In this document: positions 1 through 64,000 of the stretch, in pieces | Numbering within the stretch: position 1 is the stretch's first letter | Layout: every line of letters starts with the position of its first letter | Source of the DNA: Chitinophagaceae bacterium | Lineage (GTDB): Bacteria; Bacteroidota; Bacteroidia; Chitinophagales; Chitinophagaceae | NCBI GenBank assembly: GCA_947380905.1 | Contig: CANCSS010000002.1 | Span: 1 to 64,000, forward strand | Length of the DNA: 64,000 bases | Reading direction: 5' to 3' | The notes under the pieces: generated by a model | Databases searched by the model: none | What the model was told of the DNA's origin: nothing | Seen by the model: only the letters and a program-made list of their open reading frames with translations | Position numbers and translations under genes: made by a program

Positions 1-185
1 TGTTGCGCAGACGCGAAAGAAAGCCACGAAGTGGGAAATTTAAAGAGTTGGCTGTGTTAATAGCTTGCTATTATAAACAGACAAGGATTTAAATTGAACG
101 AGCGAAGCGAGACCTTTCTTGAGCAGATAGGCAAGAAAAAAGCTTTTATGATACTAAAGCAAGCTTTGGGTAAGGACGCCATTCA

Positions 186-221
186 GGGATGTCGGCGGAA
201 CGAAGTGAAGCCGACAATCCC
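186..221. repeat. Imperfect palindrome GGGAT-GTCGGC...GCCGAC-AATCCC in a structured, probably non-coding segment
   Basis: 11-bp stem with one bulged base and a 13-nt loop (ggaacgaagtgaa). Neighbouring sequence has similar short palindromes (ccacgaagtgg; cgagcgaagcgag). Confidence 0.55.
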
Positions 222-237
222 TTACATTTGTTTGCGT

Positions 238-645
238 ATGAACCTTGATGACCAATACAACGAACTAGCTTATTACACTTTATCACATAAAGGTAAAGAT
301 TTTATTCATCAGCATATTGTAGACGCCTTCGCAATTCAAACTGCTAATGAACATACTAAGCCAATTAAAATCACTTACGCATTAATAGGGATCTATTTAC
401 ATATAGAAAAAGGATACACAGGAAAACAAGTGCAAGTGGCGCATGTTGAAATGTCGAAAAAATCAAAAGTATTTCCCAAAATAATACTCCCTACAAACAG
501 AGGTGAAATTAGCATAGCAGATGTTCTCAAAATAACCGACGCAGAAGAAAGAGATAAGCTAATTCATGGCTGGTGTGAATCTATTTGGAAGGCATTTGCC
601 TCGCAACAAGAATTAATTAAAGATATTACAGAAAGCTTGTTATAA
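238..645 (+). CDS. Conserved hypothetical protein (resembles DUF5946-type proteins)
   Basis: The provided ORF starts at TTG 94, but the first 48 codons run through palindromic sequence. ATG at 238 (MNLDDQYNELAYYTLSHKGKDFIHQHIVDAFAIQ...) is the more natural start. Confidence 0.5.
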   Translation: MNLDDQYNELAYYTLSHKGKDFIHQHIVDAFAIQTANEHTKPIKITYALIGIYLHIEKGYTGKQVQVAHVEMSKKSKVFPKIILPTNRGEISIADVLKITDAEERDKLIHGWCESIWKAFASQQELIKDITESLL

Positions 646-3600
646 CTTGACCATTTTAAATTGGTAGTTGATCTTGCCATCATTCGAAGCCACTCTAATC
701 AAATAAGTACCTGCTGATAATTGCCCTACATATATTGGGATTCCTGGTGTAAGATTCGGCATACTTAAAACTTTAGTTCCACTTGCCAAATCAAATGCCT
801 CCATATTTAATTTTTGATACCCCTTAACAACAAAATCAAAATTTAAATGATTTACGAATGGATTTGGAGCTAATTTAATGAACTCATCCTGGCTAAGATT
901 AACAATATCTGTCACTAAATAATAATAAGCAGCACTCATTACACTATTACATCCTAGTGTGGATGATTTTACGGAATAAGAACCAGCTAGATTAGGTTTT
1001 AATTTTTGAGTAGTATCATTTAATGTAACACCATCCTTGTACCATAGGCTCTTTAATGCCACATTTGAAACTAAATAATTAGACGTATCTCTAAAAATTA
1101 AAGGAGTAGCTGGGATGGGTCTAATTTCAACAATTATTTTTGACTTACTCCCCTCACATCCAGTCTTAGTATTTTTCTGACTTACATAAAAATTCTGAAA
1201 TCCTATATTAGCACTGTTAGGTTTGGGGATAATACTGCTAGCGGCTGCTCCAACAGTATCAATTCCATACCATAGTAAAGTATTACCGGTCGAAAAACCT
1301 ACTTTAAAAGTGTCTGTTATATTTGAATTTTGACAATAAAATGTATCCTTCACAATTGGAGCTGTTGGTAAAGCATTGACAGTTACTTTGAATGGATTTG
1401 ATAATGCTGAACAACTATTGTCTGTTGTTTTTACTTGATAAGTTCCTGTAGTAACTATTTTAAAAGATTGGTTAATTGCATTCGCAATACTTGTATTATT
1501 ATTTAACCATTGATACTGACTAGCCGAAGAAGCACTAATTTGTAATACATTGCCATTACAAAATGAAGTATCATTAATTTTAGATAGTGTTGGTGTGGCA
1601 CAAGTAACAAAACCAGTTAATGAATCTGTATAAAAATCATTTGAAATAACCACATTGCCATTTGTGGTAGAATCTGGTATGATAGTAGATATTGTTGAAC
1701 TACTTTCAACAGTAAAACTTTTTACAACTCTTCCACCAATTATTACTTTAGTTATATCTGTTAGATTGGTTCCACTTATTGTAATAGGAATTCCATTACC
1801 ACCACTTTTTGGTAAAAATGAATTTAACTTGGGCGGACTTGTTGAAAATCCTGATAAAGCAGCAATTCCTCCTGTAGTTTTTACATTTACATACCCTGGA
1901 AATGCGATACCAACCACAGCAGTGATTAAGGTATCCGCTTCCACTTTAAATGAAAGTGCTGGCAATCCTCCAAAACGGACTTCAGATGCATTTAAAAAGT
2001 TAGTTCCCTTAATACTAATCTTTGTACCATTTAGTCCAATTTTTGGTGTGAATGAAATTATTTCAGGAGGTTTCGCCTCCGAGAATGAACTATTAAAAAA
2101 TAAACCTCGGCCATGGGTGGCAGCGATCACTGCATAATCTGCACTTCTTAATTGCAACATATCGGTTCGAACATTTGAAAAACCATTATTTGATTGTGCC
2201 CAAGTTGGACTTGCAGTTTCAAAATTGTTTGTAGCATATACCCCAAGTTCCGTAGCAAGTATCACTTGACTAAGCATTTTATTTGGATTAAATAAAGCCC
2301 AACGCACAGGTATATCTGGGAAATTCCCCATTTTATCAACCCAATTTTTACCCCCATCTGAAGTATACCATATTTTTTTTGACCCATAATTAAAAAAAGT
2401 AACTAAGAGTTCATTTTCACTTGCACCTATTTCAATACAAGATATACTTCCAGCAGGAAAACTAGCTCCGCCAATTAAAGTGCTACTTGGAATACTATCC
2501 GCATTAACCACTTTTAATAGTTGTCCCGAATTGGTTCCAAGAAAAATAGTGGTTGACAAGTGGTTGTATGGTGAAACTCTTAAAGCTGTAACTTGATTTA
2601 TTAAATTTGGAACTGAAACGTTTTCCATATTCGGAGTTCCCGTTATGTTTTTGACCCTTACCAAATAATTACTTGAAGAATTTGAATATAAAATATGTTG
2701 GATTGGATCATAGCTAGCAGGATTAATGAATGATCCCAAAATGGTATCAATTAATTTTATACTAAATGAAACACCAGAATCAGTTGATAAAAAGTAGGTA
2801 TTGTATTTACTTGATGAGATTTGGTATTTAGGATTCGTTTGATCAATAAAACAAAATGCGCCATCCCCACTAGTCACTTCTTTACTAGCCGAAAAAGTTG
2901 GACTTAAAAATTTTTGTGTGCCGTTGTCCTGCGCGCCAGCCAAAAAAAAGTTTTTTCCAGCATTTGGATGAATAGCAGCTGCATAAAACTGAGTTACATT
3001 ATAACCATTATTTCTACTATTTATGACATTTAGTGTATCAGCATTTTGCAGATTGGTTGTATAAAATACACCTCCGTCATTTCCAAATAATGCTGTATTA
3101 GAGGAGCCAGGCTTATAGCTTACCACATGTTGATCTGCATGAACATAGGAATATTTTGCATTCCAATTATACCATTTTCCAATTTGACTCCATGTTATTC
3201 CTCCATCAATTGTTTTAAATAAGTCTATCCCGCCAACAATAACAACATTAGGATTATTTGGATCAACTGCCAATGATTGATCATACCAAGCTTGACCTCT
3301 GGTAAAATCATTTGAAGGAACCCCAATATCAGCATCAATAGGCTTAGATAAGGTAGTCCAGGTTAACCCTTCATCATCTGATCTATATAAATTTTCTAGT
3401 CTACCGTAATTTTCAACATACGCATATATTATTTTTTCATTAGATGGTGCAACTGCAATAGTAACCCTACCGTATCCGTTTCCTACATTGATTTTTTTTA
3501 CTACAACCCAATCCATACCATTAAGTGATTTTAATATATAACCTCCTCCTCTATTTGCATTTGAAATTGGACTTTGTTTTGTCCCAACCCAAATGGTATT

Positions 3601-4605
3601 GTTTTTACTTATTTGGATAGACGCTGGAACAAATGGTACTAGATACTTATTTGAAGAATCAATGATAGGTAAAGTTTGTGTCCATGTTGATCCATTGTCT
3701 TCTGATCTATATAAACCAAGATTTTCTGTATTGGTAAATTTACCCATATAGTAGTTGGCATCAATTGCAGCATAAACAACAGTTTCACTATTTTCGTGCC
3801 TAATAACCATATCGTTAGAATATAGAAAATTCTTTGTTGAAGTAAGTTGCGACCAACTAACTCCTCCATTGGTGGTCTTCCAAATACCAGCTCCGATGGA
3901 AGCAGCTGCTCCATACCCCTCCCCCGTTGTCACATAAGCAACCTTTTTGTCTAATGTATCAAATACAATTTTATTGATAGATAGTGATTGCCAAAAGTCA
4001 TCCACTTTATTCCATACAGAGGCTGAATTAGTAATATCATTATTAAACCATAAGCCACCGCCAACTCCCCCTGCCCATACTTTTTTTCCACTACTATCAT
4101 TGGGGTCCCAGGTTAAAGCCCTAGTTCTACCTCCAACATTATTGGGACCTAATTCAACCCATGGCGCACTTGATGATGATCCTGGAATAGCAAAGGCTTT
4201 ATTATTTGATTTTAATTTAAAATAGTTTTGATTAATGATATCTGGAAGTAATTCTGGTGTAGGTCTTTTAAGGTCAAGATTCATGGTTCTATAAAAGTCC
4301 TGTTCAAATGCTTTGTCAGGTCCGTCCTGCTCAAGTGCTTTATTTTGCTCCCCTCTTTTTTCTTCTATTATTGTAAGCTCTTGGTTGCTTTTTAAAAAGG
4401 CTTGATAATTAGTAACATTTTTAATTTTTCGAACGTATACATTGGTTAATTTATCATTTACTGGATGAACTACATATTCAATTTTAGGAATTAATTTATT
4501 TAGGGTAATATTTTTTTTATCAAATTTTTTATTACTAACTATTAAAATAATTGACAATAATACTGGGAATATATAAAATAGTACTTTTTTAAAATTAACT
4601 TTCAT
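640..4605 (-). CDS. Large secreted protein with sortilin/VPS10-like BNR repeats, IPT/TIG domains and a T9SS type A sorting domain
   Basis: 1321 aa; repeated Asp-box motifs (SxDxGxTW), IPT-like segments (PPEIISFTPKIGLNGTKISIKGTNF), C-terminal LAPNPFVNHLNF...LSAGTYLIRVASNDGKINYQFKMVKL typical of Por secretion signals. Confidence 0.85.
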   Translation of the reverse strand: MKVNFKKVLFYIFPVLLSIILIVSNKKFDKKNITLNKLIPKIEYVVHPVNDKLTNVYVRKIKNVTNYQAFLKSNQELTIIEEKRGEQNKALEQDGPDKAFEQDFYRTMNLDLKRPTPELLPDIINQNYFKLKSNNKAFAIPGSSSSAPWVELGPNNVGGRTRALTWDPNDSSGKKVWAGGVGGGLWFNNDITNSASVWNKVDDFWQSLSINKIVFDTLDKKVAYVTTGEGYGAAASIGAGIWKTTNGGVSWSQLTSTKNFLYSNDMVIRHENSETVVYAAIDANYYMGKFTNTENLGLYRSEDNGSTWTQTLPIIDSSNKYLVPFVPASIQISKNNTIWVGTKQSPISNANRGGGYILKSLNGMDWVVVKKINVGNGYGRVTIAVAPSNEKIIYAYVENYGRLENLYRSDDEGLTWTTLSKPIDADIGVPSNDFTRGQAWYDQSLAVDPNNPNVVIVGGIDLFKTIDGGITWSQIGKWYNWNAKYSYVHADQHVVSYKPGSSNTALFGNDGGVFYTTNLQNADTLNVINSRNNGYNVTQFYAAAIHPNAGKNFFLAGAQDNGTQKFLSPTFSASKEVTSGDGAFCFIDQTNPKYQISSSKYNTYFLSTDSGVSFSIKLIDTILGSFINPASYDPIQHILYSNSSSNYLVRVKNITGTPNMENVSVPNLINQVTALRVSPYNHLSTTIFLGTNSGQLLKVVNADSIPSSTLIGGASFPAGSISCIEIGASENELLVTFFNYGSKKIWYTSDGGKNWVDKMGNFPDIPVRWALFNPNKMLSQVILATELGVYATNNFETASPTWAQSNNGFSNVRTDMLQLRSADYAVIAATHGRGLFFNSSFSEAKPPEIISFTPKIGLNGTKISIKGTNFLNASEVRFGGLPALSFKVEADTLITAVVGIAFPGYVNVKTTGGIAALSGFSTSPPKLNSFLPKSGGNGIPITISGTNLTDITKVIIGGRVVKSFTVESSSTISTIIPDSTTNGNVVISNDFYTDSLTGFVTCATPTLSKINDTSFCNGNVLQISASSASQYQWLNNNTSIANAINQSFKIVTTGTYQVKTTDNSCSALSNPFKVTVNALPTAPIVKDTFYCQNSNITDTFKVGFSTGNTLLWYGIDTVGAAASSIIPKPNSANIGFQNFYVSQKNTKTGCEGSKSKIIVEIRPIPATPLIFRDTSNYLVSNVALKSLWYKDGVTLNDTTQKLKPNLAGSYSVKSSTLGCNSVMSAAYYYLVTDIVNLSQDEFIKLAPNPFVNHLNFDFVVKGYQKLNMEAFDLASGTKVLSMPNLTPGIPIYVGQLSAGTYLIRVASNDGKINYQFKMVKL

Positions 4606-4640
4606 GAAAATAGATTACAACTTATTTAAGAAATTAGACC

Positions 4641-5096
4641 CTACTTCAAAATATCTTTTATAATTTTGATATGATGATTGGTATGCACTCCTAAAAACTT
4701 AATGGTAGGTTTTAAGTTTAGATCACCAAAAATAGGATGTGTAAAATATTGATTTTCATTTGCAGCTAATAGTAGTTCAAGTTTTTTACGCGATTCATTA
4801 ATATTTTGGAAAACAACATCTGTATTGATGTCCTCATTTGGCATCGTAAACGAAGGCGCTTTTGCTCTTCCTCTAGGGAACTTATTAAGAAGCAATACCA
4901 TAAAAGCCTTGAAACTAAATTTCTTTTTAAAACTTTTTGGGTCTGATTTGACTACTGAATGGATAACACTATTGATGACTAAGCAACAATGAATAATGTG
5001 CCAACCAACACTTGCATCTGAAACAGTTGAATTTATTTTTGAATAATTATTAGCATTTGTTTCTAAATAGTTTAATAAAAGGTTCATTTTTTTCAT
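4641..5096 (-). CDS. DinB-like/DUF1569 family protein
   Basis: WHIIHCCLVINSVI...HPIFGDL...FLGVHTNHHIKIIKDIL matches the DinB-like DUF1569 pattern. Confidence 0.6.
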   Translation of the reverse strand: MKKMNLLLNYLETNANNYSKINSTVSDASVGWHIIHCCLVINSVIHSVVKSDPKSFKKKFSFKAFMVLLLNKFPRGRAKAPSFTMPNEDINTDVVFQNINESRKKLELLLAANENQYFTHPIFGDLNLKPTIKFLGVHTNHHIKIIKDILK

Positions 5097-5160
5097 TGTT
5101 CAAAAATAACGTAGTTCTGTTAATCTTTGAAGAGATTTAAATCAAAAACTCCGAAATCTT

Positions 5161-5196
5161 ACAAAAAAGGCCCCTAATGCTAGGGGCCTTTTTTGT
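5161..5196. terminator. Bidirectional intrinsic terminator
   Basis: Perfect inverted repeat acaaaaaaggcccct-aatgct-aggggccttttttgt. Confidence 0.85.
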
Positions 5197-5217
5197 AAGT
5201 AAGTTTTTAAGAACGAC

Positions 5218-6129
5218 TTACTTTGGTAAAATTGGTCTTTCCATCCAACTTATACTTGTAATTTTTTTATTGATATTATACATAAACCAATGGTAAGCAT
5301 TTACATACTTTGTAGTTCCGTCTTTTTTCTTTTCCTTAAAAGATGAAAGAACTATAATTCCAGATTCAGGATCCGTATTGGTTATTTTACCAGGGTTAAT
5401 CATACCAAGCTTCCACTCAATGGATGCTACGTCGTCGAACATATTTGCCCATTGACTATTTGCAATTTTTAATTTGCGACCCTCATTAGTAGTAATATTT
5501 ACTGTATCAGCAAAATATTTTCCTAAGGCTTTGCCATCCATTTTATTCCAGTCCTTAACTAAACTTTCAATAGTTTCCACTTCTCCTCTATTGGAAAATG
5601 TGATAGTAGAAGTATCATTTTTAGAATAAAATTTACCCCCATTTGGTAAACCAAATTCATTGTCTTGGTTCAAATTGATACCAGTCCATGAACCTGATAT
5701 TTTTTTTGTAGTATCATTAACAAAATACACTCTATGTTCATCTTGTTTATGCTTAGACCCATTCTTCCATTCTTTAGTTAAATGTGAATATATTTGAACC
5801 ACTGTTTGACCTTTCCAACTTTTCCCGTCATTTCTCATTGGAAGAATACTAACAATTTCTCTTTTTACCGTCTTGTACATATCAAATTCCTTTACCACAC
5901 GATCTTTGTTCTCTCTTACAAATTTATCATCAAAATAAGATAAATAAGTTTTTGCGTCTAAATTGTTATAAGCTTTTATGACATTCAATACGATTTCTGA
6001 TTCTTTGTCATTGGCAAAATACCAGGCTGTATTTGATTCAGTTACATTACCCGCTTTTACGATTTTTTGGGCTTTAGCACTTGAAGCCATCAAGATAATT
6101 GCAGCAGTAATTATGAATAGTTTTTTCAT
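5218..6129 (-). CDS. Secreted protein with two SnoaL/NTF2-like halves
   Basis: Signal peptide MKKLFIITAAIILMASSAKA; two similar segments (VLNVIKAYNNLDAKTYLSYFDDKFV and IESLVKDWNKMDGKALGKYFADTV). Confidence 0.55.
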   Translation of the reverse strand: MKKLFIITAAIILMASSAKAQKIVKAGNVTESNTAWYFANDKESEIVLNVIKAYNNLDAKTYLSYFDDKFVRENKDRVVKEFDMYKTVKREIVSILPMRNDGKSWKGQTVVQIYSHLTKEWKNGSKHKQDEHRVYFVNDTTKKISGSWTGINLNQDNEFGLPNGGKFYSKNDTSTITFSNRGEVETIESLVKDWNKMDGKALGKYFADTVNITTNEGRKLKIANSQWANMFDDVASIEWKLGMINPGKITNTDPESGIIVLSSFKEKKKDGTTKYVNAYHWFMYNINKKITSISWMERPILPK

Positions 6130-6304
6130 ATAATTTTTTTTTAAATGAGCTATAAAACTATTGGTTTCTTTTTGAAATTAATAATTTTTATGATATTATT
6201 ATAAAATATACCATTTCTGTATAAAAGTTACCTTCAATAAAATGGATAAATGGGATTGGGGCTTGTCCATCCAATTATACGCTACCCAATTGAAATTCAA
6301 CTGC

Positions 6305-7186
6305 TTAGAATACTTTTCTTGCTTGAATGCTAAAATGATTCCAAGATGAAATGCTGCGACTAAAATCTTTATTTAAATTACCCAATTTAGTATTGATAAC
6401 AATGGCTCCATTGGCAGCATGAATTCCATACAATGCAGTGGCAGCTCCTCCTTTCAAAACTGTGACACTTGCAATATTATCTGGATTGATATCAATGGCT
6501 CTATTGGCAGATGAAAATCCATTTTGATTGGAAGTCCCACGTTCTAAAGTATTATCAATGGGTACCCCATCTACTATATACAAAGGCTGATTATTGCCAA
6601 TTAAAGAATTGTATCCTCTAATAACGACGGCGTTCCCACTTCCAACTTGTCCTCCATTGTTGGTAATTTGAACGCCAGATAGTTTTCCTTGTAATGCATC
6701 CACCAAATTAGATTTCCCTTCAAATGCATTTGATTCCCCATTACCTTTTGGTGTAGCATAATTTTCAATGGTTTCTGATTTCCCTGAAAACTGCAATAAC
6801 CCTTCCGCATTTATAATGGCTTTATCTTCATCATCAAAATTACAAGAACTGTTATTGATAATTTCATAGTGCCCTTTTCTATGTTTCGATTTAAACCAAT
6901 AAGGACTGCAAGAGCCAGTATCTTCAATAATTGTTCCCATTGTTTCATTTACAGAAAAAATTTTGAACGATTTAGGCGCCATTTTTATGATAGCTACCAA
7001 ATAAAGTGGCATTGTTTTTTCCCCAATATCTACCCTTTTACTTATTTCCCATATTCCTTCTATTTTATCTAGCGTATTGGCATTTTTAAGAAGATATGCT
7101 TTATACTCATCCATTTTTTTAAATGGTTGTGCATTCACTAATAAAAATGCTAAAATAAATACAAAAAATAAAAAAATCTTTTTCAT
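6305..7186 (-). CDS. Secreted lipocalin-like N-terminal domain fused to a solo TonB-dependent receptor (SusC-type) plug domain, no beta-barrel
   Basis: Signal peptide; ALQGKLSGVQITNNGGQVGSGNAVVIRGYNSLIGNNQPLYIVDGVPID...DINPDNIASVTVLKGGAATALYGIHAANGAIVINTK is a SusC plug; ORF stops about 26 aa later. Confidence 0.75.
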   Translation of the reverse strand: MKKIFLFFVFILAFLLVNAQPFKKMDEYKAYLLKNANTLDKIEGIWEISKRVDIGEKTMPLYLVAIIKMAPKSFKIFSVNETMGTIIEDTGSCSPYWFKSKHRKGHYEIINNSSCNFDDEDKAIINAEGLLQFSGKSETIENYATPKGNGESNAFEGKSNLVDALQGKLSGVQITNNGGQVGSGNAVVIRGYNSLIGNNQPLYIVDGVPIDNTLERGTSNQNGFSSANRAIDINPDNIASVTVLKGGAATALYGIHAANGAIVINTKLGNLNKDFSRSISSWNHFSIQARKVF

Positions 7187-7199
7187 AATTTAAAAATGG

Positions 7200-8744
7200 C
7201 TATTTCCTGGTTTTCACTTCTCCTTTAGATTGTTCTATTAAAGATGCTAATTTTTTGACAAGAGCAGGATACTTTTCTGCTAAATTGTAATGCTCACCCC
7301 TATCATTTTTAAGATCATACAACTGAGGCTTTACATCATTCCCGGTTTCTATGTTCACATCTTTATTGTATGCACGCATTGTATTGGGTACAATATATTT
7401 CCAGTCTCCTTTAGTAATTGCGAATCCGCCCGAATGCTCTATTACATAGTCTCTCCCTTTTTTATCATTACCAAGCAAGGCCTCCAATTGATTGTAACTA
7501 TCAGGCGCATCTGCTTCTTTCAATCCTTGCCCAACCAAAGCATTCAGCGATGCAAATAAATCAACTTGACTTAACAATGCATCCGTTTTTTCGCCCGCCT
7601 TTACCTTTCCAGGCCATTTTACAATAAAAGGCACCCTGGTTCCTCCTTCAAAAATGCTGTATTTACCTCCGCGTAAATCACCAGCTGGTTTGTGATCGCC
7701 CAATTGTTCAACTGATTGATCAAAATAACCATCATTCACTACTGGTCCATTATCGCTACTTATAATAATCAAAGTATTATCGGTCAGGTGCAGATGGCGC
7801 AAGGCTTCTTCTATCTTACCAACTGTATAATCCAATTGCAATATGGCATCTCCCCGCATACCCATACCGCTTTTACCTCTGAACTTACTGTCGGGATAAC
7901 GTGGTACATGAATATCTCCAGTGGCAAAATAAACGAAAAAAGGTGCAGCTGCATTCCTTTCCATAAATTGAATGGTTTTATCCGTGATGGTAGCTGCAAT
8001 GTCTTCATCTTTCCAATATGCACTATGCCCACCACTCATCCATCCAATTCTACTAATACTATCTACAATCGTTTGATTGTGCCCTTGCGTAGGATCAGGT
8101 TGATAACGAAGCATTTCAGGATTTTCTTTTCCTGTCGGATCATTGCCTATTTTATTTTTATAACTTACTGTTATGGGATCTTTACTATCTAAGTTCACTA
8201 CCCTTTGATTTTCTAAAAATACACAGGGCACTCTATCCAGGGTGGCAGGCATGATAAATGAATAATCAAAACCCAATTCTTTAGGACCTGGCTTGATTCG
8301 CGTATTCCAATCAATCCCTTCATCGGTGCCTAATCCTAAATGCCATTTACCAATTACTGCAGTTTTATATCCTGCCGTATGTAAAGTGGAAGCCAAGTTG
8401 CCTCTATCTAATGGAACGATCAATGCTGCATCTCCTGGCGCTACCCCTGTTCCATTTTGTCGCCAAGGATACCTTCCAGTTAACAAGCCAAATCGGGAAG
8501 GAGTGCAGGTAGCAGAAGTAGTATGTGCATTGGTGAATAAAAGTCCTTCCTTAGCAATATGATCGATATTAGGTGTTTGAATTTTTTTCATCCCATAACA
8601 ACTCAAATCACCATAACCCAAATCATCCGCGTAGATGATTATGATATTGGGTTTTAACGCCCTATGACTTTTTGTGTTGTCTTGTGATGATGCTTGCAAA
8701 AAAATCAAAGTCCCTAAAAAAACAATCGAACCAATCTTTTTCAT
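7200..8744 (-). CDS. Sulfatase (arylsulfatase-like, Cys-type)
   Basis: NIIIIYADDLGYGD N-terminus; formylglycine motif C-T-P-S-R in TTSATCTPSRFGLLTGRYPW; signal peptide. Confidence 0.93.
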   Translation of the reverse strand: MKKIGSIVFLGTLIFLQASSQDNTKSHRALKPNIIIIYADDLGYGDLSCYGMKKIQTPNIDHIAKEGLLFTNAHTTSATCTPSRFGLLTGRYPWRQNGTGVAPGDAALIVPLDRGNLASTLHTAGYKTAVIGKWHLGLGTDEGIDWNTRIKPGPKELGFDYSFIMPATLDRVPCVFLENQRVVNLDSKDPITVSYKNKIGNDPTGKENPEMLRYQPDPTQGHNQTIVDSISRIGWMSGGHSAYWKDEDIAATITDKTIQFMERNAAAPFFVYFATGDIHVPRYPDSKFRGKSGMGMRGDAILQLDYTVGKIEEALRHLHLTDNTLIIISSDNGPVVNDGYFDQSVEQLGDHKPAGDLRGGKYSIFEGGTRVPFIVKWPGKVKAGEKTDALLSQVDLFASLNALVGQGLKEADAPDSYNQLEALLGNDKKGRDYVIEHSGGFAITKGDWKYIVPNTMRAYNKDVNIETGNDVKPQLYDLKNDRGEHYNLAEKYPALVKKLASLIEQSKGEVKTRK

Positions 8745-8768
8745 TTTACTTTACTATATATCTACTAA

Positions 8769-9224
8769 TTATTTCTTTCTAAGTTCATATCGAATAGAAT
8801 CAGGATACCCCGATGCGAAAACATAATTCACTTTCTTATTTGCATCAAAAAAGAACTCTAAAGTTTTTAAATTGGCTACTTCAAATAATGGGCCTAATGT
8901 ACTTGCTCGATTTGGACTGGCTGGAACATCTGTTCTTGATACCATTAATCGGCCTTGCTTATCAACTATATTACTATTTTGCACACTACCAATATAACTT
9001 GATTGAATATTTTTAGGAACCCTATAAGTACTAAAATCATAAAATAATTTATACCCTAATTCTACTTTCTCCTTCCTTTTAAAGTCTCCTAATTTCGAAA
9101 CCACCTCCTCTTCTGATTTATTCACCCAACGATCGGTCTGGATTTCGCTCATAGTAATAATTATTTTCTTGTAGGGTGAACAAGAAATGAAAAACATTAT
9201 AACAACTAGTAGCGCTATTTTCAT
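8769..9224 (-). CDS. Small lipoprotein, possibly BamE/SmpA-like
   Basis: Lipobox-like FFISCSP; fold type assigned from general pattern only. Confidence 0.45.
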   Translation of the reverse strand: MKIALLVVIMFFISCSPYKKIIITMSEIQTDRWVNKSEEEVVSKLGDFKRKEKVELGYKLFYDFSTYRVPKNIQSSYIGSVQNSNIVDKQGRLMVSRTDVPASPNRASTLGPLFEVANLKTLEFFFDANKKVNYVFASGYPDSIRYELRKK

Positions 9225-9280
9225 AATGTAATTTATACAAAATAGACTATACCAAATAGGATAATATAGGTGATTTTGAG

Positions 9281-11899
9281 TTAATTGACATAAGGAGACT
9301 TCCCATTCACCACCACCATTGGTTTTTCAAAATGATCGCTGGCCAAAGTGGCGATTAAAGTATATTGCCCGGCTTCAATAAACTTGTCATAATGAACAAA
9401 GTAAGGCTCGTCACTTTCTTTTTTACTTAGTACCAAATTCCAACGATAAGTATTAAATCCGGATTGGCCTTGCATGTCCACTTTCCAAATTTCCTTATTT
9501 GCTTTATCACGAATAGATAGCGTTATGGGCTGTGCTTGGGCTAGCCAAAATGTAAAACTACTTTTTTCAATACTCTGTTGCAATGGCTCTCCCCCATTGG
9601 AATTAAACCAAGGTCTTTTTAACGTATCTATTTCAAAAAAGCGATTCTCCACTTTCCTAATTTGATGATGCATGGATTCCTGGATAGGTTTTAAACTTGT
9701 TTTATATATGCCCCGTCCATGCGTAGCCACCACCAGATCCATTGTTGGAATATGAATCTCTAAATCTGCAACAGCAGTTTGTGGTAAATTATTTCCCAAC
9801 AAAGACCAATCGTTACCCCTATTCACGGATACAAATACGCCTCTTAATCCGCCAGCATACAAAATATTTTCATTCGTAGGATCTTCTTTAATGACATTGA
9901 AGGGTTCATCAGGAAGGCCATTGGCTATACTTTTCCAATGAGCGCCATCATCCTCTGATACATAAATATAATGATGCAAATCATCATTGTTGATGCCAGT
10001 CATGCTCAAATACACCCTTGAAATTTTAAACCTAGAAGCCACTATGCTTCGAATGTATTGATTGGCAAGCCCCGAAGACATTTCTTCCCAATGCATGCCA
10101 TCCTCTTTTGAAACCCAAAATGCCCCCTTGTCTGTTCCCACATACAATACCCCTTTTTTAATGGGGGATTCTACCAGCGCTCCGGCCGCATTCGACATTT
10201 TATCAGGATTGGATGAAATAGCAATATTTGGACTAATTACATGCCATGTATCTCCTTTATCTGTCGTTTTAAAAATATAATTTCCGCCATGATACAAAGT
10301 CTTATTTTGATAGGTGGATATAAAATAAGGGGTGATGTAATTAAATTTTAAAGTATCATGAATTGATTTTGGCAATCTTGGCTTTATAGTAACTGTTTTA
10401 TCCTTGGCTCTATCAAGTCTGATAGCATCTCCATGTTGTTGACTATAATAAACGAAGTTTTTATCACGAGGATCTATTTGAGTCACACAACCATCTCCTC
10501 CATCCCAAGGATCAATCCAAAGATATTTCCAGGGATCGTTAAATTCAGTATTCAATTCTTTCGCTGGGCCGTATACTGTTGCATCATCCTGCGTTCCTCC
10601 ATAAATGGTATAAGTAGATGAATCAATAGCGATATCATAAAATTCACCAGTGGGAATATTGTTATAATGCATCCAGGACAATCCTTTGTCCATGCTCACA
10701 TACAAACCTCCATCATTTCCTAAAGCCAAATGCTTGGGATTATTGGGATTGATCCATAATTCAGATTGATCTAGATGCAATCCCTGGGCCATACTTGGCG
10801 TCATGTGATTTACTTTTCCCCCTATAAATGAAAATGTTTTTCCCCCATCTGTACTATGTGCAAGTCGAATACCCAAGCAAAATACTTCTTCATCATCTTT
10901 AGGATTGACATATACATTCGTAAAATACCAGCCATACAATGAAAATATTTTAAAAGGCCCTGCATGTGTTTTTGTCCAGGTAATACCTCCATCTATTGTT
11001 TTATAAAGTTCTGCAGCTTGGTCTTTGGCATTGCTTAAATTATCAACGAGTGCATAGGCTTTCGCAGGATTCGAAAAGGAAACTGAAACACTTATTCTCC
11101 CCACATTTGGGCCACTCGGCAACCCATTTTTACAAGGCAGCCAGGTTTTACCTGCATCAATACTTTTATATACACCACTTTGCTCACCACTTATCCCTGG
11201 ATAAACCTCCCATAAAGTAGTATACATTATTTGTGGATTAGAAGGAGCAATGACAATATCATTTCCACCTGTCATATCATTTACATACAATACCTGCTTC
11301 CATGTTTTTCCTCCATCCTCTGTTCTGTATAAACCTCTGTTTTTATTTTTAGTCCATAAATGCCCAATGACAGCTACTAAAACAATATTTGGATTTTGAG
11401 GATGAACAGCAATCTCTGCTATTGACCAGGAATCGTCCAATCCTATATGCTGCCATGTTTTACCTGCATCCTCTGAACGATACATGCCGGTACCAGGCAA
11501 AGTAAAATTTCGAGGTTTTTTTAGATGCTCTCCCGTACCTATATAAAGTATATTAGCATTAGAAGGCGCTATTGCAAAATCACCAATACTATAACTTGCT
11601 TGGTTTTCAAAAATTGAATTCCAATGGAGCCCATTGTCAATTGTTTTCCAAAGCCCCCCAGAACCATACCCCACATACATCGTTCCTGGGTTGGCCGTAT
11701 CTACTTGAACAACATCTGCTCTGGCGCTGTTCACAGTGGGTCCTAATGGAATCCAATTCAAATTGAATTTAGTTGTCTCCTTCATCTTTTGATAAGATTG
11801 AAAGGAACTCATTAAAGGCGAAGGCTCCTGCTGTGCAAAAGCATGCATTAAAAAACTAAATAAAGTAATACTCGTAGTAAAAATAAATTTAGACATCAT
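9281..11899 (-). CDS. Secreted VPS10/sortilin-like BNR-repeat protein
   Basis: Multiple Asp boxes (SEDAGKTW, TEDGGKTW, SIDAGKTW, TIDGGITW, STDGGKTF); N-terminal signal peptide; no recognisable T9SS C-terminal domain. Confidence 0.85.
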   Translation of the reverse strand: MMSKFIFTTSITLFSFLMHAFAQQEPSPLMSSFQSYQKMKETTKFNLNWIPLGPTVNSARADVVQVDTANPGTMYVGYGSGGLWKTIDNGLHWNSIFENQASYSIGDFAIAPSNANILYIGTGEHLKKPRNFTLPGTGMYRSEDAGKTWQHIGLDDSWSIAEIAVHPQNPNIVLVAVIGHLWTKNKNRGLYRTEDGGKTWKQVLYVNDMTGGNDIVIAPSNPQIMYTTLWEVYPGISGEQSGVYKSIDAGKTWLPCKNGLPSGPNVGRISVSVSFSNPAKAYALVDNLSNAKDQAAELYKTIDGGITWTKTHAGPFKIFSLYGWYFTNVYVNPKDDEEVFCLGIRLAHSTDGGKTFSFIGGKVNHMTPSMAQGLHLDQSELWINPNNPKHLALGNDGGLYVSMDKGLSWMHYNNIPTGEFYDIAIDSSTYTIYGGTQDDATVYGPAKELNTEFNDPWKYLWIDPWDGGDGCVTQIDPRDKNFVYYSQQHGDAIRLDRAKDKTVTIKPRLPKSIHDTLKFNYITPYFISTYQNKTLYHGGNYIFKTTDKGDTWHVISPNIAISSNPDKMSNAAGALVESPIKKGVLYVGTDKGAFWVSKEDGMHWEEMSSGLANQYIRSIVASRFKISRVYLSMTGINNDDLHHYIYVSEDDGAHWKSIANGLPDEPFNVIKEDPTNENILYAGGLRGVFVSVNRGNDWSLLGNNLPQTAVADLEIHIPTMDLVVATHGRGIYKTSLKPIQESMHHQIRKVENRFFEIDTLKRPWFNSNGGEPLQQSIEKSSFTFWLAQAQPITLSIRDKANKEIWKVDMQGQSGFNTYRWNLVLSKKESDEPYFVHYDKFIEAGQYTLIATLASDHFEKPMVVVNGKSPYVN

Positions 11900-12043
11900 T
11901 CAATTATTTTAAGGAAGATAAGCGCATTTTTAACCCAAATCGCTGTTGTAAGTTCTAATAAAATTCTTATAAACCAAGCAAAATAATAGTATATTTATTA
12001 CCATAATAAAAGGGGTGGAAAACTAACCTACAAATATAAAAAC

Positions 12044-12901
12044 ATGGTCAATTTCATCTGGGTCATTTTAGTATTGTTTGCCATTTGGTTTATTTACATC
12101 TTAACGACCGATTACCTAAAACACAAAAATGAATTAGAAGACGTTAGTTGGATCAAAACTGGACTGATTGGTTTTTTAGTTAATTTTTTTGATGTATTAG
12201 GCATTGGTGCATTTGCACCACAAACCGCCTTATTAAAATTTTCAAAACAAACTTCAGATAAATTGATTCCGGGAACCATGAATGTTGCTAATACAATTCC
12301 TGTTTTAATTCAAGCTATTATATTCATTAAAGTAATTGAAGTAGAGCCCATAACTTTAATAGTAATGTTTTTAACGGCTATGGGTGGAGCCATGATAGGT
12401 GCTGGCATCGTAGCCAAACTTTCGGAGAACAAAATTAGATTAACGATGAGCATTGCTTTGTTAATTACGGCCGGATTTATGCTTGCTAATAAATTACATT
12501 TAATACACGGTGAAGGAGTTGCCATTGGAATTCATGGTTGGAAATTAGTAATTGCCGCTGTAGTTAATTTTATTTTGGGAGCAATGATGACAGCAGGTGT
12601 TGGCTTGTATGCACCATGTATGGCTTTGGTTTTTTTATTGGGATTATCCCCTCAAGTAGCATTCCCGATTATGATGGGATCTTGCGCATTTTTAATGCCT
12701 CCAGCCTCTTATAAATTTATTAAATCTGGGGCTTATAATCGAAAAGCGGCTATAGGCATGGCCATTCCTAGTATCATTGCTGTACTAATTGCGGCTTTTA
12801 TTGTAAAATCACTGCCCTTAGATACGCTTCGCTGGTTGGTACTTTGTATTATTTTATATACCTCCATTACCATGTTCTGGAGTGCGATAAAAAACAAATA
12901 A
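12044..12901 (+). CDS. TSUP family transporter (TauE/SafE-like permease)
   Basis: 285-aa polytopic protein with two related halves (GFLVNFFDVLGIGAFAPQTALL...; NFILGAMMTAGVGLYAPCMALVFLLGLSP). Confidence 0.8.
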   Translation: MVNFIWVILVLFAIWFIYILTTDYLKHKNELEDVSWIKTGLIGFLVNFFDVLGIGAFAPQTALLKFSKQTSDKLIPGTMNVANTIPVLIQAIIFIKVIEVEPITLIVMFLTAMGGAMIGAGIVAKLSENKIRLTMSIALLITAGFMLANKLHLIHGEGVAIGIHGWKLVIAAVVNFILGAMMTAGVGLYAPCMALVFLLGLSPQVAFPIMMGSCAFLMPPASYKFIKSGAYNRKAAIGMAIPSIIAVLIAAFIVKSLPLDTLRWLVLCIILYTSITMFWSAIKNK

Positions 12902-12954
12902 TTACAATTTGATACCGTATATTTTGTAAATTTAATACAGCTAACAAGTTAACC

Positions 12955-14532
12955 ATGCCTAATTATCCAAGTATATTTAACGATGTCATTGGTCCAGTGA
13001 TGAGAGGGCCATCCAGTTCTCATTGTGCTGCATCGCTTCGTATTGCTCGAATAGGTCGTGACTTAATGGAGGAAAGTATCAAAGAAATTTTAATTGAATT
13101 TGACCCAAACGGCTCTTTGGCCACTACGCACAAAAGCCAGGGATCAGACATGGGTTTATTTGGTGGATTTTTAGGCTGGGAAGCTTATGACGAACGCTTA
13201 CCTGAATCAGAAAAATATTTGGCTACGGCTGGCATCAATTATTCCATTCAAATTTGCACGTTAGAAGAAAAACATCCCAATACTTATCAAATAACTTTAA
13301 CTAACGAAAAAGAAACGCGCTCATTGATTGCTATTTCAACTGGTGGCGGAATGATTGAAGTAATAAATATTGATGGTAATAAAGTTTCTATAGCGGGTGA
13401 TTATTATGAAACACTTATTTATTGTAACGACGCAGCTACTATTATCCCCTATCTAAAATCAACCCTCAGTTTCGATGAGCTTCTATTTCATAAAGGGGAA
13501 AAATCATTCATAGAAATTAAATCTCAAAATAATATTCCAGCTGTCATTTGTTCAGAGATCATGCAAATGAATTCGGTTACTGCCATCAAAAGTATTAAGC
13601 CAGTACTCCCCATCATGGCAAGAAAAGATCTAGCAGTGCCCTTCATTACTTGCAATGAAATGTTGGAATACAATAAAGATAAAAATAAAGCGCTTTGGGA
13701 ATTGGCAGTTGATTACGAAAGTATTAGAGGAAATATTAGCCCTGAAACAGTCCTGGATAAAATGAAGTCCATTATTCATATTATGGGCAATGCAATTGAA
13801 ACTGGATTAAAAGGTACTACTTACAAGGATCGAATTTTAGGGAGTCAATCGCCCGAATATAAAAAAAGCTTGGAATCCAACTTATTAATTGGTGGTGACG
13901 TACTTAATAAAACTATTATGTATGTGTCGGCGATTATGGAAGTGAAAAGTTCCATGGGAGTGATTGTTGCGGCACCTACGGCTGGCTCTTGTGGAGGTTT
14001 GCCAGGCGTTGTATTTGGAACTGCCCATTGTATTAACAACAATGAAGATGCCATTATTAAAGCCATGCTGTCTGCAGGACTAATTGGTGTATTTATTGCA
14101 GCACATGCCACATTTGCTGCCGAAGTGGGTGGATGTATGGCGGAAACTGGTTCAGGTGGTGGAATGGCTGCGGCGGCTATTGTTGAGATGAATGGTGGAA
14201 GTTTGAACCAATCTATTGCTGCTGCTTCTTTGGCATTACAAAATTCATTGGGTATTATATGTGACCCAATTGGAAATAGAGTGGAAGCCCCTTGTTTGGG
14301 TAGAAATGTAATGGCTGCTACGAATGCAATTTCTTGCGCGAATATGGCTTTGTCTAATTACGAACATCTAATTCCATTAGACGAGGTCATTGAAACTATG
14401 AAAGCTGTTGGCGATCAAATTCACCACACTTTAAGATGTACCAACTTGGGTGGCTTATCTATTACTAGCACCGCTAAAAAAATAGAAGCCCTACTCGAAG
14501 AAAATCCTCCGGTATTTTACAAAAGCTGTTAG
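12955..14532 (+). CDS. sdaA: L-serine ammonia-lyase, iron-sulfur-dependent, single-chain
   Basis: SIFNDVIGPVMRGPSSSHCAASLRIARIGRDL; AAPTAGSCGGLPGV; CDPIGNRVEAPCLGRN. Confidence 0.92.
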   Translation: MPNYPSIFNDVIGPVMRGPSSSHCAASLRIARIGRDLMEESIKEILIEFDPNGSLATTHKSQGSDMGLFGGFLGWEAYDERLPESEKYLATAGINYSIQICTLEEKHPNTYQITLTNEKETRSLIAISTGGGMIEVINIDGNKVSIAGDYYETLIYCNDAATIIPYLKSTLSFDELLFHKGEKSFIEIKSQNNIPAVICSEIMQMNSVTAIKSIKPVLPIMARKDLAVPFITCNEMLEYNKDKNKALWELAVDYESIRGNISPETVLDKMKSIIHIMGNAIETGLKGTTYKDRILGSQSPEYKKSLESNLLIGGDVLNKTIMYVSAIMEVKSSMGVIVAAPTAGSCGGLPGVVFGTAHCINNNEDAIIKAMLSAGLIGVFIAAHATFAAEVGGCMAETGSGGGMAAAAIVEMNGGSLNQSIAAASLALQNSLGIICDPIGNRVEAPCLGRNVMAATNAISCANMALSNYEHLIPLDEVIETMKAVGDQIHHTLRCTNLGGLSITSTAKKIEALLEENPPVFYKSC

Positions 14533-14536
14533 TAGC

Positions 14537-16054
14537 TTAATGTAATTCATCTGGCATTGGCACTTTCTTATTCGTCGATTTTAAAAAAGGCATTGGAGCA
14601 TCCCACTTTCTCAATTGATTGGAAAGGAGTATAGAAAGCGAATTTACTTTTTGAGGGTAGGCACTAGAAAGATCTTTTTGCTCTCCAATGTCTTCTGCAA
14701 GATTGTACAATTCTTTTTTGCCAGTTCGCATGCTGTAGATCATTTTCCAAGCCCCTTTTCTAATGGCACTAAAATAATTAATTCCTGGGCCATCTTTTGA
14801 TTGCCATTTATTGGGGTAATGCCAAATTAAAATTCTGGAAGTATCCGTATACTTGTCATTTTTTAATATGGGTAAGAAACTTTTACCATCTATGGTTTGC
14901 ACGGTGGAATAATGAGTCACTTTCGCCATCTCTAATATCGTAGGAAAAAAATCTTCTGCAATAATATATTGATTGGCGATGGTTTTTGGTTTTATCACAC
15001 CTGGCCATTTAACAATCATGGGTTCACGAATGCCCCCTTCATACACGGAGCCTTTCCCTGCTTTTAATGGTAGGTTTTGTGTATGTGCAGCACCCCCTCT
15101 TAGTGGCGATAAACTTAATCCACCATTGTCACTCATAAAAATGATGATGGTATTTTGATCCACTTTCTTTTGCTTCAAGTAATTCATCAAATCACCCAAA
15201 CTTTTATCCATGCCCTCCACCAAAGCAGCATATTTTGCTTCTGTCGAATCCATGCCTGCATCAAAATATTTTTGTACAAACCTTTTATCCAACATGATGG
15301 GTGTATGTACTGCATAATGTGCCATGCTAATAAAAAAAGGTTGTTTGTTTTGAATGGGCGCATCCAATGCATTCAAAGCCTCCTTTGTTAAAGCCTCTGT
15401 TAAAAAAGTATCTGTACCAAAATAAGCTTCTAAATCAGGAACTGCTTGAGGCTGCGCCTTCCCAGGCATATTACCATAATTGTCTTCTCCTAAATAACTC
15501 TGAGGATGCCCTCCTGCATGACCAGCAATATTTACTATAAAACCCATATTCTTTGGATCAGCTCCTGGAGTTCCCATGGATGCCCAATGTGCTTTACCAA
15601 CATGTATCGTGAAATAACCTGCTTTTTTTAATATAGATGGGAAAGTATTAGCATAGGTTGTTTTTTCAATACCTGGTTGCGGACTTAATCCATTTAATTT
15701 CCATAATGCCGGTTGCATCTCTGCATCCGTATCATCGGTACTGTTGTTTTTCTTGGGAGATGTCCAGTTGGTAATTCCATGGTGTGCTGCATTCATGCCA
15801 CTCATTAAACTAGATCGAGTAGGTGTACATACCGGTGTAGCATAAGCATTGGTAAATTTCATTCCCTCCGCTGCCAACCTTTCCATATTAGGAGTATGAT
15901 ATATTTTATTGAGTGGCGTAAGTTCTTTCCAAAAAGGAACAGAACAATCCTGCCAACCCATATCATCTACCAGAAACAAAACAATATTGGGCCTTGTTTG
16001 TGAAAAAACAGTCCCATGTATTAAAAACAAGAGTACGCCTATTACTTTTCTCAT
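14537..16054 (-). CDS. Sulfatase (Cys-type)
   Basis: NIVLFLVDDMGWQDCSVPF; formylglycine motif in YATPVCTPTRSSLMSGMNAAHHG. Confidence 0.93.
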   Translation of the reverse strand: MRKVIGVLLFLIHGTVFSQTRPNIVLFLVDDMGWQDCSVPFWKELTPLNKIYHTPNMERLAAEGMKFTNAYATPVCTPTRSSLMSGMNAAHHGITNWTSPKKNNSTDDTDAEMQPALWKLNGLSPQPGIEKTTYANTFPSILKKAGYFTIHVGKAHWASMGTPGADPKNMGFIVNIAGHAGGHPQSYLGEDNYGNMPGKAQPQAVPDLEAYFGTDTFLTEALTKEALNALDAPIQNKQPFFISMAHYAVHTPIMLDKRFVQKYFDAGMDSTEAKYAALVEGMDKSLGDLMNYLKQKKVDQNTIIIFMSDNGGLSLSPLRGGAAHTQNLPLKAGKGSVYEGGIREPMIVKWPGVIKPKTIANQYIIAEDFFPTILEMAKVTHYSTVQTIDGKSFLPILKNDKYTDTSRILIWHYPNKWQSKDGPGINYFSAIRKGAWKMIYSMRTGKKELYNLAEDIGEQKDLSSAYPQKVNSLSILLSNQLRKWDAPMPFLKSTNKKVPMPDELH

Positions 16055-16120
16055 AGTAGCTAATTTACGCTATTTTTTAATTTGTTCAAAATAGCCCCCT
16101 GGTTGATTTACACAAATTAC

Positions 16121-16160
16121 TACAAAAAAGAAGCCCTATTCCTAGGGCTTCTTTTTTGTA
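16121..16160. terminator. Bidirectional intrinsic terminator
   Basis: Perfect inverted repeat tacaaaaaagaagcccta-ttcc-tagggcttcttttttgta. Confidence 0.85.
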
Positions 16161-16186
16161 TTGATACCAAACTTAAATGTGTAATT

Positions 16187-16972
16187 CTATTTCTTCAATT
16201 TTTTATAGGTTTTGAAATCTACTACATTTTTAACTGAATCAACCGTTTTTTGAGTAAACTCATCTGTACCATTAAAAGTAACTACAATGTTATAAATACC
16301 TGCTCCACCTGAAATATTTGATAAATCTAAAGTTTCTGTTAAAGCATCTTTGTTTAAAGTGAAAGTGCCATGACCAACATAAGTAGTGTATTTAGTTGAA
16401 GTAGAATCAGCTTTGTTGTGTGCAGCCCAAGCAAAATGTCCATTTTGATAAACTTTATATTCATTGTAAGTTTTATCAGCAGTATCTTTTCCTGTTACTA
16501 CTAAATCTTTTGATTGCTTCCATACACCATCTAAAGCAGAAGTTGCTGCTACTGAAACGGTTGTATACTCTTCGGTCAATTTATACTTTTGACCTCTCAT
16601 GGTAATTTCATTTAAAACCTGCGTATATCCCTTTTCGGTTTTTGTAATATCCAAGTTAAAATTAGCAGCAGTATCCAATCCACCACTGTTGTAAATATTG
16701 GTTTCTACAATTTTACCATCTTTGCTAGTATAAGTACCAACTCCAAAACCTACTGATGAGTCTTTACCAACCGAAACATAAAAATATTCATTGGGCGTAT
16801 AAATTTTATACTGCACATTTCCATCAGAAGCAAGATAAGTAGTTTCAGAACTGTCGCCTTTGATTACTTGTTTTTCAATTTTGTAAGCTCCAACTTGAGC
16901 ATCTTTAGCTTCTTGTTTACAACCAACAACCATCATAGTTGCTACGAATCCTAATAGGATAATTTTTTTCAT
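16187..16972 (-). CDS. Hypothetical lipoprotein
   Basis: Internal Met start gives MKKIILLGFVATMMVVGCKQEAK with a lipobox; the ORF track extends to 17026. Confidence 0.6.
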   Translation of the reverse strand: MKKIILLGFVATMMVVGCKQEAKDAQVGAYKIEKQVIKGDSSETTYLASDGNVQYKIYTPNEYFYVSVGKDSSVGFGVGTYTSKDGKIVETNIYNSGGLDTAANFNLDITKTEKGYTQVLNEITMRGQKYKLTEEYTTVSVAATSALDGVWKQSKDLVVTGKDTADKTYNEYKVYQNGHFAWAAHNKADSTSTKYTTYVGHGTFTLNKDALTETLDLSNISGGAGIYNIVVTFNGTDEFTQKTVDSVKNVVDFKTYKKLKK

Positions 16973-17058
16973 TTTATTAGTTTTATGTTTATTATATTTT
17001 TTAAAGTTATGCAATTTTACTTTCATTTGTATATTAAATTATCAAAAACACATTGTGT

Positions 17059-17107
17059 CTTATAAAAAAGCCCACCCCCTTATATTCGGGATGGGCTTTT
17101 TTATAAG
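17059..17107. terminator. Intrinsic terminator
   Basis: cttataaaaaagccca...tgggcttttttataag inverted repeat with flanking A/T tracts. Confidence 0.8.
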
Positions 17108-17123
17108 GTCTATTAAGTAAATG

Positions 17124-17618
17124 CTACTTTACAACTTCTTCAGCAAATACCTTTGAAAAATCACCGAAGGTTTGCTCCATGGTAATTTTTCCTGCAGCAT
17201 TGAACCAATCAAACTCAACAAAATAAGTGACTACTTGTTTGCCAGTTTTCTTGGATTTTCCACTCCACTTCCACCAAGATTGAACCACTTTAGAATTATC
17301 CTTGTCATAATGTAAATAGTCTGGGTAACCAACAGTAGTTACTGAAATATTATCAAAAAATTTGTAGTCAGCTTGCAAAGACGCTTGATTCTCTTTCAAA
17401 CTCATGGATTTATCAACCCCAGAAATTGAAAATTTAGCGGTATCTGCATAACAAGATTTCCACATCGCTATATCTTTTGTTACATAGCCTTTGGTAGCTT
17501 TGTTTACTACATCAATATAAGGATGAGTAATGTAAATAGTGCCATTTTTCTTTTCGGCTTGTGAAAAAGAAATCATGGAAATTAGAAGCATTGTAAATGC
17601 GAAAAAGATTTTTTTCAT
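17124..17618 (-). CDS. Secreted SnoaL/NTF2-like protein
   Basis: Signal peptide; VVNKATKGYVTKDIAMWKSCYADTAKFSISG and conserved W-rich C-terminal half. Confidence 0.6.
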   Translation of the reverse strand: MKKIFFAFTMLLISMISFSQAEKKNGTIYITHPYIDVVNKATKGYVTKDIAMWKSCYADTAKFSISGVDKSMSLKENQASLQADYKFFDNISVTTVGYPDYLHYDKDNSKVVQSWWKWSGKSKKTGKQVVTYFVEFDWFNAAGKITMEQTFGDFSKVFAEEVVK

Positions 17619-17687
17619 TTGGATAATTTTTGGTTTGTACTAAGATAAACAAATTGCTTTATATTAGAAACTAATAAATAGAATAAA

Positions 17688-18593
17688 TTAGTACACATCT
17701 AAATCATTACCATTCACTACCGCTCCTTTGTATTTAACTTTTATTTCTTCTAATAAACTTGGCAAGCTTACACCCAGTGGAAGTTGATGGCTTAATACCA
17801 ATAACTTAGGTTGTACCAAATTGGCAATCTTAGCCAATTCTGTAGTAGAGGTATGAAAAGAAGTAAAATAAGCTTTGTCATCCTTGCCCTTTGTAGCAAG
17901 TCCCTTTTCGGAATAAACCTCATGTACTAATATGTCACAACCTATTGCATTTTTTATAAGTTGCTCACTGTAGCTGCAATCCCCCGAAACCACTATAATT
18001 TTATCGGCAGTTTCAAACCTATAACCCAAAGCCGATTTCCAAGAACCATGATTCACTTGAAAAGCTTTTACTGTAATATTACTGTCTTTGTATACAATAC
18101 CCGAATTCACTTCATGCACATTTACCAAATACCCTTCAGGTTCTCCTTTTTCTAACCCATTAATTCGAATGGCTATATCTTCTTTATAGGCTTCTAAAAT
18201 ATGTTGGGTCATATTTTGTAATCCTACTGGTCCATATACTTCTAAGGGCTCTTTGCGATGTAAAACTGCTGGTGTAAAAATAAAATCTGGATAACCTGCT
18301 GTATGATCACTATGCAAATGAGTAATGAATAGTTTTTTTAACTTACTAGTAGCTAAAGCAGTTATGCCTTTTTCATTGGCTGCTGATGCTCGACGAACTA
18401 CACCAGGACCACAATCCACTACATAGGACGCTCCATTGATAACAATTGCCAAAGAGGGCCCTGATTTTTCAGGATTGCTAATGGGTGTTCCCGTGCCTAA
18501 TAATACGAGCTGTGTAGTAGGTATTGAATTTTGGGTATAGGCAAAAAAATACAAAGTAGAAAAAAGAAATACTAAGAAAATGGATTTGCCCAT
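17688..18593 (-). CDS. Secreted MBL-fold metallo-hydrolase (RNase Z-like)
   Basis: LFITHLHSDHTAGYPDF (HxHxDH) and downstream His/Asp ligands (VSGDCSY; LSHQLP); signal peptide. Confidence 0.85.
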   Translation of the reverse strand: MGKSIFLVFLFSTLYFFAYTQNSIPTTQLVLLGTGTPISNPEKSGPSLAIVINGASYVVDCGPGVVRRASAANEKGITALATSKLKKLFITHLHSDHTAGYPDFIFTPAVLHRKEPLEVYGPVGLQNMTQHILEAYKEDIAIRINGLEKGEPEGYLVNVHEVNSGIVYKDSNITVKAFQVNHGSWKSALGYRFETADKIIVVSGDCSYSEQLIKNAIGCDILVHEVYSEKGLATKGKDDKAYFTSFHTSTTELAKIANLVQPKLLVLSHQLPLGVSLPSLLEEIKVKYKGAVVNGNDLDVY

Positions 18594-18749
18594 TATATTG
18601 TTATTTTTTATTTTGTAATAATTCCAGTTACAAAGTCACTTATTAAATTAGCATTAAAGTAAAGACAACCCTACACAATATAAAAATATAAATGCAATTT
18701 GTTTTAAATACTACCAAAATAGATGTTAAATTGAGCAAAATATAAAATC

Positions 18750-19178
18750 ATGCAAGACCAAAATTTTAAAAACCATGCTAAAATGGTACCTGGATACCAC
18801 TATGTAACGCTTACCGCTATTCTAGTCTTTCTTATAGCATCCATAAATTATTTAATTCAAGGCACTGCTGAAAATAAATATCTAGGCGCTATGTTATGTT
18901 TACTTTCAGTAATACTTGTTTTATTGGCTTGGTATACAAGAGGCTTTGCATTAAAAGCACAGGATAGGGCCATTCGTGCAGAAGAAAATTTTAGACATTA
19001 CCTTGCAACAGGAAAAGTATTTCCAAAAGAATTAAAAATGGGTCAAATTATTGCTTTACGTTTTGCATCTGAAGAAGAATTTGTTGCATTAACAGCCAAA
19101 GCAGTTGCTGAAAATTTATCCAATAAAGAAATTAAAGTATTGATTAACAACTGGAAAGCAGATGTTTACAGAGCTTAA
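18750..19178 (+). CDS. DUF6526-like two-TM protein
   Basis: HAKMVPGYHYVTLTAILVFLIASINYL...RAIRAEENFRHYLATGK...LRFASEEEF. Confidence 0.7.
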   Translation: MQDQNFKNHAKMVPGYHYVTLTAILVFLIASINYLIQGTAENKYLGAMLCLLSVILVLLAWYTRGFALKAQDRAIRAEENFRHYLATGKVFPKELKMGQIIALRFASEEEFVALTAKAVAENLSNKEIKVLINNWKADVYRA

Positions 19179-19186
19179 TCTATTGG

Positions 19187-20047
19187 CTAAAACTTTAAGG
19201 TATACCCTACAATTGGTAAGGCAAAAACACTCCCTCCAGTTTGAAAGCGCGTAAACCCAAAGTCCCAACTGGAAGTGGGTCTTATATTTCTAAAAGTGGC
19301 AATATAAATAGTATTGTCAGTGTTATTGCTTAAAAAATAGCCCTCCCCCTGGAATACCCAATTGCGTGCAAATCTTTTCATCCCTGCCATATAACCAGTG
19401 GGCTTTGGCGCCCAACCATAACCGCTTCCTGAATGTGCCCAACCAGCACCAACACTAAAGTTACCTTCAGCGTTGCCATAGGTATATACCATAAACGGCA
19501 AAGATGCAGACACATTAGAACCAAAATTTTTACCACCATTTACAAGTAAAAATATACTACCTAATGCAATATGAGATTGCTCATCAATTTTAAATGCATA
19601 TTTAAAATTAGGCATCAAAAATACAGACCCTGAAAATAAAGAAGTGAACAATAAGCCGCCTACTCCAACAGATAAATTTTCAGTGACCCCCACTTGCAAG
19701 GTATTGTACTCAAAATCAACATTGTTCCAATAAACCTCCCCTTTGGTTTGGGGCAGGGCAGATGGCCCAAACAAATACCTACTGTAATGTGGATTGGCAA
19801 AAGTGCCATCCTTGGTTATTTGTATTTCTTTTATTTTAGATACTCCCATTTTTCTGATACGATCAGGACCTATTGCTGGATTATTAATATAATAATAGTC
19901 GGCAGTAACACTATCTAACCTTCCTGTTCTGTTGCTGCCGTCCTTTATTTCAAAATTATAGGTATGCCCTGGCAATATTATTTTATTGTTTTGAGCCATT
20001 AGCTGAAAGCTTGAAAAAATAAAAAGAAAGAGAATAACTTTTTTCAT
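19187..20047 (-). CDS. Hypothetical outer-membrane protein
   Basis: Signal peptide; alternating hydrophobic C-terminal strands ending in ...GGSVFALPIVGYTLKF. Confidence 0.5.
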   Translation of the reverse strand: MKKVILFLFIFSSFQLMAQNNKIILPGHTYNFEIKDGSNRTGRLDSVTADYYYINNPAIGPDRIRKMGVSKIKEIQITKDGTFANPHYSRYLFGPSALPQTKGEVYWNNVDFEYNTLQVGVTENLSVGVGGLLFTSLFSGSVFLMPNFKYAFKIDEQSHIALGSIFLLVNGGKNFGSNVSASLPFMVYTYGNAEGNFSVGAGWAHSGSGYGWAPKPTGYMAGMKRFARNWVFQGEGYFLSNNTDNTIYIATFRNIRPTSSWDFGFTRFQTGGSVFALPIVGYTLKF

Positions 20048-20097
20048 TTTTTTTAATTTGAATATAAGTTATGACATATATTTTTATTGATATGTTA

Positions 20098-20138
20098 AAA
20101 AAAATACCTTACTGAGTATCAACTCAATAAGGTATTTT
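20098..20138. terminator. Intrinsic terminator
   Basis: aaaataccttactgag-tatcaa-ctcaataaggtatttt hairpin downstream of the minus-strand gene at 20160. Confidence 0.65.
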
Positions 20139-20159
20139 ATAGCTTATTACAAAACCCTA

Positions 20160-21791
20160 TTATCCGGCAATGCCCAATGGGGAGAAGTAAATAAATATTC
20201 CCACTAAGATAACAATAGCGATGGTTGACAACCAAACATCAGTCGCATTCCAACTGGCTCTTGATGCTGCTTTATCTGCACTAACGGTAGTCGCAAAAGT
20301 AAGCCCATTCAATTGTTCGTCTGATGGCTTTTCCGTAAACAAACTTACTATGATCAAAATAGCGATGGATACCAAGAATAATATGATACAGAAATATAAA
20401 AAATTAATGGTGGCAAAACTATGTGCAAATCCAGTTAAGGAATCTCTGTTCAATTCTAAAATAATACGCAACATACCTATTAAAAATCCAACGACCATGG
20501 CAGTAAAAGCCCCTTTTGCATTGATTCGCTTTGAGAATACCCCTAATAAAAATACAGCTGCAATAGGTGGCGCTAAATAAGATTGGACGCTTTGTAAATA
20601 TTGATACAATACACCAGATATTTTAGACATAAGCGGTATCCATATCATTCCAAGCACCACTACGATGGCTGTAGTGATACGTCCTACTTTAACCAATTCT
20701 TTATTATTAGCTGTAGGTTTAATTTTTTGATAAATATCCATGGTAAATAAAGTAGAGCATGCATTGTATACTGAAGCCAAAGAACTCATCAATGCTGCCA
20801 ACAAGCCGCCAGCCAATAAACCTCTTAAACCAGCAGGCAATAAATCACGCACTAAAGTTGGGAAAGCCTGATTGGCATCTACTAAATGTAATTTCCCTTG
20901 TTGAGATAATGAATAAGCGATTAATCCTGGAATTAAAAAAATGAAAAATGGCAATAATTTTAAATACGCTGCTAAAATGGTACCGCGACGTGCTTGTTTT
21001 TCGTCACGACCTGCTAAACATCTTTGTACAATATGTTGATCGGTACACCAATACCAAATACCAACAATAGGTGAAGCAAATAGTATACCTGCCCATGGAA
21101 AATTTGGATCGCTTAATGGAGGAAACATATTCAACTTTTCCTTAGGAATGGAAGACATTAAACTGTTCCAACCTCCTACTTCGTGTAAACCATATAACAT
21201 AAGTATTGCAGATCCAGCTAACAACACCACCGCTTGGATGGCTTCGGTATACATTACTGCATGCAAACCTCCAAACACCGTATACACCCCAGTAATGATG
21301 ACCAATATAATTGCAGCAGTCCAAAAATCAATGCTTGGAAAGAAAATGGTAATAACGGTTGCCGCCGCAAATATGGTTACCGATGCTTTAGTAATAATAT
21401 AACTTAGTAATTGTATAATGGATAAAAGGATGCGCGATTTTGCATTGAATCTTCTTTCTAAAAATTCAGGCATCGTATACACCATACTTCTCATGTAAAA
21501 AGGAACAAAAACCCAGCCCAGGGTTAGAATAATCCAAGAGTGCAATTCATAATGTCCCATGATTACTCCAGAACTTGCAGCCGTACCTGCCAAACCCACA
21601 ATATGTTCTGAACCGACATTAGATGCTAATATAGATGCCCCTATTACAAACCAACCTAAATTACGATTGGCTAAAAAATAATCGGAAGGCGATTCTTTAC
21701 TTTTTTTAATGGACCAAACAGCTACTCCAGCTATAACAGCTAAATATAAAATGATAAACAGCCAATCAATAGGGCCTAATAAATGTTCCAT
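20160..21791 (-). CDS. Sodium:solute symporter (SSS family, SGLT-like)
   Basis: IGASILASNVGSEHIVGLAGTAASSG; WYWCTDQHIVQRCLAGRDEKQARRG; 543 aa polytopic. Confidence 0.92.
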   Translation of the reverse strand: MEHLLGPIDWLFIILYLAVIAGVAVWSIKKSKESPSDYFLANRNLGWFVIGASILASNVGSEHIVGLAGTAASSGVIMGHYELHSWIILTLGWVFVPFYMRSMVYTMPEFLERRFNAKSRILLSIIQLLSYIITKASVTIFAAATVITIFFPSIDFWTAAIILVIITGVYTVFGGLHAVMYTEAIQAVVLLAGSAILMLYGLHEVGGWNSLMSSIPKEKLNMFPPLSDPNFPWAGILFASPIVGIWYWCTDQHIVQRCLAGRDEKQARRGTILAAYLKLLPFFIFLIPGLIAYSLSQQGKLHLVDANQAFPTLVRDLLPAGLRGLLAGGLLAALMSSLASVYNACSTLFTMDIYQKIKPTANNKELVKVGRITTAIVVVLGMIWIPLMSKISGVLYQYLQSVQSYLAPPIAAVFLLGVFSKRINAKGAFTAMVVGFLIGMLRIILELNRDSLTGFAHSFATINFLYFCIILFLVSIAILIIVSLFTEKPSDEQLNGLTFATTVSADKAASRASWNATDVWLSTIAIVILVGIFIYFSPLGIAG

Positions 21792-21843
21792 ACACTAATT
21801 TTGATTCATTAATTTTTATGTAATATACTGAATATTTTTAAAC

Positions 21844-22197
21844 CTATTTTCTCTTGTATCTAATTTTAACTTTAGTTACCCCATCTCCAATCATTCCAAG
21901 CTCTTTGGCAGCCGTTTTAGTTAAATCTATAATACGACCTTGCACAAATGGGCCCCTATCATTTACTCGCACAACTACAGTTTGATTGTTTTTAAGATTG
22001 GTTACCTCCACTTTGGTTCCAAAAGGAAGTGTTTTATGCGCGGCTGTATTTTTATTGTGCCTAAAAATTTCCCCATTGGCAGTAGTTCTTCCTTCATAAT
22101 AGTCTGAATAAAAAGATGCCATGCCTTTTTGGGTAGCATAACCACAAGAACAAAGTGAACAAATAATAAAACATGCCAACCCAATTGTATACTTCAT
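21844..22197 (-). CDS. rlpA: Septal ring lytic transglycosylase RlpA-like protein
   Basis: [22 protein letters not shown]...[51 protein letters not shown]. Confidence 0.88.
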
Positions 22198-22227
22198 GTT
22201 GGCAGCTTTCTATTTACTAAATAAATT

Positions 22228-23130
22228 TTACTTGGCATCTAAAATAACAGGCGTTTTACCACCGCCCATAATTATTACTTTTGCATTTGGAGAGGTAATC
22301 AAGCCTTTCATGACCTGAATTTGCTCATACTGCAATTGCTTGTCTCCCAATCCTGAACTTATAATTTTTTGATAATCGGCGATCCCTTGCGCTTCTACTC
22401 TTTTACGCTCTGCCTCTTGTTTTTCTTTTTGCAACACAAACTGCATTTTTTGCGCATCTTGCTCTGCTTTAATTTTATCCTCAATGGACGCTTTCACAGT
22501 AGCTGGCAAAACTATGTTTCTTACTAATAATTGCTCTAATACCAAACCTCTTATTTTTAAATTTTCTTCAATGGTTTTAAATATTCTGCTTTGAAATTCG
22601 TCACGTTTAACAGAATATAAATCAACCGCAGTATAATACACTGCATTGTCTCTAATTTTAGTCCTGGTAATTGGTCTTACAATTATATTTTTAAAATCAT
22701 ACCCAATTTCTCTTACAATTTTTGGTGCTTCAGAAGATTGTACTCGATATAAAACAGTTAAATCAATCACTACCTCTAATCCATCTGCAGTTAAAACACG
22801 AATGGCGTCATCTCCTGCCACTTCCCCTTCGGTATGCACTCCGCTCATGGTGTAATTTTGTGTTCTAACATCTATGGTATTTACTTGCACCAATGGATTT
22901 ACAAAATTCAAGCCACTAGTTATTACGTCATCTTGTACTTTTCCAAACATGGATTTAACTCCTATTTGTCCTGCATCAATTTGTTTGATACAAGAAGTAA
23001 GTACCCCTATTATAATGACTACAAGTCCTATACTTCGAATGGTACCAGTTGGAATGGCCACTGGTAAATTAAGATTTTGGACAGCTCCCGCTGCAAAAAA
23101 TAAAACAATCCCTAAAATAATAAATAACAT
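22228..23130 (-). CDS. SPFH/prohibitin-like membrane protein
   Basis: GQIGVKSMFGKVQDDVITSGLNFVNPLVQVNTIDVRTQNYTM; coiled-coil EQDAQKMQFVLQKEKQEAERKRVEAQG. Confidence 0.88.
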   Translation of the reverse strand: MLFIILGIVLFFAAGAVQNLNLPVAIPTGTIRSIGLVVIIIGVLTSCIKQIDAGQIGVKSMFGKVQDDVITSGLNFVNPLVQVNTIDVRTQNYTMSGVHTEGEVAGDDAIRVLTADGLEVVIDLTVLYRVQSSEAPKIVREIGYDFKNIIVRPITRTKIRDNAVYYTAVDLYSVKRDEFQSRIFKTIEENLKIRGLVLEQLLVRNIVLPATVKASIEDKIKAEQDAQKMQFVLQKEKQEAERKRVEAQGIADYQKIISSGLGDKQLQYEQIQVMKGLITSPNAKVIIMGGGKTPVILDAK

Positions 23131-23265
23131 AAAAATTGATTTAAAAAGGGCCTAGTAAAATACCCTGGATTGACAAATTTGTCTATATAAAAGTACAGCT
23201 TATTTTGCTTTATCGCACTCCATTTGGTTTATTTTGAATAAATTAGTAGCCTAATTACATTCCAT

Positions 23266-24735
23266 ATGAAAAAATCAATTTTTGCCTTAAGTTTAGCTTT
23301 CTTATTTGTAGTAAACAAACTAGATGCACAAAGCAACCCTAACTGGAACAATGTTTTCAAAAACATCAATAAAGAAGTTGCTGCAAACTCCAATGCTTAC
23401 CTCTCCCTTAAAATTGCTACCGAAACCATCGGGCATCGCTTAACAGGTTCAGCCAATGGCAAAAGAGCAGAACAATATGCATTTGATTTATTAAAATCAT
23501 ATGGCTTTACCAATTTGCGTTTCCAACCTTTTGAAGTAGAAAGCTGGAGTCGTGGAAAAATTCATGTCACCATTGGAGCAGACCTACAAAATCAACACGA
23601 TATTAAATCTGTTACCTTGGCTCATTCTCCTGTAAATGCAGATGTGAGCCTAGAAGTGATAGATATGGGCAACGGAGTGGAAGATGATTATATAGCCAAC
23701 CCAGCTAAAGTAAATGGAAAAATTGCATTGGTATATTTAGGAGTACTTCCTAACTCAAAAGCAGGAACCCCCTCACTACACCGCTCGGAAAAAACTGCAT
23801 TGGCAACTAAATATGGTGCCAAAGGCATGATCATTATTAATACTGCACCCAACGGCGTCTTACTAACTGGTACTGCTTCGGTTACTGGAAAATTAATTCC
23901 TATTCCCGCCATCTGCGTGGGAAAAGAAGATGGCCTTGCCTTAAGAGAGCAACTTGCCAATGGAAAATTATTTAGTCATATTACCATGAATAATTTTTCA
24001 GGTATGATTAAAGCACGCAATGTGGTTGCTACCATAACAGGCAAATCAATTCCCAATGAAAAAGTGGTGATAGGTGGCCACTTAGACAGTTGGGATTTAG
24101 CTACCGGTGCTATTGATAATGGCATTGGTTCTTTTTCTGTTTTAGATATGGCACGCACTTTTATAAAATTAAAATTAAACCCAGCCAGAACCGTTGAGTT
24201 TGTAATGTTTATGGGAGAAGAAGAAGGCTTGCTAGGCTCAAGAGCTTATGTAAAGGAGGCGATTAAAAATAAAAGCATAGATCAAATCAGATACATGCTC
24301 AATTTTGACATGACCAATGACCCTAAAGGATATTCAACAAGTGCAGAAGACAGTAAAGATTTAATCAGTGGCATTGGCGCCATTGCACATTCAATTGATA
24401 CTTCATTTACGAATCTATTTAGAGTAGGTGCTGGCTTACACAGCGACAACCAACCCTTTATGCTACAAGGCGTTCCTACCGGCGGTGCTGCTGGGGGTGG
24501 CCTTCCTAAAAATGCGGGGCCCTGCTATCATGCAGATTGTGATGTATTTAGTTTGGTAGAAGAAAATGGTATGAAAAATACCGTTCGCTTTGGTTCGATG
24601 TTATTGTATGGTATCGCAGACGCCACAGAAATTAAATCAAAACATTTTACGGATGAAGAAACCAAAAATTTCCTACTTAAAAATAATTTAAAAGAGCCCT
24701 TACAAATTGCTGGCGAATGGCGTTGGAAAGATTAA
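23266..24735 (+). CDS. Secreted M28 family aminopeptidase/carboxypeptidase Q-like
   Basis: VIGGHLDSWDLATGAIDNGIG, MGEEEGLLGSRAY, HSDNQPF; signal peptide. Confidence 0.9.
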   Translation: MKKSIFALSLAFLFVVNKLDAQSNPNWNNVFKNINKEVAANSNAYLSLKIATETIGHRLTGSANGKRAEQYAFDLLKSYGFTNLRFQPFEVESWSRGKIHVTIGADLQNQHDIKSVTLAHSPVNADVSLEVIDMGNGVEDDYIANPAKVNGKIALVYLGVLPNSKAGTPSLHRSEKTALATKYGAKGMIIINTAPNGVLLTGTASVTGKLIPIPAICVGKEDGLALREQLANGKLFSHITMNNFSGMIKARNVVATITGKSIPNEKVVIGGHLDSWDLATGAIDNGIGSFSVLDMARTFIKLKLNPARTVEFVMFMGEEEGLLGSRAYVKEAIKNKSIDQIRYMLNFDMTNDPKGYSTSAEDSKDLISGIGAIAHSIDTSFTNLFRVGAGLHSDNQPFMLQGVPTGGAAGGGLPKNAGPCYHADCDVFSLVEENGMKNTVRFGSMLLYGIADATEIKSKHFTDEETKNFLLKNNLKEPLQIAGEWRWKD

Positions 24736-24766
24736 TTATATAATTTACTGATTTTTTGAAATAAAG

Positions 24767-24790
24767 AGGGCCCCATAGAAATGGGGCCCT
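24767..24790. terminator. Intrinsic terminator
   Basis: agggccccat-agaa-atggggccct followed by gattttt. Confidence 0.75.
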
Positions 24791-24848
24791 GATTTTTAAC
24801 GATTGCTTGCTTAAACCAATAAACCTGAACTATAAAAAAACTTAAATT

Positions 24849-25868
24849 TTAAAACCGATACACTGCAGCAAGTAAGAAATTGCCAGCATAAGGATTTAAG
24901 TGATTGTTATTATTTATAAATATCTTGTCTTTAGCATTATCAAACCTTATTTCAGGTATTAAAGTCAACTTTGCAAAGTGAATGTTTGCAGAAAATGTAT
25001 TTTGAAAAATAGAGGTCCCCACCCCTGCAGCGCTTTTGGTGTCATCAAAAAATTCCGTTCTCCAAGTAAACCCAAATTTTGAAACTGGATCATAATTTAC
25101 ATAAAACGCATGGCTGCTCCAGTTAGCGCCAGCTATATTAGCAACAGTACCGTCATAATTAATTCCAATTTGGCTGGTCACCACTCCATTTAATACCAGA
25201 TCAAATTGAGATTTGTCTTTGCCTCCTTGATAATTCAAAAAAGCTTTTAATTGATTATCTCTAGTTCCAGTACTAAATTGAGCAATGAGCATTTTATTGG
25301 GGGAAGAAGTACTTACAAAATCAGTGGGTTGCGCCACTCCAATCATCAGGGCCGACTTACCACCTAATGCGATATCTGCTCTAATACCTGTATGAAAGAA
25401 AGGACCATAGGTATATCCATAGCTGGTACTATAGTTTCTATTAGAATAAGCGTCTAATGATTCATATCCAATATGGGTAGCCCATTTTCCTACGGTAAAC
25501 TTGATGCTTGAATTAGGTGAATAACTTATCAATACCTGTTTGAACATCGTTGCCACCCCAACATCATTGTGAGAAAATTCCTCCGTTCTTTTACCCACTC
25601 CTAAATCAATGGTAGTCGCAAAATTTCCCAAAGTTTTATCTACTTTAAAAGAAGCCATCCCTAATTGTAATGCGTTGCTAGAATTGGTAAAGCTTGTTTT
25701 ATTATTTTCCGATTTACTAGCAAAGTCGCCTTTATAATAACCATCTATATAATAAGTATAGGTGGTCGAACTGCTTAGTGCAGTTGGCAACATTTTTGAA
25801 GTATCCACTTGAGCCATTGATTCAATAACTAACATAAGGCCTAATAATAATGACATTGCTTTTTTCAT
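24849..25868 (-). CDS. Outer-membrane beta-barrel porin
   Basis: Signal peptide; TYTYYIDGYYKGDF...VGKWATHIGYESLDAYSNRNYSTSYGYTYGPFFHTGIRAD; C-terminal strand ending in F. Confidence 0.75.
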   Translation of the reverse strand: MKKAMSLLLGLMLVIESMAQVDTSKMLPTALSSSTTYTYYIDGYYKGDFASKSENNKTSFTNSSNALQLGMASFKVDKTLGNFATTIDLGVGKRTEEFSHNDVGVATMFKQVLISYSPNSSIKFTVGKWATHIGYESLDAYSNRNYSTSYGYTYGPFFHTGIRADIALGGKSALMIGVAQPTDFVSTSSPNKMLIAQFSTGTRDNQLKAFLNYQGGKDKSQFDLVLNGVVTSQIGINYDGTVANIAGANWSSHAFYVNYDPVSKFGFTWRTEFFDDTKSAAGVGTSIFQNTFSANIHFAKLTLIPEIRFDNAKDKIFINNNNHLNPYAGNFLLAAVYRF

Positions 25869-26262
25869 AGCTTGTAGGGTAGAATTATTTATATTATATT
25901 TTATTATATATATAATAATTAATAGTTATTTTAACTTTTAATTTAATATCATATTAATGCATTTTTATAATTATTATAATAAATTATTCATTTTCAATAT
26001 TTTATGAAAAATATATTCATATTATATTTATATTTAATTTAAAATAATAATGCTAAATTAACTAATTTTTTGTATTTTATGAAACTTTGATATATATATT
26101 TATTTAATTAATATTATATATTGATAGTTGTTTAAGTATCTATTTTCTAATAGTATATATCATCAAACAAAAAATGATGGCTAAATAATCTAATTAATTA
26201 GATATCAGGCAAATAGCAGAAAAAATCGTAAATTGAGAATAGTGACTATTTAGTTATCCATT

Positions 26263-27531
26263 ATGCCAAATAAAGAACCCACAGCCGCTGGCAACGATAT
26301 CAAATTTGAAGCCCTTTTCAATTCTGCTACTATGGCTATTATAGTAGTAGACAAGCAAGGCGTGATTGTCATGGCCAATGAATATGCTAATTCCCTATTT
26401 GCATACATGAATGATAGCATGGTGGGACAATTGTTAGAAACACTAATTCCTCAACGTTACCACCACAATCATGTCGGTCACCGCAATCATTATATAGAAC
26501 AACCCAAGGCCCGTACTATGGGATTAGGCATGACGCTTTCGGCACAAAGAAAAGATGGAACTGAATTCCCTGTTGAAATTAGCTTGGGTCATTTTAAAAC
26601 TGGCCTGGAACAATTTGCTATCGCTTATATAGCAGACATTACTAAAAGGAAACAAAGTGAAGAAAAGATAATACTACAACAGGCTGAAATGGAATTGGTA
26701 AATGAAGAAATGAAAAAGCTAAATGCCAATTTGGAAGCAACGGTTGATTCAAGAACCAATGAACTTCAGATTACTTTGAATGCACTAAAAACTTCTAAAG
26801 AAGAGCTCACGCTATCCTTAGAAAAAGAAAAAGAAGTCAACGACCTAAAATCAAGATTCGTTTCAATGGCCTCTCATGAATTTAGAACGCCATTAAGTAC
26901 CATTCTTTCTTCCATCTCCTTACTTTCTAAATACATTTCTACCGAAGAACAACACAAAAGAGACAAACATATTGACAGAATTAAATCCTCGGTTAAAACA
27001 CTTACCGATATTTTAAATGAGTTTCTATCCCTAGGTAGAATTGAAGAAGGAAAAGTAGATGTAAAAGCTGAAGAATTTAACATTACTGCCTTTTTCAATG
27101 ACACTATTAATGAAATGTCTGTTTTACTTAAATCAGGTCAAAATTTTAAATACGAGCAATTAGGCTTAATAAATACTTACACTGATAGCAACTTACTAAA
27201 ACATATTATGATTAACCTCATTTCCAATGCCATCAAGTTCTCCCCTGAAAATTCAATAATATCCATAGAAACGGAGGTTACTATAAATACTACTACTATA
27301 AAAATTACTGACAATGGCATTGGCATTCCAGCAAGTGACCAAATTCATTTATTTGAACGTTTTTTTAGAGCCACCAATGTCACCAACATTCAAGGGACTG
27401 GACTTGGACTTCATATAGTAGGCAGGTACATAGAAATTTTAAAAGGTACGATCAATTACTATAGTGAATTTGAAAAAGGAAGCACTTTTGAAATTCAATT
27501 GCCCACTAAAATGACAAACGATTTTGATTAA
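26263..27531 (+). CDS. Soluble PAS-domain sensor histidine kinase (FixL-like PAS)
   Basis: PAS core LIPQRYHHNHVGHRNHY...MGLGMTLSAQRKDGTEFPVEISLG; HisKA FVSMASHEFRTPLSTI; HATPase N/G boxes NLISNAIKFSP, DNGIGIP, GTGLGLHI. Confidence 0.9.
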   Translation: MPNKEPTAAGNDIKFEALFNSATMAIIVVDKQGVIVMANEYANSLFAYMNDSMVGQLLETLIPQRYHHNHVGHRNHYIEQPKARTMGLGMTLSAQRKDGTEFPVEISLGHFKTGLEQFAIAYIADITKRKQSEEKIILQQAEMELVNEEMKKLNANLEATVDSRTNELQITLNALKTSKEELTLSLEKEKEVNDLKSRFVSMASHEFRTPLSTILSSISLLSKYISTEEQHKRDKHIDRIKSSVKTLTDILNEFLSLGRIEEGKVDVKAEEFNITAFFNDTINEMSVLLKSGQNFKYEQLGLINTYTDSNLLKHIMINLISNAIKFSPENSIISIETEVTINTTTIKITDNGIGIPASDQIHLFERFFRATNVTNIQGTGLGLHIVGRYIEILKGTINYYSEFEKGSTFEIQLPTKMTNDFD

Positions 27532-27546
27532 AAAATATAAATTAAT

Positions 27547-28608
27547 ATGGAAAAAATTTTACTGATAGAAGACAACGAAGCATTAAGAGAAAATACTGCA
27601 GAAATTCTCAGCTTGGCCAATTACAAAGTAAGCACTGCCGAAAATGGTAAAATTGGTGTTGAAATGGCCATGGCAAATCCTCCCGATTTAATTGTGTGCG
27701 ACATCATGATGCCTGTACTAGATGGATATGGGGTATTTCAAATTTTAAGTAAAAACGCCGATCTACAACATATCCCCTTTATTTTTTTAAGTGCCAAAAG
27801 CGAAAGAAATGATTTACGCAAAGGCATGGAAATGGGCGCTGATGATTATATAACTAAACCCTTTTCTGATTCGGAATTGATTAATGCCATTCGTGCACGT
27901 ATTGAAAAAGTGAAAATGCAACAAAACGTGGGTGGCCACGGCATTGAAGCTTGGTACCAAATCATTTCCGAATTAGGCAATAAAGATGAAATGTATAAAG
28001 CATTAGAATCACACGATGTTATCGACTATAAGAAAAAACAAATCATTTATTCCGAAGGACAACATCCTAATAAACTTTATTACATAGAAACTGGGAAAAT
28101 TAAAGTGTACAAAACTAGTGACGGTGGTAAAGAATTAATCACTGGACTCTTATCCCCTGGTGACTTTTTTGGACATATCCCACTCATTGAAAATGCAGTA
28201 TATGAAGAATTTGCAGAAACATTAGAAGAATCCTCTATTAGAGTAATCCCAAGAAAGGAATTTGAACATCTACTTACCCATAACCAAGAAGTCGCATTAA
28301 AAGTAATTAAACTGCTCGCCAATAATATTTCAGAAAAAGAACAGCAATTGGTTGCTTTGGCCTACCATAGTTTAAGAAAAAGAGTCGCTGATGCTTTACT
28401 TACCTTAAAAAAGAAGTATGCAAAAGAAAATGATACTGAAAACTTTTCTATCTCCATCTCTAGAGAAGATTTAGCCAATATTGCCGGAACCGCTACGGAG
28501 AGTTTAATAAGAACCCTAAGCGATTTTAAATCAGAAAAATTAATTGAAATTAAAGAAGGTAAAATTGTAATCCTTGACGAAAAGAAATTAGCTAACTTAT
28601 TTAATTAG
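27547..28608 (+). CDS. Response regulator with N-terminal REC fused to a CRP/FNR cNMP-binding and HTH module
   Basis: REC: ILLIEDNEALREN...DLIVCDIMMPVLDG...KPF; cNMP: IIYSEGQHPNKLYYIETGKIKVYK; HTH_Crp: ISREDLANIAGTATESLIRTLSDFKSEKLIE. Confidence 0.92.
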   Translation: MEKILLIEDNEALRENTAEILSLANYKVSTAENGKIGVEMAMANPPDLIVCDIMMPVLDGYGVFQILSKNADLQHIPFIFLSAKSERNDLRKGMEMGADDYITKPFSDSELINAIRARIEKVKMQQNVGGHGIEAWYQIISELGNKDEMYKALESHDVIDYKKKQIIYSEGQHPNKLYYIETGKIKVYKTSDGGKELITGLLSPGDFFGHIPLIENAVYEEFAETLEESSIRVIPRKEFEHLLTHNQEVALKVIKLLANNISEKEQQLVALAYHSLRKRVADALLTLKKKYAKENDTENFSISISREDLANIAGTATESLIRTLSDFKSEKLIEIKEGKIVILDEKKLANLFN

Positions 28609-28648
28609 CAAGTTGATTAATCCTCTTCCCTCAGAAAGAAATGACTTG

Positions 28649-29026
28649 TTAAATAAGAGTAGTATCAAATCTTTCATTGACATCGTTTTTCCAAATCATA
28701 AATTGCTTTTCCAAGTAAACCACTTGTTGTTTGTACTTTTTAAAATCAAGTACTAGACTAGCATCGACTATATTATTGATTGATTTGGTTGCTTTTGTCT
28801 TATTTCGCAAAGCCACTATATCACTTTTTAATAATTTGATGGCAGTTTCTCTATTAATGATTTGTAATTGTAAATCTTCGGCCCATTCGATAAAATCATG
28901 CATAACCATATTCTCCAGAAGGCTGCTAAGCTTTCTCTTAATAAAGGCCTGCTCCTCCTGTATAAAGTCCAATGACCTTACTAATGATTCTATTTCTTGC
29001 AACACAATTTCTTTGTTCATAACCAA
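28649..29026 (-). CDS. Hypothetical coiled-coil-rich protein
   Basis: 125 aa ORF immediately downstream of the chimeric ORF; no recognised domain. Confidence 0.55.
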   Translation of the reverse strand: MVMNKEIVLQEIESLVRSLDFIQEEQAFIKRKLSSLLENMVMHDFIEWAEDLQLQIINRETAIKLLKSDIVALRNKTKATKSINNIVDASLVLDFKKYKQQVVYLEKQFMIWKNDVNERFDTTLI

Positions 29027-29398
29027 TTAATTATGGCAATGCACCGCATTGATGCCAATACCTAAATGTGGGCTAATAAAAGGTATACCCAAATTCATCC
29101 CTCTAAGAACTAGCAGTAGTCCCATACTGAAAATAAATAGAGGTAAGATAGATTGTAACCTTTGCCTAAAAACGATACCAAAATACTGTCCTCCTAAAGC
29201 CACCATGATTAATGCTGGAACAGTTCCCATTCCAAAAAATATCATTAACAACCCTCCATGAATTACACTTTGAGTGGCCAATGCCGATGTCAATGCCAAA
29301 TACACCATACTACACCCATTGCAACAAAAAAATTTGTCTTGCAAAAGAATGCTAGAATCACATTCCAGCCCACAGTGATAACATTTTTGTAATGACAT
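29027..29398 (-). pseudogene. Chimeric ORF: N-terminal CcoI-type P-ATPase metal-binding segment fused in-frame to the C-terminal half of a TauE/SafE-family (cco locus) protein
   Basis: KCYHCGLECDSSILLQDKFFCCNGC is CcoI-like; MVYLALTSALATQSVIHGGLLMIFFGMGTVPALIMVALGG...LPLFIFSMGLLLVLRGMNLGIPFISPHLG matches the second half of cco-cluster sulfite-exporter-like proteins. Confidence 0.7.
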
Positions 29399-29454
29399 GC
29401 TTACAACAAAAATGATTCAAAGAGGTTACATCATTACTGAGTGGCGTCATTTTA

Positions 29455-29476
29455 AAAACTGATATTCATCAGTTTT
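29455..29476. promoter_or_regulatory. Palindrome AAAACTGAT-attc-ATCAGTTTT: FNR-box-like site and/or weak terminator of the S41 gene
   Basis: Perfect 9-bp arms; core CTGAT-N4-ATCAG resembles TTGAT-N4-ATCAA; on the minus strand it is followed by TTTTT-AAAA. Confidence 0.45.
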
Positions 29477-31046
29477 AGGGAAGCATTTGCTTGAAATTAG
29501 GATCCAATGCATTTTGCACTTCAATAAAGCCTTGTTTGTACCAATGCGTTCTTGCAACCAAGGCACGTATTTGATTTTCAACAAAGCCTTTATTTTTTTC
29601 GAGGGCTTTTAACTTATTTTTCTGCACTGGACTTGCATAGTTGTACAATGCACCCCAATAATTGTAGGACGCTGTCTGCTTCAAAAAAGCAATAGGATTT
29701 TTTTGCGCCTCCATCATTTTGTTATTTTGTACATACCAATGCAATACAAAATCATTCAACAGGCCATCTTCCCACAATACCTTATAATTGGTATCCATTT
29801 GAATGGATACACCATTGACCCATTTATCGGGATAAATGCCCCCTCCTCCATAAACCAAATGTCCTTTAGGAGTTTTAAAAGAAGGGCCTTTAAAACTGGA
29901 GTCCTGCTTCCCCAATGCATCTTCATGCAATCTTGTAATAAAATCATTTTCATATTCCTGCTTGCCTTGCGCGTAAGGCCTTTGTATATTTCTACCTAGA
30001 GGTGTGTAATATTTTGCTGTGGTCAATCGCAAAGCACCTCCATTGGACAATTTAAATTGTTGTTGCACCAATCCTTTTCCAAAAGAACGCCTCCCAACAA
30101 TGGTTGCCCGGTCCCAATCTTGTAATGCACCAGCCAACACCTCACTTGCAGAAGCAGCGGTTTCATCCATTAAAATAGTTAACCCCCCTTGCTCAAACAG
30201 GCCTTCTCTTTTACTAAAATAATCTACGCGTGGTGAATGCACCCCTTGTGTATACACGATTAATTTATTTCCACTTAATAATTCGTCGGCAATACCTACT
30301 GCTTCCGATAACAATCCACCCCCATTGCCTCTTAAATCGATTACTAAAGATTTCATGCCCTTTTTCAACAAAGGCTCCAATGCTTGCATGAATGCCTCAT
30401 ACGTTCGGTCTGCAAATTTATTGATACGGATGTAACCAAGAATACTGTCTATCATATAACTCGCATCTACCGAAGAAACGGAAACATGGTCCCTGGTAAT
30501 GACAAAAGATTTTTTCTCTCCCAAACGATTGACCAACAATTTAACTTTGCTATTGGCTGGCCCTTTTATTTTTTTTCGAATGTCATCGGCATCCCATTTT
30601 TTCCCAGACAATTGTATGCTATCATCTGCATTTAAAAGAATGTCTCCGATTTTTAAACCGGCTTTATCTGCTGGGCCTTCTTTCATTACATACGCTACAA
30701 AAACACTGTCTCTGAATTGTTGAAATTCAATACCGATACCTTTAAAATTAGGTTGCAATTGCTCATTTACCTCATTTAAATCGGCAGGTGGGATGTATAC
30801 AGAATGAGGATCTAGCTGGGCCAAATAATAATTCGCCACTCTTATGCCTGCGCTATCATTGGAAACTGAATCTACATATTTCGAATTAACCAAATCAATC
30901 ATTTCCTGAATGGGTTGTTGGCCATTGTTTGTAAAAGACCCTACATTAAAATTTCCTTTAAAAAAGACGCCAATCAAAATGCCAACAATGACCAAAAAGC
31001 CATAGAACAGAGGTTTGACCCAATTCAGATTATTATTTTCTTGCAT
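29475..31046 (-). CDS. S41 family C-terminal processing peptidase
   Basis: PDZ segment GIGIEFQQFRDSVFVAYVMKEGPADKAGLKIGD; SLVIDLRGNGGGLLSEA; DETAASASEVLAGALQDWDRATIVGRRSFGKG. Likely start is internal MQENNNLNW (ORF track starts at 31097). Confidence 0.92.
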   Translation of the reverse strand: MQENNNLNWVKPLFYGFLVIVGILIGVFFKGNFNVGSFTNNGQQPIQEMIDLVNSKYVDSVSNDSAGIRVANYYLAQLDPHSVYIPPADLNEVNEQLQPNFKGIGIEFQQFRDSVFVAYVMKEGPADKAGLKIGDILLNADDSIQLSGKKWDADDIRKKIKGPANSKVKLLVNRLGEKKSFVITRDHVSVSSVDASYMIDSILGYIRINKFADRTYEAFMQALEPLLKKGMKSLVIDLRGNGGGLLSEAVGIADELLSGNKLIVYTQGVHSPRVDYFSKREGLFEQGGLTILMDETAASASEVLAGALQDWDRATIVGRRSFGKGLVQQQFKLSNGGALRLTTAKYYTPLGRNIQRPYAQGKQEYENDFITRLHEDALGKQDSSFKGPSFKTPKGHLVYGGGGIYPDKWVNGVSIQMDTNYKVLWEDGLLNDFVLHWYVQNNKMMEAQKNPIAFLKQTASYNYWGALYNYASPVQKNKLKALEKNKGFVENQIRALVARTHWYKQGFIEVQNALDPNFKQMLP

Positions 31047-31111
31047 GCTATATTTTATTCGGGCTAAAATTACACTAAAATGGCTATTTTCACACACAAG
31101 AGTGACAAGCT

Positions 31112-31960
31112 ATGATAAAGAATTACCTCATTGCCGATAGTGGTGCTACCAAATGCCATTGGACCCTGATCCAAAACAACCAAAAAACCACGGTGAATAC
31201 CATTGGTATCAGCCCTTATTTTTTATCTACTGCTGAGATGATTGCGTTACTTGAGAAAGCCTTTACAAAAAAGACGAGTCTAACAAAAATAGAAGCGGTT
31301 TACTTTTATGGTACTGGGTTAAGCAATCCCGACAATGTCTTATCCTTAAAAAAAGCTTTAAAAGCAGTATTTAAAAACGCAAAACTTTCTATCGAGACCG
31401 ACTTAGTGGCCGCGGCTCGTGCCAGTTGTCAAAATGAAAAAGGGGTCGTTTGTATTTTAGGTACGGGTTCTAATACCGGTTTTTACAACGGAAAAAAAAT
31501 TGCAAAAAATAGCCCTGGCTTAGGTTATGTTTTAGGTGACGAAGGCAGTGGCGCTTATTTAGGAAAAAAAGTAATTCAATATTTTTTATACCAAACCTTT
31601 GATGAAGAATTGATGGCAGCCTTTGAAAAAAAATTCCACCTTACCAAAGATGCAATTTTAAATAGTATTTACAAAAGCCCTTTCCCCAATAGAACACTTG
31701 CCTCATTTGCTCCTTTCTTAACAGAGCATCGAGGTCATTATATGATTGAAAATATTATTGAAGATGGATTGAATGATTTCTTTTTTACCCACATCAATAA
31801 AATGAATGAATCCTGGATTCACCCCATCCATTTTGTGGGTGGTGTTGCATTTGCTTTTAAAGACATTATAAAGCAATTGGCCTTAAGCTATGAAATCGAA
31901 TTGGGCAATATTATTAAATCGCCCATGGAAGGGTTGATTGCCTTTCACAAAAAACAATAA
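31112..31960 (+). CDS. BadF/BadG/BcrA/BcrD-type ATPase, N-acetylglucosamine kinase-like
   Basis: YLIADSGATKCHWTLI; CILGTGSNTGFYNG; LGDEGSGAYLGKK. Confidence 0.85.
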   Translation: MIKNYLIADSGATKCHWTLIQNNQKTTVNTIGISPYFLSTAEMIALLEKAFTKKTSLTKIEAVYFYGTGLSNPDNVLSLKKALKAVFKNAKLSIETDLVAAARASCQNEKGVVCILGTGSNTGFYNGKKIAKNSPGLGYVLGDEGSGAYLGKKVIQYFLYQTFDEELMAAFEKKFHLTKDAILNSIYKSPFPNRTLASFAPFLTEHRGHYMIENIIEDGLNDFFFTHINKMNESWIHPIHFVGGVAFAFKDIIKQLALSYEIELGNIIKSPMEGLIAFHKKQ

Positions 31961-31982
31961 AAACACTATTCGTTGATTGTGT

Positions 31983-32546
31983 ATGCATGAAATTGAACCT
32001 CATTATCATTGGCGCCATTTGTACATGGCAGAAGAAGATCCAAAATCTATTTTTTTTGGTCGCACTTACAGCGAATTTGAATTTTCTCAAACGGTTTACA
32101 ATTATTACATTCATCCACAATGGGATGAATTTGGAAGCAAGACCCTGTATTTAAAAATTTTATTCGTTGATTATGATTTAAAATTTGCCATCATTGAAAT
32201 GATTGGAGAATGGAACGACGCCATTGAAAATGATATCATGGAATTCAAAAGAGAAGTGCTGGACAAATTGATGGAAGAAGGAATTTATAAATTTATTTTA
32301 ATCGCCGAAAGCGTTTTTAATTTTCACAGTGGCGACAAAGATTATTATGAGGAATTGTATGAACAAACTTCCGAAGAAGAAGGATGGGCGGTTTTAGTTA
32401 ATTTTCACAACGCTGCACAACACGATTTTTTATTACGCAAATTAAATAGGTACATTGAACTCATGGAGATTAGTGCCTGGCGAACCTACAAACCGGAGGA
32501 TTTTTTTCAATTGATTGATACCAAAATCAATCAGCGGCTTACTTAA
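31983..32546 (+). CDS. Conserved hypothetical acidic protein
   Basis: Well-formed ORF between annotated genes; MHEIEPHYHWRHLYMAEEDPKSIFFGR start preferred over 31977. Confidence 0.6.
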   Translation: MHEIEPHYHWRHLYMAEEDPKSIFFGRTYSEFEFSQTVYNYYIHPQWDEFGSKTLYLKILFVDYDLKFAIIEMIGEWNDAIENDIMEFKREVLDKLMEEGIYKFILIAESVFNFHSGDKDYYEELYEQTSEEEGWAVLVNFHNAAQHDFLLRKLNRYIELMEISAWRTYKPEDFFQLIDTKINQRLT

Positions 32547-32559
32547 TTTTTTGGAGATT

Positions 32560-32871
32560 TTAATAGACCAATTCTTCATAAGCTGCTTGCAACTCACTAT
32601 AAGCATGATTGTCCTTGGCCGCTTTGGCTGCTGCCATCCCTTTTTCATACCAAACAATCGCTGCCTCTTTATCATTTTTTCGCTCTAAACATTTTGCCAA
32701 ATGATAATAAGACCCAATATAATCTGGAGCGTCGGTAAGTAATGCTACAAATAGATCCAGCGCTTTTTGCTCCTCTCCTAACTTAATATATTCTAAGGCC
32801 AAAGCATGTCTTAAAAAGTTATCCTTAGGTTGTTGATTTAAAAATTCAATAATTCTTTCAATTCGTGTCAT
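32560..32871 (-). CDS. Small tetratricopeptide-repeat protein
   Basis: FLRHALALEYIKLGEEQKALDLFVALLTDAPDYIGSYYHLAKCLERKNDKEAAIVWYEKGMAAA. Confidence 0.8.
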   Translation of the reverse strand: MTRIERIIEFLNQQPKDNFLRHALALEYIKLGEEQKALDLFVALLTDAPDYIGSYYHLAKCLERKNDKEAAIVWYEKGMAAAKAAKDNHAYSELQAAYEELVY

Positions 32872-32878
32872 CTTGGCT

Positions 32879-32886
32879 TATATTTG
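32879..32886 (+). promoter_or_regulatory. Bacteroidota -7 element TATATTTG (etfBA promoter candidate)
   Basis: Exact match to TAnnTTTG, about 48 bp upstream of etfB. Confidence 0.5.
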
Positions 32887-32933
32887 CATTAGTTGCATAA
32901 ACAACTAACTATTACAAAACAAAATTAGCTATC

Positions 32934-33677
32934 ATGAAGATCTTAGTTTGTATCAGTAAAACCCCCGATACCACTGCTAAAATTGCCTTTATCGAAGGTA
33001 ATACAAAGTTGGATGAAAGCGGCATACAATGGATTATTAACCCTTACGACGAGTGGTATGCACTAGTTCGTGCCATTGAATTAAAAGAAAAAGACCCTGC
33101 TACATTAATACATTTAGTGACCGTTGGCGGCGTGGATACCGAACCCATTATTAGAAAAGCTTTGGCATTGGGCGGAGACGAAGCCATAAGAATTGATAGT
33201 ACCAGCCATGATTCTTTTACCATTGCAAATCAAATTGCAGCCGTTGCCAAAGAAGGCGCTTATGATTTAATATTAACAGGAAAAGAGACGATTGATTACA
33301 ATAGTGCATGCATCGGTTCCATGTTGTCTGCCCTACTAGATCTTCCCTTTATATCATTGGCGGATCATCTTGAGCTAAACGAAAAAGTAGCCACCGTTAA
33401 AAGAGAAATAGAAAGTGGTGAAGAAACCTGCGAGGCCAATCTTCCTCTGATTGTGAGTTGCCAAAAAGGAATGGCCGAACAAAGAATCCCGAATATGCGT
33501 GGTATCATGGCTGCGCGTACCAAACCTTTAAAAGTAGTTGCTCCTGTTGCATCAGCTGCAACTACCAGCATCAGTGCATTCGACTTACCTCCTGCTAAAT
33601 CTGGTGTAAAGCTTATTGATCCAGAGCAGATGGACGAGTTGGTTAAATTATTAAAAGAAGAAGCAAAAGTTATTTAA
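32934..33677 (+). CDS. etfB: Electron transfer flavoprotein subunit beta
   Basis: MKILVCISKTPDTTAKIAF; IQWIINPYDEWYALVRAIELKE; LTGKETIDYNSACIGSMLSALLDLPFIS. Confidence 0.93.
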   Translation: MKILVCISKTPDTTAKIAFIEGNTKLDESGIQWIINPYDEWYALVRAIELKEKDPATLIHLVTVGGVDTEPIIRKALALGGDEAIRIDSTSHDSFTIANQIAAVAKEGAYDLILTGKETIDYNSACIGSMLSALLDLPFISLADHLELNEKVATVKREIESGEETCEANLPLIVSCQKGMAEQRIPNMRGIMAARTKPLKVVAPVASAATTSISAFDLPPAKSGVKLIDPEQMDELVKLLKEEAKVI

Positions 33678-33697
33678 ACCTCTACAATTTTATTATT

Positions 33698-34660
33698 ATG
33701 GTACTTGTATATATAGATCAAGCCGATCAACAAATTAAAAAAGCATCTTTAGAAGCTTTGTCTTATGGCGCCGCCATTGCAAAACAATTGGGTTGTGCAA
33801 CAGAAGCATTGGTTTTTGGAACGGTCAAAGACAACCTTGCAGATTTAGGAAAAAATGGCGCTCAAAAAGTACATCAATTAAAAAATGAAACTTTAAATTC
33901 CATGGATGTCAAAGTGCATTCCAATTTAGTAGCTGCTGCTGCAAAGCAACTCAACGCGAACATAGTGGTATTTGCACACAACTTAAATGGACGAGCCATC
34001 GCTCCTGCTGTTGCTGTTAAATTAGATGCGGGCATTGTCACTGGTGCTTGTAGTTTACCCAACATGCAAAATGGATTTGAAGTAACTAAGACCGTTTTTT
34101 CTGGGAAAGCTTTTGCCAATATTAAAATTGAAACAGCTATAAAAGTAATTGCCATCAATCAAAATAGTTTTGGCCTAGTAGCATACGATAACGCGGCAAG
34201 CATTGAAGCAATTAATTTGGTCATCCCTCCCGCTTCAATTAAAATTACTAAAGTAGAAAAAATAGAAGGCGATATTCCATTAACAGAAGCCAATTTAGTG
34301 GTAAGTGGGGGCCGTGGTTTAAAAGGACCTGAAAACTGGGGCATACTATTAGATCTGGCCAAAGCTTTGGGTGCAGCTACTGCTTGCAGTAGACCTGTTT
34401 CAGATGCCGATTGGCGCCCACATCACGAACACGTTGGACAAACAGGAATTCAAATTGCACCCAATTTATACATTGCCATTGGTATTTCAGGAGCCATCCA
34501 ACATTTAGCAGGTGTCAATAGAAGCAAAACCATTGTGGTTATTAATAAAGACCCCGAAGCTCCATTTTTTAAAGCAGCCGACTACGGTGTGGTAGGGGAT
34601 GCTTTTGATGTAGTGCCAAGATTAACTGCAGCAATAGAAAAAGCAAAAGCTGCTAATTAA
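33698..34660 (+). CDS. etfA: Electron transfer flavoprotein subunit alpha
   Basis: [73 protein letters not shown]. Confidence 0.94.
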
Positions 34661-34687
34661 ATATTAGTACTAATAATATTTTAATTA

Positions 34688-35500
34688 TTAAAGCGATCTA
34701 ATTTGTCCGCCATCTACTGGCAAGTTAATTCCATTGATAAAATTGGCTTCTACGCTACATAAAAAACAAACTGCTGCTGCCAATTCTTTAGGCTCCCCTA
34801 ATCTTTTGACAGGAATGCTATTTTCAACTCCTTTGGTGATTTCTTCTTTTGATACACCCAATTTTGAAGCTCTATTAGAAAATAAATAGTCTAATCTTTC
34901 TGTATTGGTAAAGCCCGGCAATACATTGTTCACCGTGATTCCCCAAGGCCCTAATTCTCTGGATAAGGTTTTTGCCCAATTGGCCATTGCTGCACGTATG
35001 GTATTAGAAATGCCTAAATCATCAATTGGTTCTTTAATGGATACCGATAGCAGATTGATAATTCTACCAAACTTGGCTTCACGCATGCCAGGCAATAAAA
35101 GCTGAACCAATTGATGCGCATGCAATAAATGTGATTCAAAAGAGGCTTTTAAATCCTCTATACTAGTTTCATGCAATAAACCAGCAGCTGGACCTCCTGT
35201 ATTATTGACCAAAATATGAACCGTTTTTATTTTTTCTACCCATTGAGTGAAGGTCTTTTTCGATGCCGATAAATTGGTTGTATCAATCAACAAATATTGA
35301 TGTGTTTGCGCTAAGGGTGTGGGCAAAGATTTTACCACTGCTTTTAATTTTTCTTCGGTTCTTGCAAACACAATTACGGTAGCACCTGCTGCTGCCAATG
35401 CATGTGCCGAGGCCGCCCCAAGTCCTTGCGAAGCTCCCCCTACCAATGCAACTTTATTTTGTAAACTATACATGTTCAATTTTTTATTTTTATTGGGCAC
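34688..35500 (-). CDS. SDR family NAD(P)-dependent oxidoreductase
   Basis: VALVGGASQGLGAASAHALAAAGATV; NNTGGPAAG; C-terminal NGINLPVDGGQIRSL. Start likely at MYSLQNKVALV. Confidence 0.9.
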   Translation of the reverse strand: MPNKNKKLNMYSLQNKVALVGGASQGLGAASAHALAAAGATVIVFARTEEKLKAVVKSLPTPLAQTHQYLLIDTTNLSASKKTFTQWVEKIKTVHILVNNTGGPAAGLLHETSIEDLKASFESHLLHAHQLVQLLLPGMREAKFGRIINLLSVSIKEPIDDLGISNTIRAAMANWAKTLSRELGPWGITVNNVLPGFTNTERLDYLFSNRASKLGVSKEEITKGVENSIPVKRLGEPKELAAAVCFLCSVEANFINGINLPVDGGQIRSL

Positions 35501-35831
35501 TCAGTTTTGCATAATCTTCTCTAACAGGATTAAACACATCTATGATGTCACAATCGGTGATACTTTTTCCAGAATGAACTGTATTAGACGGAATAATAAA
35601 TACAGCGCCTGCTGATAACAGATGCGGCGTGCCATTCACCGTTAATTCAAAATCTCCCTGAACTATATGGGTGACTTGTTCATGAAGATGTTGATGCGCT
35701 GGTAAAGTATGTCCTGCTTTTGAATGTACAAAGGACCAAGTCATGGAATTACTATGTATTAATTTAGACTCAAAGCCAGCACATAAAGTAACCGGCTTAA
35801 TTTCAGACAATTGAATTGGTTTCATAGACAT
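35490..35831 (-). CDS. Cupin-domain protein
   Basis: HTLPAHQHLHEQVTHIVQGDFELTVNGTPHLLSAGAVFIIPSNTVHSGKS. Confidence 0.9.
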   Translation of the reverse strand: MSMKPIQLSEIKPVTLCAGFESKLIHSNSMTWSFVHSKAGHTLPAHQHLHEQVTHIVQGDFELTVNGTPHLLSAGAVFIIPSNTVHSGKSITDCDIIDVFNPVREDYAKLSAQ

Positions 35832-35895
35832 TATTTAATATGCACAATTTACTGCTTCTATTAAAAATAGGCCTTAAAAGATTTGTTTTTTTAAT

Positions 35896-35903
35896 TAACT
35901 TTG
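35896..35903 (+). promoter_or_regulatory. Bacteroidota -7 element TAACTTTG
   Basis: Exact TAnnTTTG match 17 bp upstream of the DUF151 ORF. Confidence 0.45.
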
Positions 35904-35919
35904 AAACACCAATTAGTAT

Positions 35920-36510
35920 ATGCAAAAAATTGAATTAGAAATAGTAGCCTTATCACATAGTATTACCCAATCTAACTCTTATGCAGTTATATTAGGGGAG
36001 GTGAATGGTTTACGTCGACTACCCATTGTCATTGGCGGATTTGAGGCGCAAGCCATTGCAGTTGCTTTAGAAAATATGCATCCTTCAAGACCTTTGACAC
36101 ACGATTTGATGAAAAATTTTATGACCGCTTTTGATATCAAATTACAAGAAGTATATATATGCGATTTGCAGGAAGGTATTTTTTATTCAAAATTAGTTTG
36201 CTTTACCTCCAATGACACCATAGAAATTGATAGTAGAACAAGCGATGCCCTTGCCTTAGCCGTTCGTTTTGGTTGTCCCATTTATGTGTACGATAACATT
36301 TTAGAACAAGCAGGATTGGCCAATGAAAATGCCGAAAAAGTGGTTCCCCCAACGAACATCGTCACCGCGCCTACCAACAATGATTTATCAAGCTTGTCCT
36401 TGGTTGAATTAAATAAATTATTACAAGAAGTTTTAGAACAAGAAGATTATATACGCGCTATTGATATTAGAGATGAAATCAATAAAAAAAATGCGCAAAA
36501 GAAATCCTAA
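35920..36510 (+). CDS. Bifunctional nuclease (BFN/DUF151) family protein
   Basis: YAVILGEVNGLRRLPIVIGGFEAQAIAVALENMHPSRPLTHDLMKNF; C-terminal UVR-like EQEDYIRAIDIRDEINK. Confidence 0.9.
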   Translation: MQKIELEIVALSHSITQSNSYAVILGEVNGLRRLPIVIGGFEAQAIAVALENMHPSRPLTHDLMKNFMTAFDIKLQEVYICDLQEGIFYSKLVCFTSNDTIEIDSRTSDALALAVRFGCPIYVYDNILEQAGLANENAEKVVPPTNIVTAPTNNDLSSLSLVELNKLLQEVLEQEDYIRAIDIRDEINKKNAQKKS

Positions 36511-36513
36511 AGA

Positions 36514-37338
36514 ATGATTCAATTTCCCAATTGTAAAATTAATTTAGGTTTATCTATCTTAGAAAAAAGAACAGATGGATTTCATGCATTAGAAACTATT
36601 TTTTACCCCGTTGCTTTAAATGATCTCCTTGAAATTACAGCTACCAGCGGCCATCAAAATGAAATGGTTCAATTTACCAGTTCTGGAAATCCAATACCAG
36701 GTGATGTTTCAGGCAATTTATGTGTCAAAGCCTATCAAGTTCTAAAAGCAGATTTTCCACAACTATCTCCCGTAAAAATTCACTTACACAAAAAAATACC
36801 CATAGGTGCTGGTTTAGGAGGCGGCTCCAGTGATGGCGCAAATGCACTTATCATGCTAAACGATTTGTTTAAATTATCCTTATCAAAAAATCAATTGCTG
36901 GATTATGCTGCCATGCTGGGCAGCGATTGTCCATTTTTCATTTTAAACGAAGCTTGTCATGCAACTGGAAGAGGCGAAATCATGCAAACCATTCCTATTC
37001 ATTTAGAACACTATACCATTGCGTTGATTCATCCAAACATTTCTATTTCAACTGGCTGGGCTTTCCAACAAATTAAACCTTGTAAAAAAGAAAAAACCAT
37101 CGCCGAAATCATCCAACAACCTATTACTACTTGGAAAAATGAATTGATCAATGATTTTGAAAAACCAGTGTTTGATGCCCATCCTACTTTATTGCAGATA
37201 AAAAATGATTTATACCATCAAGGAGCCCTCTATGCCAGCCTCAGTGGTTCGGGCAGCTCTCTATTTGGTCTATTTCCAAAAGGGATCACATGGAATGCTA
37301 CGCCCTCCATTGACAAATTACAAATGGATCTCATTTGA
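36514..37338 (+). CDS. ispE: 4-diphosphocytidyl-2-C-methyl-D-erythritol kinase
   Basis: NCKINLGLSILEKRTDGFHALETIFYPV; KKIPIGAGLGGGSSDGANAL; SLSGSGSSLFGLF. Confidence 0.93.
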   Translation: MIQFPNCKINLGLSILEKRTDGFHALETIFYPVALNDLLEITATSGHQNEMVQFTSSGNPIPGDVSGNLCVKAYQVLKADFPQLSPVKIHLHKKIPIGAGLGGGSSDGANALIMLNDLFKLSLSKNQLLDYAAMLGSDCPFFILNEACHATGRGEIMQTIPIHLEHYTIALIHPNISISTGWAFQQIKPCKKEKTIAEIIQQPITTWKNELINDFEKPVFDAHPTLLQIKNDLYHQGALYASLSGSGSSLFGLFPKGITWNATPSIDKLQMDLI

Positions 37339-37525
37339 TTTATTTCAAAATTTATAAAGGCTAACGTTCGTTATTTGATATTATTCAATTAATTATTAAG
37401 TTTATTATTAATTATCAAATGGTTGGTAAATTTCTTGCAATTCTGCTATTAAAAACCCTACTTTTTTCGTAATTTTCCACGAATCGTTACCCGATTAGAA
37501 GTACCCAATATTCAACTGGTTATAC

Positions 37526-40500
37526 ATGACGAAAAATGAAAACTTAGGATTGTACAATCCTGCTTATGAACACGACGCTTGTGGCATTGGATTTGTTGCC
37601 AATATCAAAGGAGTAAAATCGCATCAGAACGTCATCGATGGGTTAACTATTTTAGAAAACATGGAGCACCGCGGTGCTTGTGGTTGTGAAATCAATACGG
37701 GAGATGGCGCGGGTATTATGATTCAAATTCCACATGAATTTTTTTTCGACGAATTATTACAACAAGGCATTCACTTACCCGACTCAAATGAATATGGTGT
37801 TGGATTTATTTTCTTCCCTACAGACAAATCTATATTAGCAGAATGCAAAGCCATCTTTGCACGTGCCGCAGAAAAATTAGGCATAGAAATTATAGGCTAT
37901 CGAAAAGTACCTGTAGTCAAAGATTCTATTGGTCCTTCTGCTTTATCGGTAGAGCCCATCATGGAGCAGGTTTTTGTTAGAAAGCCTGATTACCTTACCC
38001 ATCCGGAGGATTTTGAAAGAAAACTTTTTGTATTAAAAAATTACGCTTCACATACCATCAACAACGCTATCAAAAAAGAAGCCATTGGTTTTTACATGTC
38101 TTCTTTATCACAAAGCGTCATTGTTTACAAAGGCCAATTAACCAGTCGTCAAGTTCGAGCATACTTCCCAGACCTAAGCGAGAAAAGAGTGGTGTCTGCT
38201 TTTGGATTGATACACTCTCGCTTTGCCACCAATACTTTTCCTTCTTGGAAACTAGCACAGCCATTTCGTTACATCGCACACAATGGCGAAATAAATACCC
38301 TACAAGGAAATTTAAATTGGCTTAGATCCAACGAGTCAAGTTTTTTCTCTCCTTATTTTTCAAAGGAAGAAATTGAAATGATATTACCGGTGGTTACCTC
38401 AGGACAATCTGATTCAGCTTGCTTGGACAACCTCATTGAATTGCTTACTTTATCTGGTCGATCCTTGCCTCATGTAATGATGATGCTGATTCCGGAAGCT
38501 TGGGATGGCAATGATTTAATGGACCCGGTTAAAAAAGCTTTCTATGAATTTCATGCAGCGTTTATGGAACCCTGGGATGGACCAGCTTCGATTTCATTTA
38601 CAGATGGAAAAATAATTGGCGCTACGCTAGATAGAAATGGGTTAAGACCTTCTCGTTATTGCGTCACCAATGACGACAGAGTTATCATGGCTTCTGAAAC
38701 GGGTGTTTTACCAGTAGATCCATCCACCATTGTTGAAAAAGGTCGTTTGCAACCTGGAAAAATGTTTGTGGTAGATATGGAAGCGGGTAAAATTATTAGC
38801 GATACCGATTTAAAACAAAAAATTTGCGCGCAACAACCTTATGGTGATTGGTTAAATAAATATAAGATTCGTTTAGAAGAATTACCAGAACCAAGAATTC
38901 AATTTACACATTTAGAACACGACCAAATTTTTAAATACCAAAAAGCATTTGGATACAGCAAAGAAGATTTAGAAAATATTATTGCCCCTATGGCCTTGGA
39001 TGGCAAGGAACCCATTGGTTCTATGGGCACCGATACTCCATTGGCAGTATTGAGTGATCAACCTCAACACATCACAAGCTATTTTAAGCAATTGTTTGCG
39101 CAAGTAACCAACCCACCTATTGATCCTATTAGAGAAAGAATGGTGATGTCATTAGCCACTTTTGTGGGCAGCCAAGGAAATTTATTGACCGAAGATCCTA
39201 TGGCAAGTCATTGTGTTGCTTTAAAACATCCTATTTTAAACAACCATGAATTAGAAAAAATAAGAAGTATTGATACGGGTGTATTTCAAGCCAAAACTTT
39301 ACAATGTTATTTTAGAGCCGATGGAAAAGAAGGTTCCTTAAAAAGAGGATTGGATCGCTTGTGTCGTTATGCTGTAGATGCAGTAGAAGATGGATTTGAA
39401 GTGATTGTATTAACGGACCGTTCTATAGATTCTGAACATGCAGCCATTCCTACCCTGCTTGCTTGCGCAAGTGTACATCATCACTTAATTAGAAAAGGAC
39501 TTAGAGGAAAAGTAGGCATTATTGTGGAAGCAGGAGATGTTTGGGAAGTACATCATTACGCTTGTTTAATAGGATTTGGCGCTACAGCCATTAATCCCTA
39601 TATGGCATTGTCTACCATTCGTGATATGAAATTGCAAGAAAAAATCAAATCCGATTATGACGCAGAAAAATTAAAGAAGAATTATATTAAAGCGGTGAAC
39701 GAAGGGTTGTACAAAGTATTCTCTAAAATGGGTATCTCTACTTTACAATCTTACCAAGGCGCACAAATATTTGAAATTATAGGCATTAATAAAGAAGTAG
39801 TCAACCGACATTTTACGGGTGCTATTTCTCGCATTGACGGAATGGGATTAGATGAAATTGCAAAAGAAATTTTAGCCAAACACGATTTGGCTTTCGCGAA
39901 AAAATCTTCTCCTGTAGATCGATTGACAGAAGGTGGCGTTTACCAATGGAAACGTCGTGGTGAATTTCATTTGTTCAATCCACAAACCATTCATCTGCTT
40001 CAACATTCCACCAAAGCAAATGATTATGCAAGTTTTAAAAAATATTCCAAGTTGGTAAACGATCAAACCGAAAAAGCTTGCACCTTAAGAAGCTTGTTTG
40101 ATTTTAAACCAACCCGTCCTTCTATAGCTATTGATGAAGTAGAACCAGCAAGTGCGATCTACCGAAGATTTGCCACAGGTGCTATGTCTTTTGGATCCAT
40201 TTCTTGGGAAGCACATACTACATTGGCTATTGCCATGAACCGCTTGGGTGGAAAAAGCAATACTGGAGAAGGCGGAGAAGATGAAATACGTTATACTAAA
40301 TTACCCAATGGTGATTCTATGCGCAGTGCTATTAAACAAGTGGCCAGTGCAAGATTTGGAGTTACCAGTTATTATTTATCTGAAGCAGATGAATTACAAA
40401 TTAAAATGGCACAGGGTGCTAAGCCAGGCGAAGGGGGTCAATTGCCAGGTGATAAAGTAGATGATTGGATTGGAAAAACAAGACACGCTACTCCAGGTGT

Positions 40501-42049
40501 TGGATTAATTTCTCCTCCACCCCATCATGATATTTATTCGATCGAAGATTTATCTCAACTCATATTTGATTTAAAAAATGCCAACCGCGCTGCCAGAATT
40601 AATGTAAAATTAGTTTCAAAAGCAGGTGTTGGTACGATTGCTGCTGGTGTGACCAAAGCAAAAGCCGATGTTGTTTTGATTGCAGGTTTTGATGGAGGCA
40701 CAGGTGCTTCTCCACTAAGCTCTATCAAACACGCAGGTTTGCCATGGGAATTGGGATTGGCCGAAACACATCAAACCTTGGTAAAAAATAAATTACGTAG
40801 TCGTGTGGTAGTGCAAGCCGATGGCCAAATGAAAACGGGTCGTGATATTGCCATTGCTACTTTATTGGGTGCCGAAGAATGGGGCGTTGCCACTGCTGCC
40901 TTAATCGTAGAAGGTTGTATTATGATGCGCAAGTGTCATATGAATACCTGCCCGGTGGGGGTGGCTACACAAGACCCTGAATTACGCAAACGTTTTGCCG
41001 GAGATCCCGATCATGTGGTTCACTTTTTTGAATTCATAACGCAAGAGCTTCGTGAAATCATGGCCGAATTAGGTTATCGCACCATCAATGAAATGGTGGG
41101 ACAAGTAGATGCATTGACCATGCGCGAAAATATCACCCATTGGAAGTACAAGAATTTAGATTTAAGTGATGTGTTGTACAAAGCGCCTGCCGAAGCAGGT
41201 GTGGGCTTGTATCAAACAGAAACACAGGATCATTTGATGAGCGATGTATTGGATTGGAAATTATTAGCCGCAGCCAAACCTGCTATTGATGGTCAACAAA
41301 AAGTAAGCGCTCAATTTGAAATAAAAAATACAGACCGCACTACGGGCACCATCGTCTCTAATGAGATTACCAAAGTGTACAAAGCAAAAGGCTTACCAGA
41401 AGATACCCTACATTTTAAATTCAATGGAACTGCTGGTCAAAGCTTTGGCGCATTCAATACCAAAGGGGTTACTTTAGAATTAGAAGGGGATGCCAATGAT
41501 TATTTTGGCAAAGGATTGAGTGGCGCGCAATTGATCGTATATCCTGATAAAAAAGCAAGCTTTGTTCCAGAAGAAAATATCATCATAGGGAACGTAGCAT
41601 TTTATGGTGCCACCAGTGGTACTGCTTTTATTAGAGGAAAAGCCGGCGAAAGATTTGCAGTAAGAAATTCAGGAGCTACCATGGTAGTAGAAGGCATAGG
41701 CGATCATGGTTGTGAATACATGACAGGAGGCATCGCTGTTATATTAGGCGCTACAGGTAGAAACTTTGCAGCGGGCATGAGTGGCGGTATTGCTTATGTA
41801 TATGATGTGCAGAATCATTTTGAAGTTTTGTGTAATAAAGAAATGGTAGCGTTGGAAGCGACAGACAAGGAAGATCAGGTGCTATTAAAAAAGTTAATTC
41901 AACAGCATTTTGAGAAAACGGGTAGTGCGGTTGCTAAATTTATATTGGCCGATTTTGAACATCAGTTAAAACATATTATAAAAGTTTTTCCAACTGATTA
42001 CAAAAAGGCATTACAAAAACAAAAAGCAAAATTAATAACAGCAAAATAA
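37526..42049 (+). CDS. gltB: Glutamate synthase large subunit
   Basis: 1507 aa; DACGIGFVANIKG class II GATase start; GGKSNTGEGGEDEIRY; CHMNTCPVGVATQDPELRKRF. Confidence 0.97.
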   Translation: MTKNENLGLYNPAYEHDACGIGFVANIKGVKSHQNVIDGLTILENMEHRGACGCEINTGDGAGIMIQIPHEFFFDELLQQGIHLPDSNEYGVGFIFFPTDKSILAECKAIFARAAEKLGIEIIGYRKVPVVKDSIGPSALSVEPIMEQVFVRKPDYLTHPEDFERKLFVLKNYASHTINNAIKKEAIGFYMSSLSQSVIVYKGQLTSRQVRAYFPDLSEKRVVSAFGLIHSRFATNTFPSWKLAQPFRYIAHNGEINTLQGNLNWLRSNESSFFSPYFSKEEIEMILPVVTSGQSDSACLDNLIELLTLSGRSLPHVMMMLIPEAWDGNDLMDPVKKAFYEFHAAFMEPWDGPASISFTDGKIIGATLDRNGLRPSRYCVTNDDRVIMASETGVLPVDPSTIVEKGRLQPGKMFVVDMEAGKIISDTDLKQKICAQQPYGDWLNKYKIRLEELPEPRIQFTHLEHDQIFKYQKAFGYSKEDLENIIAPMALDGKEPIGSMGTDTPLAVLSDQPQHITSYFKQLFAQVTNPPIDPIRERMVMSLATFVGSQGNLLTEDPMASHCVALKHPILNNHELEKIRSIDTGVFQAKTLQCYFRADGKEGSLKRGLDRLCRYAVDAVEDGFEVIVLTDRSIDSEHAAIPTLLACASVHHHLIRKGLRGKVGIIVEAGDVWEVHHYACLIGFGATAINPYMALSTIRDMKLQEKIKSDYDAEKLKKNYIKAVNEGLYKVFSKMGISTLQSYQGAQIFEIIGINKEVVNRHFTGAISRIDGMGLDEIAKEILAKHDLAFAKKSSPVDRLTEGGVYQWKRRGEFHLFNPQTIHLLQHSTKANDYASFKKYSKLVNDQTEKACTLRSLFDFKPTRPSIAIDEVEPASAIYRRFATGAMSFGSISWEAHTTLAIAMNRLGGKSNTGEGGEDEIRYTKLPNGDSMRSAIKQVASARFGVTSYYLSEADELQIKMAQGAKPGEGGQLPGDKVDDWIGKTRHATPGVGLISPPPHHDIYSIEDLSQLIFDLKNANRAARINVKLVSKAGVGTIAAGVTKAKADVVLIAGFDGGTGASPLSSIKHAGLPWELGLAETHQTLVKNKLRSRVVVQADGQMKTGRDIAIATLLGAEEWGVATAALIVEGCIMMRKCHMNTCPVGVATQDPELRKRFAGDPDHVVHFFEFITQELREIMAELGYRTINEMVGQVDALTMRENITHWKYKNLDLSDVLYKAPAEAGVGLYQTETQDHLMSDVLDWKLLAAAKPAIDGQQKVSAQFEIKNTDRTTGTIVSNEITKVYKAKGLPEDTLHFKFNGTAGQSFGAFNTKGVTLELEGDANDYFGKGLSGAQLIVYPDKKASFVPEENIIIGNVAFYGATSGTAFIRGKAGERFAVRNSGATMVVEGIGDHGCEYMTGGIAVILGATGRNFAAGMSGGIAYVYDVQNHFEVLCNKEMVALEATDKEDQVLLKKLIQQHFEKTGSAVAKFILADFEHQLKHIIKVFPTDYKKALQKQKAKLITAK

Positions 42050-42074
42050 TCATTCATTTTTTTGAATAAAGCAT

Positions 42075-43550
42075 ATGGGCAAGCCAACTGGATTTAAAGA
42101 ATTTACGAGAGAACTTCCTTCTAAATTACCTGTGAAGGACAGAAAGACGAACTATAAAGAGTTTGTCTCTTTATTGCCTGAACAGAAATTGAATGAACAA
42201 TCGGCACGTTGCATGAATTGCGGTGTACCCTTTTGTCATAGTGGCTGTCCTTTAGGAAACATCATCCCAGAATTTAATGATGCAGTCTATCGCAAAGAAT
42301 GGAAAGACGCCTACGAAATATTAATATCCACCAATAACTTTCCGGAATTTACAGGAAGAATTTGTCCTGCCCCATGTGAGAGTGCCTGTGTATTGGGAAT
42401 TAACCAACCCGCAGTAACCATTGAAGAAATTGAAAAACATATTATTGAAATCGCTTTTGAAAAAGGATTTGTAGTTCCAAGGAAATTGAATGTAAGAACA
42501 GGCAAGAAAATTGCTGTGATAGGTTCTGGCCCAGCAGGTTTAGCAACTGCAGCGCAATTAAATTACGCAGGCCATGAAGTGACCGTTTATGAAAGAGATC
42601 CCAAGCCAGGAGGCTTACTTAGATTTGGTATTCCTGATTTTAAATTAGAGAAAACAGTTGTTGAACGTCGCATCAAAGTAATGGAAGAAGAAGGGGTACA
42701 ATTTATTTGCAATGCCCATGTGGGTGTGAATGTAAGAGTCAATGACATTATGCGTGATTATCATGCAGTGGTATTGGCGGGTGGATCGACCATTCCAAGA
42801 GATTTAAATATTCCAGGACGAGATTTAAAAGGCGTTCATTATGCCATGGAATTTTTAAAACAACAAAATAAAAGAGTAAGTGAGTTGTCTATAGAAGAAA
42901 CTGATATTCTAGCTACAAAAAAGAATGTAGTGGTGATTGGCGGTGGTGATACAGGCAGCGATTGTGTTGGAACCTCTAATAGACATTTAGCAAAATCAGT
43001 TACGCAATTTGAATTGTTGCCCAAACCTCCAGAAAGTAGGGCCAATTATATGCCATGGCCTACCTATCCTATGTTGTTGAAAACAACTACTTCTCACGAA
43101 GAAGGTGCGGACAGGATTTGGGAGGTGGCTACCAAAGCATTTATTGGTGATGAAAAAGGAAATTTAAAAGCATTACAAATAGTAGATTTAGAATGGACCA
43201 ATGCTGCCGATGGTAGACCAAGTAAGTTCACAGAAAAAGCAGGTAGCTTAAGAGAAATACCTTGCGAACTAGCACTACTAGCAATGGGATTTTTGCATCC
43301 TGAACCCACAGGCCTATTAGATGAATTAGGTATTGAGTTGGATGAGCGTGGAAATGTAAAAGCAACAGAACAAGCCTATCAAACCAATATTGCCAAGGTA
43401 TTTACTGCTGGAGATATGCGCAGAGGACAATCTTTAGTGGTTTGGGCTATTAGTGAAGGCAGGGAGTGTGCTCGTAAAGTAGACATCTATTTAACAGGAT
43501 CTTCCTTATTGGCTTCCAAGGATAGTAGTTTATTTGTTCAACAGGTATAG
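42075..43550 (+). CDS. gltD: Glutamate synthase small subunit
   Basis: QSARCMNCGVPFCHSGCPLGNIIPEFND; IAVIGSGPAGLATAAQLNYAGHEVTVYERDPKPGGLLRFGIP. Confidence 0.96.
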   Translation: MGKPTGFKEFTRELPSKLPVKDRKTNYKEFVSLLPEQKLNEQSARCMNCGVPFCHSGCPLGNIIPEFNDAVYRKEWKDAYEILISTNNFPEFTGRICPAPCESACVLGINQPAVTIEEIEKHIIEIAFEKGFVVPRKLNVRTGKKIAVIGSGPAGLATAAQLNYAGHEVTVYERDPKPGGLLRFGIPDFKLEKTVVERRIKVMEEEGVQFICNAHVGVNVRVNDIMRDYHAVVLAGGSTIPRDLNIPGRDLKGVHYAMEFLKQQNKRVSELSIEETDILATKKNVVVIGGGDTGSDCVGTSNRHLAKSVTQFELLPKPPESRANYMPWPTYPMLLKTTTSHEEGADRIWEVATKAFIGDEKGNLKALQIVDLEWTNAADGRPSKFTEKAGSLREIPCELALLAMGFLHPEPTGLLDELGIELDERGNVKATEQAYQTNIAKVFTAGDMRRGQSLVVWAISEGRECARKVDIYLTGSSLLASKDSSLFVQQV

Positions 43551-43791
43551 TCGATTCCAATTTATTTTATTGGGGCATTTTACTAAAATTTATCCACAAC
43601 AAAATTTTTGATTTTATTCTAATTTCTTACTGAAATCCAATATCAGTAGGAATCTTAGCAAGATTATTCGTTTCTCACATTATATAATATTAATTTATAT
43701 ATATTATTTATAATTCAAAATTTATAAAATAAATGTATTTTTGGATAATAAAATTCATATATAATATTTTATTAATGCTAAAATAACAACC

Positions 43792-45150
43792 ATGAAAAAC
43801 GAAACCGTACAAAAGTTTGCGCCCTTTATTCTTTTGCTCATTGTAGCCATTCTAGCCTTATTTGTACCACAGCTACCTGGCTTTCAAGGGGATGCTACCA
43901 CTTACAGTGGTGCTGATATATCATGGATATTGGTTGCAACAGCACTTGTCTTTATCATGACACCAGGTTTGGCCTTCTTCTATGGAGGAATGGTTCACCG
44001 CAAAAACATCATCTCTACGATGATTAAGAGCATTGTATCGGCTGGTATTGTTTCTGTTATTTGGATCAGTTTTGGATACAGCTTAAGCTTTGGCGAAAGT
44101 ATTCATGGCATCATTGGCAATCCAATGACGCATTTGTTTTTTAAAGGAGTAGTCAATGGCGCACCTACCCTACAAGGTGGCACTGCAATGACCATCCCTT
44201 TATTATTATTTGCTATGTTCCAATTGATGTTTGCCATCATCACTCCAGGATTGGTCGTTGGTGCTGTAGCAGAACGTATTAAATTCACTTCCTACATTTT
44301 ATTCATTGTTCTATTTATCATATTGGTATATGCTCCATTGGCACATTGGTCTTGGCATCCAAATGGCTTTTTATTAAAAATGGGTGCCCTTGATTTTGCG
44401 GGTGGAACAGTAGTTCATATTAGTGCTGGTTGCGCTGCCTTAGCAGGCGCGATTGTTTTAAAATCTCGCCGCTCTAAATTGGAACAACAAGAAATTCCTC
44501 CTGCCAATATTCCTTATGTATTAATTGGTACTGGTTTACTTTGGTTTGGTTGGTTTGGATTCAATGCAGGTTCTGCATTGGGTGCAAATAGTTTAGCCAT
44601 CAACGCTTTTGCTACCACCAATACTGCTGCTGCAGCTGCTGGTTTAGCATGGATGTTTTTTGATGTCTTAAAAGGAAGAAAACCTTCTGTACTTGGATTT
44701 TGCATTGGAGCCGTGGTAGGGTTAGTAGCCATTACTCCTGCTGCAGGCTTTGTGGGGATACCACAAAGTATATTTATTGGAATGATTGCAGCCATTATTT
44801 CAAATGTTGCAAGTCATGTATTCAAATTGTCAAGAGTTGATGATACCCTAGATGTATTCCCTTGTCATGGCATTGGGGGAATGGTAGGTATGTTGATGAC
44901 TGGAATATTTGCTTCAAAATCGGTAAATGCAGCTGGTGCTGATGGATTGTTTTATGGCAACCCAAGCTTTTTCTTTATCCAACTTAAAGCCATGTTGATT
45001 GTTGTATTTTATAGCTTCACAGTATCTTTCTTAATTTTTAAATTGATTTCCATTATCATGCCATTGAGAGTGACTGAAGAAGACGAAGAATTGGGATTAG
45101 ACGCTACTCAACATGATGAAAAATATGGCAGAAACCCCCTAAAGGCATAG
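43792..45150 (+). CDS. amt: Ammonium transporter
   Basis: MTPGLAFFYGGMVHRKNIISTM; DFAGGTVVHISAGCAAL; GFNAGSAL; FPCHGIGGMVGMLMTGIFAS. Confidence 0.96.
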   Translation: MKNETVQKFAPFILLLIVAILALFVPQLPGFQGDATTYSGADISWILVATALVFIMTPGLAFFYGGMVHRKNIISTMIKSIVSAGIVSVIWISFGYSLSFGESIHGIIGNPMTHLFFKGVVNGAPTLQGGTAMTIPLLLFAMFQLMFAIITPGLVVGAVAERIKFTSYILFIVLFIILVYAPLAHWSWHPNGFLLKMGALDFAGGTVVHISAGCAALAGAIVLKSRRSKLEQQEIPPANIPYVLIGTGLLWFGWFGFNAGSALGANSLAINAFATTNTAAAAAGLAWMFFDVLKGRKPSVLGFCIGAVVGLVAITPAAGFVGIPQSIFIGMIAAIISNVASHVFKLSRVDDTLDVFPCHGIGGMVGMLMTGIFASKSVNAAGADGLFYGNPSFFFIQLKAMLIVVFYSFTVSFLIFKLISIIMPLRVTEEDEELGLDATQHDEKYGRNPLKA

Positions 45151-45186
45151 TTTATATGTGTTTTCTTGCTGTTGTGAAAGCAAGTG

Positions 45187-45216
45187 AAGGTCCGAATGAA
45201 ATTTCGGACCTTTTTT
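45187..45216 (+). terminator. Intrinsic terminator of amt
   Basis: aaggtccgaa-tgaaat-ttcggacctt followed by tttt. Confidence 0.85.
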
Positions 45217-45232
45217 ATTATATTAGTGCTAC

Positions 45233-45994
45233 ATGAAAGCATTTATAAAAGCCATTCAGTTTCTTTATTCTTTATATGCACTATTGGTATTTTCTCTACT
45301 TACCATACTATCTGCAATAGCCCTAATATTCCTTTTGCCATTTGGTAGAAAGAAATTAGGCAATCGCGTTTACTTCGTATGTAGATATTGGTCCAAAAGT
45401 TTTTACTTTTTTATTGGCTTCCGACATGAAGAAATTTATGAAGCCAATCATCAATTTAATCGCCCTCATATATTTGTTGGTAACCACAATTCCTATATGG
45501 ACATTCCTCCTATAGTTCAATTAAAACATCAACCCATTCGAGCACTGGGTAAATTTGAATCTTCAAAAATTCCCATATTTGGTTGGGTATACCGAGCAGC
45601 AGTTATAATGGTAGACCGAAGTAGCCCTGCAAAAAGAGCGCAAAGTTTAAGAAATTTAAAAGCCGCTTTACATAAAAAAGTTTCCATTTTTATTTTTCCA
45701 GAAGGCACTTTTAGCATGACCACTGAAACACCATTAAAATCTTTTTACAATGGTGCTTTTAAATTGGCCATCGAAATGAACATACCCATACAACCAATAT
45801 TAATGGTGGATGCAGTGGATAGAATGCATTTTGATAGCCTATTTTCATTAACTCCTGGCAAAAACCGAGTAGTTTATCTTGAAACCATTGAAGTAGCTCA
45901 CTATACCATCGACCAAATGGATCAATTGCGAGATTTAGTTTATGAAAAAATGGACCAAGGCATGAGAAGATATAGAAAGTATCCAAAATCATAG
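45233..45994 (+). CDS. 1-acyl-sn-glycerol-3-phosphate acyltransferase (PlsC-like)
   Basis: VGNHNSYMDIPPIVQ (NHxxxxD), FPEGTFS. Confidence 0.9.
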   Translation: MKAFIKAIQFLYSLYALLVFSLLTILSAIALIFLLPFGRKKLGNRVYFVCRYWSKSFYFFIGFRHEEIYEANHQFNRPHIFVGNHNSYMDIPPIVQLKHQPIRALGKFESSKIPIFGWVYRAAVIMVDRSSPAKRAQSLRNLKAALHKKVSIFIFPEGTFSMTTETPLKSFYNGAFKLAIEMNIPIQPILMVDAVDRMHFDSLFSLTPGKNRVVYLETIEVAHYTIDQMDQLRDLVYEKMDQGMRRYRKYPKS

Positions 45995-46015
45995 TGTATT
46001 TTTGCACCCCAAACG

Positions 46016-48451
46016 ATGTACGCCGAAATTATCATACCCTTAGCACTTCCTAAAAATTATACTTGGATGATTCCCGAAATCATGCAGGCCGATTTGATGA
46101 TAGGAATGAGAGTAGAAGTGATGCTGGGTGCCAATAAAAGATATGCAGGCATTGTAAAAAAAATATTCCCGGAGAAGCCAGCAGATTTTAATCCCAAACC
46201 CATTTTATCTATACTTGACGATCAGCCGATCCTTTATCCACCTCAACTGAATTTATGGGAATGGATGGCGCAATACTATATGTGTACTGAAGGCGAAGTG
46301 ATGCAGGCAGCCATACCCAGTCATTTAAAAATATCAAGTGAAAGTGTATTTATATTGAATGATGCCCATACCAATGATGGAAAAAATTTAAGTGATTCCG
46401 AATACATTGTTAGCGAAGCATTGGAAATTAGAAAAGTACTGAGCTTGCTTGAAATTCAAAAATTACTTGATAAAAAATCGGTCTACCCTATCATTAATAA
46501 ATTGATTCAAAAAGGAATTTGCTTTGTGCAAGAAAATATGAAGGATAAATATAAAATAAAAGAAGAAACTTTTATTTTATTGCACCCCAATTATAGAAAT
46601 GAAGCCGCCTTAGAAACCTTATTAAATGATTGGACCAGAGCACCGAAGCAATTAGAACTATTGCTTGCCTTTTTACACTATGAAAAAACAGAAGGAGAAG
46701 TGAGGCAAAAAGAGATGCTTGAAAAATCTGGTGCTTCTAGTGCACAATTAAAAGCATTGATAGACAAAGGGGTGCTAATGGCCGAAAAAAGAAAAAAAGA
46801 TCGATTGCCAACAGACCCTGCTCAAGGCAATCAAGATTTTCATAGTTTATCAAAGCAACAATTGGAAGCACTTAATACTATCCATGAACAATTAGCTACC
46901 CTTCCTGTGCATCTTTTACATGGCATTACGGGTAGTGGAAAAACTCAAATTTACGTTGCCCTTATCAAGGAAGCCATCAAGCAAAATAAACAAGCTTTGT
47001 ATATGTTGCCTGAGATTGCACTAACAGCTCAAATGATAAGACGTTTAAAAAAATATTTCGGAGGCAGCATTGCTATCTATCATTCTAAATTCAATCCCAA
47101 CGAAAGGGTCGAAATATGGAACAAGGTTAAAACAGGTGAAATTAAAATTGTATTGGGTGCCAGGTCGGCCTTATTCCTGCCCTACCAGGATTTATCACTA
47201 ATCATCATTGATGAAGAGCATGATCCTTCTTACAAACAACAGGAACCTGCTCCAAGATACCAAGCAAGAGATACTGCTATTTATTACGCAAGTCAAATCA
47301 ACGCCAAAGTAGTGCTAGGCTCTGCCACCCCTTCGGTGGAAACTTATTTTAACGCTGTGTCTAAAAAATATGGTTACACCTATTTAAGCGAACGCTTTAA
47401 CCAAGGCGCGCTTCCAACCATTCAATTGATAGATATCAAAAAACAGCCTGCAGGGACCGCTATTTTAACACCCGAATTATTGGCTTCGATAAAAAAGACC
47501 ATTGACCATAAAAAACAAGTCATCTTATTCCAAAATAGACGCGGTTATGCCCCCTATTTGATTTGTGAAACCTGCGGTTGGATTCCTCATTGCGAACATT
47601 GCGATGTTACCCTTACCTATCACAAAGCTAAAAATGTATTGTCCTGCCATTATTGTGGTGCCAGCTATCCGATTGTGTCTACTTGCAAAGCTTGCGGCAA
47701 ACAACATTTTAAACAAAAAAGTTTTGGTACAGAGCAAATTGAAGAAAAATTAAATCAAAGCCTTCCTGGAGTTGTTGTGGCAAGAATGGATTTAGACAAT
47801 GTGAAAGGCAAAAATGAACACGACCAATTGATTCAACAATTTGAACAAAAACAAATTGACATTCTCGTAGGCACCCAAATGGTCGTAAAAGGATTGGACT
47901 TTGAAAATGTGGATTTAGTAGGCATTGTGGATGCTGACAGCTTATTAAATTTTAATCATTACAGAGTCAACGAAAGAGCTTTTCAAATGATGGAACAAGT
48001 AAGTGGAAGAGCCGGCCGAACCAATGACCAAGGAAAAGTAATCATCCAAGTAAGTCAAACACAACACCCCATAGTACAACTGGTGCAACAACATGATTAT
48101 TTTGGATTTTATGCATTTGAAATTCAAAATAGAAAACATTTTGCCTACCCTCCATTTAGCAGGTTGGTAAGTTTGTTATTTAAGCACAAAGAAAATAATA
48201 TTGCAGAAGAAGCAATCAACCATTTTTATCAGTCCCTTGGCCCAGCCATTCAAAAAACAGTATTAGGTCCAGCACAGCCCATTGTAAATAGAGTAAGAAA
48301 TAAATACATTTGGGAATTGGCAGTGAAAATTTCAAAACAACCTGCCTCATTACTTCTCGCTAAAAAACAATTGTTACATTTCATTCGCTTATTACAAGTG
48401 CACCCTAGATACAAATCGGTACAAATTGTGATAGACATTGATCCAAATTAA
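46016..48451 (+). CDS. priA: Primosomal protein N' (PriA helicase)
   Basis: LLHGITGSGKTQIYVALI; IIIDEEHDPSYKQQEPAPRYQARD; zinc cysteines CETCGWIPHCEHCDVTLTYHKAKNVLSCHYCG. Confidence 0.96.
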   Translation: MYAEIIIPLALPKNYTWMIPEIMQADLMIGMRVEVMLGANKRYAGIVKKIFPEKPADFNPKPILSILDDQPILYPPQLNLWEWMAQYYMCTEGEVMQAAIPSHLKISSESVFILNDAHTNDGKNLSDSEYIVSEALEIRKVLSLLEIQKLLDKKSVYPIINKLIQKGICFVQENMKDKYKIKEETFILLHPNYRNEAALETLLNDWTRAPKQLELLLAFLHYEKTEGEVRQKEMLEKSGASSAQLKALIDKGVLMAEKRKKDRLPTDPAQGNQDFHSLSKQQLEALNTIHEQLATLPVHLLHGITGSGKTQIYVALIKEAIKQNKQALYMLPEIALTAQMIRRLKKYFGGSIAIYHSKFNPNERVEIWNKVKTGEIKIVLGARSALFLPYQDLSLIIIDEEHDPSYKQQEPAPRYQARDTAIYYASQINAKVVLGSATPSVETYFNAVSKKYGYTYLSERFNQGALPTIQLIDIKKQPAGTAILTPELLASIKKTIDHKKQVILFQNRRGYAPYLICETCGWIPHCEHCDVTLTYHKAKNVLSCHYCGASYPIVSTCKACGKQHFKQKSFGTEQIEEKLNQSLPGVVVARMDLDNVKGKNEHDQLIQQFEQKQIDILVGTQMVVKGLDFENVDLVGIVDADSLLNFNHYRVNERAFQMMEQVSGRAGRTNDQGKVIIQVSQTQHPIVQLVQQHDYFGFYAFEIQNRKHFAYPPFSRLVSLLFKHKENNIAEEAINHFYQSLGPAIQKTVLGPAQPIVNRVRNKYIWELAVKISKQPASLLLAKKQLLHFIRLLQVHPRYKSVQIVIDIDPN

Positions 48452-48455
48452 TGCT

Positions 48456-49469
48456 ATGGTCATTGAAGAAAATAGTTCACTTCAGCGTTATACCAGTTTC
48501 GGGTGCTATGAAATAGGTCGCTACCTTATTCGCATCTCCTCCACTGATGCGCTTTTGGAAGCGATTGCTTGGAGCAAAGAAAAAAAATTGCCTTATTTGG
48601 TTTTGGGTAGTGGAAGCAATCTTCTATTTACAAAGTCTTTTGAGGGTATTTTGCTAAAAATGGAAATTATGGGGATTAAAAAAACAAATGAGACAGCCAC
48701 GGATGTTTTTTTAAGCGTGGGCGCTGGCGAAAACTGGCATCACTTTGTAAGTTATTGTGTTCAAAAAGGTTGGGGTGGCATTGAAAATCTTAGCTTGATT
48801 CCTGGCACAGTAGGTGCAAGCCCCATTCAAAATATTGGAGCTTATGGGGTAGAAGTGCAAGAAACCATTGCTGCTGTAACTGCCATAGATACGCAAACAA
48901 ACCAGTTGACTACCTTCAATAACAAGGAATGTGATTTTGGCTATAGAGAGAGTCTTTTCAAAAAAGTAAAAAATAGATACGTAATTACCGAGGTTCAATT
49001 TATTTTAAAAAAACAACCCCAATTAAAAACGGATTACGGTGCTATTAAAGAAGTTTTACATGAAAAAAATATCAAAAACCCAAGCTTAGCAACTATTTCC
49101 CAAGCCATCATACAAATTAGATCTTCTAAATTACCCGACCCCCATCAACTGGGCAACGCAGGTAGCTTTTTCAAAAATCCTAGCATCAGTAAAACTAATT
49201 TTGAAAAATTAAAACTTTCTTTTCCAACCATGATTGCTTTTCCTATTTCCGACGATGTTTATAAAATTTCGGCCGAATGGTTGATAGAACATTGCGGCTG
49301 GAAAGGCAGTAAAAAAGGAGCAGTAGGTTGTTATGAAAAACAATCCTTAGTGATTGTCAACTATGGCCAGGCCACTGGAAAAGAAATATTTGATTTCTCA
49401 GAAGAAATTATTCAATCTGTCCTCCAAAAATTTGCTATTTTATTAGAGCGCGAAGTAACTATTTTATAA
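48456..49469 (+). CDS. murB: UDP-N-acetylmuramate dehydrogenase
   Basis: YLVLGSGSNLLFT; GGIENLSLIPGTVGASPIQNIGAYGVE; GNAGSFFKNP. ATG 48456 preferred over TTG 48438. Confidence 0.94.
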   Translation: MVIEENSSLQRYTSFGCYEIGRYLIRISSTDALLEAIAWSKEKKLPYLVLGSGSNLLFTKSFEGILLKMEIMGIKKTNETATDVFLSVGAGENWHHFVSYCVQKGWGGIENLSLIPGTVGASPIQNIGAYGVEVQETIAAVTAIDTQTNQLTTFNNKECDFGYRESLFKKVKNRYVITEVQFILKKQPQLKTDYGAIKEVLHEKNIKNPSLATISQAIIQIRSSKLPDPHQLGNAGSFFKNPSISKTNFEKLKLSFPTMIAFPISDDVYKISAEWLIEHCGWKGSKKGAVGCYEKQSLVIVNYGQATGKEIFDFSEEIIQSVLQKFAILLEREVTIL

Positions 49470-50759
49470 TTAATATAAAACTATAATATCAGTTCTTCGA
49501 TTCATCGACCTCCCTGGAACAGTTTTATTGTCCCCAATTGGCCTAGTATCTGCATATCCCTTGGTACTTACTCTTTTATTTTCTATCCCCTTTTTTATTA
49601 AATAAGCACTCACAGCCATAGCCCTTTGCTCTGATAATTTTTGATTGATTTTTAAGGAACCTGTATTGTCTGTATGTCCACCTATGGCCAAAGACATATT
49701 TGGATAGGCTTTCATCACCAATACAATAGAATCCAACCCTGCAAATATCTGTTTGGTCAGCAATGTTTTACCTGAAGCAAATTTAAGATTGGAGCTAAAA
49801 CGATCAATCAGTGGTTGCAAATTGGCACATCCATGATTCCCTGAGATACCCGCCACTGTTGGACATTGGTCATCTTCATCATTGATGCCATCTTTATCTG
49901 AATCCGGAATGGGACAGCCTTGATAACGGTCTACCCCTTTTTGATTAGGACATTTATCTTCTTCATCATTGATGCCATCTTTGTCTTTATCAGGAATAGG
50001 ACAACCATGGTACTTAACTGGACCTGGCGCATTTGGACATTGATCATTTTCATCATTTACCCCATCATCATCGGCATCTGGAACAGGACAACCATGGTAT
50101 TTTGCTAAACCAGATTTGTTTGGACATTCATCTGCATCTCCTACTACGCCGTCATTGTCTGCATCAACAAAAACAGGCGCTTCAGGAATCATCACTGGTT
50201 TTTTGTTTCTTAACTTTAAAGGATATGTATAACTAATATAATGCGCAAAATGAATTTTTGTTAATGGAGAAAGTTCGGCTCTATAGGTACTAGAAATATG
50301 GATAAAGGAGCCTTGATTGGCTTTTAGTTGTATCCCTGCCCCTATAGGTACATAAGCAGTGTAAAAAGAGGCTTGGTCTGTTGCAACACCAACACCCCCT
50401 GTAATATAAGGCACTATCTTTTTATCATCTGTTGCTAACTTATAATTCAAATTGGCGTCAATGGCAAAATAGTATTGATTGGTTTTGGCTTGCGTAATCA
50501 ATTTTGAAACATAATATGGATATTTTAAAGAAGCCATATCTAAATTGACCATTGCATCTAATTGAGTAGTCATCCCCTTAAAAAATTGTAACCCAAAATA
50601 AGGAGCAGCCGTAGTCAAGTTATCGGTGCCATTGGTTTTTTTAAAATCCAATATGCCAATTTTAAACCCAATAGAAGGCACTTTAATACTTGCTGTATCT
50701 TGCGCATGACCCAACATATAAAAAGTAAAAGCCGTTAGTAACAAAATTGCTTTTTTCAT
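49470..50759 (-). CDS. OmpA-family outer-membrane protein with thrombospondin type-3 repeats
   Basis: Beta-barrel N-half; four TSP3 repeats; C-terminal OmpA domain (LAIGGHTDNTGSLKINQKLSEQRAMAVSAYLIKKGI). Confidence 0.93.
   Translation of the reverse strand: MKKAILLLTAFTFYMLGHAQDTASIKVPSIGFKIGILDFKKTNGTDNLTTAAPYFGLQFFKGMTTQLDAMVNLDMASLKYPYYVSKLITQAKTNQYYFAIDANLNYKLATDDKKIVPYITGGVGVATDQASFYTAYVPIGAGIQLKANQGSFIHISSTYRAELSPLTKIHFAHYISYTYPLKLRNKKPVMIPEAPVFVDADNDGVVGDADECPNKSGLAKYHGCPVPDADDDGVNDENDQCPNAPGPVKYHGCPIPDKDKDGINDEEDKCPNQKGVDRYQGCPIPDSDKDGINDEDDQCPTVAGISGNHGCANLQPLIDRFSSNLKFASGKTLLTKQIFAGLDSIVLVMKAYPNMSLAIGGHTDNTGSLKINQKLSEQRAMAVSAYLIKKGIENKRVSTKGYADTRPIGDNKTVPGRSMNRRTDIIVLY
49824..50165 (-). 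repeat. Four tandem ~87-bp repeats encoding TSP3 calcium-binding motifs
   Basis: D(A/K/S)DxDGxxDExDxCPN...(Y/N)xGCP(I/V)P period of 29 aa in the translation. Confidence 0.8.
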
Positions 50760-50811
50760 GTGCTCCAGGGATATTTAATTGAATACGAATTTAAGGTAAT
50801 TCCTTGAAATA

Positions 50812-51330
50812 TTAGGGGCGTTTTGGATTGGACTTTGAATAGTCAATACCATCTACCACCACTCGCTCTAGGCCCATTGACTTTATTTTTATCCTTTTGG
50901 AGGCGGCTTGACTTAGATCAATAATTCTACCCTTTCTTAACATATTGGAATGCATTCGATCATTGATTCTAACCAATACAGATCGCCCATTGCGTAAATT
51001 GGTTACTCTAACAATGCTATTTAATTTATAAATATTACTTGCAGCTGTATACTTTCTATTTAAGAACACCTCTCCTGTTGCAGTTAAGGTACTGTCTAAA
51101 TTGGTACTGTAAAAACTAGCAATACCCTGTACATGATTGATTTCGATTTTAATTCTATGCGTATCAATTTTTTTCTTATACAATAAAATATAACTACTGT
51201 CTAATAAATTTTCAGGAGACAAATTATTATTAAGATATAAATTTTGTGTAAAAGAAAAAATAGGCAATAGTACCATGCCAAGCAAAATGCTTCTCCTAGC
51301 CATGTTTGTAAATTTAGGAAATAGATTCAA
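50812..51330 (-). CDS. RlpA-like double-psi beta-barrel protein
   Basis: QGIASFYSTNLDSTLTATGEVF...SIVRVTNLRNGRSVLVRINDRMHSNMLRKGRIIDLSQAASKRI. Confidence 0.75.
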   Translation of the reverse strand: MNLFPKFTNMARRSILLGMVLLPIFSFTQNLYLNNNLSPENLLDSSYILLYKKKIDTHRIKIEINHVQGIASFYSTNLDSTLTATGEVFLNRKYTAASNIYKLNSIVRVTNLRNGRSVLVRINDRMHSNMLRKGRIIDLSQAASKRIKIKSMGLERVVVDGIDYSKSNPKRP

Positions 51331-51622
51331 CGCTTACTACGCTGTCTAAGTTTAAGGAGCCGTAGATATGTGGAAACAATTCATCTAAATCATGTGCCAA
51401 TTCAAACAATACAGGTCTTTGTACTTTCTCTTTCTCAATTTTAAGTTTCACCAACCCTTTTTGATCTTTATAAAAACGATCTAATACCCCAGGTATTTGT
51501 TTTTCAATAGAGCAATGTATAAATCCATCTTGCTCATAGTTCATGGGTATGTATTCATTGTTTGCCTTTGCTGCTTCCCACTCTTTTAAAGTAGTGATAT
51601 GGTATATGTATTCGCTTTCCAT
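51314..51622 (-). CDS. DUF952 domain-containing protein
   Basis: YIYHITTLKEWEAAKANNEYIPMNYEQDGFIHCSIEKQI...VLFELAHDLDELFPHIYGSLNLDSV. Confidence 0.88.
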   Translation of the reverse strand: MESEYIYHITTLKEWEAAKANNEYIPMNYEQDGFIHCSIEKQIPGVLDRFYKDQKGLVKLKIEKEKVQRPVLFELAHDLDELFPHIYGSLNLDSVVSVESIS

Positions 51623-51628
51623 ACTTGA

Positions 51629-52627
51629 TTATTTTTTAATAATTCTTGGAATTTTTTGATCAATTAACATTAAATCTGCTAGCACTATGGCAGTAACTGC
51701 CTCCAAGACGACCGGTACTCTTAGCGCAATGCATAAATCGTGTCTTCCTTTTACAGAGAATATTTCTTGTTCATGGGTTTCCCAATTCAATGTAGTTTGT
51801 TCTTTTGGGGTGGAAGAAGTAGGTTTCACTGCAATTCTAAAAACTAAATCATTGCCATTGGTATAACCTCCTACCACACCACCTGCGTGGTTGGTTTTGG
51901 TTTTACCAGTTTCATCGATGATAGCATCGTTATGATCCACACCAAACATAGATGCTGCAGCAAAGCCAGTACCAAATTCAATGGCTCTTATAGCTGGAAT
52001 CGAAAATACTGCATGACTTATTAAAGATTCAACTGAATTAAAAAAATGTTCACCCAATCCAATTGGCAATCCTTTTACAACACATTCTACAATACCTCCT
52101 ACACTGTCTTTGGCGTCAATGGCTTTTTGTAAGCCTTTTTCCAAATCGGTTTCTCCCCCAATACTAATGATGCTTGATTTAACTTCTACCCCTTTTAAAA
52201 TTCTTTTGGCAACAACGCCTGCCCCCACTAAAGCGGCAGTCAATCTTCCACTAAAATGTCCACCTCCTCTATAATCTTCAAAACCACCAAATTTATGATG
52301 CGCAGTAAAATCGGCATGCCCAGGTCTTGGCACTGCTCTTTGTTTTTCATAATCGCCACTTCTGGTATTGTTGTTTTCAAACAACATCATAATAGGTGCA
52401 CCAGTGGTTACTCCATTAAACAAACCAGACTTAATAATAGGAATATCATCCTCCTGCCTTGGAGTAGTTCCTTTTTGTTGACCCCCTTTGCGACGTTCCA
52501 TATCTACTACAAAATCGGCTACTTCTAGCGGCATTCCCGCTGGACATCCATCAATGGTAATGCCCACACAAGCGCCATGCGATTCGCCAAATATTTGCAC
52601 ATTAAATAAAGTTCCAAATCTATTCAT
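51629..52627 (-). CDS. aroC: Chorismate synthase
   Basis: FGTLFNVQIFGESHGACVGITIDGCPAG; RPGHADFTAHHKFGGFEDYRGGGHFSGRLTA. Confidence 0.96.
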   Translation of the reverse strand: MNRFGTLFNVQIFGESHGACVGITIDGCPAGMPLEVADFVVDMERRKGGQQKGTTPRQEDDIPIIKSGLFNGVTTGAPIMMLFENNNTRSGDYEKQRAVPRPGHADFTAHHKFGGFEDYRGGGHFSGRLTAALVGAGVVAKRILKGVEVKSSIISIGGETDLEKGLQKAIDAKDSVGGIVECVVKGLPIGLGEHFFNSVESLISHAVFSIPAIRAIEFGTGFAAASMFGVDHNDAIIDETGKTKTNHAGGVVGGYTNGNDLVFRIAVKPTSSTPKEQTTLNWETHEQEIFSVKGRHDLCIALRVPVVLEAVTAIVLADLMLIDQKIPRIIKK

Positions 52628-52657
52628 AATTAAAATCGTTACTACAAGGTAAGAAAT

Positions 52658-53950
52658 TTATTGTATATCTACTTTTGCCCCCAATTGCTGAAGATGTGTG
52701 TAGAAATCGATGTAAGATTTATTGATGGCTTCCGCCTCTGTAATCTCTACAGGACCCTGGGCACAAAGTGCAGCAACACCGCAAGCCATGGCAATGCGAT
52801 GATCTTGTTGTGAAAAAACAGTGGCTGAATGAATGCCTGTACCACCATGAATTTTCATGGTATCCCCTTCTAAATTAATCTTGATCCCCAATTTTGCAAA
52901 CTCCGTTTGCAAGGTCAACCCTCTATCACTTTCTTTATGCGCCAATCGACTCACCCCTTTTATTTCAGTAACCCCATTACAAACAGCAGCCAATGCTACC
53001 AAAGGGGGAAATAAATCGGGGCAATCTGTGGCATCAAAAGTAAATGCGGTTAAGGGTTGCATTTTATCGTTATGCGAATTTGAGTGAGGGCCAACTACAA
53101 TTCCGTCCTCTTGAAAATTAATACTTGCCTGAGCACTTTCTAAGGCACTCATTATTCTTTTATCTGCTTGCGAAGAATCTAATTGCAATCCTTTTACTTT
53201 TATAGGTCCTGCTATTGCACCTGCTACCAATAAAAATGCAGCGCCACTCCAATCTCCTTCTACCGTATACTTAATAAATGGTTTTAAAGGTGCATGTTCA
53301 AAAAATTGAAAGCTTTCATAGTTGTTATGTTTTACATTCCATCCAAAAGCATTCAATACCGATAAGGTTAAATCGATATATGGTTTACTTTTTAAATCCA
53401 CCACTTTAATCTCTACATCGTATTTTTCAGTAGCTGCATAAGCCATCAGCAAACCTGTTAAAAATTGAGAGCTCAATGAACCATCTACTGTGATGTTTGC
53501 TGGATGCAATGCCCCTTTTATTTGGATAGGTAAAAACCCCTGGTTCGAATTGATTTGAATGCCTAATGATGGAAATATTTCATCGAAAAAATGCATAGGT
53601 CTTTTTACCAAACTACCTTTTCCTTGAATGGTGATGGATTGTTCGCTTAATGCAGCAATAGGCGTAAACATTCTTATGCCTAAGCCACTTTCACCACAAT
53701 TCATCTCAGAACCCATGGGCTTTACGCCATTAGAAACCACTTTAATTGCGGCTTCATTGACTTCCACCACTGCTCCTAACTTTTGTATTACATCAATCGC
53801 TGCTAAATCATCGTGAGAATGTCCAGGGTTGAGAATCACCGTTTCCCCTTTATGCAATAAGGCAGCAGCACAAGCTCGTTGCATACTGCTTTTGCTTGCT
53901 GGAGCTACTTGGTCTCCTTTTAATATGGATGGATATACAGTTGCGATCAT
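52658..53950 (-). CDS. aroA: 3-phosphoshikimate 1-carboxyvinyltransferase
   Basis: APASKSSMQRACAAALL; NCGESGLGIRMFTPI; DHRIAMACGVAALC. Confidence 0.94.
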   Translation of the reverse strand: MIATVYPSILKGDQVAPASKSSMQRACAAALLHKGETVILNPGHSHDDLAAIDVIQKLGAVVEVNEAAIKVVSNGVKPMGSEMNCGESGLGIRMFTPIAALSEQSITIQGKGSLVKRPMHFFDEIFPSLGIQINSNQGFLPIQIKGALHPANITVDGSLSSQFLTGLLMAYAATEKYDVEIKVVDLKSKPYIDLTLSVLNAFGWNVKHNNYESFQFFEHAPLKPFIKYTVEGDWSGAAFLLVAGAIAGPIKVKGLQLDSSQADKRIMSALESAQASINFQEDGIVVGPHSNSHNDKMQPLTAFTFDATDCPDLFPPLVALAAVCNGVTEIKGVSRLAHKESDRGLTLQTEFAKLGIKINLEGDTMKIHGGTGIHSATVFSQQDHRIAMACGVAALCAQGPVEITEAEAINKSYIDFYTHLQQLGAKVDIQ

Positions 53951-53951
53951 A

Positions 53952-54974
53952 TTAAGAATACAACTTTATTAATTTTTCCAATGATTTCATGGGTACCGTT
54001 TCATACACTGCCTGACCCATCTTTTTCAATAATACATATTGCATCCCTGCACGTGCATTTTTCTTATCTTTTTGCATGACCTGCATAGCTTGGTCAATAT
54101 TAAAACGCATGCTAGTAGGCAATCCGTATTTTTTTAAAGTATCCACCAATAAACCTGTATCATTAAATCCTTGTAAGACTTGTGAAATTTTACTGGCATA
54201 CACCATGCCAATACTTATTGCATGTCCATGCAATAAAGCATGTTCATTTTCAATGGCATGGCCCAAAGTATGTCCAAAATTGAGCAACTTGCGATCGCCT
54301 TTTTCAAACTCATCTTGCTGCACCACTTTTACTTTAATTTGAACATTTTTTTCAATTAGCGCAGCCAATGATTTTTTGTCCTTTTGATAATGAGCTATAT
54401 TTTTACTTGCCAATTCCTTCATCATTTTAGCATCTTTGATGGCTGCATGCTTTATAATTTCTGCAAACCCATTTTCCCATTGATGATTGGGTAAAGTTTT
54501 TAAAAAATCTAAATCGTACAATAAAAAAGAAGGTTGTCTTATTAATCCGACCATGTTTTTATACAAGCCTACATCAATTCCATTTTTTCCGCCAATAGAG
54601 GCGTCCACCATGGCTAAAATAGTAGTGGGCACAAAACCTACTGCTACTCCGCGCATATATACACCTGCTACATAACCCACCATATCTGTTACTACTCCAC
54701 CCCCCACACCAATGAGTACCGCTTGTCTAGTAGCACCAAAATTGAGTAAGGCTTCAATGATAAAGTCGACGGTTGCTTGATGTTTATGTTCTTCGCCAGA
54801 TGGAATGACAATGGTTTTTTTCGCTTTGAATTTATTTTCATGTAAAGCATATACGTTTTCATCTGTAATATAAAAAGCATTGGCTTTGTCCACCATTTTA
54901 TCTATAGCAGCAAACTTACCATCTAACACAAACGATACGGTACTTTTAGAAAATTTAACCTTCCTGGTTTTCAT
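53952..54974 (-). CDS. aroB: 3-dehydroquinate synthase
   Basis: GVGGGVVTDMVGYVAGVYMRGVAVGFVPTTILAMVDASIGGKNGID; NFGHTLGHAIE. Confidence 0.95.
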   Translation of the reverse strand: MKTRKVKFSKSTVSFVLDGKFAAIDKMVDKANAFYITDENVYALHENKFKAKKTIVIPSGEEHKHQATVDFIIEALLNFGATRQAVLIGVGGGVVTDMVGYVAGVYMRGVAVGFVPTTILAMVDASIGGKNGIDVGLYKNMVGLIRQPSFLLYDLDFLKTLPNHQWENGFAEIIKHAAIKDAKMMKELASKNIAHYQKDKKSLAALIEKNVQIKVKVVQQDEFEKGDRKLLNFGHTLGHAIENEHALLHGHAISIGMVYASKISQVLQGFNDTGLLVDTLKKYGLPTSMRFNIDQAMQVMQKDKKNARAGMQYVLLKKMGQAVYETVPMKSLEKLIKLYS

Positions 54975-55038
54975 TGACTTTGGCTTTGACTTAAAAAATA
55001 AATTTACAGTAATAAGCTTCCATTTAAAATGTCACTCC

Positions 55039-56133
55039 TTAACTGTTCATTATTTTATTTTGATGATTGATGCTTTCCATATGCACTGCATCCATGTACT
55101 TGGTAATAAAGTCTTCGCTTAAACCCACTTTATTCCCTTTTCCAACAGCACGCTCCAATATTTCATTCCAACGATTGGTTTGCAAAATGGTAATGTCATT
55201 GTTCTTCTTATATTCTCCGATTTTTTCTGCTACTTTCATACGAGTAGACAATACTTGCAACAATTCGTCATCTAATTGATTGATTTGCTGACGTAATTTT
55301 TCCAATGCTGTATGGTATTCTTCAGAAGCCACATCTTCTTTTCTCCAACGGATGGCTTCCAACATGGTTTTTAAAACTTCGGGTGTAATTTGTTGCTTCG
55401 CATCACTCCAGGCATTGTCTGGGTCAATATGCGACTCTATAATTAAACCATCAAAATCTAAATCCATGGCTTGTTGCGCTACCTCTTGTAAAATATCGCG
55501 ACGCCCACAAATATGTGATGGATCATTGATCATAGGAATATTAGCATAACGGCGTTTCATCTCAATGGCCAAATGCCACATGGGTGCATTTCGGTATTCT
55601 GTATTTCCATAGGAACTAAATCCACGGTGGATCAATCCCAATTCTTCAATACCCGCTTTTGCAATACGCTCCATACCACCAATCCATAATTCTAAATCTG
55701 GATTGATTGGATTTTTAATTAACACTGGAACCTTTACTCCTTTTAAAGCATCTGCAATTTCTTGCACACTAAAAGGATTCACAGTGGTACGTGCTCCTAC
55801 CCACAATACATCTACATCAAAGTGCAAGGCATCTTCTACTTGTTTGGCAGTAGCTACTTCCACCGCAACTGGTAAGCCGGTTTCTTTCTTGGCTTGTTGT
55901 AACCAAGGCAAACCCTTGGTACCAATGCCTTCAAAACTTCCAGGTCTTGTCCTAGGTTTCCAAATACCTGCACGCATAATATCCACTTTCCCAGTAGCTG
56001 CCAATCTTATAGCAGTTTGCATCACTTGCTCTTCGGTCTCTGCACTGCAAGGACCAGAAATGATCAAGGGTGATTTTTTTAATAAAATGCTTACTTTTTG
56101 TTGTTGTTCTGTTAAGTCTCCCATTTTTTCCAA
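55039..56133 (-). CDS. Bifunctional DAHP synthase/chorismate mutase
   Basis: LIISGPCSAETEEQV; MRAGIWKPRTRPGSFEGIG; IMINDPSH-like segment; C-terminal chorismate mutase LRQQINQLDDELLQVLSTRMKVAEKIGEYKK. Confidence 0.94.
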   Translation of the reverse strand: MEKMGDLTEQQQKVSILLKKSPLIISGPCSAETEEQVMQTAIRLAATGKVDIMRAGIWKPRTRPGSFEGIGTKGLPWLQQAKKETGLPVAVEVATAKQVEDALHFDVDVLWVGARTTVNPFSVQEIADALKGVKVPVLIKNPINPDLELWIGGMERIAKAGIEELGLIHRGFSSYGNTEYRNAPMWHLAIEMKRRYANIPMINDPSHICGRRDILQEVAQQAMDLDFDGLIIESHIDPDNAWSDAKQQITPEVLKTMLEAIRWRKEDVASEEYHTALEKLRQQINQLDDELLQVLSTRMKVAEKIGEYKKNNDITILQTNRWNEILERAVGKGNKVGLSEDFITKYMDAVHMESINHQNKIMNS

Positions 56134-56188
56134 TTTTATATTTTAATATTTATTTTATTGCTTTACTTTTTTAAAAGTAATTAAAGAA

Positions 56189-58009
56189 CTATCCTTCTTT
56201 TCTACTAAAACCTTTTGGACCACCACTGTCTGCATCATTCATTCTAATACGACGGCCTTTGTAATTTTTACCATCCACCGCATTAATCATTTGTTTTGCA
56301 GCACCTGATTCAATTTCTACCCAGCTGTTCATATCGCGCATATCAATTTTTCCTAAAGCTTCTTTTCGCAAGTCGCTCATATCTAATATGAATTGTAAAA
56401 AACTAGCTTTGTAAAAACCATCTTTGGTACCTAAGTTAACAAACAGTCTTGTATAACCACTTGCGCCTCTTTCCGCACCGCGACTTCCACGATCTACTGG
56501 AGTTCGCTCCATGCCACGATCATTGCTTCTGGCTCTGCCGCGATCTGCACCACCAAATTCTTGACGACCTCTGTCTCGATTGCGATCTTGTTGTTGCATC
56601 GGTTCACGACGTCCTCTTTCTGCAGTGCGTATGTTTAAATCTTGTGCGTTCTCGTAATAACTTAAGAATCGGTTAAATTCTAGGGCAGCCACACGTTTTA
56701 ATATTTCTTCCTTGCTCATGTCTGCAAATTTTTCTGCCAACATGGGAACATAGGTTTCATAATCGCCATGACTTACATCGGTAGACATTAATTTATCCAT
56801 GACATGGAAAAATTGTTTTCTACAAACATCCTTACCACTAGGTATGTCCAATTTATGGAAAGTACACTTGTTCATGTTTTCAATCTGACGCAAACGATAC
56901 GACTCACGTGCATGCACGATAGAGATACAAATACCCTGACTTCCAGCACGACCTGTTCGACCACTACGGTGCGTATACACTTCAACATCATCCGGTAATT
57001 CAAAGTTGATTACGTGGGTAATTCCTTTTACATCAATACCTCTTGCAGCCACATCTGTTGCAATTAATAATTGTAAAGTTTTATCTCTAAACTGACCCAT
57101 CACTCTATCACGTTGTTGTTGCGTCAAATCGCCATGGATGGCATCAATATCATAACCCTCACGCGTTAATCGTTGTGCTACTTCTTGAGCATCCGCTTTT
57201 GTTCTAGTAAAAATGATACCATAAATGCCTGGGTTAAAATCGATGATTCTTTTTAAAGTTTCATAGCGATGTTGGGCAGATGTTAAATAATACTGGTGAT
57301 CAATACTTTTATTGGTCGCATTCACTTTCCCAATGGTCACTTCCACTGGCTCTTTCATGTAACGCTTACTTACTTTTCTAATTTCAGCAGGCATGGTGGC
57401 ACTAAACAACCAAATACTTTCTCTATTAGGTGTATTTTTTAAGATAAATTCAATATCATCTTGGAATCCCATGTTTAACATTTCATCTGCCTCATCCAAC
57501 ACAACATATTCTATCTTTTCTAAGTTGATCGCTTTTCTTTCAATTAAATCAATTAAACGACCTGGAGTGGCTACAACCACTTGTACCCCTCTTTTTAAAT
57601 CTTTAATTTGCAAACCAATGGAGGTTCCACCATAAACAGCTAAAACTTGTAAACCTGGAATATGCTTTTTGAACAAATTCATTTCGCTTACAATTTGCAT
57701 ACACAATTCTCTGGTAGGACAAACCACTAAAGCCTGCGGAAATCTATCTGCCGTTTTAATCAATTGCAATAATGGCAAACCAAAAGCGGCTGTTTTACCA
57801 GTTCCCGTTTGAGCTAAACCAATAAAATCTTTTGTACCGCTTATCAAAACAGGTATAGAACGCTCCTGAATTTCAGTAGCATGTGTATAACCCAATTCTG
57901 TAACTGCCTTCACCAATTGATCATTAATCCCAATTTCAGTAAATGTCTTTTTCGACTTTACTGCTTCAATCAATTCATTGGTAATTTCTACTTCTTCTTT
58001 CTTCTTCAT
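56189..58009 (-). CDS. DEAD-box RNA helicase with Arg/Gly/Asp-rich linker and DbpA-like RNA-binding C-terminus
   Basis: AQTGTGKTAAFGLPLL, DEAD, SAT, HRSGRTGRAG; linker RNRDRGRQEFGGADRGRARSNDRGMERTPVDRG; TRLFVNLGTKDGFYKASFLQFI. Confidence 0.93.
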   Translation of the reverse strand: MKKKEEVEITNELIEAVKSKKTFTEIGINDQLVKAVTELGYTHATEIQERSIPVLISGTKDFIGLAQTGTGKTAAFGLPLLQLIKTADRFPQALVVCPTRELCMQIVSEMNLFKKHIPGLQVLAVYGGTSIGLQIKDLKRGVQVVVATPGRLIDLIERKAINLEKIEYVVLDEADEMLNMGFQDDIEFILKNTPNRESIWLFSATMPAEIRKVSKRYMKEPVEVTIGKVNATNKSIDHQYYLTSAQHRYETLKRIIDFNPGIYGIIFTRTKADAQEVAQRLTREGYDIDAIHGDLTQQQRDRVMGQFRDKTLQLLIATDVAARGIDVKGITHVINFELPDDVEVYTHRSGRTGRAGSQGICISIVHARESYRLRQIENMNKCTFHKLDIPSGKDVCRKQFFHVMDKLMSTDVSHGDYETYVPMLAEKFADMSKEEILKRVAALEFNRFLSYYENAQDLNIRTAERGRREPMQQQDRNRDRGRQEFGGADRGRARSNDRGMERTPVDRGSRGAERGASGYTRLFVNLGTKDGFYKASFLQFILDMSDLRKEALGKIDMRDMNSWVEIESGAAKQMINAVDGKNYKGRRIRMNDADSGGPKGFSRKEG

Positions 58010-58056
58010 TTTTATATTTTTTTGCTTAGTCACCTAAAGTGCTTTGCTTTTTTTAA

Positions 58057-58896
58057 TTATTTTAAAATCCTTTTTATTTGATTGGCATTTTGAATCAATT
58101 CCAATAAGTAAGCTGGATTTTCTTTTTCCAAACTTGCTTTGAATTTTTTTAATTGACTTATATGCTCATTCAAAACATCTAATACATTTTCTTTGTTTTG
58201 CATAAAAATGGGAACCCACATTTCCGCATTGGACTTGGCCAAACGCACTGTGCTTTCAAAACCACTACTCGCTAACTCAAAAATCGCATCAGATTCTTTT
58301 TCCTTCTCCAGCACCGTATTTGCCAATGCAAAAGAAGTAATATGTGAGATATGACTCACATAAGCTACATGTATGTCATGTTTGATGGCATTCATATAAA
58401 GTATATGCATACCTAAAGCTTGATATATTTTTTCTACCAATTGTAATGCATCTGCATCTACTTGCTCTTTGTTACAAATGATCGTAGCCTTATCAACAAA
58501 AGCATCATCTTGAGCTGCTGTTGGACCACTAAATTCTGTACCCCACATAGGATGTGTTGGAACAAAACGACCTTTGTTTACATGTGCATAGGCAATGTTT
58601 ACAATACTTTCTTTGGTAGAACCTACATCAAAAACAACTTGCTTGTTCACCAAGTTTAATATAGTGGGCAATAAATTTTCAGCTACGTTGATAGGTGTTG
58701 CAATCACAATAATATCAGAAGTAGCAATGGCTGCTTCCAATGTCATGATTTCATCTACAATACCCAATTGCAATGCCATGTTTTGGTGTTCGATGTTCGA
58801 ATCCACTCCAATAACCTTGGATACCATGCCTTTCTTTTTCAAAGACATCGCCAGTGAACCTCCCATTAAACCAATTCCAATGACTGTTAAACGCAT
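58057..58896 (-). CDS. tyrA: Prephenate dehydrogenase
   Basis: VIGIGLMGGSLAMSLKKKG; FVPTHPMWGTEFSGP. Confidence 0.9.
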   Translation of the reverse strand: MRLTVIGIGLMGGSLAMSLKKKGMVSKVIGVDSNIEHQNMALQLGIVDEIMTLEAAIATSDIIVIATPINVAENLLPTILNLVNKQVVFDVGSTKESIVNIAYAHVNKGRFVPTHPMWGTEFSGPTAAQDDAFVDKATIICNKEQVDADALQLVEKIYQALGMHILYMNAIKHDIHVAYVSHISHITSFALANTVLEKEKESDAIFELASSGFESTVRLAKSNAEMWVPIFMQNKENVLDVLNEHISQLKKFKASLEKENPAYLLELIQNANQIKRILK

Positions 58897-60050
58897 GCTT
58901 CAATTCTTTTAATGGCTACACTAAATTTTTCTATGGAACCACATAAACTCACTCTGATGTATTCATTGCCTGCAGCACCAAAAATGCCACCAGGGGTAAT
59001 AAAAACATTAGCATCATATAATACCTTATCACTTAATGCATATCCATCTTTGTAAGTTGCGGGAATTTTGGCCCATACAAACATGCCTACTTGTTGCTTA
59101 GAATAGACACATTTTAAAACATCTAATAACTCGAATACTTTTTCACGTCGTGCTGTATATATTTTATTCACGGAGTCATACCAACTCTGATCCAGACTTA
59201 ATGCCTTAGCCGCAGCTAATTGCACCGGCAAAAACATGCCACTGTCCATATTGGATTTAAACCTAAGTATTTCATTGATTCTATCTTCGGCAGCAATTAA
59301 CATGCCTACTCTCCATCCTGCCATGTTCTGGCTTTTACTTAGAGAGTTTAATTCGATCACTACCTCTTTGGCCCCTTCTATAGACAATAAACTTTGTGGT
59401 TGATCATTTAAAATAAAGGCATAAGGATTGTCATGACAAATCAATATTTGATGCTTTTTTCCAAAGGCGACTATTTTTTCAAATAATTCTTTTGTTGGCC
59501 TTTGACCTGTTGGCATATGTGGATAGTTTACCCACATTAACTTGACTTTTGATAAATCTGATTTTTCTAAATTTTCAAAGTCAGGCGCCCAACTGTTATC
59601 GGCAGTCAACTCATAGTATAACGGGGTCCCTCCCGCTAATTTAACTGCACTTGTATATGTTGGATAACCAGGATTAGGAATTAATACCTGATCTCCTTCA
59701 TTTAAATAGGTCATACATATATGCATGATCCCTTCTTTACTTCCCAATAAGGGAAGTACTTCGGTAGCTGGATTGATATCCGCTACCTTAAAGTATTTTT
59801 TATACCAATTGGCTATGGCCTCTCTTAAAATAGGAGACCCTTTGTAAGATTGATAGCCATGTACATTTTCTTTGGTCGATTCTTCCTGCAATGTTTTAAT
59901 CACATCAGGATGTGGAGGTAAATCGGGACTGCCTATCCCTAAATTAACAATCCCCTTACCGGCTTTATTGAGTTCATCAATTTCACGCAGCTTCGTAGAA
60001 AAATAATATTCTCCTATCCCATCTAATCTATGTGCTAAATTCCAATTCAT
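58887..60050 (-). CDS. Class I/II aminotransferase
   Basis: LGIGSPDLPPHPDVI; PNPGYPTYTSAVKLAGGTP; PLP-lysine region SLSKSQNMAGWRVGML. Confidence 0.92.
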   Translation of the reverse strand: MNWNLAHRLDGIGEYYFSTKLREIDELNKAGKGIVNLGIGSPDLPPHPDVIKTLQEESTKENVHGYQSYKGSPILREAIANWYKKYFKVADINPATEVLPLLGSKEGIMHICMTYLNEGDQVLIPNPGYPTYTSAVKLAGGTPLYYELTADNSWAPDFENLEKSDLSKVKLMWVNYPHMPTGQRPTKELFEKIVAFGKKHQILICHDNPYAFILNDQPQSLLSIEGAKEVVIELNSLSKSQNMAGWRVGMLIAAEDRINEILRFKSNMDSGMFLPVQLAAAKALSLDQSWYDSVNKIYTARREKVFELLDVLKCVYSKQQVGMFVWAKIPATYKDGYALSDKVLYDANVFITPGGIFGAAGNEYIRVSLCGSIEKFSVAIKRIEACV

Positions 60051-60052
60051 AA

Positions 60053-60889
60053 TTACCCTTTTACAACTTTACCCTTGTTATACAACCCAAATATTTTAAT
60101 ACTATTGGTTAAAGATTTTACCTCTTCCAATGTTTTTTCAATTTGTTTTTTATTTTCAAATTCCAAATCAGCATAAAAACCATATTTAAACGTACTTCCT
60201 GGTATGGGCATACTTTGCAACTTGCTTAAATTGACATGGCCTTGCGCTATCTTGGCCAACACTTTTGCAAGAATCCCTCTAGAATGATCGGTTTGAAAAT
60301 AAATGGATGCCTTGTTTGGATTTTCAATCATAGTTTTAGCACCGATAGGCTCCATCACTAAAAAACGAGTGATGTTATTTTTTAAAGTATGGATATCGGG
60401 AGCTGCTATTTCTAAATCATACATTTGGGCCGCCAATTTACTTGCAATGGCTGCCGTATGTTTGCTTTTATTTTGATGTACTTGCTTTGCACTTAATGCA
60501 GTATCCTCCGACTCTACCAATTTCCAATTGTACTTTTCTAAATAATCTAAGCATTGTAAAATAGCCATCGGATGACTGTGCACTTCTTTAATATCTGTCA
60601 ATTTCACTCCTGGATAAGTCAATAAATTTTGACTGATAGATAAGTACACTTCTCCGATCACTTTTAAATTGCTTTTCTGTAACAAATTGTAATTGGGTAA
60701 AATACTGCCTGCAATAGAATTTTCAATGGCCATCACCGCCCCATCTGACAAGGTAGTATTTGCTCCAATTTGAACTACTTTCCTAAAAGTATCACAAGTA
60801 ATGACCTCGACATTTTTGCCAAAAAAATGCCTTGCCGCCACTTGGTGGAAACTTCCTTCATATCCTTGTATCGTTACCTTTTTGCTCAT
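60053..60889 (-). CDS. pheA: Prephenate dehydratase
   Basis: IQGYEGSFHQVAARHFFG; AIENSIAGSILPNYNLL; ACT-domain region TDHSRGILAKVLAKIAQGHVNLSKLQSMPIPG. Confidence 0.94.
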   Translation of the reverse strand: MSKKVTIQGYEGSFHQVAARHFFGKNVEVITCDTFRKVVQIGANTTLSDGAVMAIENSIAGSILPNYNLLQKSNLKVIGEVYLSISQNLLTYPGVKLTDIKEVHSHPMAILQCLDYLEKYNWKLVESEDTALSAKQVHQNKSKHTAAIASKLAAQMYDLEIAAPDIHTLKNNITRFLVMEPIGAKTMIENPNKASIYFQTDHSRGILAKVLAKIAQGHVNLSKLQSMPIPGSTFKYGFYADLEFENKKQIEKTLEEVKSLTNSIKIFGLYNKGKVVKG

Positions 60890-60920
60890 AAAAAAAATCC
60901 CGGCTTTGTGGGCCGGGATT
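60890..60920 (-). terminator. Attenuator terminator abutting the pheA start codon
   Basis: Minus strand AATCCCGGC-CCACAAA-GCCGGGATT followed by a T-tract (60890-60897) ending directly at the pheA ATG (60889). Confidence 0.88.
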
Positions 60921-60939
60921 GTATATTTAGTTATTTCGT

Positions 60940-61026
60940 TTACGCTTTTACAAATACTACCCGGCTACTTTGGTTAAAGTAGAAATAAAAGAAAAAGTAA
61001 AACCAATTGTTAATATTTGCTTTCAT
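60940..61026 (-). CDS. Aromatic leader peptide MKANINNWFYFFFYFYFNQSSRVVFVKA (candidate attenuation peptide)
   Basis: Read codon by codon on the minus strand: ATG AAA GCA AAT ATT AAC AAT TGG TTT TAC TTT TTC TTT TAT TTC TAC TTT AAC CAA AGT AGC CGG GTA GTA TTT GTA AAA GCG TAA. Absent from the ORF track because it is short. Confidence 0.9.
   Translation of the reverse strand: MKANINNWFYFFFYFYFNQSSRVVFVKA
60965..60982 (-). promoter_or_regulatory. Leader 1:2 hairpin CTACTTT-AACC-AAAGTAG
   Basis: Perfect 7-bp stem overlapping the last Tyr-Phe codons; its 3' arm continues into CCGGG, complementary to the terminator 5' arm. Confidence 0.75.
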
Positions 61027-61033
61027 CTTGGCA

Positions 61034-61067
61034 CAAAGGTAGGTTAAAATGGGCTATCCATCAAAAA
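61034..61067 (-). promoter_or_regulatory. Bacteroidota-type promoter of the leader/aromatic operon
   Basis: Minus strand TTTTTG (61062-61067), 20-nt spacer, TACCTTTG (61034-61041): matches TTTG-N17-23-TAnnTTTG. Confidence 0.75.
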
Positions 61068-61175
61068 TGATTCCATTTTTAGAGCTAAAAACTAACAAAT
61101 ATTCGCTTTTGAGGTTTTATGGGTGCCCTCTAAAAAGCTAGCCCGCACCAACTTGGACTGCACGGCTCCTAAAAA

Positions 61176-61201
61176 AACCGCCCAGATAAATCGGGGCGGT
61201 T
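61176..61201 (-). terminator. Intrinsic terminator downstream of the small lipoprotein gene
   Basis: aaccgccc-agataaatcg-gggcggtt with adjacent A-tract (T-tract on minus strand). Confidence 0.75.
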
Positions 61202-61287
61202 AAGGATGGCTTGCCATGTAAATCGTTCTATAGCTGTCAGCTGGCAAGAAATGGATGATAAATCACCCTACCAACAGCCCTAATTAT

Positions 61288-61452
61288 TTATTTTGCTTTA
61301 GCAGCAGTATCAACCGCTTTAGCAGCAGTATCAACCATTACAGCTTTTGCAGTATCAACTTTTGCAACAGCAGTGTCAGTTTTTGCTTCAGTTGAAGCAC
61401 CACCACAAGCAGCTAATGCAGCGATAGCGAAAATTGCGAATACTTTTTTCAT
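61288..61452 (-). CDS. Small 54-aa lipoprotein with VDTA(A)KA repeats
   Basis: MKKVFAIFAIAALAACGGASTEAKTDTAVAKVDTAKAVMVDTAAKAVDTAAKAK; clear lipobox LAAC; missing from the ORF track. Confidence 0.8.
   Translation of the reverse strand: MKKVFAIFAIAALAACGGASTEAKTDTAVAKVDTAKAVMVDTAAKAVDTAAKAK
61295..61336. repeat. Perfect tandem duplication of 21 bp (gctttagcagcagtatcaacc x2)
   Basis: Direct reading; encodes VDTAAKA twice. Confidence 0.9.
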
Positions 61453-61580
61453 TTGGATTTGTTTTAAATGATTAATTATACCCTTAATACAAAAACCTCA
61501 AAAAGGTAACCTCCCCTTGCTTAAAAAATTAAAAAAGAGTCTATTTTGGGTTACTTTTACACCAATTAAGTATTAACCTA

Positions 61581-62150
61581 TTGAAAGCTGAATTAGATGA
61601 ACAAACCCTATTAAAAGGGTTAGCCAATAATGACTCCAAAGTGGTGGAAGCCCTTTATCAAGCTCATTTTAATATGATTCAGCACTTTGTTGTCAACAAC
61701 AATGGCTCTTTTGATGATGCTAGGGATGTTTTTCAGGAAGCCATGATGGCACTGTACGAAAAGGTGCAAACCAATTCGTTGGTACTCACCTGTCAAATTA
61801 AAACTTACCTTTTTTCCATTTGCAAACACTTATGGCTAAAAAGATTACAACAAATGGGTAAGTACAGCAGCCCACTTAGTACTCAGGAAGAAACGGTTTC
61901 AGTGGAAGATGATTTAGGGATATTTGAAAAGCAAGAAGCAAATTATACAATGATGAACAACGCCTTAAATAGTTTAGGCGAACCTTGTAAGGGTTTATTG
62001 GAAGGCTACTATATCCATAAAAAAGGAATGCAGGAATTGGCTCAAGAATTTGGCTACACCAATGCAGACAATGCGAAGAATCAGAAATACAAATGTTTAA
62101 TGCGCTTGAAAAAAATATTTTTTGCGCAGTACAATATGGGAGACAAATAA
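61581..62150 (+). CDS. ECF-type RNA polymerase sigma factor (TTG start)
   Basis: LYQAHFNMIQHFVVNNNGSFDDARDVFQEAMMALYEKVQ (sigma-2); ALNSLGEPCKGLLEGYYIHKKGMQELAQEFGYTNADNAKNQKYKCLMRLKK (sigma-4). Confidence 0.88.
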   Translation: MKAELDEQTLLKGLANNDSKVVEALYQAHFNMIQHFVVNNNGSFDDARDVFQEAMMALYEKVQTNSLVLTCQIKTYLFSICKHLWLKRLQQMGKYSSPLSTQEETVSVEDDLGIFEKQEANYTMMNNALNSLGEPCKGLLEGYYIHKKGMQELAQEFGYTNADNAKNQKYKCLMRLKKIFFAQYNMGDK

Positions 62151-62168
62151 TAGATTAACGAACAGACT

Positions 62169-63278
62169 ATGGAAGACATAAAATTATTAGAAACCATTGA
62201 TAGATATTTGGCTGGCGAAATGTCTGCTGAAGAGCATGATTTATTTGAGACCATTCGAAAAAATACACCCAGCATTGATCAAATGGTGAAAGAACATGAA
62301 ATGTTTTTACTTCAAATGGACCAATATGCCGCGAAACGCAACTTTGCAAAATTAACGGAGAAAACATTCCAGCATTTATTGGCAGCGGGAGAATGGACCT
62401 TAGACAATGTAGCGCCTTCGAAAGTAAAAATAATTCAGTTGTGGAATAAATATAAAAAAGTGACTGCTATAGCTGCCTCTGTTGGAGGATTAATTGCTTT
62501 AACTACTTCTGCATTTATTATGTATTTTTCACCAAGTTTAAATGGCAATCAATTATTACAATTAAGCAAAGACATCGAAGTCATTAAAAAAAATCAGCAA
62601 GTTCAAGGACATCTTTTAAATGAAGTGAAATCCAAAGTTCCTGAAAATGCAACCCTCCTTAGTGGTGGATCGGGCTTTTTAATTGACCCGAAAGGTTATA
62701 TCATCACCAATGCTCATGTGTTAAAAGGCAATGGCGCCATTGTGATCAACAATATGGGGCAAGAATTACATGCAAATATTATTTACACCGATAAAAACAT
62801 TGATCTTGCCTTATTAAAAATAGAAGACAAAGATTTTGATGCTCCTAATACTATCCCTTTTACGATTCGTAAAAAAATGAGCGACTTGGGCGAAGAAATT
62901 TTTACTTTGGGCTACCCCAGAAATGACAATGACATTGTATATGGCAAAGGTTATTTAAGCGCTCAAAAAGGATATGCTGGAGACAGCAGCTCTTATCAAA
63001 TACAAATTAGCGCCAACCCAGGCAGTTCTGGAGCGCCTTTATTCAATGACAAAGGAGAGTTGATTGGAATTATAAGTACCAGAGAAAAATTAGCCGTTGG
63101 CGTTACTTTTGCGATTAAATCAAATAAAATTATCGACTTAATTGCCTCAGCTAAAGAAAACGAAGCGCCTACAGATATAAAGTTAAAAGTGACAAAAGTA
63201 GAACACATTGCTATCAATAGAAAAGTTCAAATCAATAGTTTGAAGCCTTACATTTTTAGTGTTCGTTCTTTCAACTAA
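62169..63278 (+). CDS. Membrane-anchored trypsin-like (S1C/DegS-like) serine protease with cytosolic anti-sigma-like N-terminus
   Basis: N-terminus ETIDRYLAGEMSAEEHDLFETIRKNTP; TM AIAASVGGLIALTTSAFIMYF; triad motifs ITNAHVL, DLALL, NPGSSGAPL. Confidence 0.85.
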   Translation: MEDIKLLETIDRYLAGEMSAEEHDLFETIRKNTPSIDQMVKEHEMFLLQMDQYAAKRNFAKLTEKTFQHLLAAGEWTLDNVAPSKVKIIQLWNKYKKVTAIAASVGGLIALTTSAFIMYFSPSLNGNQLLQLSKDIEVIKKNQQVQGHLLNEVKSKVPENATLLSGGSGFLIDPKGYIITNAHVLKGNGAIVINNMGQELHANIIYTDKNIDLALLKIEDKDFDAPNTIPFTIRKKMSDLGEEIFTLGYPRNDNDIVYGKGYLSAQKGYAGDSSSYQIQISANPGSSGAPLFNDKGELIGIISTREKLAVGVTFAIKSNKIIDLIASAKENEAPTDIKLKVTKVEHIAINRKVQINSLKPYIFSVRSFN

Positions 63279-63297
63279 TTAAATTCGCTAAAGACAT

Positions 63298-63996
63298 TTA
63301 CCAAAGGCTAGTAGGATATACTTTATTGGCTACCAAAGTATCAATACTTGCTTTTACACCAGGTGCATCGGCTTTGTAGGTAACGCCAAACCATTTGGCA
63401 TTGGTGGGGATTACTTTTACCTGCCCCAATCCCAATTCTTTAAATCTACCTGCTACATAAGGAATATAATATTCAGATTTTAACTCCTGTCCTTTTGAAT
63501 GTAAAAAAGAAACAAACTCTTGTTCACATAATTGAATAAACCCAGGCGAGAAACACATGAAATTCATACTCACTCTGGTATCCTCTTTTAGAGGTGTTTC
63601 TATCTCCTCTTCTTCAAATACAATTTGACCACCTGCTTTACGATATATTTTAGTGCGCTCCTGAATCGAAGTTAAATAACCTTGATCATTGATCGCACAA
63701 ACCCCTCTACTCACGGTTCCATTTTCACTTAAAGTATTGGCCAATGCATACCCAAGTATACAATTGGTAGTTTCATTGCATTCCTTTGTTAAAAAAGTAT
63801 ACGCTTGTTCAAAAGCTTCTTTGCCATAATAATCGTCGGCATTGATAATGGCAAAAACTTCTTTCACTTCCTCTTTACAACATAACAATGCATGTGCCGT
63901 GCCCCATGGCTTTACCCGATCTACTGGATAGGAAAATCCTTCGGTGAATTTATCCAAGGACTGATATACATAAGCTGTTTTAATTTTCCCTACCAA
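63298..63996 (-). CDS. Sugar-phosphate nucleotidyltransferase, N-terminus probably beyond window edge
   Basis: AIINADDYYGKEAF; WFGVTYKADAPGVKASIDTLV; lacks the usual N-terminal GxGxR nucleotide-binding loop, consistent with truncation by the window. Confidence 0.75.
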   Translation of the reverse strand: MVGKIKTAYVYQSLDKFTEGFSYPVDRVKPWGTAHALLCCKEEVKEVFAIINADDYYGKEAFEQAYTFLTKECNETTNCILGYALANTLSENGTVSRGVCAINDQGYLTSIQERTKIYRKAGGQIVFEEEEIETPLKEDTRVSMNFMCFSPGFIQLCEQEFVSFLHSKGQELKSEYYIPYVAGRFKELGLGQVKVIPTNAKWFGVTYKADAPGVKASIDTLVANKVYPTSLW

Positions 63997-64000
63997 CTTT

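Follow-up and report, generated by a model that had tools for sequence, protein, structure and literature searches.

In a freshwater Bacteroidota draft assembly (G000; 55 contigs, estimated to be 82% complete), a 123-codon open reading frame begins like CcoI and ends like SafE, two proteins of the cbb3 oxidase (cco) locus. Is this frame a gene, an error of assembly, or what is left of a lost operon? The initial annotation of the window (the whole stretch of DNA analysed, 64,000 nucleotides) read it as the deletion scar of a cco cluster, and nearly every detail of that reading was upheld by the intact locus of relatives, by a junction lying in a stretch similar in both genes and by the nesting of G000 among species that carry cco. 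We hold with high confidence that the fusion is the scar of a one-step deletion of the cbb3 operon, most likely a young and non-functional relic, next to a regulatory module that is under constraint.

Anatomy of the fusion frame

The frame and its parts are as follows.

29027..29398, minus strand: CcoI::SafE fusion ORF (123 aa), read as the product of a deletion of about 8.38 kb (Pfam, full-length proteins of relatives, nucleotide alignment)
29315..29398, minus strand: CcoI-derived part, the N-terminal metal-binding segment, with Cys 6, 9, 13, 25 and 26 (Pfam, protein comparison)
29299..29314, minus strand: junction, a stretch of about 16 bp, TGTAGTATGGTGTATT, matching both ccoI (Cys-x-Met-Val-Tyr) and safE (Cys-Gly-Met-Val-Tyr) (nucleotide alignment)
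29027..29314, minus strand: SafE-derived part, equivalent to SafE residues 144-238 of the near relative G081, with 89% identity to it

The translation begins MSLQKCYHCGLECDSSILLQDKFFCCNGCSMVYLALTSAL and joins CcoI residues 1 to about 33, in frame, to SafE residues 144-238. Pfam comparison revealed a match of residues 5-38 to ATPase-cat_bd (PF12156; E 1.6e-5, at 26 bits narrowly short of the cut-off, 27) and of residues 29-94 to DsbD_2 (PF13386; E 1.8e-12) at profile positions 133-198 of 199; the SafE side covers only the last third of this profile and does not amount to a full-length DsbD_2 region. The core of a P-type ATPase is not present in the ORF. Among 61 related genomes, residues 4-36 matched frames of about 800 aa and residues 28-123 matched frames of 230-270 aa. 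When the whole ORF was used as query, many of these genomes gave two matches on the same strand, separated by about 8.5 kb: a protein of about 240 aa was matched at its end and a protein of about 800 aa at its start. Matching the two halves separately thus led to two different full-length proteins, and the earlier assignment of residues 1-29 to the CcoI-type metal-binding segment and of the remainder to the C-terminal part of SafE was confirmed on both sides. The CcoI part showed 53-64% identity with the CcoI N-termini of near relatives, and all six cysteines of this segment are kept, Cys 29 lying within the junction.

The intact locus and the deletion

An intact locus is present at the same syntenic site in the nearest relatives, G081, G092 and G020 (loci L063, L167 and L122), and also in G074. 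Its order is CTP peptidase, ccoI, ccoS, ccoNO, ccoQ, ccoP, ccoG, ccoH, safE and a second gene of 123 codons (hereafter the 123-aa gene), beyond which REC-CRP and PAS kinase genes lie convergent with the operon, as seen in L063. Locus L063, assigned to G081 by its 100% identical CcoNO, encodes a CcoI of 798 aa, a fused CcoNO of 705 aa and a SafE of 238 aa, and carries ORFs of 60 and 55 aa in the places of ccoS and ccoQ, which these short ORFs fit. CcoNO and CcoG of the intact locus were named above cut-offs by NCBIfam. Comparison with relatives carrying the intact locus, as proposed at the outset, thereby placed the full cluster, ccoS- and ccoQ-sized ORFs included, at exactly the site of the fusion. 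The window retains the following neighbours.

26263..27531, plus strand: PAS-HisKA-HATPase sensor kinase, proposed partner of REC-CRP (Pfam)
27547..28608, plus strand: REC-CRP response regulator (Response_reg + cNMP_binding + HTH_Crp_2), proposed binder of the tandem boxes (Pfam)
28649..29020, minus strand: the 123-aa gene, starting with ATG at 29020 and closing the ancestral cco operon; its product is predicted to be a three-helix bundle
29438..29471: two tandem boxes of CRP-family type (TGA-N6-TCA), with a start-to-start distance of 22 bp, in the ancestral ccoI promoter region and now upstream of the fusion
29475..31097, minus strand: C-terminal processing (CTP) peptidase (S41), conserved left neighbour of ccoI, marking the boundary of the locus

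The DNA of the window is collinear with L063, L065 and G020 at 79-84% identity, with one gap at the cco locus (window 24848-29314 corresponds to L063 14463-10001, and window 29299-30920 to L063 1633-11). Locus, neighbours, promoter boxes and gene ends are thus the same as in the intact Chitinophagaceae clusters (L063, L167, L122), but G000 lacks the roughly 8.38 kb that run from ccoI codon ~29-33 to safE codon 144. A second gap relative to L063, near window position ~24840, is a separate observation: amtB (ammonium transporter; L063 14501-16060), present between a porin and an M28 peptidase in L063, G020 and G114, has no counterpart there in the window, a further small loss close to the scar.

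The alignment partner switches within window 29299-29314, where the two sides of the gap overlap by about 15 bp and no Ns were found in the sequence. Joining Cys29 of CcoI to Cys144 of SafE corresponds to the removal of about 8.38 kb, as measured on G081, G074 and G020. The join is encoded as C-K-M-V-Y in ccoI and as C-G-M-V-Y in safE (TGTAAAATGGTGTATT versus TGTGGAATGGTTTATT in G081, and TGTAGTATGGTGTATT in the fusion); the two genes agree at 13 of 16 positions in G081, and their longest exact repeat is 9-12 bp in four relatives. The junction had been predicted near 29300-29320, between joining points that look alike; the position was right to within a few bases and the junction lies inside the similar stretch. 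Both genes read this stretch in the same codon phase, and therefore a deletion guided by it would be in frame automatically, an outcome that needs no selection. Hence the frame, described as "preserved", is indeed open and in frame, but is not to be taken as selected.

A single deletion, most likely by short-homology (slipped-strand or illegitimate) recombination across the ~16-bp stretch of ccoI and safE, removed about 8.38 kb: most of ccoI, the initial 60% of safE, and ccoS, ccoNO, ccoQ, ccoP, ccoG and ccoH in full. It left an in-frame 123-codon ORF beneath an ancestral ccoI promoter region that is still intact. Illegitimate, RecA-independent recombination between short direct repeats is a known route of gene loss, and genome streamlining is known in freshwater bacteria. 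The present case is likewise an operon loss, apparently in a single step, at a short and imperfect homology, and the genome is small and belongs to a clade that has repeatedly lost the same function. Unlike in ordinary short-repeat deletions, both ends lie inside genes and in the same phase, giving a readable chimeric ORF behind the old promoter. The scar is a well-documented example of an already known kind, and its added value lies in the comparison across losses.

Function, assembly and ancestry of the fusion

Comparison with G081 gave dN/dS values of 0.03 (REC-CRP), 0.04 (123-aa gene), 0.07 (kinase) and 0.16 (SafE remnant), all of them rough since synonymous sites are near saturation in some pairs. 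The kinase, REC-CRP, tandem boxes and 123-aa gene are still constrained. The value for the remnant falls within or near the range of other, intact SafE pairs (0.07-0.25), and a three-taxon estimate, made by hand from pairwise values, was about 0.18 on the G000 branch. Free drift over most of the branch would have resulted in far higher dN/dS; therefore, either the deletion probably happened late compared with the species split, or some constraint acts on the remnant. Over 23 codons, the CcoI part was 52-65% identical to its counterparts in close relatives, as compared to 74-96% among the relatives themselves; accelerated evolution was considered, but the difference is uninterpretable given the 23 codons and the normal variability of the CcoI N-terminus.

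Could the fusion be a functional new gene, for a small membrane protein with a Cys-rich head on the last SafE transmembrane helices that is made from a low-oxygen promoter and, for example, binds copper? The open frame, the retained boxes, the six cysteines and the apparent constraint on the SafE part (dN/dS 0.16) would all suit such a protein. However, the join needs no selection to be in frame, the fusion lacks the first 143 residues of SafE, the fold predicted from the single sequence is of low confidence (pLDDT 68.6, pTM 0.33), and, if the deletion is young, the signal of constraint mostly predates it. Moreover, with the DNA around the fusion as query, the fusion was found in only one of 147 genomes of the genus, G000 itself, which rules out the reading of it as a conserved gene encoded by many genomes. 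We regard a functional fusion as improbable; the protein would most likely be a young, non-functional relic, at most a translated leader for the downstream 123-aa gene.

Still less probable is an artefact of assembly or binning, in which two separate pieces of an intact cco locus were misjoined. The assembly is a draft of 55 contigs, yet the join lies inside a contig of 128.8 kb with both flanks in the ancestral order. There are no Ns, the stretch shared by ccoI and safE is imperfect, and since the exact repeats of 9-12 bp are far below an assembler k-mer, a misjoin was judged unlikely. Three other lineages show clean losses at the same locus, and CcoNO and CcoP were found on no other contig of the G000 assembly. 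The search for ccoNOP that the initial annotation had called for thus returned no ccoNO or ccoP elsewhere among all contigs of this 82% complete assembly; cytochrome bd was not found in it either, nor a close CcoI, the nearest being a 28%-identical P-ATPase on another contig. COX1 was matched once, by a 604-aa frame on contig 22; because this frame resembles CcoN at only 25% identity, and over a short stretch, we take it to be an aa3-type oxidase, the sole terminal oxidase found. It is likely that cco is absent from the rest of the genome, the completeness of 82% leaving room for a copy on a missing contig.

That G000 never had cco, the short ORF being an old independent gene, fits the absence of cco and nothing else, and is already contradicted by tree and synteny, as G000 is nested within cco-carrying species, the two halves each go back to a full-length gene of this locus and the promoter boxes are kept.

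In trees of four to five flanking proteins, G000 falls inside the cco-carrying group with SH-aLRT of 97-98; its state is therefore a loss and not an ancestral absence. The presence of cco changes 7-9 times on the tree (8 to 9 changes are needed, and at least 7 are forced by well-supported branches), and the deletion in G000 is one of repeated cbb3 losses in a small-genome clade. The oxidase was mostly lost together with the regulator, as at the cco locus of G030, G110, G079, G016, G121, G028, G078 and others. Four lineages, G000, G007, G114 and G159, are without the oxidase but keep the regulator, the 123-aa gene and the tandem boxes. In the latter three, the CTP peptidase is followed directly by the 123-aa gene, and REC-CRP is kept; the boxes stand directly upstream of the 123-aa gene (L132 of G007, 8740-8899; L177 of G114, 12548-13023; L204 of G159, 12927-13030). 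Permissive tblastn for cco remnants in the clean-loss genomes gave only weak, chance-like matches. In G007, the PAS kinase beside the intact REC-CRP is split between two frames (L132 10334-11588), which may mean either a sequencing error or a sensor that has begun to decay. A limited keyword search of the literature found no paper on this cco locus or on these losses.

The regulator, the tandem boxes and the 123-aa gene

The pair of boxes at 29438-29471 is the only one with 22-bp spacing in the window. Of 28 relatives, 22 carry a pair 22 bp apart, placed 70-75 bp ahead of ccoI; ahead of ccoNO, a pair with a spacing of 21-22 bp was present in 22 of 26. Base-shuffled sequences gave means of 0.0 (ccoI) and 0.005 (ccoNO); paired palindromes are thus conserved before both genes, as in a CRP-family promoter. 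In L063 the pairs lie at 1461-1494 and 3934-3967, before ccoI and ccoNO, at sites orthologous across the clade. All four lineages found with the regulator but without cco have kept the boxes (before the 123-aa gene in G007, G114 and G159), and no 22-bp pair occurred in 11 loci lacking both cco and the regulator. The tandem boxes are a strong candidate for the binding signature of REC-CRP, and, judged from sequence, the 22-bp spacing would fit REC-CRP dimers two helical turns apart.

In Proteobacteria, cbb3 oxidases are controlled by FixL/FixJ-FixK and by FNR/ANR, and the FNR box is TTGAT-N4-ATCAA. Here too a sensor kinase adjoins the cluster, and the CRP-family palindromes TGA-N6-TCA before ccoI and ccoNO are FNR-like. 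In contrast to those systems, a single protein combines receiver and CRP parts, the boxes come in twos with a spacing of 21-22 bp, and the regulator is accompanied by a three-helix protein that has no name.

The gene for this protein was found in 38 of 147 genomes of the genus, all 38 of which carry a close REC-CRP orthologue; the orthologue itself was counted from the lists in 39 genomes, the extra one being G170, where the contig is broken. In the loci examined, the 123-aa gene is retained where the oxidase alone was lost and is gone where the regulator is gone. Its product was modelled as a confident three-helix bundle (pLDDT 90.5). No family was found for it in Pfam, NCBIfam, PDB-sequence or PDB-fold searches, and its best PDB fold matches were designed three-helix bundles with E > 0.1. 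We propose tentatively, at slightly less than even chances, that REC-CRP, the PAS kinase, the tandem-box promoter and the 123-aa protein may make up a module of its own for the response to oxygen or redox state, one that has outlived its oxidase in at least four lineages, the 123-aa protein being an unrecognised partner or output of the regulator.

The locus offers a clear snapshot of a respiratory operon for a low-oxygen enzyme vanishing, apparently in one step, and the recurrent loss can be compared stage by stage, from intact, to oxidase gone with the regulator kept, to both gone. The retained regulatory module is of more interest than the fusion itself. The comparison also brings to light a promoter signature that is conserved and a gene without a name whose presence follows the regulator and not the oxidase.

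Follow-up and report, generated by a model that had tools for sequence, protein, structure and literature searches.

A conserved Phe- and Tyr-rich leader ORF and predicted transcription attenuator with a predicted near-leaderless start upstream of pheA in Chitinophagaceae

Many bacteria use leader-peptide attenuation; in the E. coli pheL-pheA system, a short Phe-rich leader peptide is combined with a terminator upstream of pheA and with alternative folds of the leader RNA. The Bacteroid-trp RNA (RF01692), known in Bacteroidetes (PMC2864571, PMC6414381), has been likened to the E. coli trp leader (PMC6414381). In Flavobacterium psychrophilum, a structured, conserved 5′ element is found upstream of pheA and amino-acid operons are reported to show strong signs of leader-peptide attenuation, the main text giving no mechanism for the pheA element (PMC9723704). 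A 5′-terminal start codon is found in the leaderless trpL of Sinorhizobium meliloti and in the leaderless ilvBNC leader of Corynebacterium glutamicum (PMC7298713, PMC11857589).

Here we describe a leader upstream of pheA in a Chitinophagaceae bacterium, found in a 64,000-nucleotide stretch of DNA that was analysed as a whole (the window). With E. coli pheL-pheA (Rfam RF01859, Phe_leader) it shares the short Phe-rich peptide, the terminator before pheA and the alternative folds, and it differs in having Tyr as well as Phe codons, in an operon that also contains tyrA and aro genes, in a start codon that nearly coincides with the predicted 5′ end and in a region 2 that lies wholly within the ORF. 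The Bacteroid-trp RNA also comes from this phylum and is a leader transcript of a biosynthetic operon but, unlike the pheA leader, it serves a Trp operon. The F. psychrophilum element, likened here by its published description, is also a 5′ element upstream of pheA and comes from another Bacteroidota family. The S. meliloti trpL and C. glutamicum ilvBNC leaders share a peptide start at or near the RNA 5′ end (predicted here), whereas they concern other phyla and other amino acids, and in most of the present leaders a predicted 0-4 nt precede the AUG. The initial annotation of this locus knew of no experimental description of such a leader; its suggestion of novelty does not extend to attenuation in Bacteroidota as such, which is already described or suspected through the Bacteroid-trp RNA and the F. 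psychrophilum pheA element (PMC9723704, PMC6414381).

Rfam, Pfam and NCBIfam contain no entry matching the pheA leader. The window leader scores 32.1 bits with the Phe_leader RF01859 covariance model, below the gathering score of 55, and RF01692 gave no match at its gathering score in the window or at the tested loci. Many sub-threshold matches in an Rfam E-value search were rejected as probably driven by the terminator hairpin. A search of the literature for Bacteroidota leader peptides combined with attenuation returned no match; older comparative papers may contain predictions. The reading that the pheA leader would work like pheL and trpL, with Phe plus Tyr control, the near-leaderless start and a region 2 inside the ORF as its distinctive features, is well supported by the comparisons below.

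The window's genome comprises 1.97 Mb and is 82% complete, and the named relatives of its pheA are of the Sediminibacterium type and other Chitinophagaceae. On the minus strand the leader is followed by pheA, an aminotransferase gene, tyrA, a DEAD-box helicase gene, a gene for a DAHP synthase-chorismate mutase and aroB:

60940..61026, minus strand: leader ORF of 28 codons, MKANINNWFYFFFYFYFNQSSRVVFVKA (from sequence and translation)
60976..61005, minus strand: ten aromatic control codons, W F Y F F F Y F Y F (from translation; Phe/Tyr positions conserved)
60053..60889, minus strand: pheA, prephenate dehydratase (best NCBIfam match PRK11898, below the curated cut-off)
58887..60050, minus strand: class I aminotransferase
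58057..58896, minus strand: tyrA, prephenate dehydrogenase (above cut-off)
56189..58033, minus strand: DEAD-box RNA helicase
55039..56133, minus strand: DAHP synthase fused to chorismate mutase
53952..54974, minus strand: aroB, 3-dehydroquinate synthase (above cut-off)

The helicase gene separates tyrA from the DAHP synthase gene in seven further genomes of the genus as well, an order that is absent from the single genome of another family in which all three genes were found.

The leader ORF carries a run of codons for the products of the operon that it precedes, and the ten aromatic codons in succession reported in the initial annotation, like its ORF, its regions 1 to 4 and its T-tract, were confirmed at the same coordinates by translation, sequence and a terminator scan. 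It is the only one of the window's ~1,070 small ATG ORFs to reach 9 or more aromatics within 12 residues. The RNA elements are as follows:

60976..60982, minus strand: region 1, CTACTTT
60960..60971, minus strand: region 2, AAAGTAGCCGGG, within the ORF
60950..60957, minus strand: inner antiterminator arm, GTATTTGT (predicted fold; with column equivalents in the alignment of relatives)
60923..60931, minus strand: inner antiterminator partner, ACTAAATAT (predicted fold)
60912..60920, minus strand: region 3, AATCCCGGC, the 5′ arm of the terminator and the 3′ arm of the antiterminator
60896..60904, minus strand: region 4, GCCGGGATT, the 3′ arm of the terminator (terminator scan)
60890..60897, minus strand: T-tract, adjoining the pheA start codon (ATG at 60889)

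An intrinsic terminator is found by the scan between the leader ORF and pheA, and the antiterminator formed by regions 2 and 3 is mutually exclusive with it. In the window, the region 2-3 segment folds with a z of -2.3 relative to shuffles (2/200), and the full leader folds just moderately better than its shuffles (z -1.9). A TTGTA/TACAA pairing had been proposed to help the antiterminator; the predicted inner helix instead joins GTATTTGT and ACTAAATAT. That the leader ORF is more than chance follows from its unique aromatic density, the terminator scan match, a 2:3 pairing that beats shuffles and the recurrence of the layout in relatives. A separate hairpin and T-run (CCGCCC..GGGCGG TTTTTTT) is seen at 61171-61199 on the minus strand, between an upstream small ORF (61288-61452) and the leader promoter; since that ORF has this hairpin and T-run of its own (about 61199..61171), the pheA-leader terminator is not needed for it.

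We fetched 110 pheA loci of the family, of which 108 were testable upstream, L052 (a 1,506-base locus) and L063 (just 196 nt in the examined stretch) being left out. Sequence comparison across these loci establishes the ORF, the promoter position, the terminator and the antiterminator as conserved elements. An aromatic-rich leader ORF is present at 108/108, with 6 to 11 aromatics in 12 residues, and a terminator hairpin was found by a simple search at 105/108, the three loci without one by this search being L094, L101 and L108. Nearly all of the 105 terminator-bearing loci have an exact complement (at least 5 nt) of the terminator 5′ arm upstream. Family-wide, the leader ORF measures 27.6 +/- 2.2 codons, region 2 lies 59.7 +/- 3.0 nt from the ATG and region 3 lies 53.4 +/- 4.3 nt from region 2, so that the geometry is tight from the ATG to region 3 and loose from the terminator to pheA (6 to 180 nt). 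Some members among L001-L110 have extra, unexplained sequence between the terminator and pheA. The leader peptides end in one of a few C-terminal types (SRVVF, PGMLLL and a short PGxFC), and because each is encoded by a GCCGGG-type region 2, the RNA appears to dictate the peptide end. Codon differences among close leaders are in excess at the third position (619 vs 288 and 164), as fits a translated ORF.

Pairing was examined in a non-redundant set of 57 leaders that are <88% identical, against shuffles that leave relatedness in, so that the following pairing counts are supportive and not probabilities: 97.6% of the cells of the 3:4 terminator are paired, with a covariation of 0.257 vs 0.136 shuffled (0/500) that is also above all slides; the core helix of the 2:3 antiterminator is 93.8% paired, with 10 pairs showing changes on both sides (1/500 shuffles); and the covariation of the whole antiterminator helix is matched by 0/500 shuffles and lies above all slides. 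The antiterminator folds with a mean z of -4.1, below -2 in 57/57. Individual loci illustrate the coupling: regions 2, 3 and 4 have changed jointly in L022, in L083, in L024 (CCGGGG/CCCCGG) and in L097 (GAGGAT/ATCCTC), and in L030 (GCCAGG/CCTGGC) regions 2 and 3 co-change while 3:4 survives via a G-U pair. The 1:2 hairpin, which overlaps the control codons, appears in most folds, with 76% of cells paired and a mean z of -2.3; its covariation is not clearly greater than that of shuffles, in part because its register shifts, and the predicted 1:2 helix is more weakly supported than the 3:4 and 2:3 helices. The reading in the initial annotation called for conserved leader ORFs and covarying stems in relatives, an expectation borne out for the ORF and for 3:4 and 2:3, with 1:2 covarying only weakly. 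Its general attenuation logic ahead of an aromatic operon is strongly supported by the comparison of relatives, less so for the 1:2 pairing than for 2:3 and 3:4. Comparison and pairing evidence together build a case for leader-peptide attenuation of aromatic biosynthesis in Chitinophagaceae, one that probably extends to more of the class.

We consider it very likely that the leader is a ribosome-mediated transcription attenuator that regulates the pheA-aminotransferase-tyrA-aro operon by sensing charged tRNA-Phe and tRNA-Tyr, and from the conserved layout we infer its transcription start, translation, stalling and read-through. Transcription would start ~3 nt upstream of the leader AUG, and a ribosome would load on the almost 5′-terminal start codon. 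When Phe or Tyr is short, the ribosome would stall in the middle or late part of the aromatic run and cover region 1; region 2 would then pair with region 3 in the long antiterminator, leaving region 4 single-stranded and allowing polymerase to enter pheA. When both amino acids are plentiful, the ribosome would cross the coding region 2 to the stop codon and keep region 2 and the inner arm unpaired, whereupon 3:4 would form and transcription would stop just upstream of pheA. If the leader is not translated, 1:2 would form and 3:4 would again terminate.

The locus was initially read as sensing Phe, Tyr and Trp together, and the Trp part of that reading is not supported by the leader sequences. 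Phe accounts for 345 residues across the 57 leaders, Tyr for 191 and Trp for 19; in nearly every leader, Phe or Tyr occupies codons -4 to -9 relative to region 2, and a Trp codon precedes region 2 in just 16/57. With an ordinary ribosome footprint, a ribosome halted at roughly codons 11 to 16 would mask region 1 and leave the GCCGGG of region 2 free, and one halted at Trp8 would fall short of region 1. Control by Phe and Tyr is predicted from the codon counts together with this footprint reasoning. That the same attenuator truly senses Trp as well, giving three-way aromatic control, would be in keeping with the retention of TGG at codon 8 in 17/19 distinct close leaders of the window's genus, yet it is unlikely given the rarity of Trp before region 2 in the family, the position of codon 8, which ends 20 nt upstream of region 1 so that a stall there would probably still let 1:2 form, and a separate WWW leader upstream of trpE in the same genome (L192).

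Two further explanations do without transcription attenuation by aromatic codons. The leader could act mainly on translation, the 3:4 hairpin occluding the pheA start in full-length mRNA, as would fit the 6 nt between the end of the hairpin and the pheA ATG in the window's genome; relatives keep the hairpin and T-tract although this distance ranges from 6 to 180 nt among them, and we regard this explanation as very improbable. Even less credible is a merely constitutive terminator behind an aromatic ORF that is a by-product of T-rich DNA: the aromatic run is indeed made of T-rich codons, but no testable family member lacks the ORF, regions 2 and 3 covary, the geometry is fixed, and of 28 additional loci scanned in other phylum lineages just one reaches a comparable aromatic content (7 aromatics), without a terminator.

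The leader's most unusual feature, absent from the initial annotation, is its predicted near-leaderless start behind a sigma-A -7 box. In the window, a perfect TTTG-N20-TAnnTTTG promoter ends 7 nt upstream of the leader ATG:

61062..61065, minus strand: -33 element, TTTG (exact match; 20 nt separate it from the -7 box)
61034..61041, minus strand: -7 box, TACCTTTG (consensus TAnnTTTG; exact match)
61029..61029, minus strand: predicted transcription start (A), with a 3-nt 5′UTR, AAG (from the F. psychrophilum -7 box position)

The -7 box lies 4-8 nt upstream of the leader ATG in 49/57 non-redundant leaders. At 3-9 nt upstream of the ATG, 41/57 leaders have a perfect box and 50/57 have one with no more than a single mismatch, vs 0.3% and 7.7%, respectively, of positions drawn at random from these upstream regions; only 1/52 window ORFs of at least 120 codons has a perfect box at such spacing. 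In F. psychrophilum the -7 box occupies -12 to -5 relative to the transcription start (PMC9723704), so that a spacing of 4 corresponds to no 5′UTR and a spacing of 7 to 3 nt, implying predicted 5′UTRs of about 0-4 nt for most Chitinophagaceae pheA leaders. Leaderless and very short 5′UTRs make up about 4-6% of mRNAs in F. psychrophilum and B. thetaiotaomicron (PMC9723704, PMC7366714). The near-leaderless start raises the testable question of how a ribosome loads on a short leader without Shine-Dalgarno before polymerase reaches the terminator.

Beyond the family, 32 pheA loci were sampled (L111 to L142), most of them belonging to the remaining families of the order and class and three (L140 to L142) to the rest of the phylum. 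A density of 7 or more aromatics in 12 residues is reached at 31/32, with a terminator behind most leaders and often a matching region 2; the leaders at L111 and L122 are far from pheA and may be chance. Where recognised in other families, the -7 box is usually about 16-32 nt upstream, with a spacing of 7-10 in L112, L113 and L115, which belong to a single family within the order. In the class outside Chitinophagaceae, a similar leader thus precedes most of the sampled pheA genes, usually with a longer 5′UTR, a breadth that the initial annotation overlooked.

Within the window's genus, similar leader ORFs are seen elsewhere. His-rich ORFs (e.g. MLFIHHTHHCHLLSKG) lie upstream of hisG at L171-L183, including the window's own genome (L178; C2, about 106 kb), and WWW ORFs (e.g. 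MKQTNNIWWWHTKSVRVL) lie upstream of trpE at L185-L197, again including the window's own genome (L192; C2, about 99 kb). The trpE leaders have no Rfam match at gathering score, and IlvD upstream regions showed no convincing leader within the genus and one weak candidate in another family (L214). We somewhat favour the idea that Chitinophagaceae possess a regulon of near-leaderless attenuators (Phe/Tyr-pheA, His-hisG and Trp-trpE) in which the -7 box places the AUG ~0-4 nt from the 5′ end; if true, it would permit immediate ribosome loading in a phylum without Shine-Dalgarno initiation where leaderless mRNAs are rare. The -7 box spacing was not matched by our script in some His and Trp leaders (e.g. 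L186, L189 and L193), and in most it is 4-8 nt for hisG and 5-7 nt for trpE. A hairpin and T-tract is present behind 10/10 of the His and Trp leaders checked (five hisG, five trpE).
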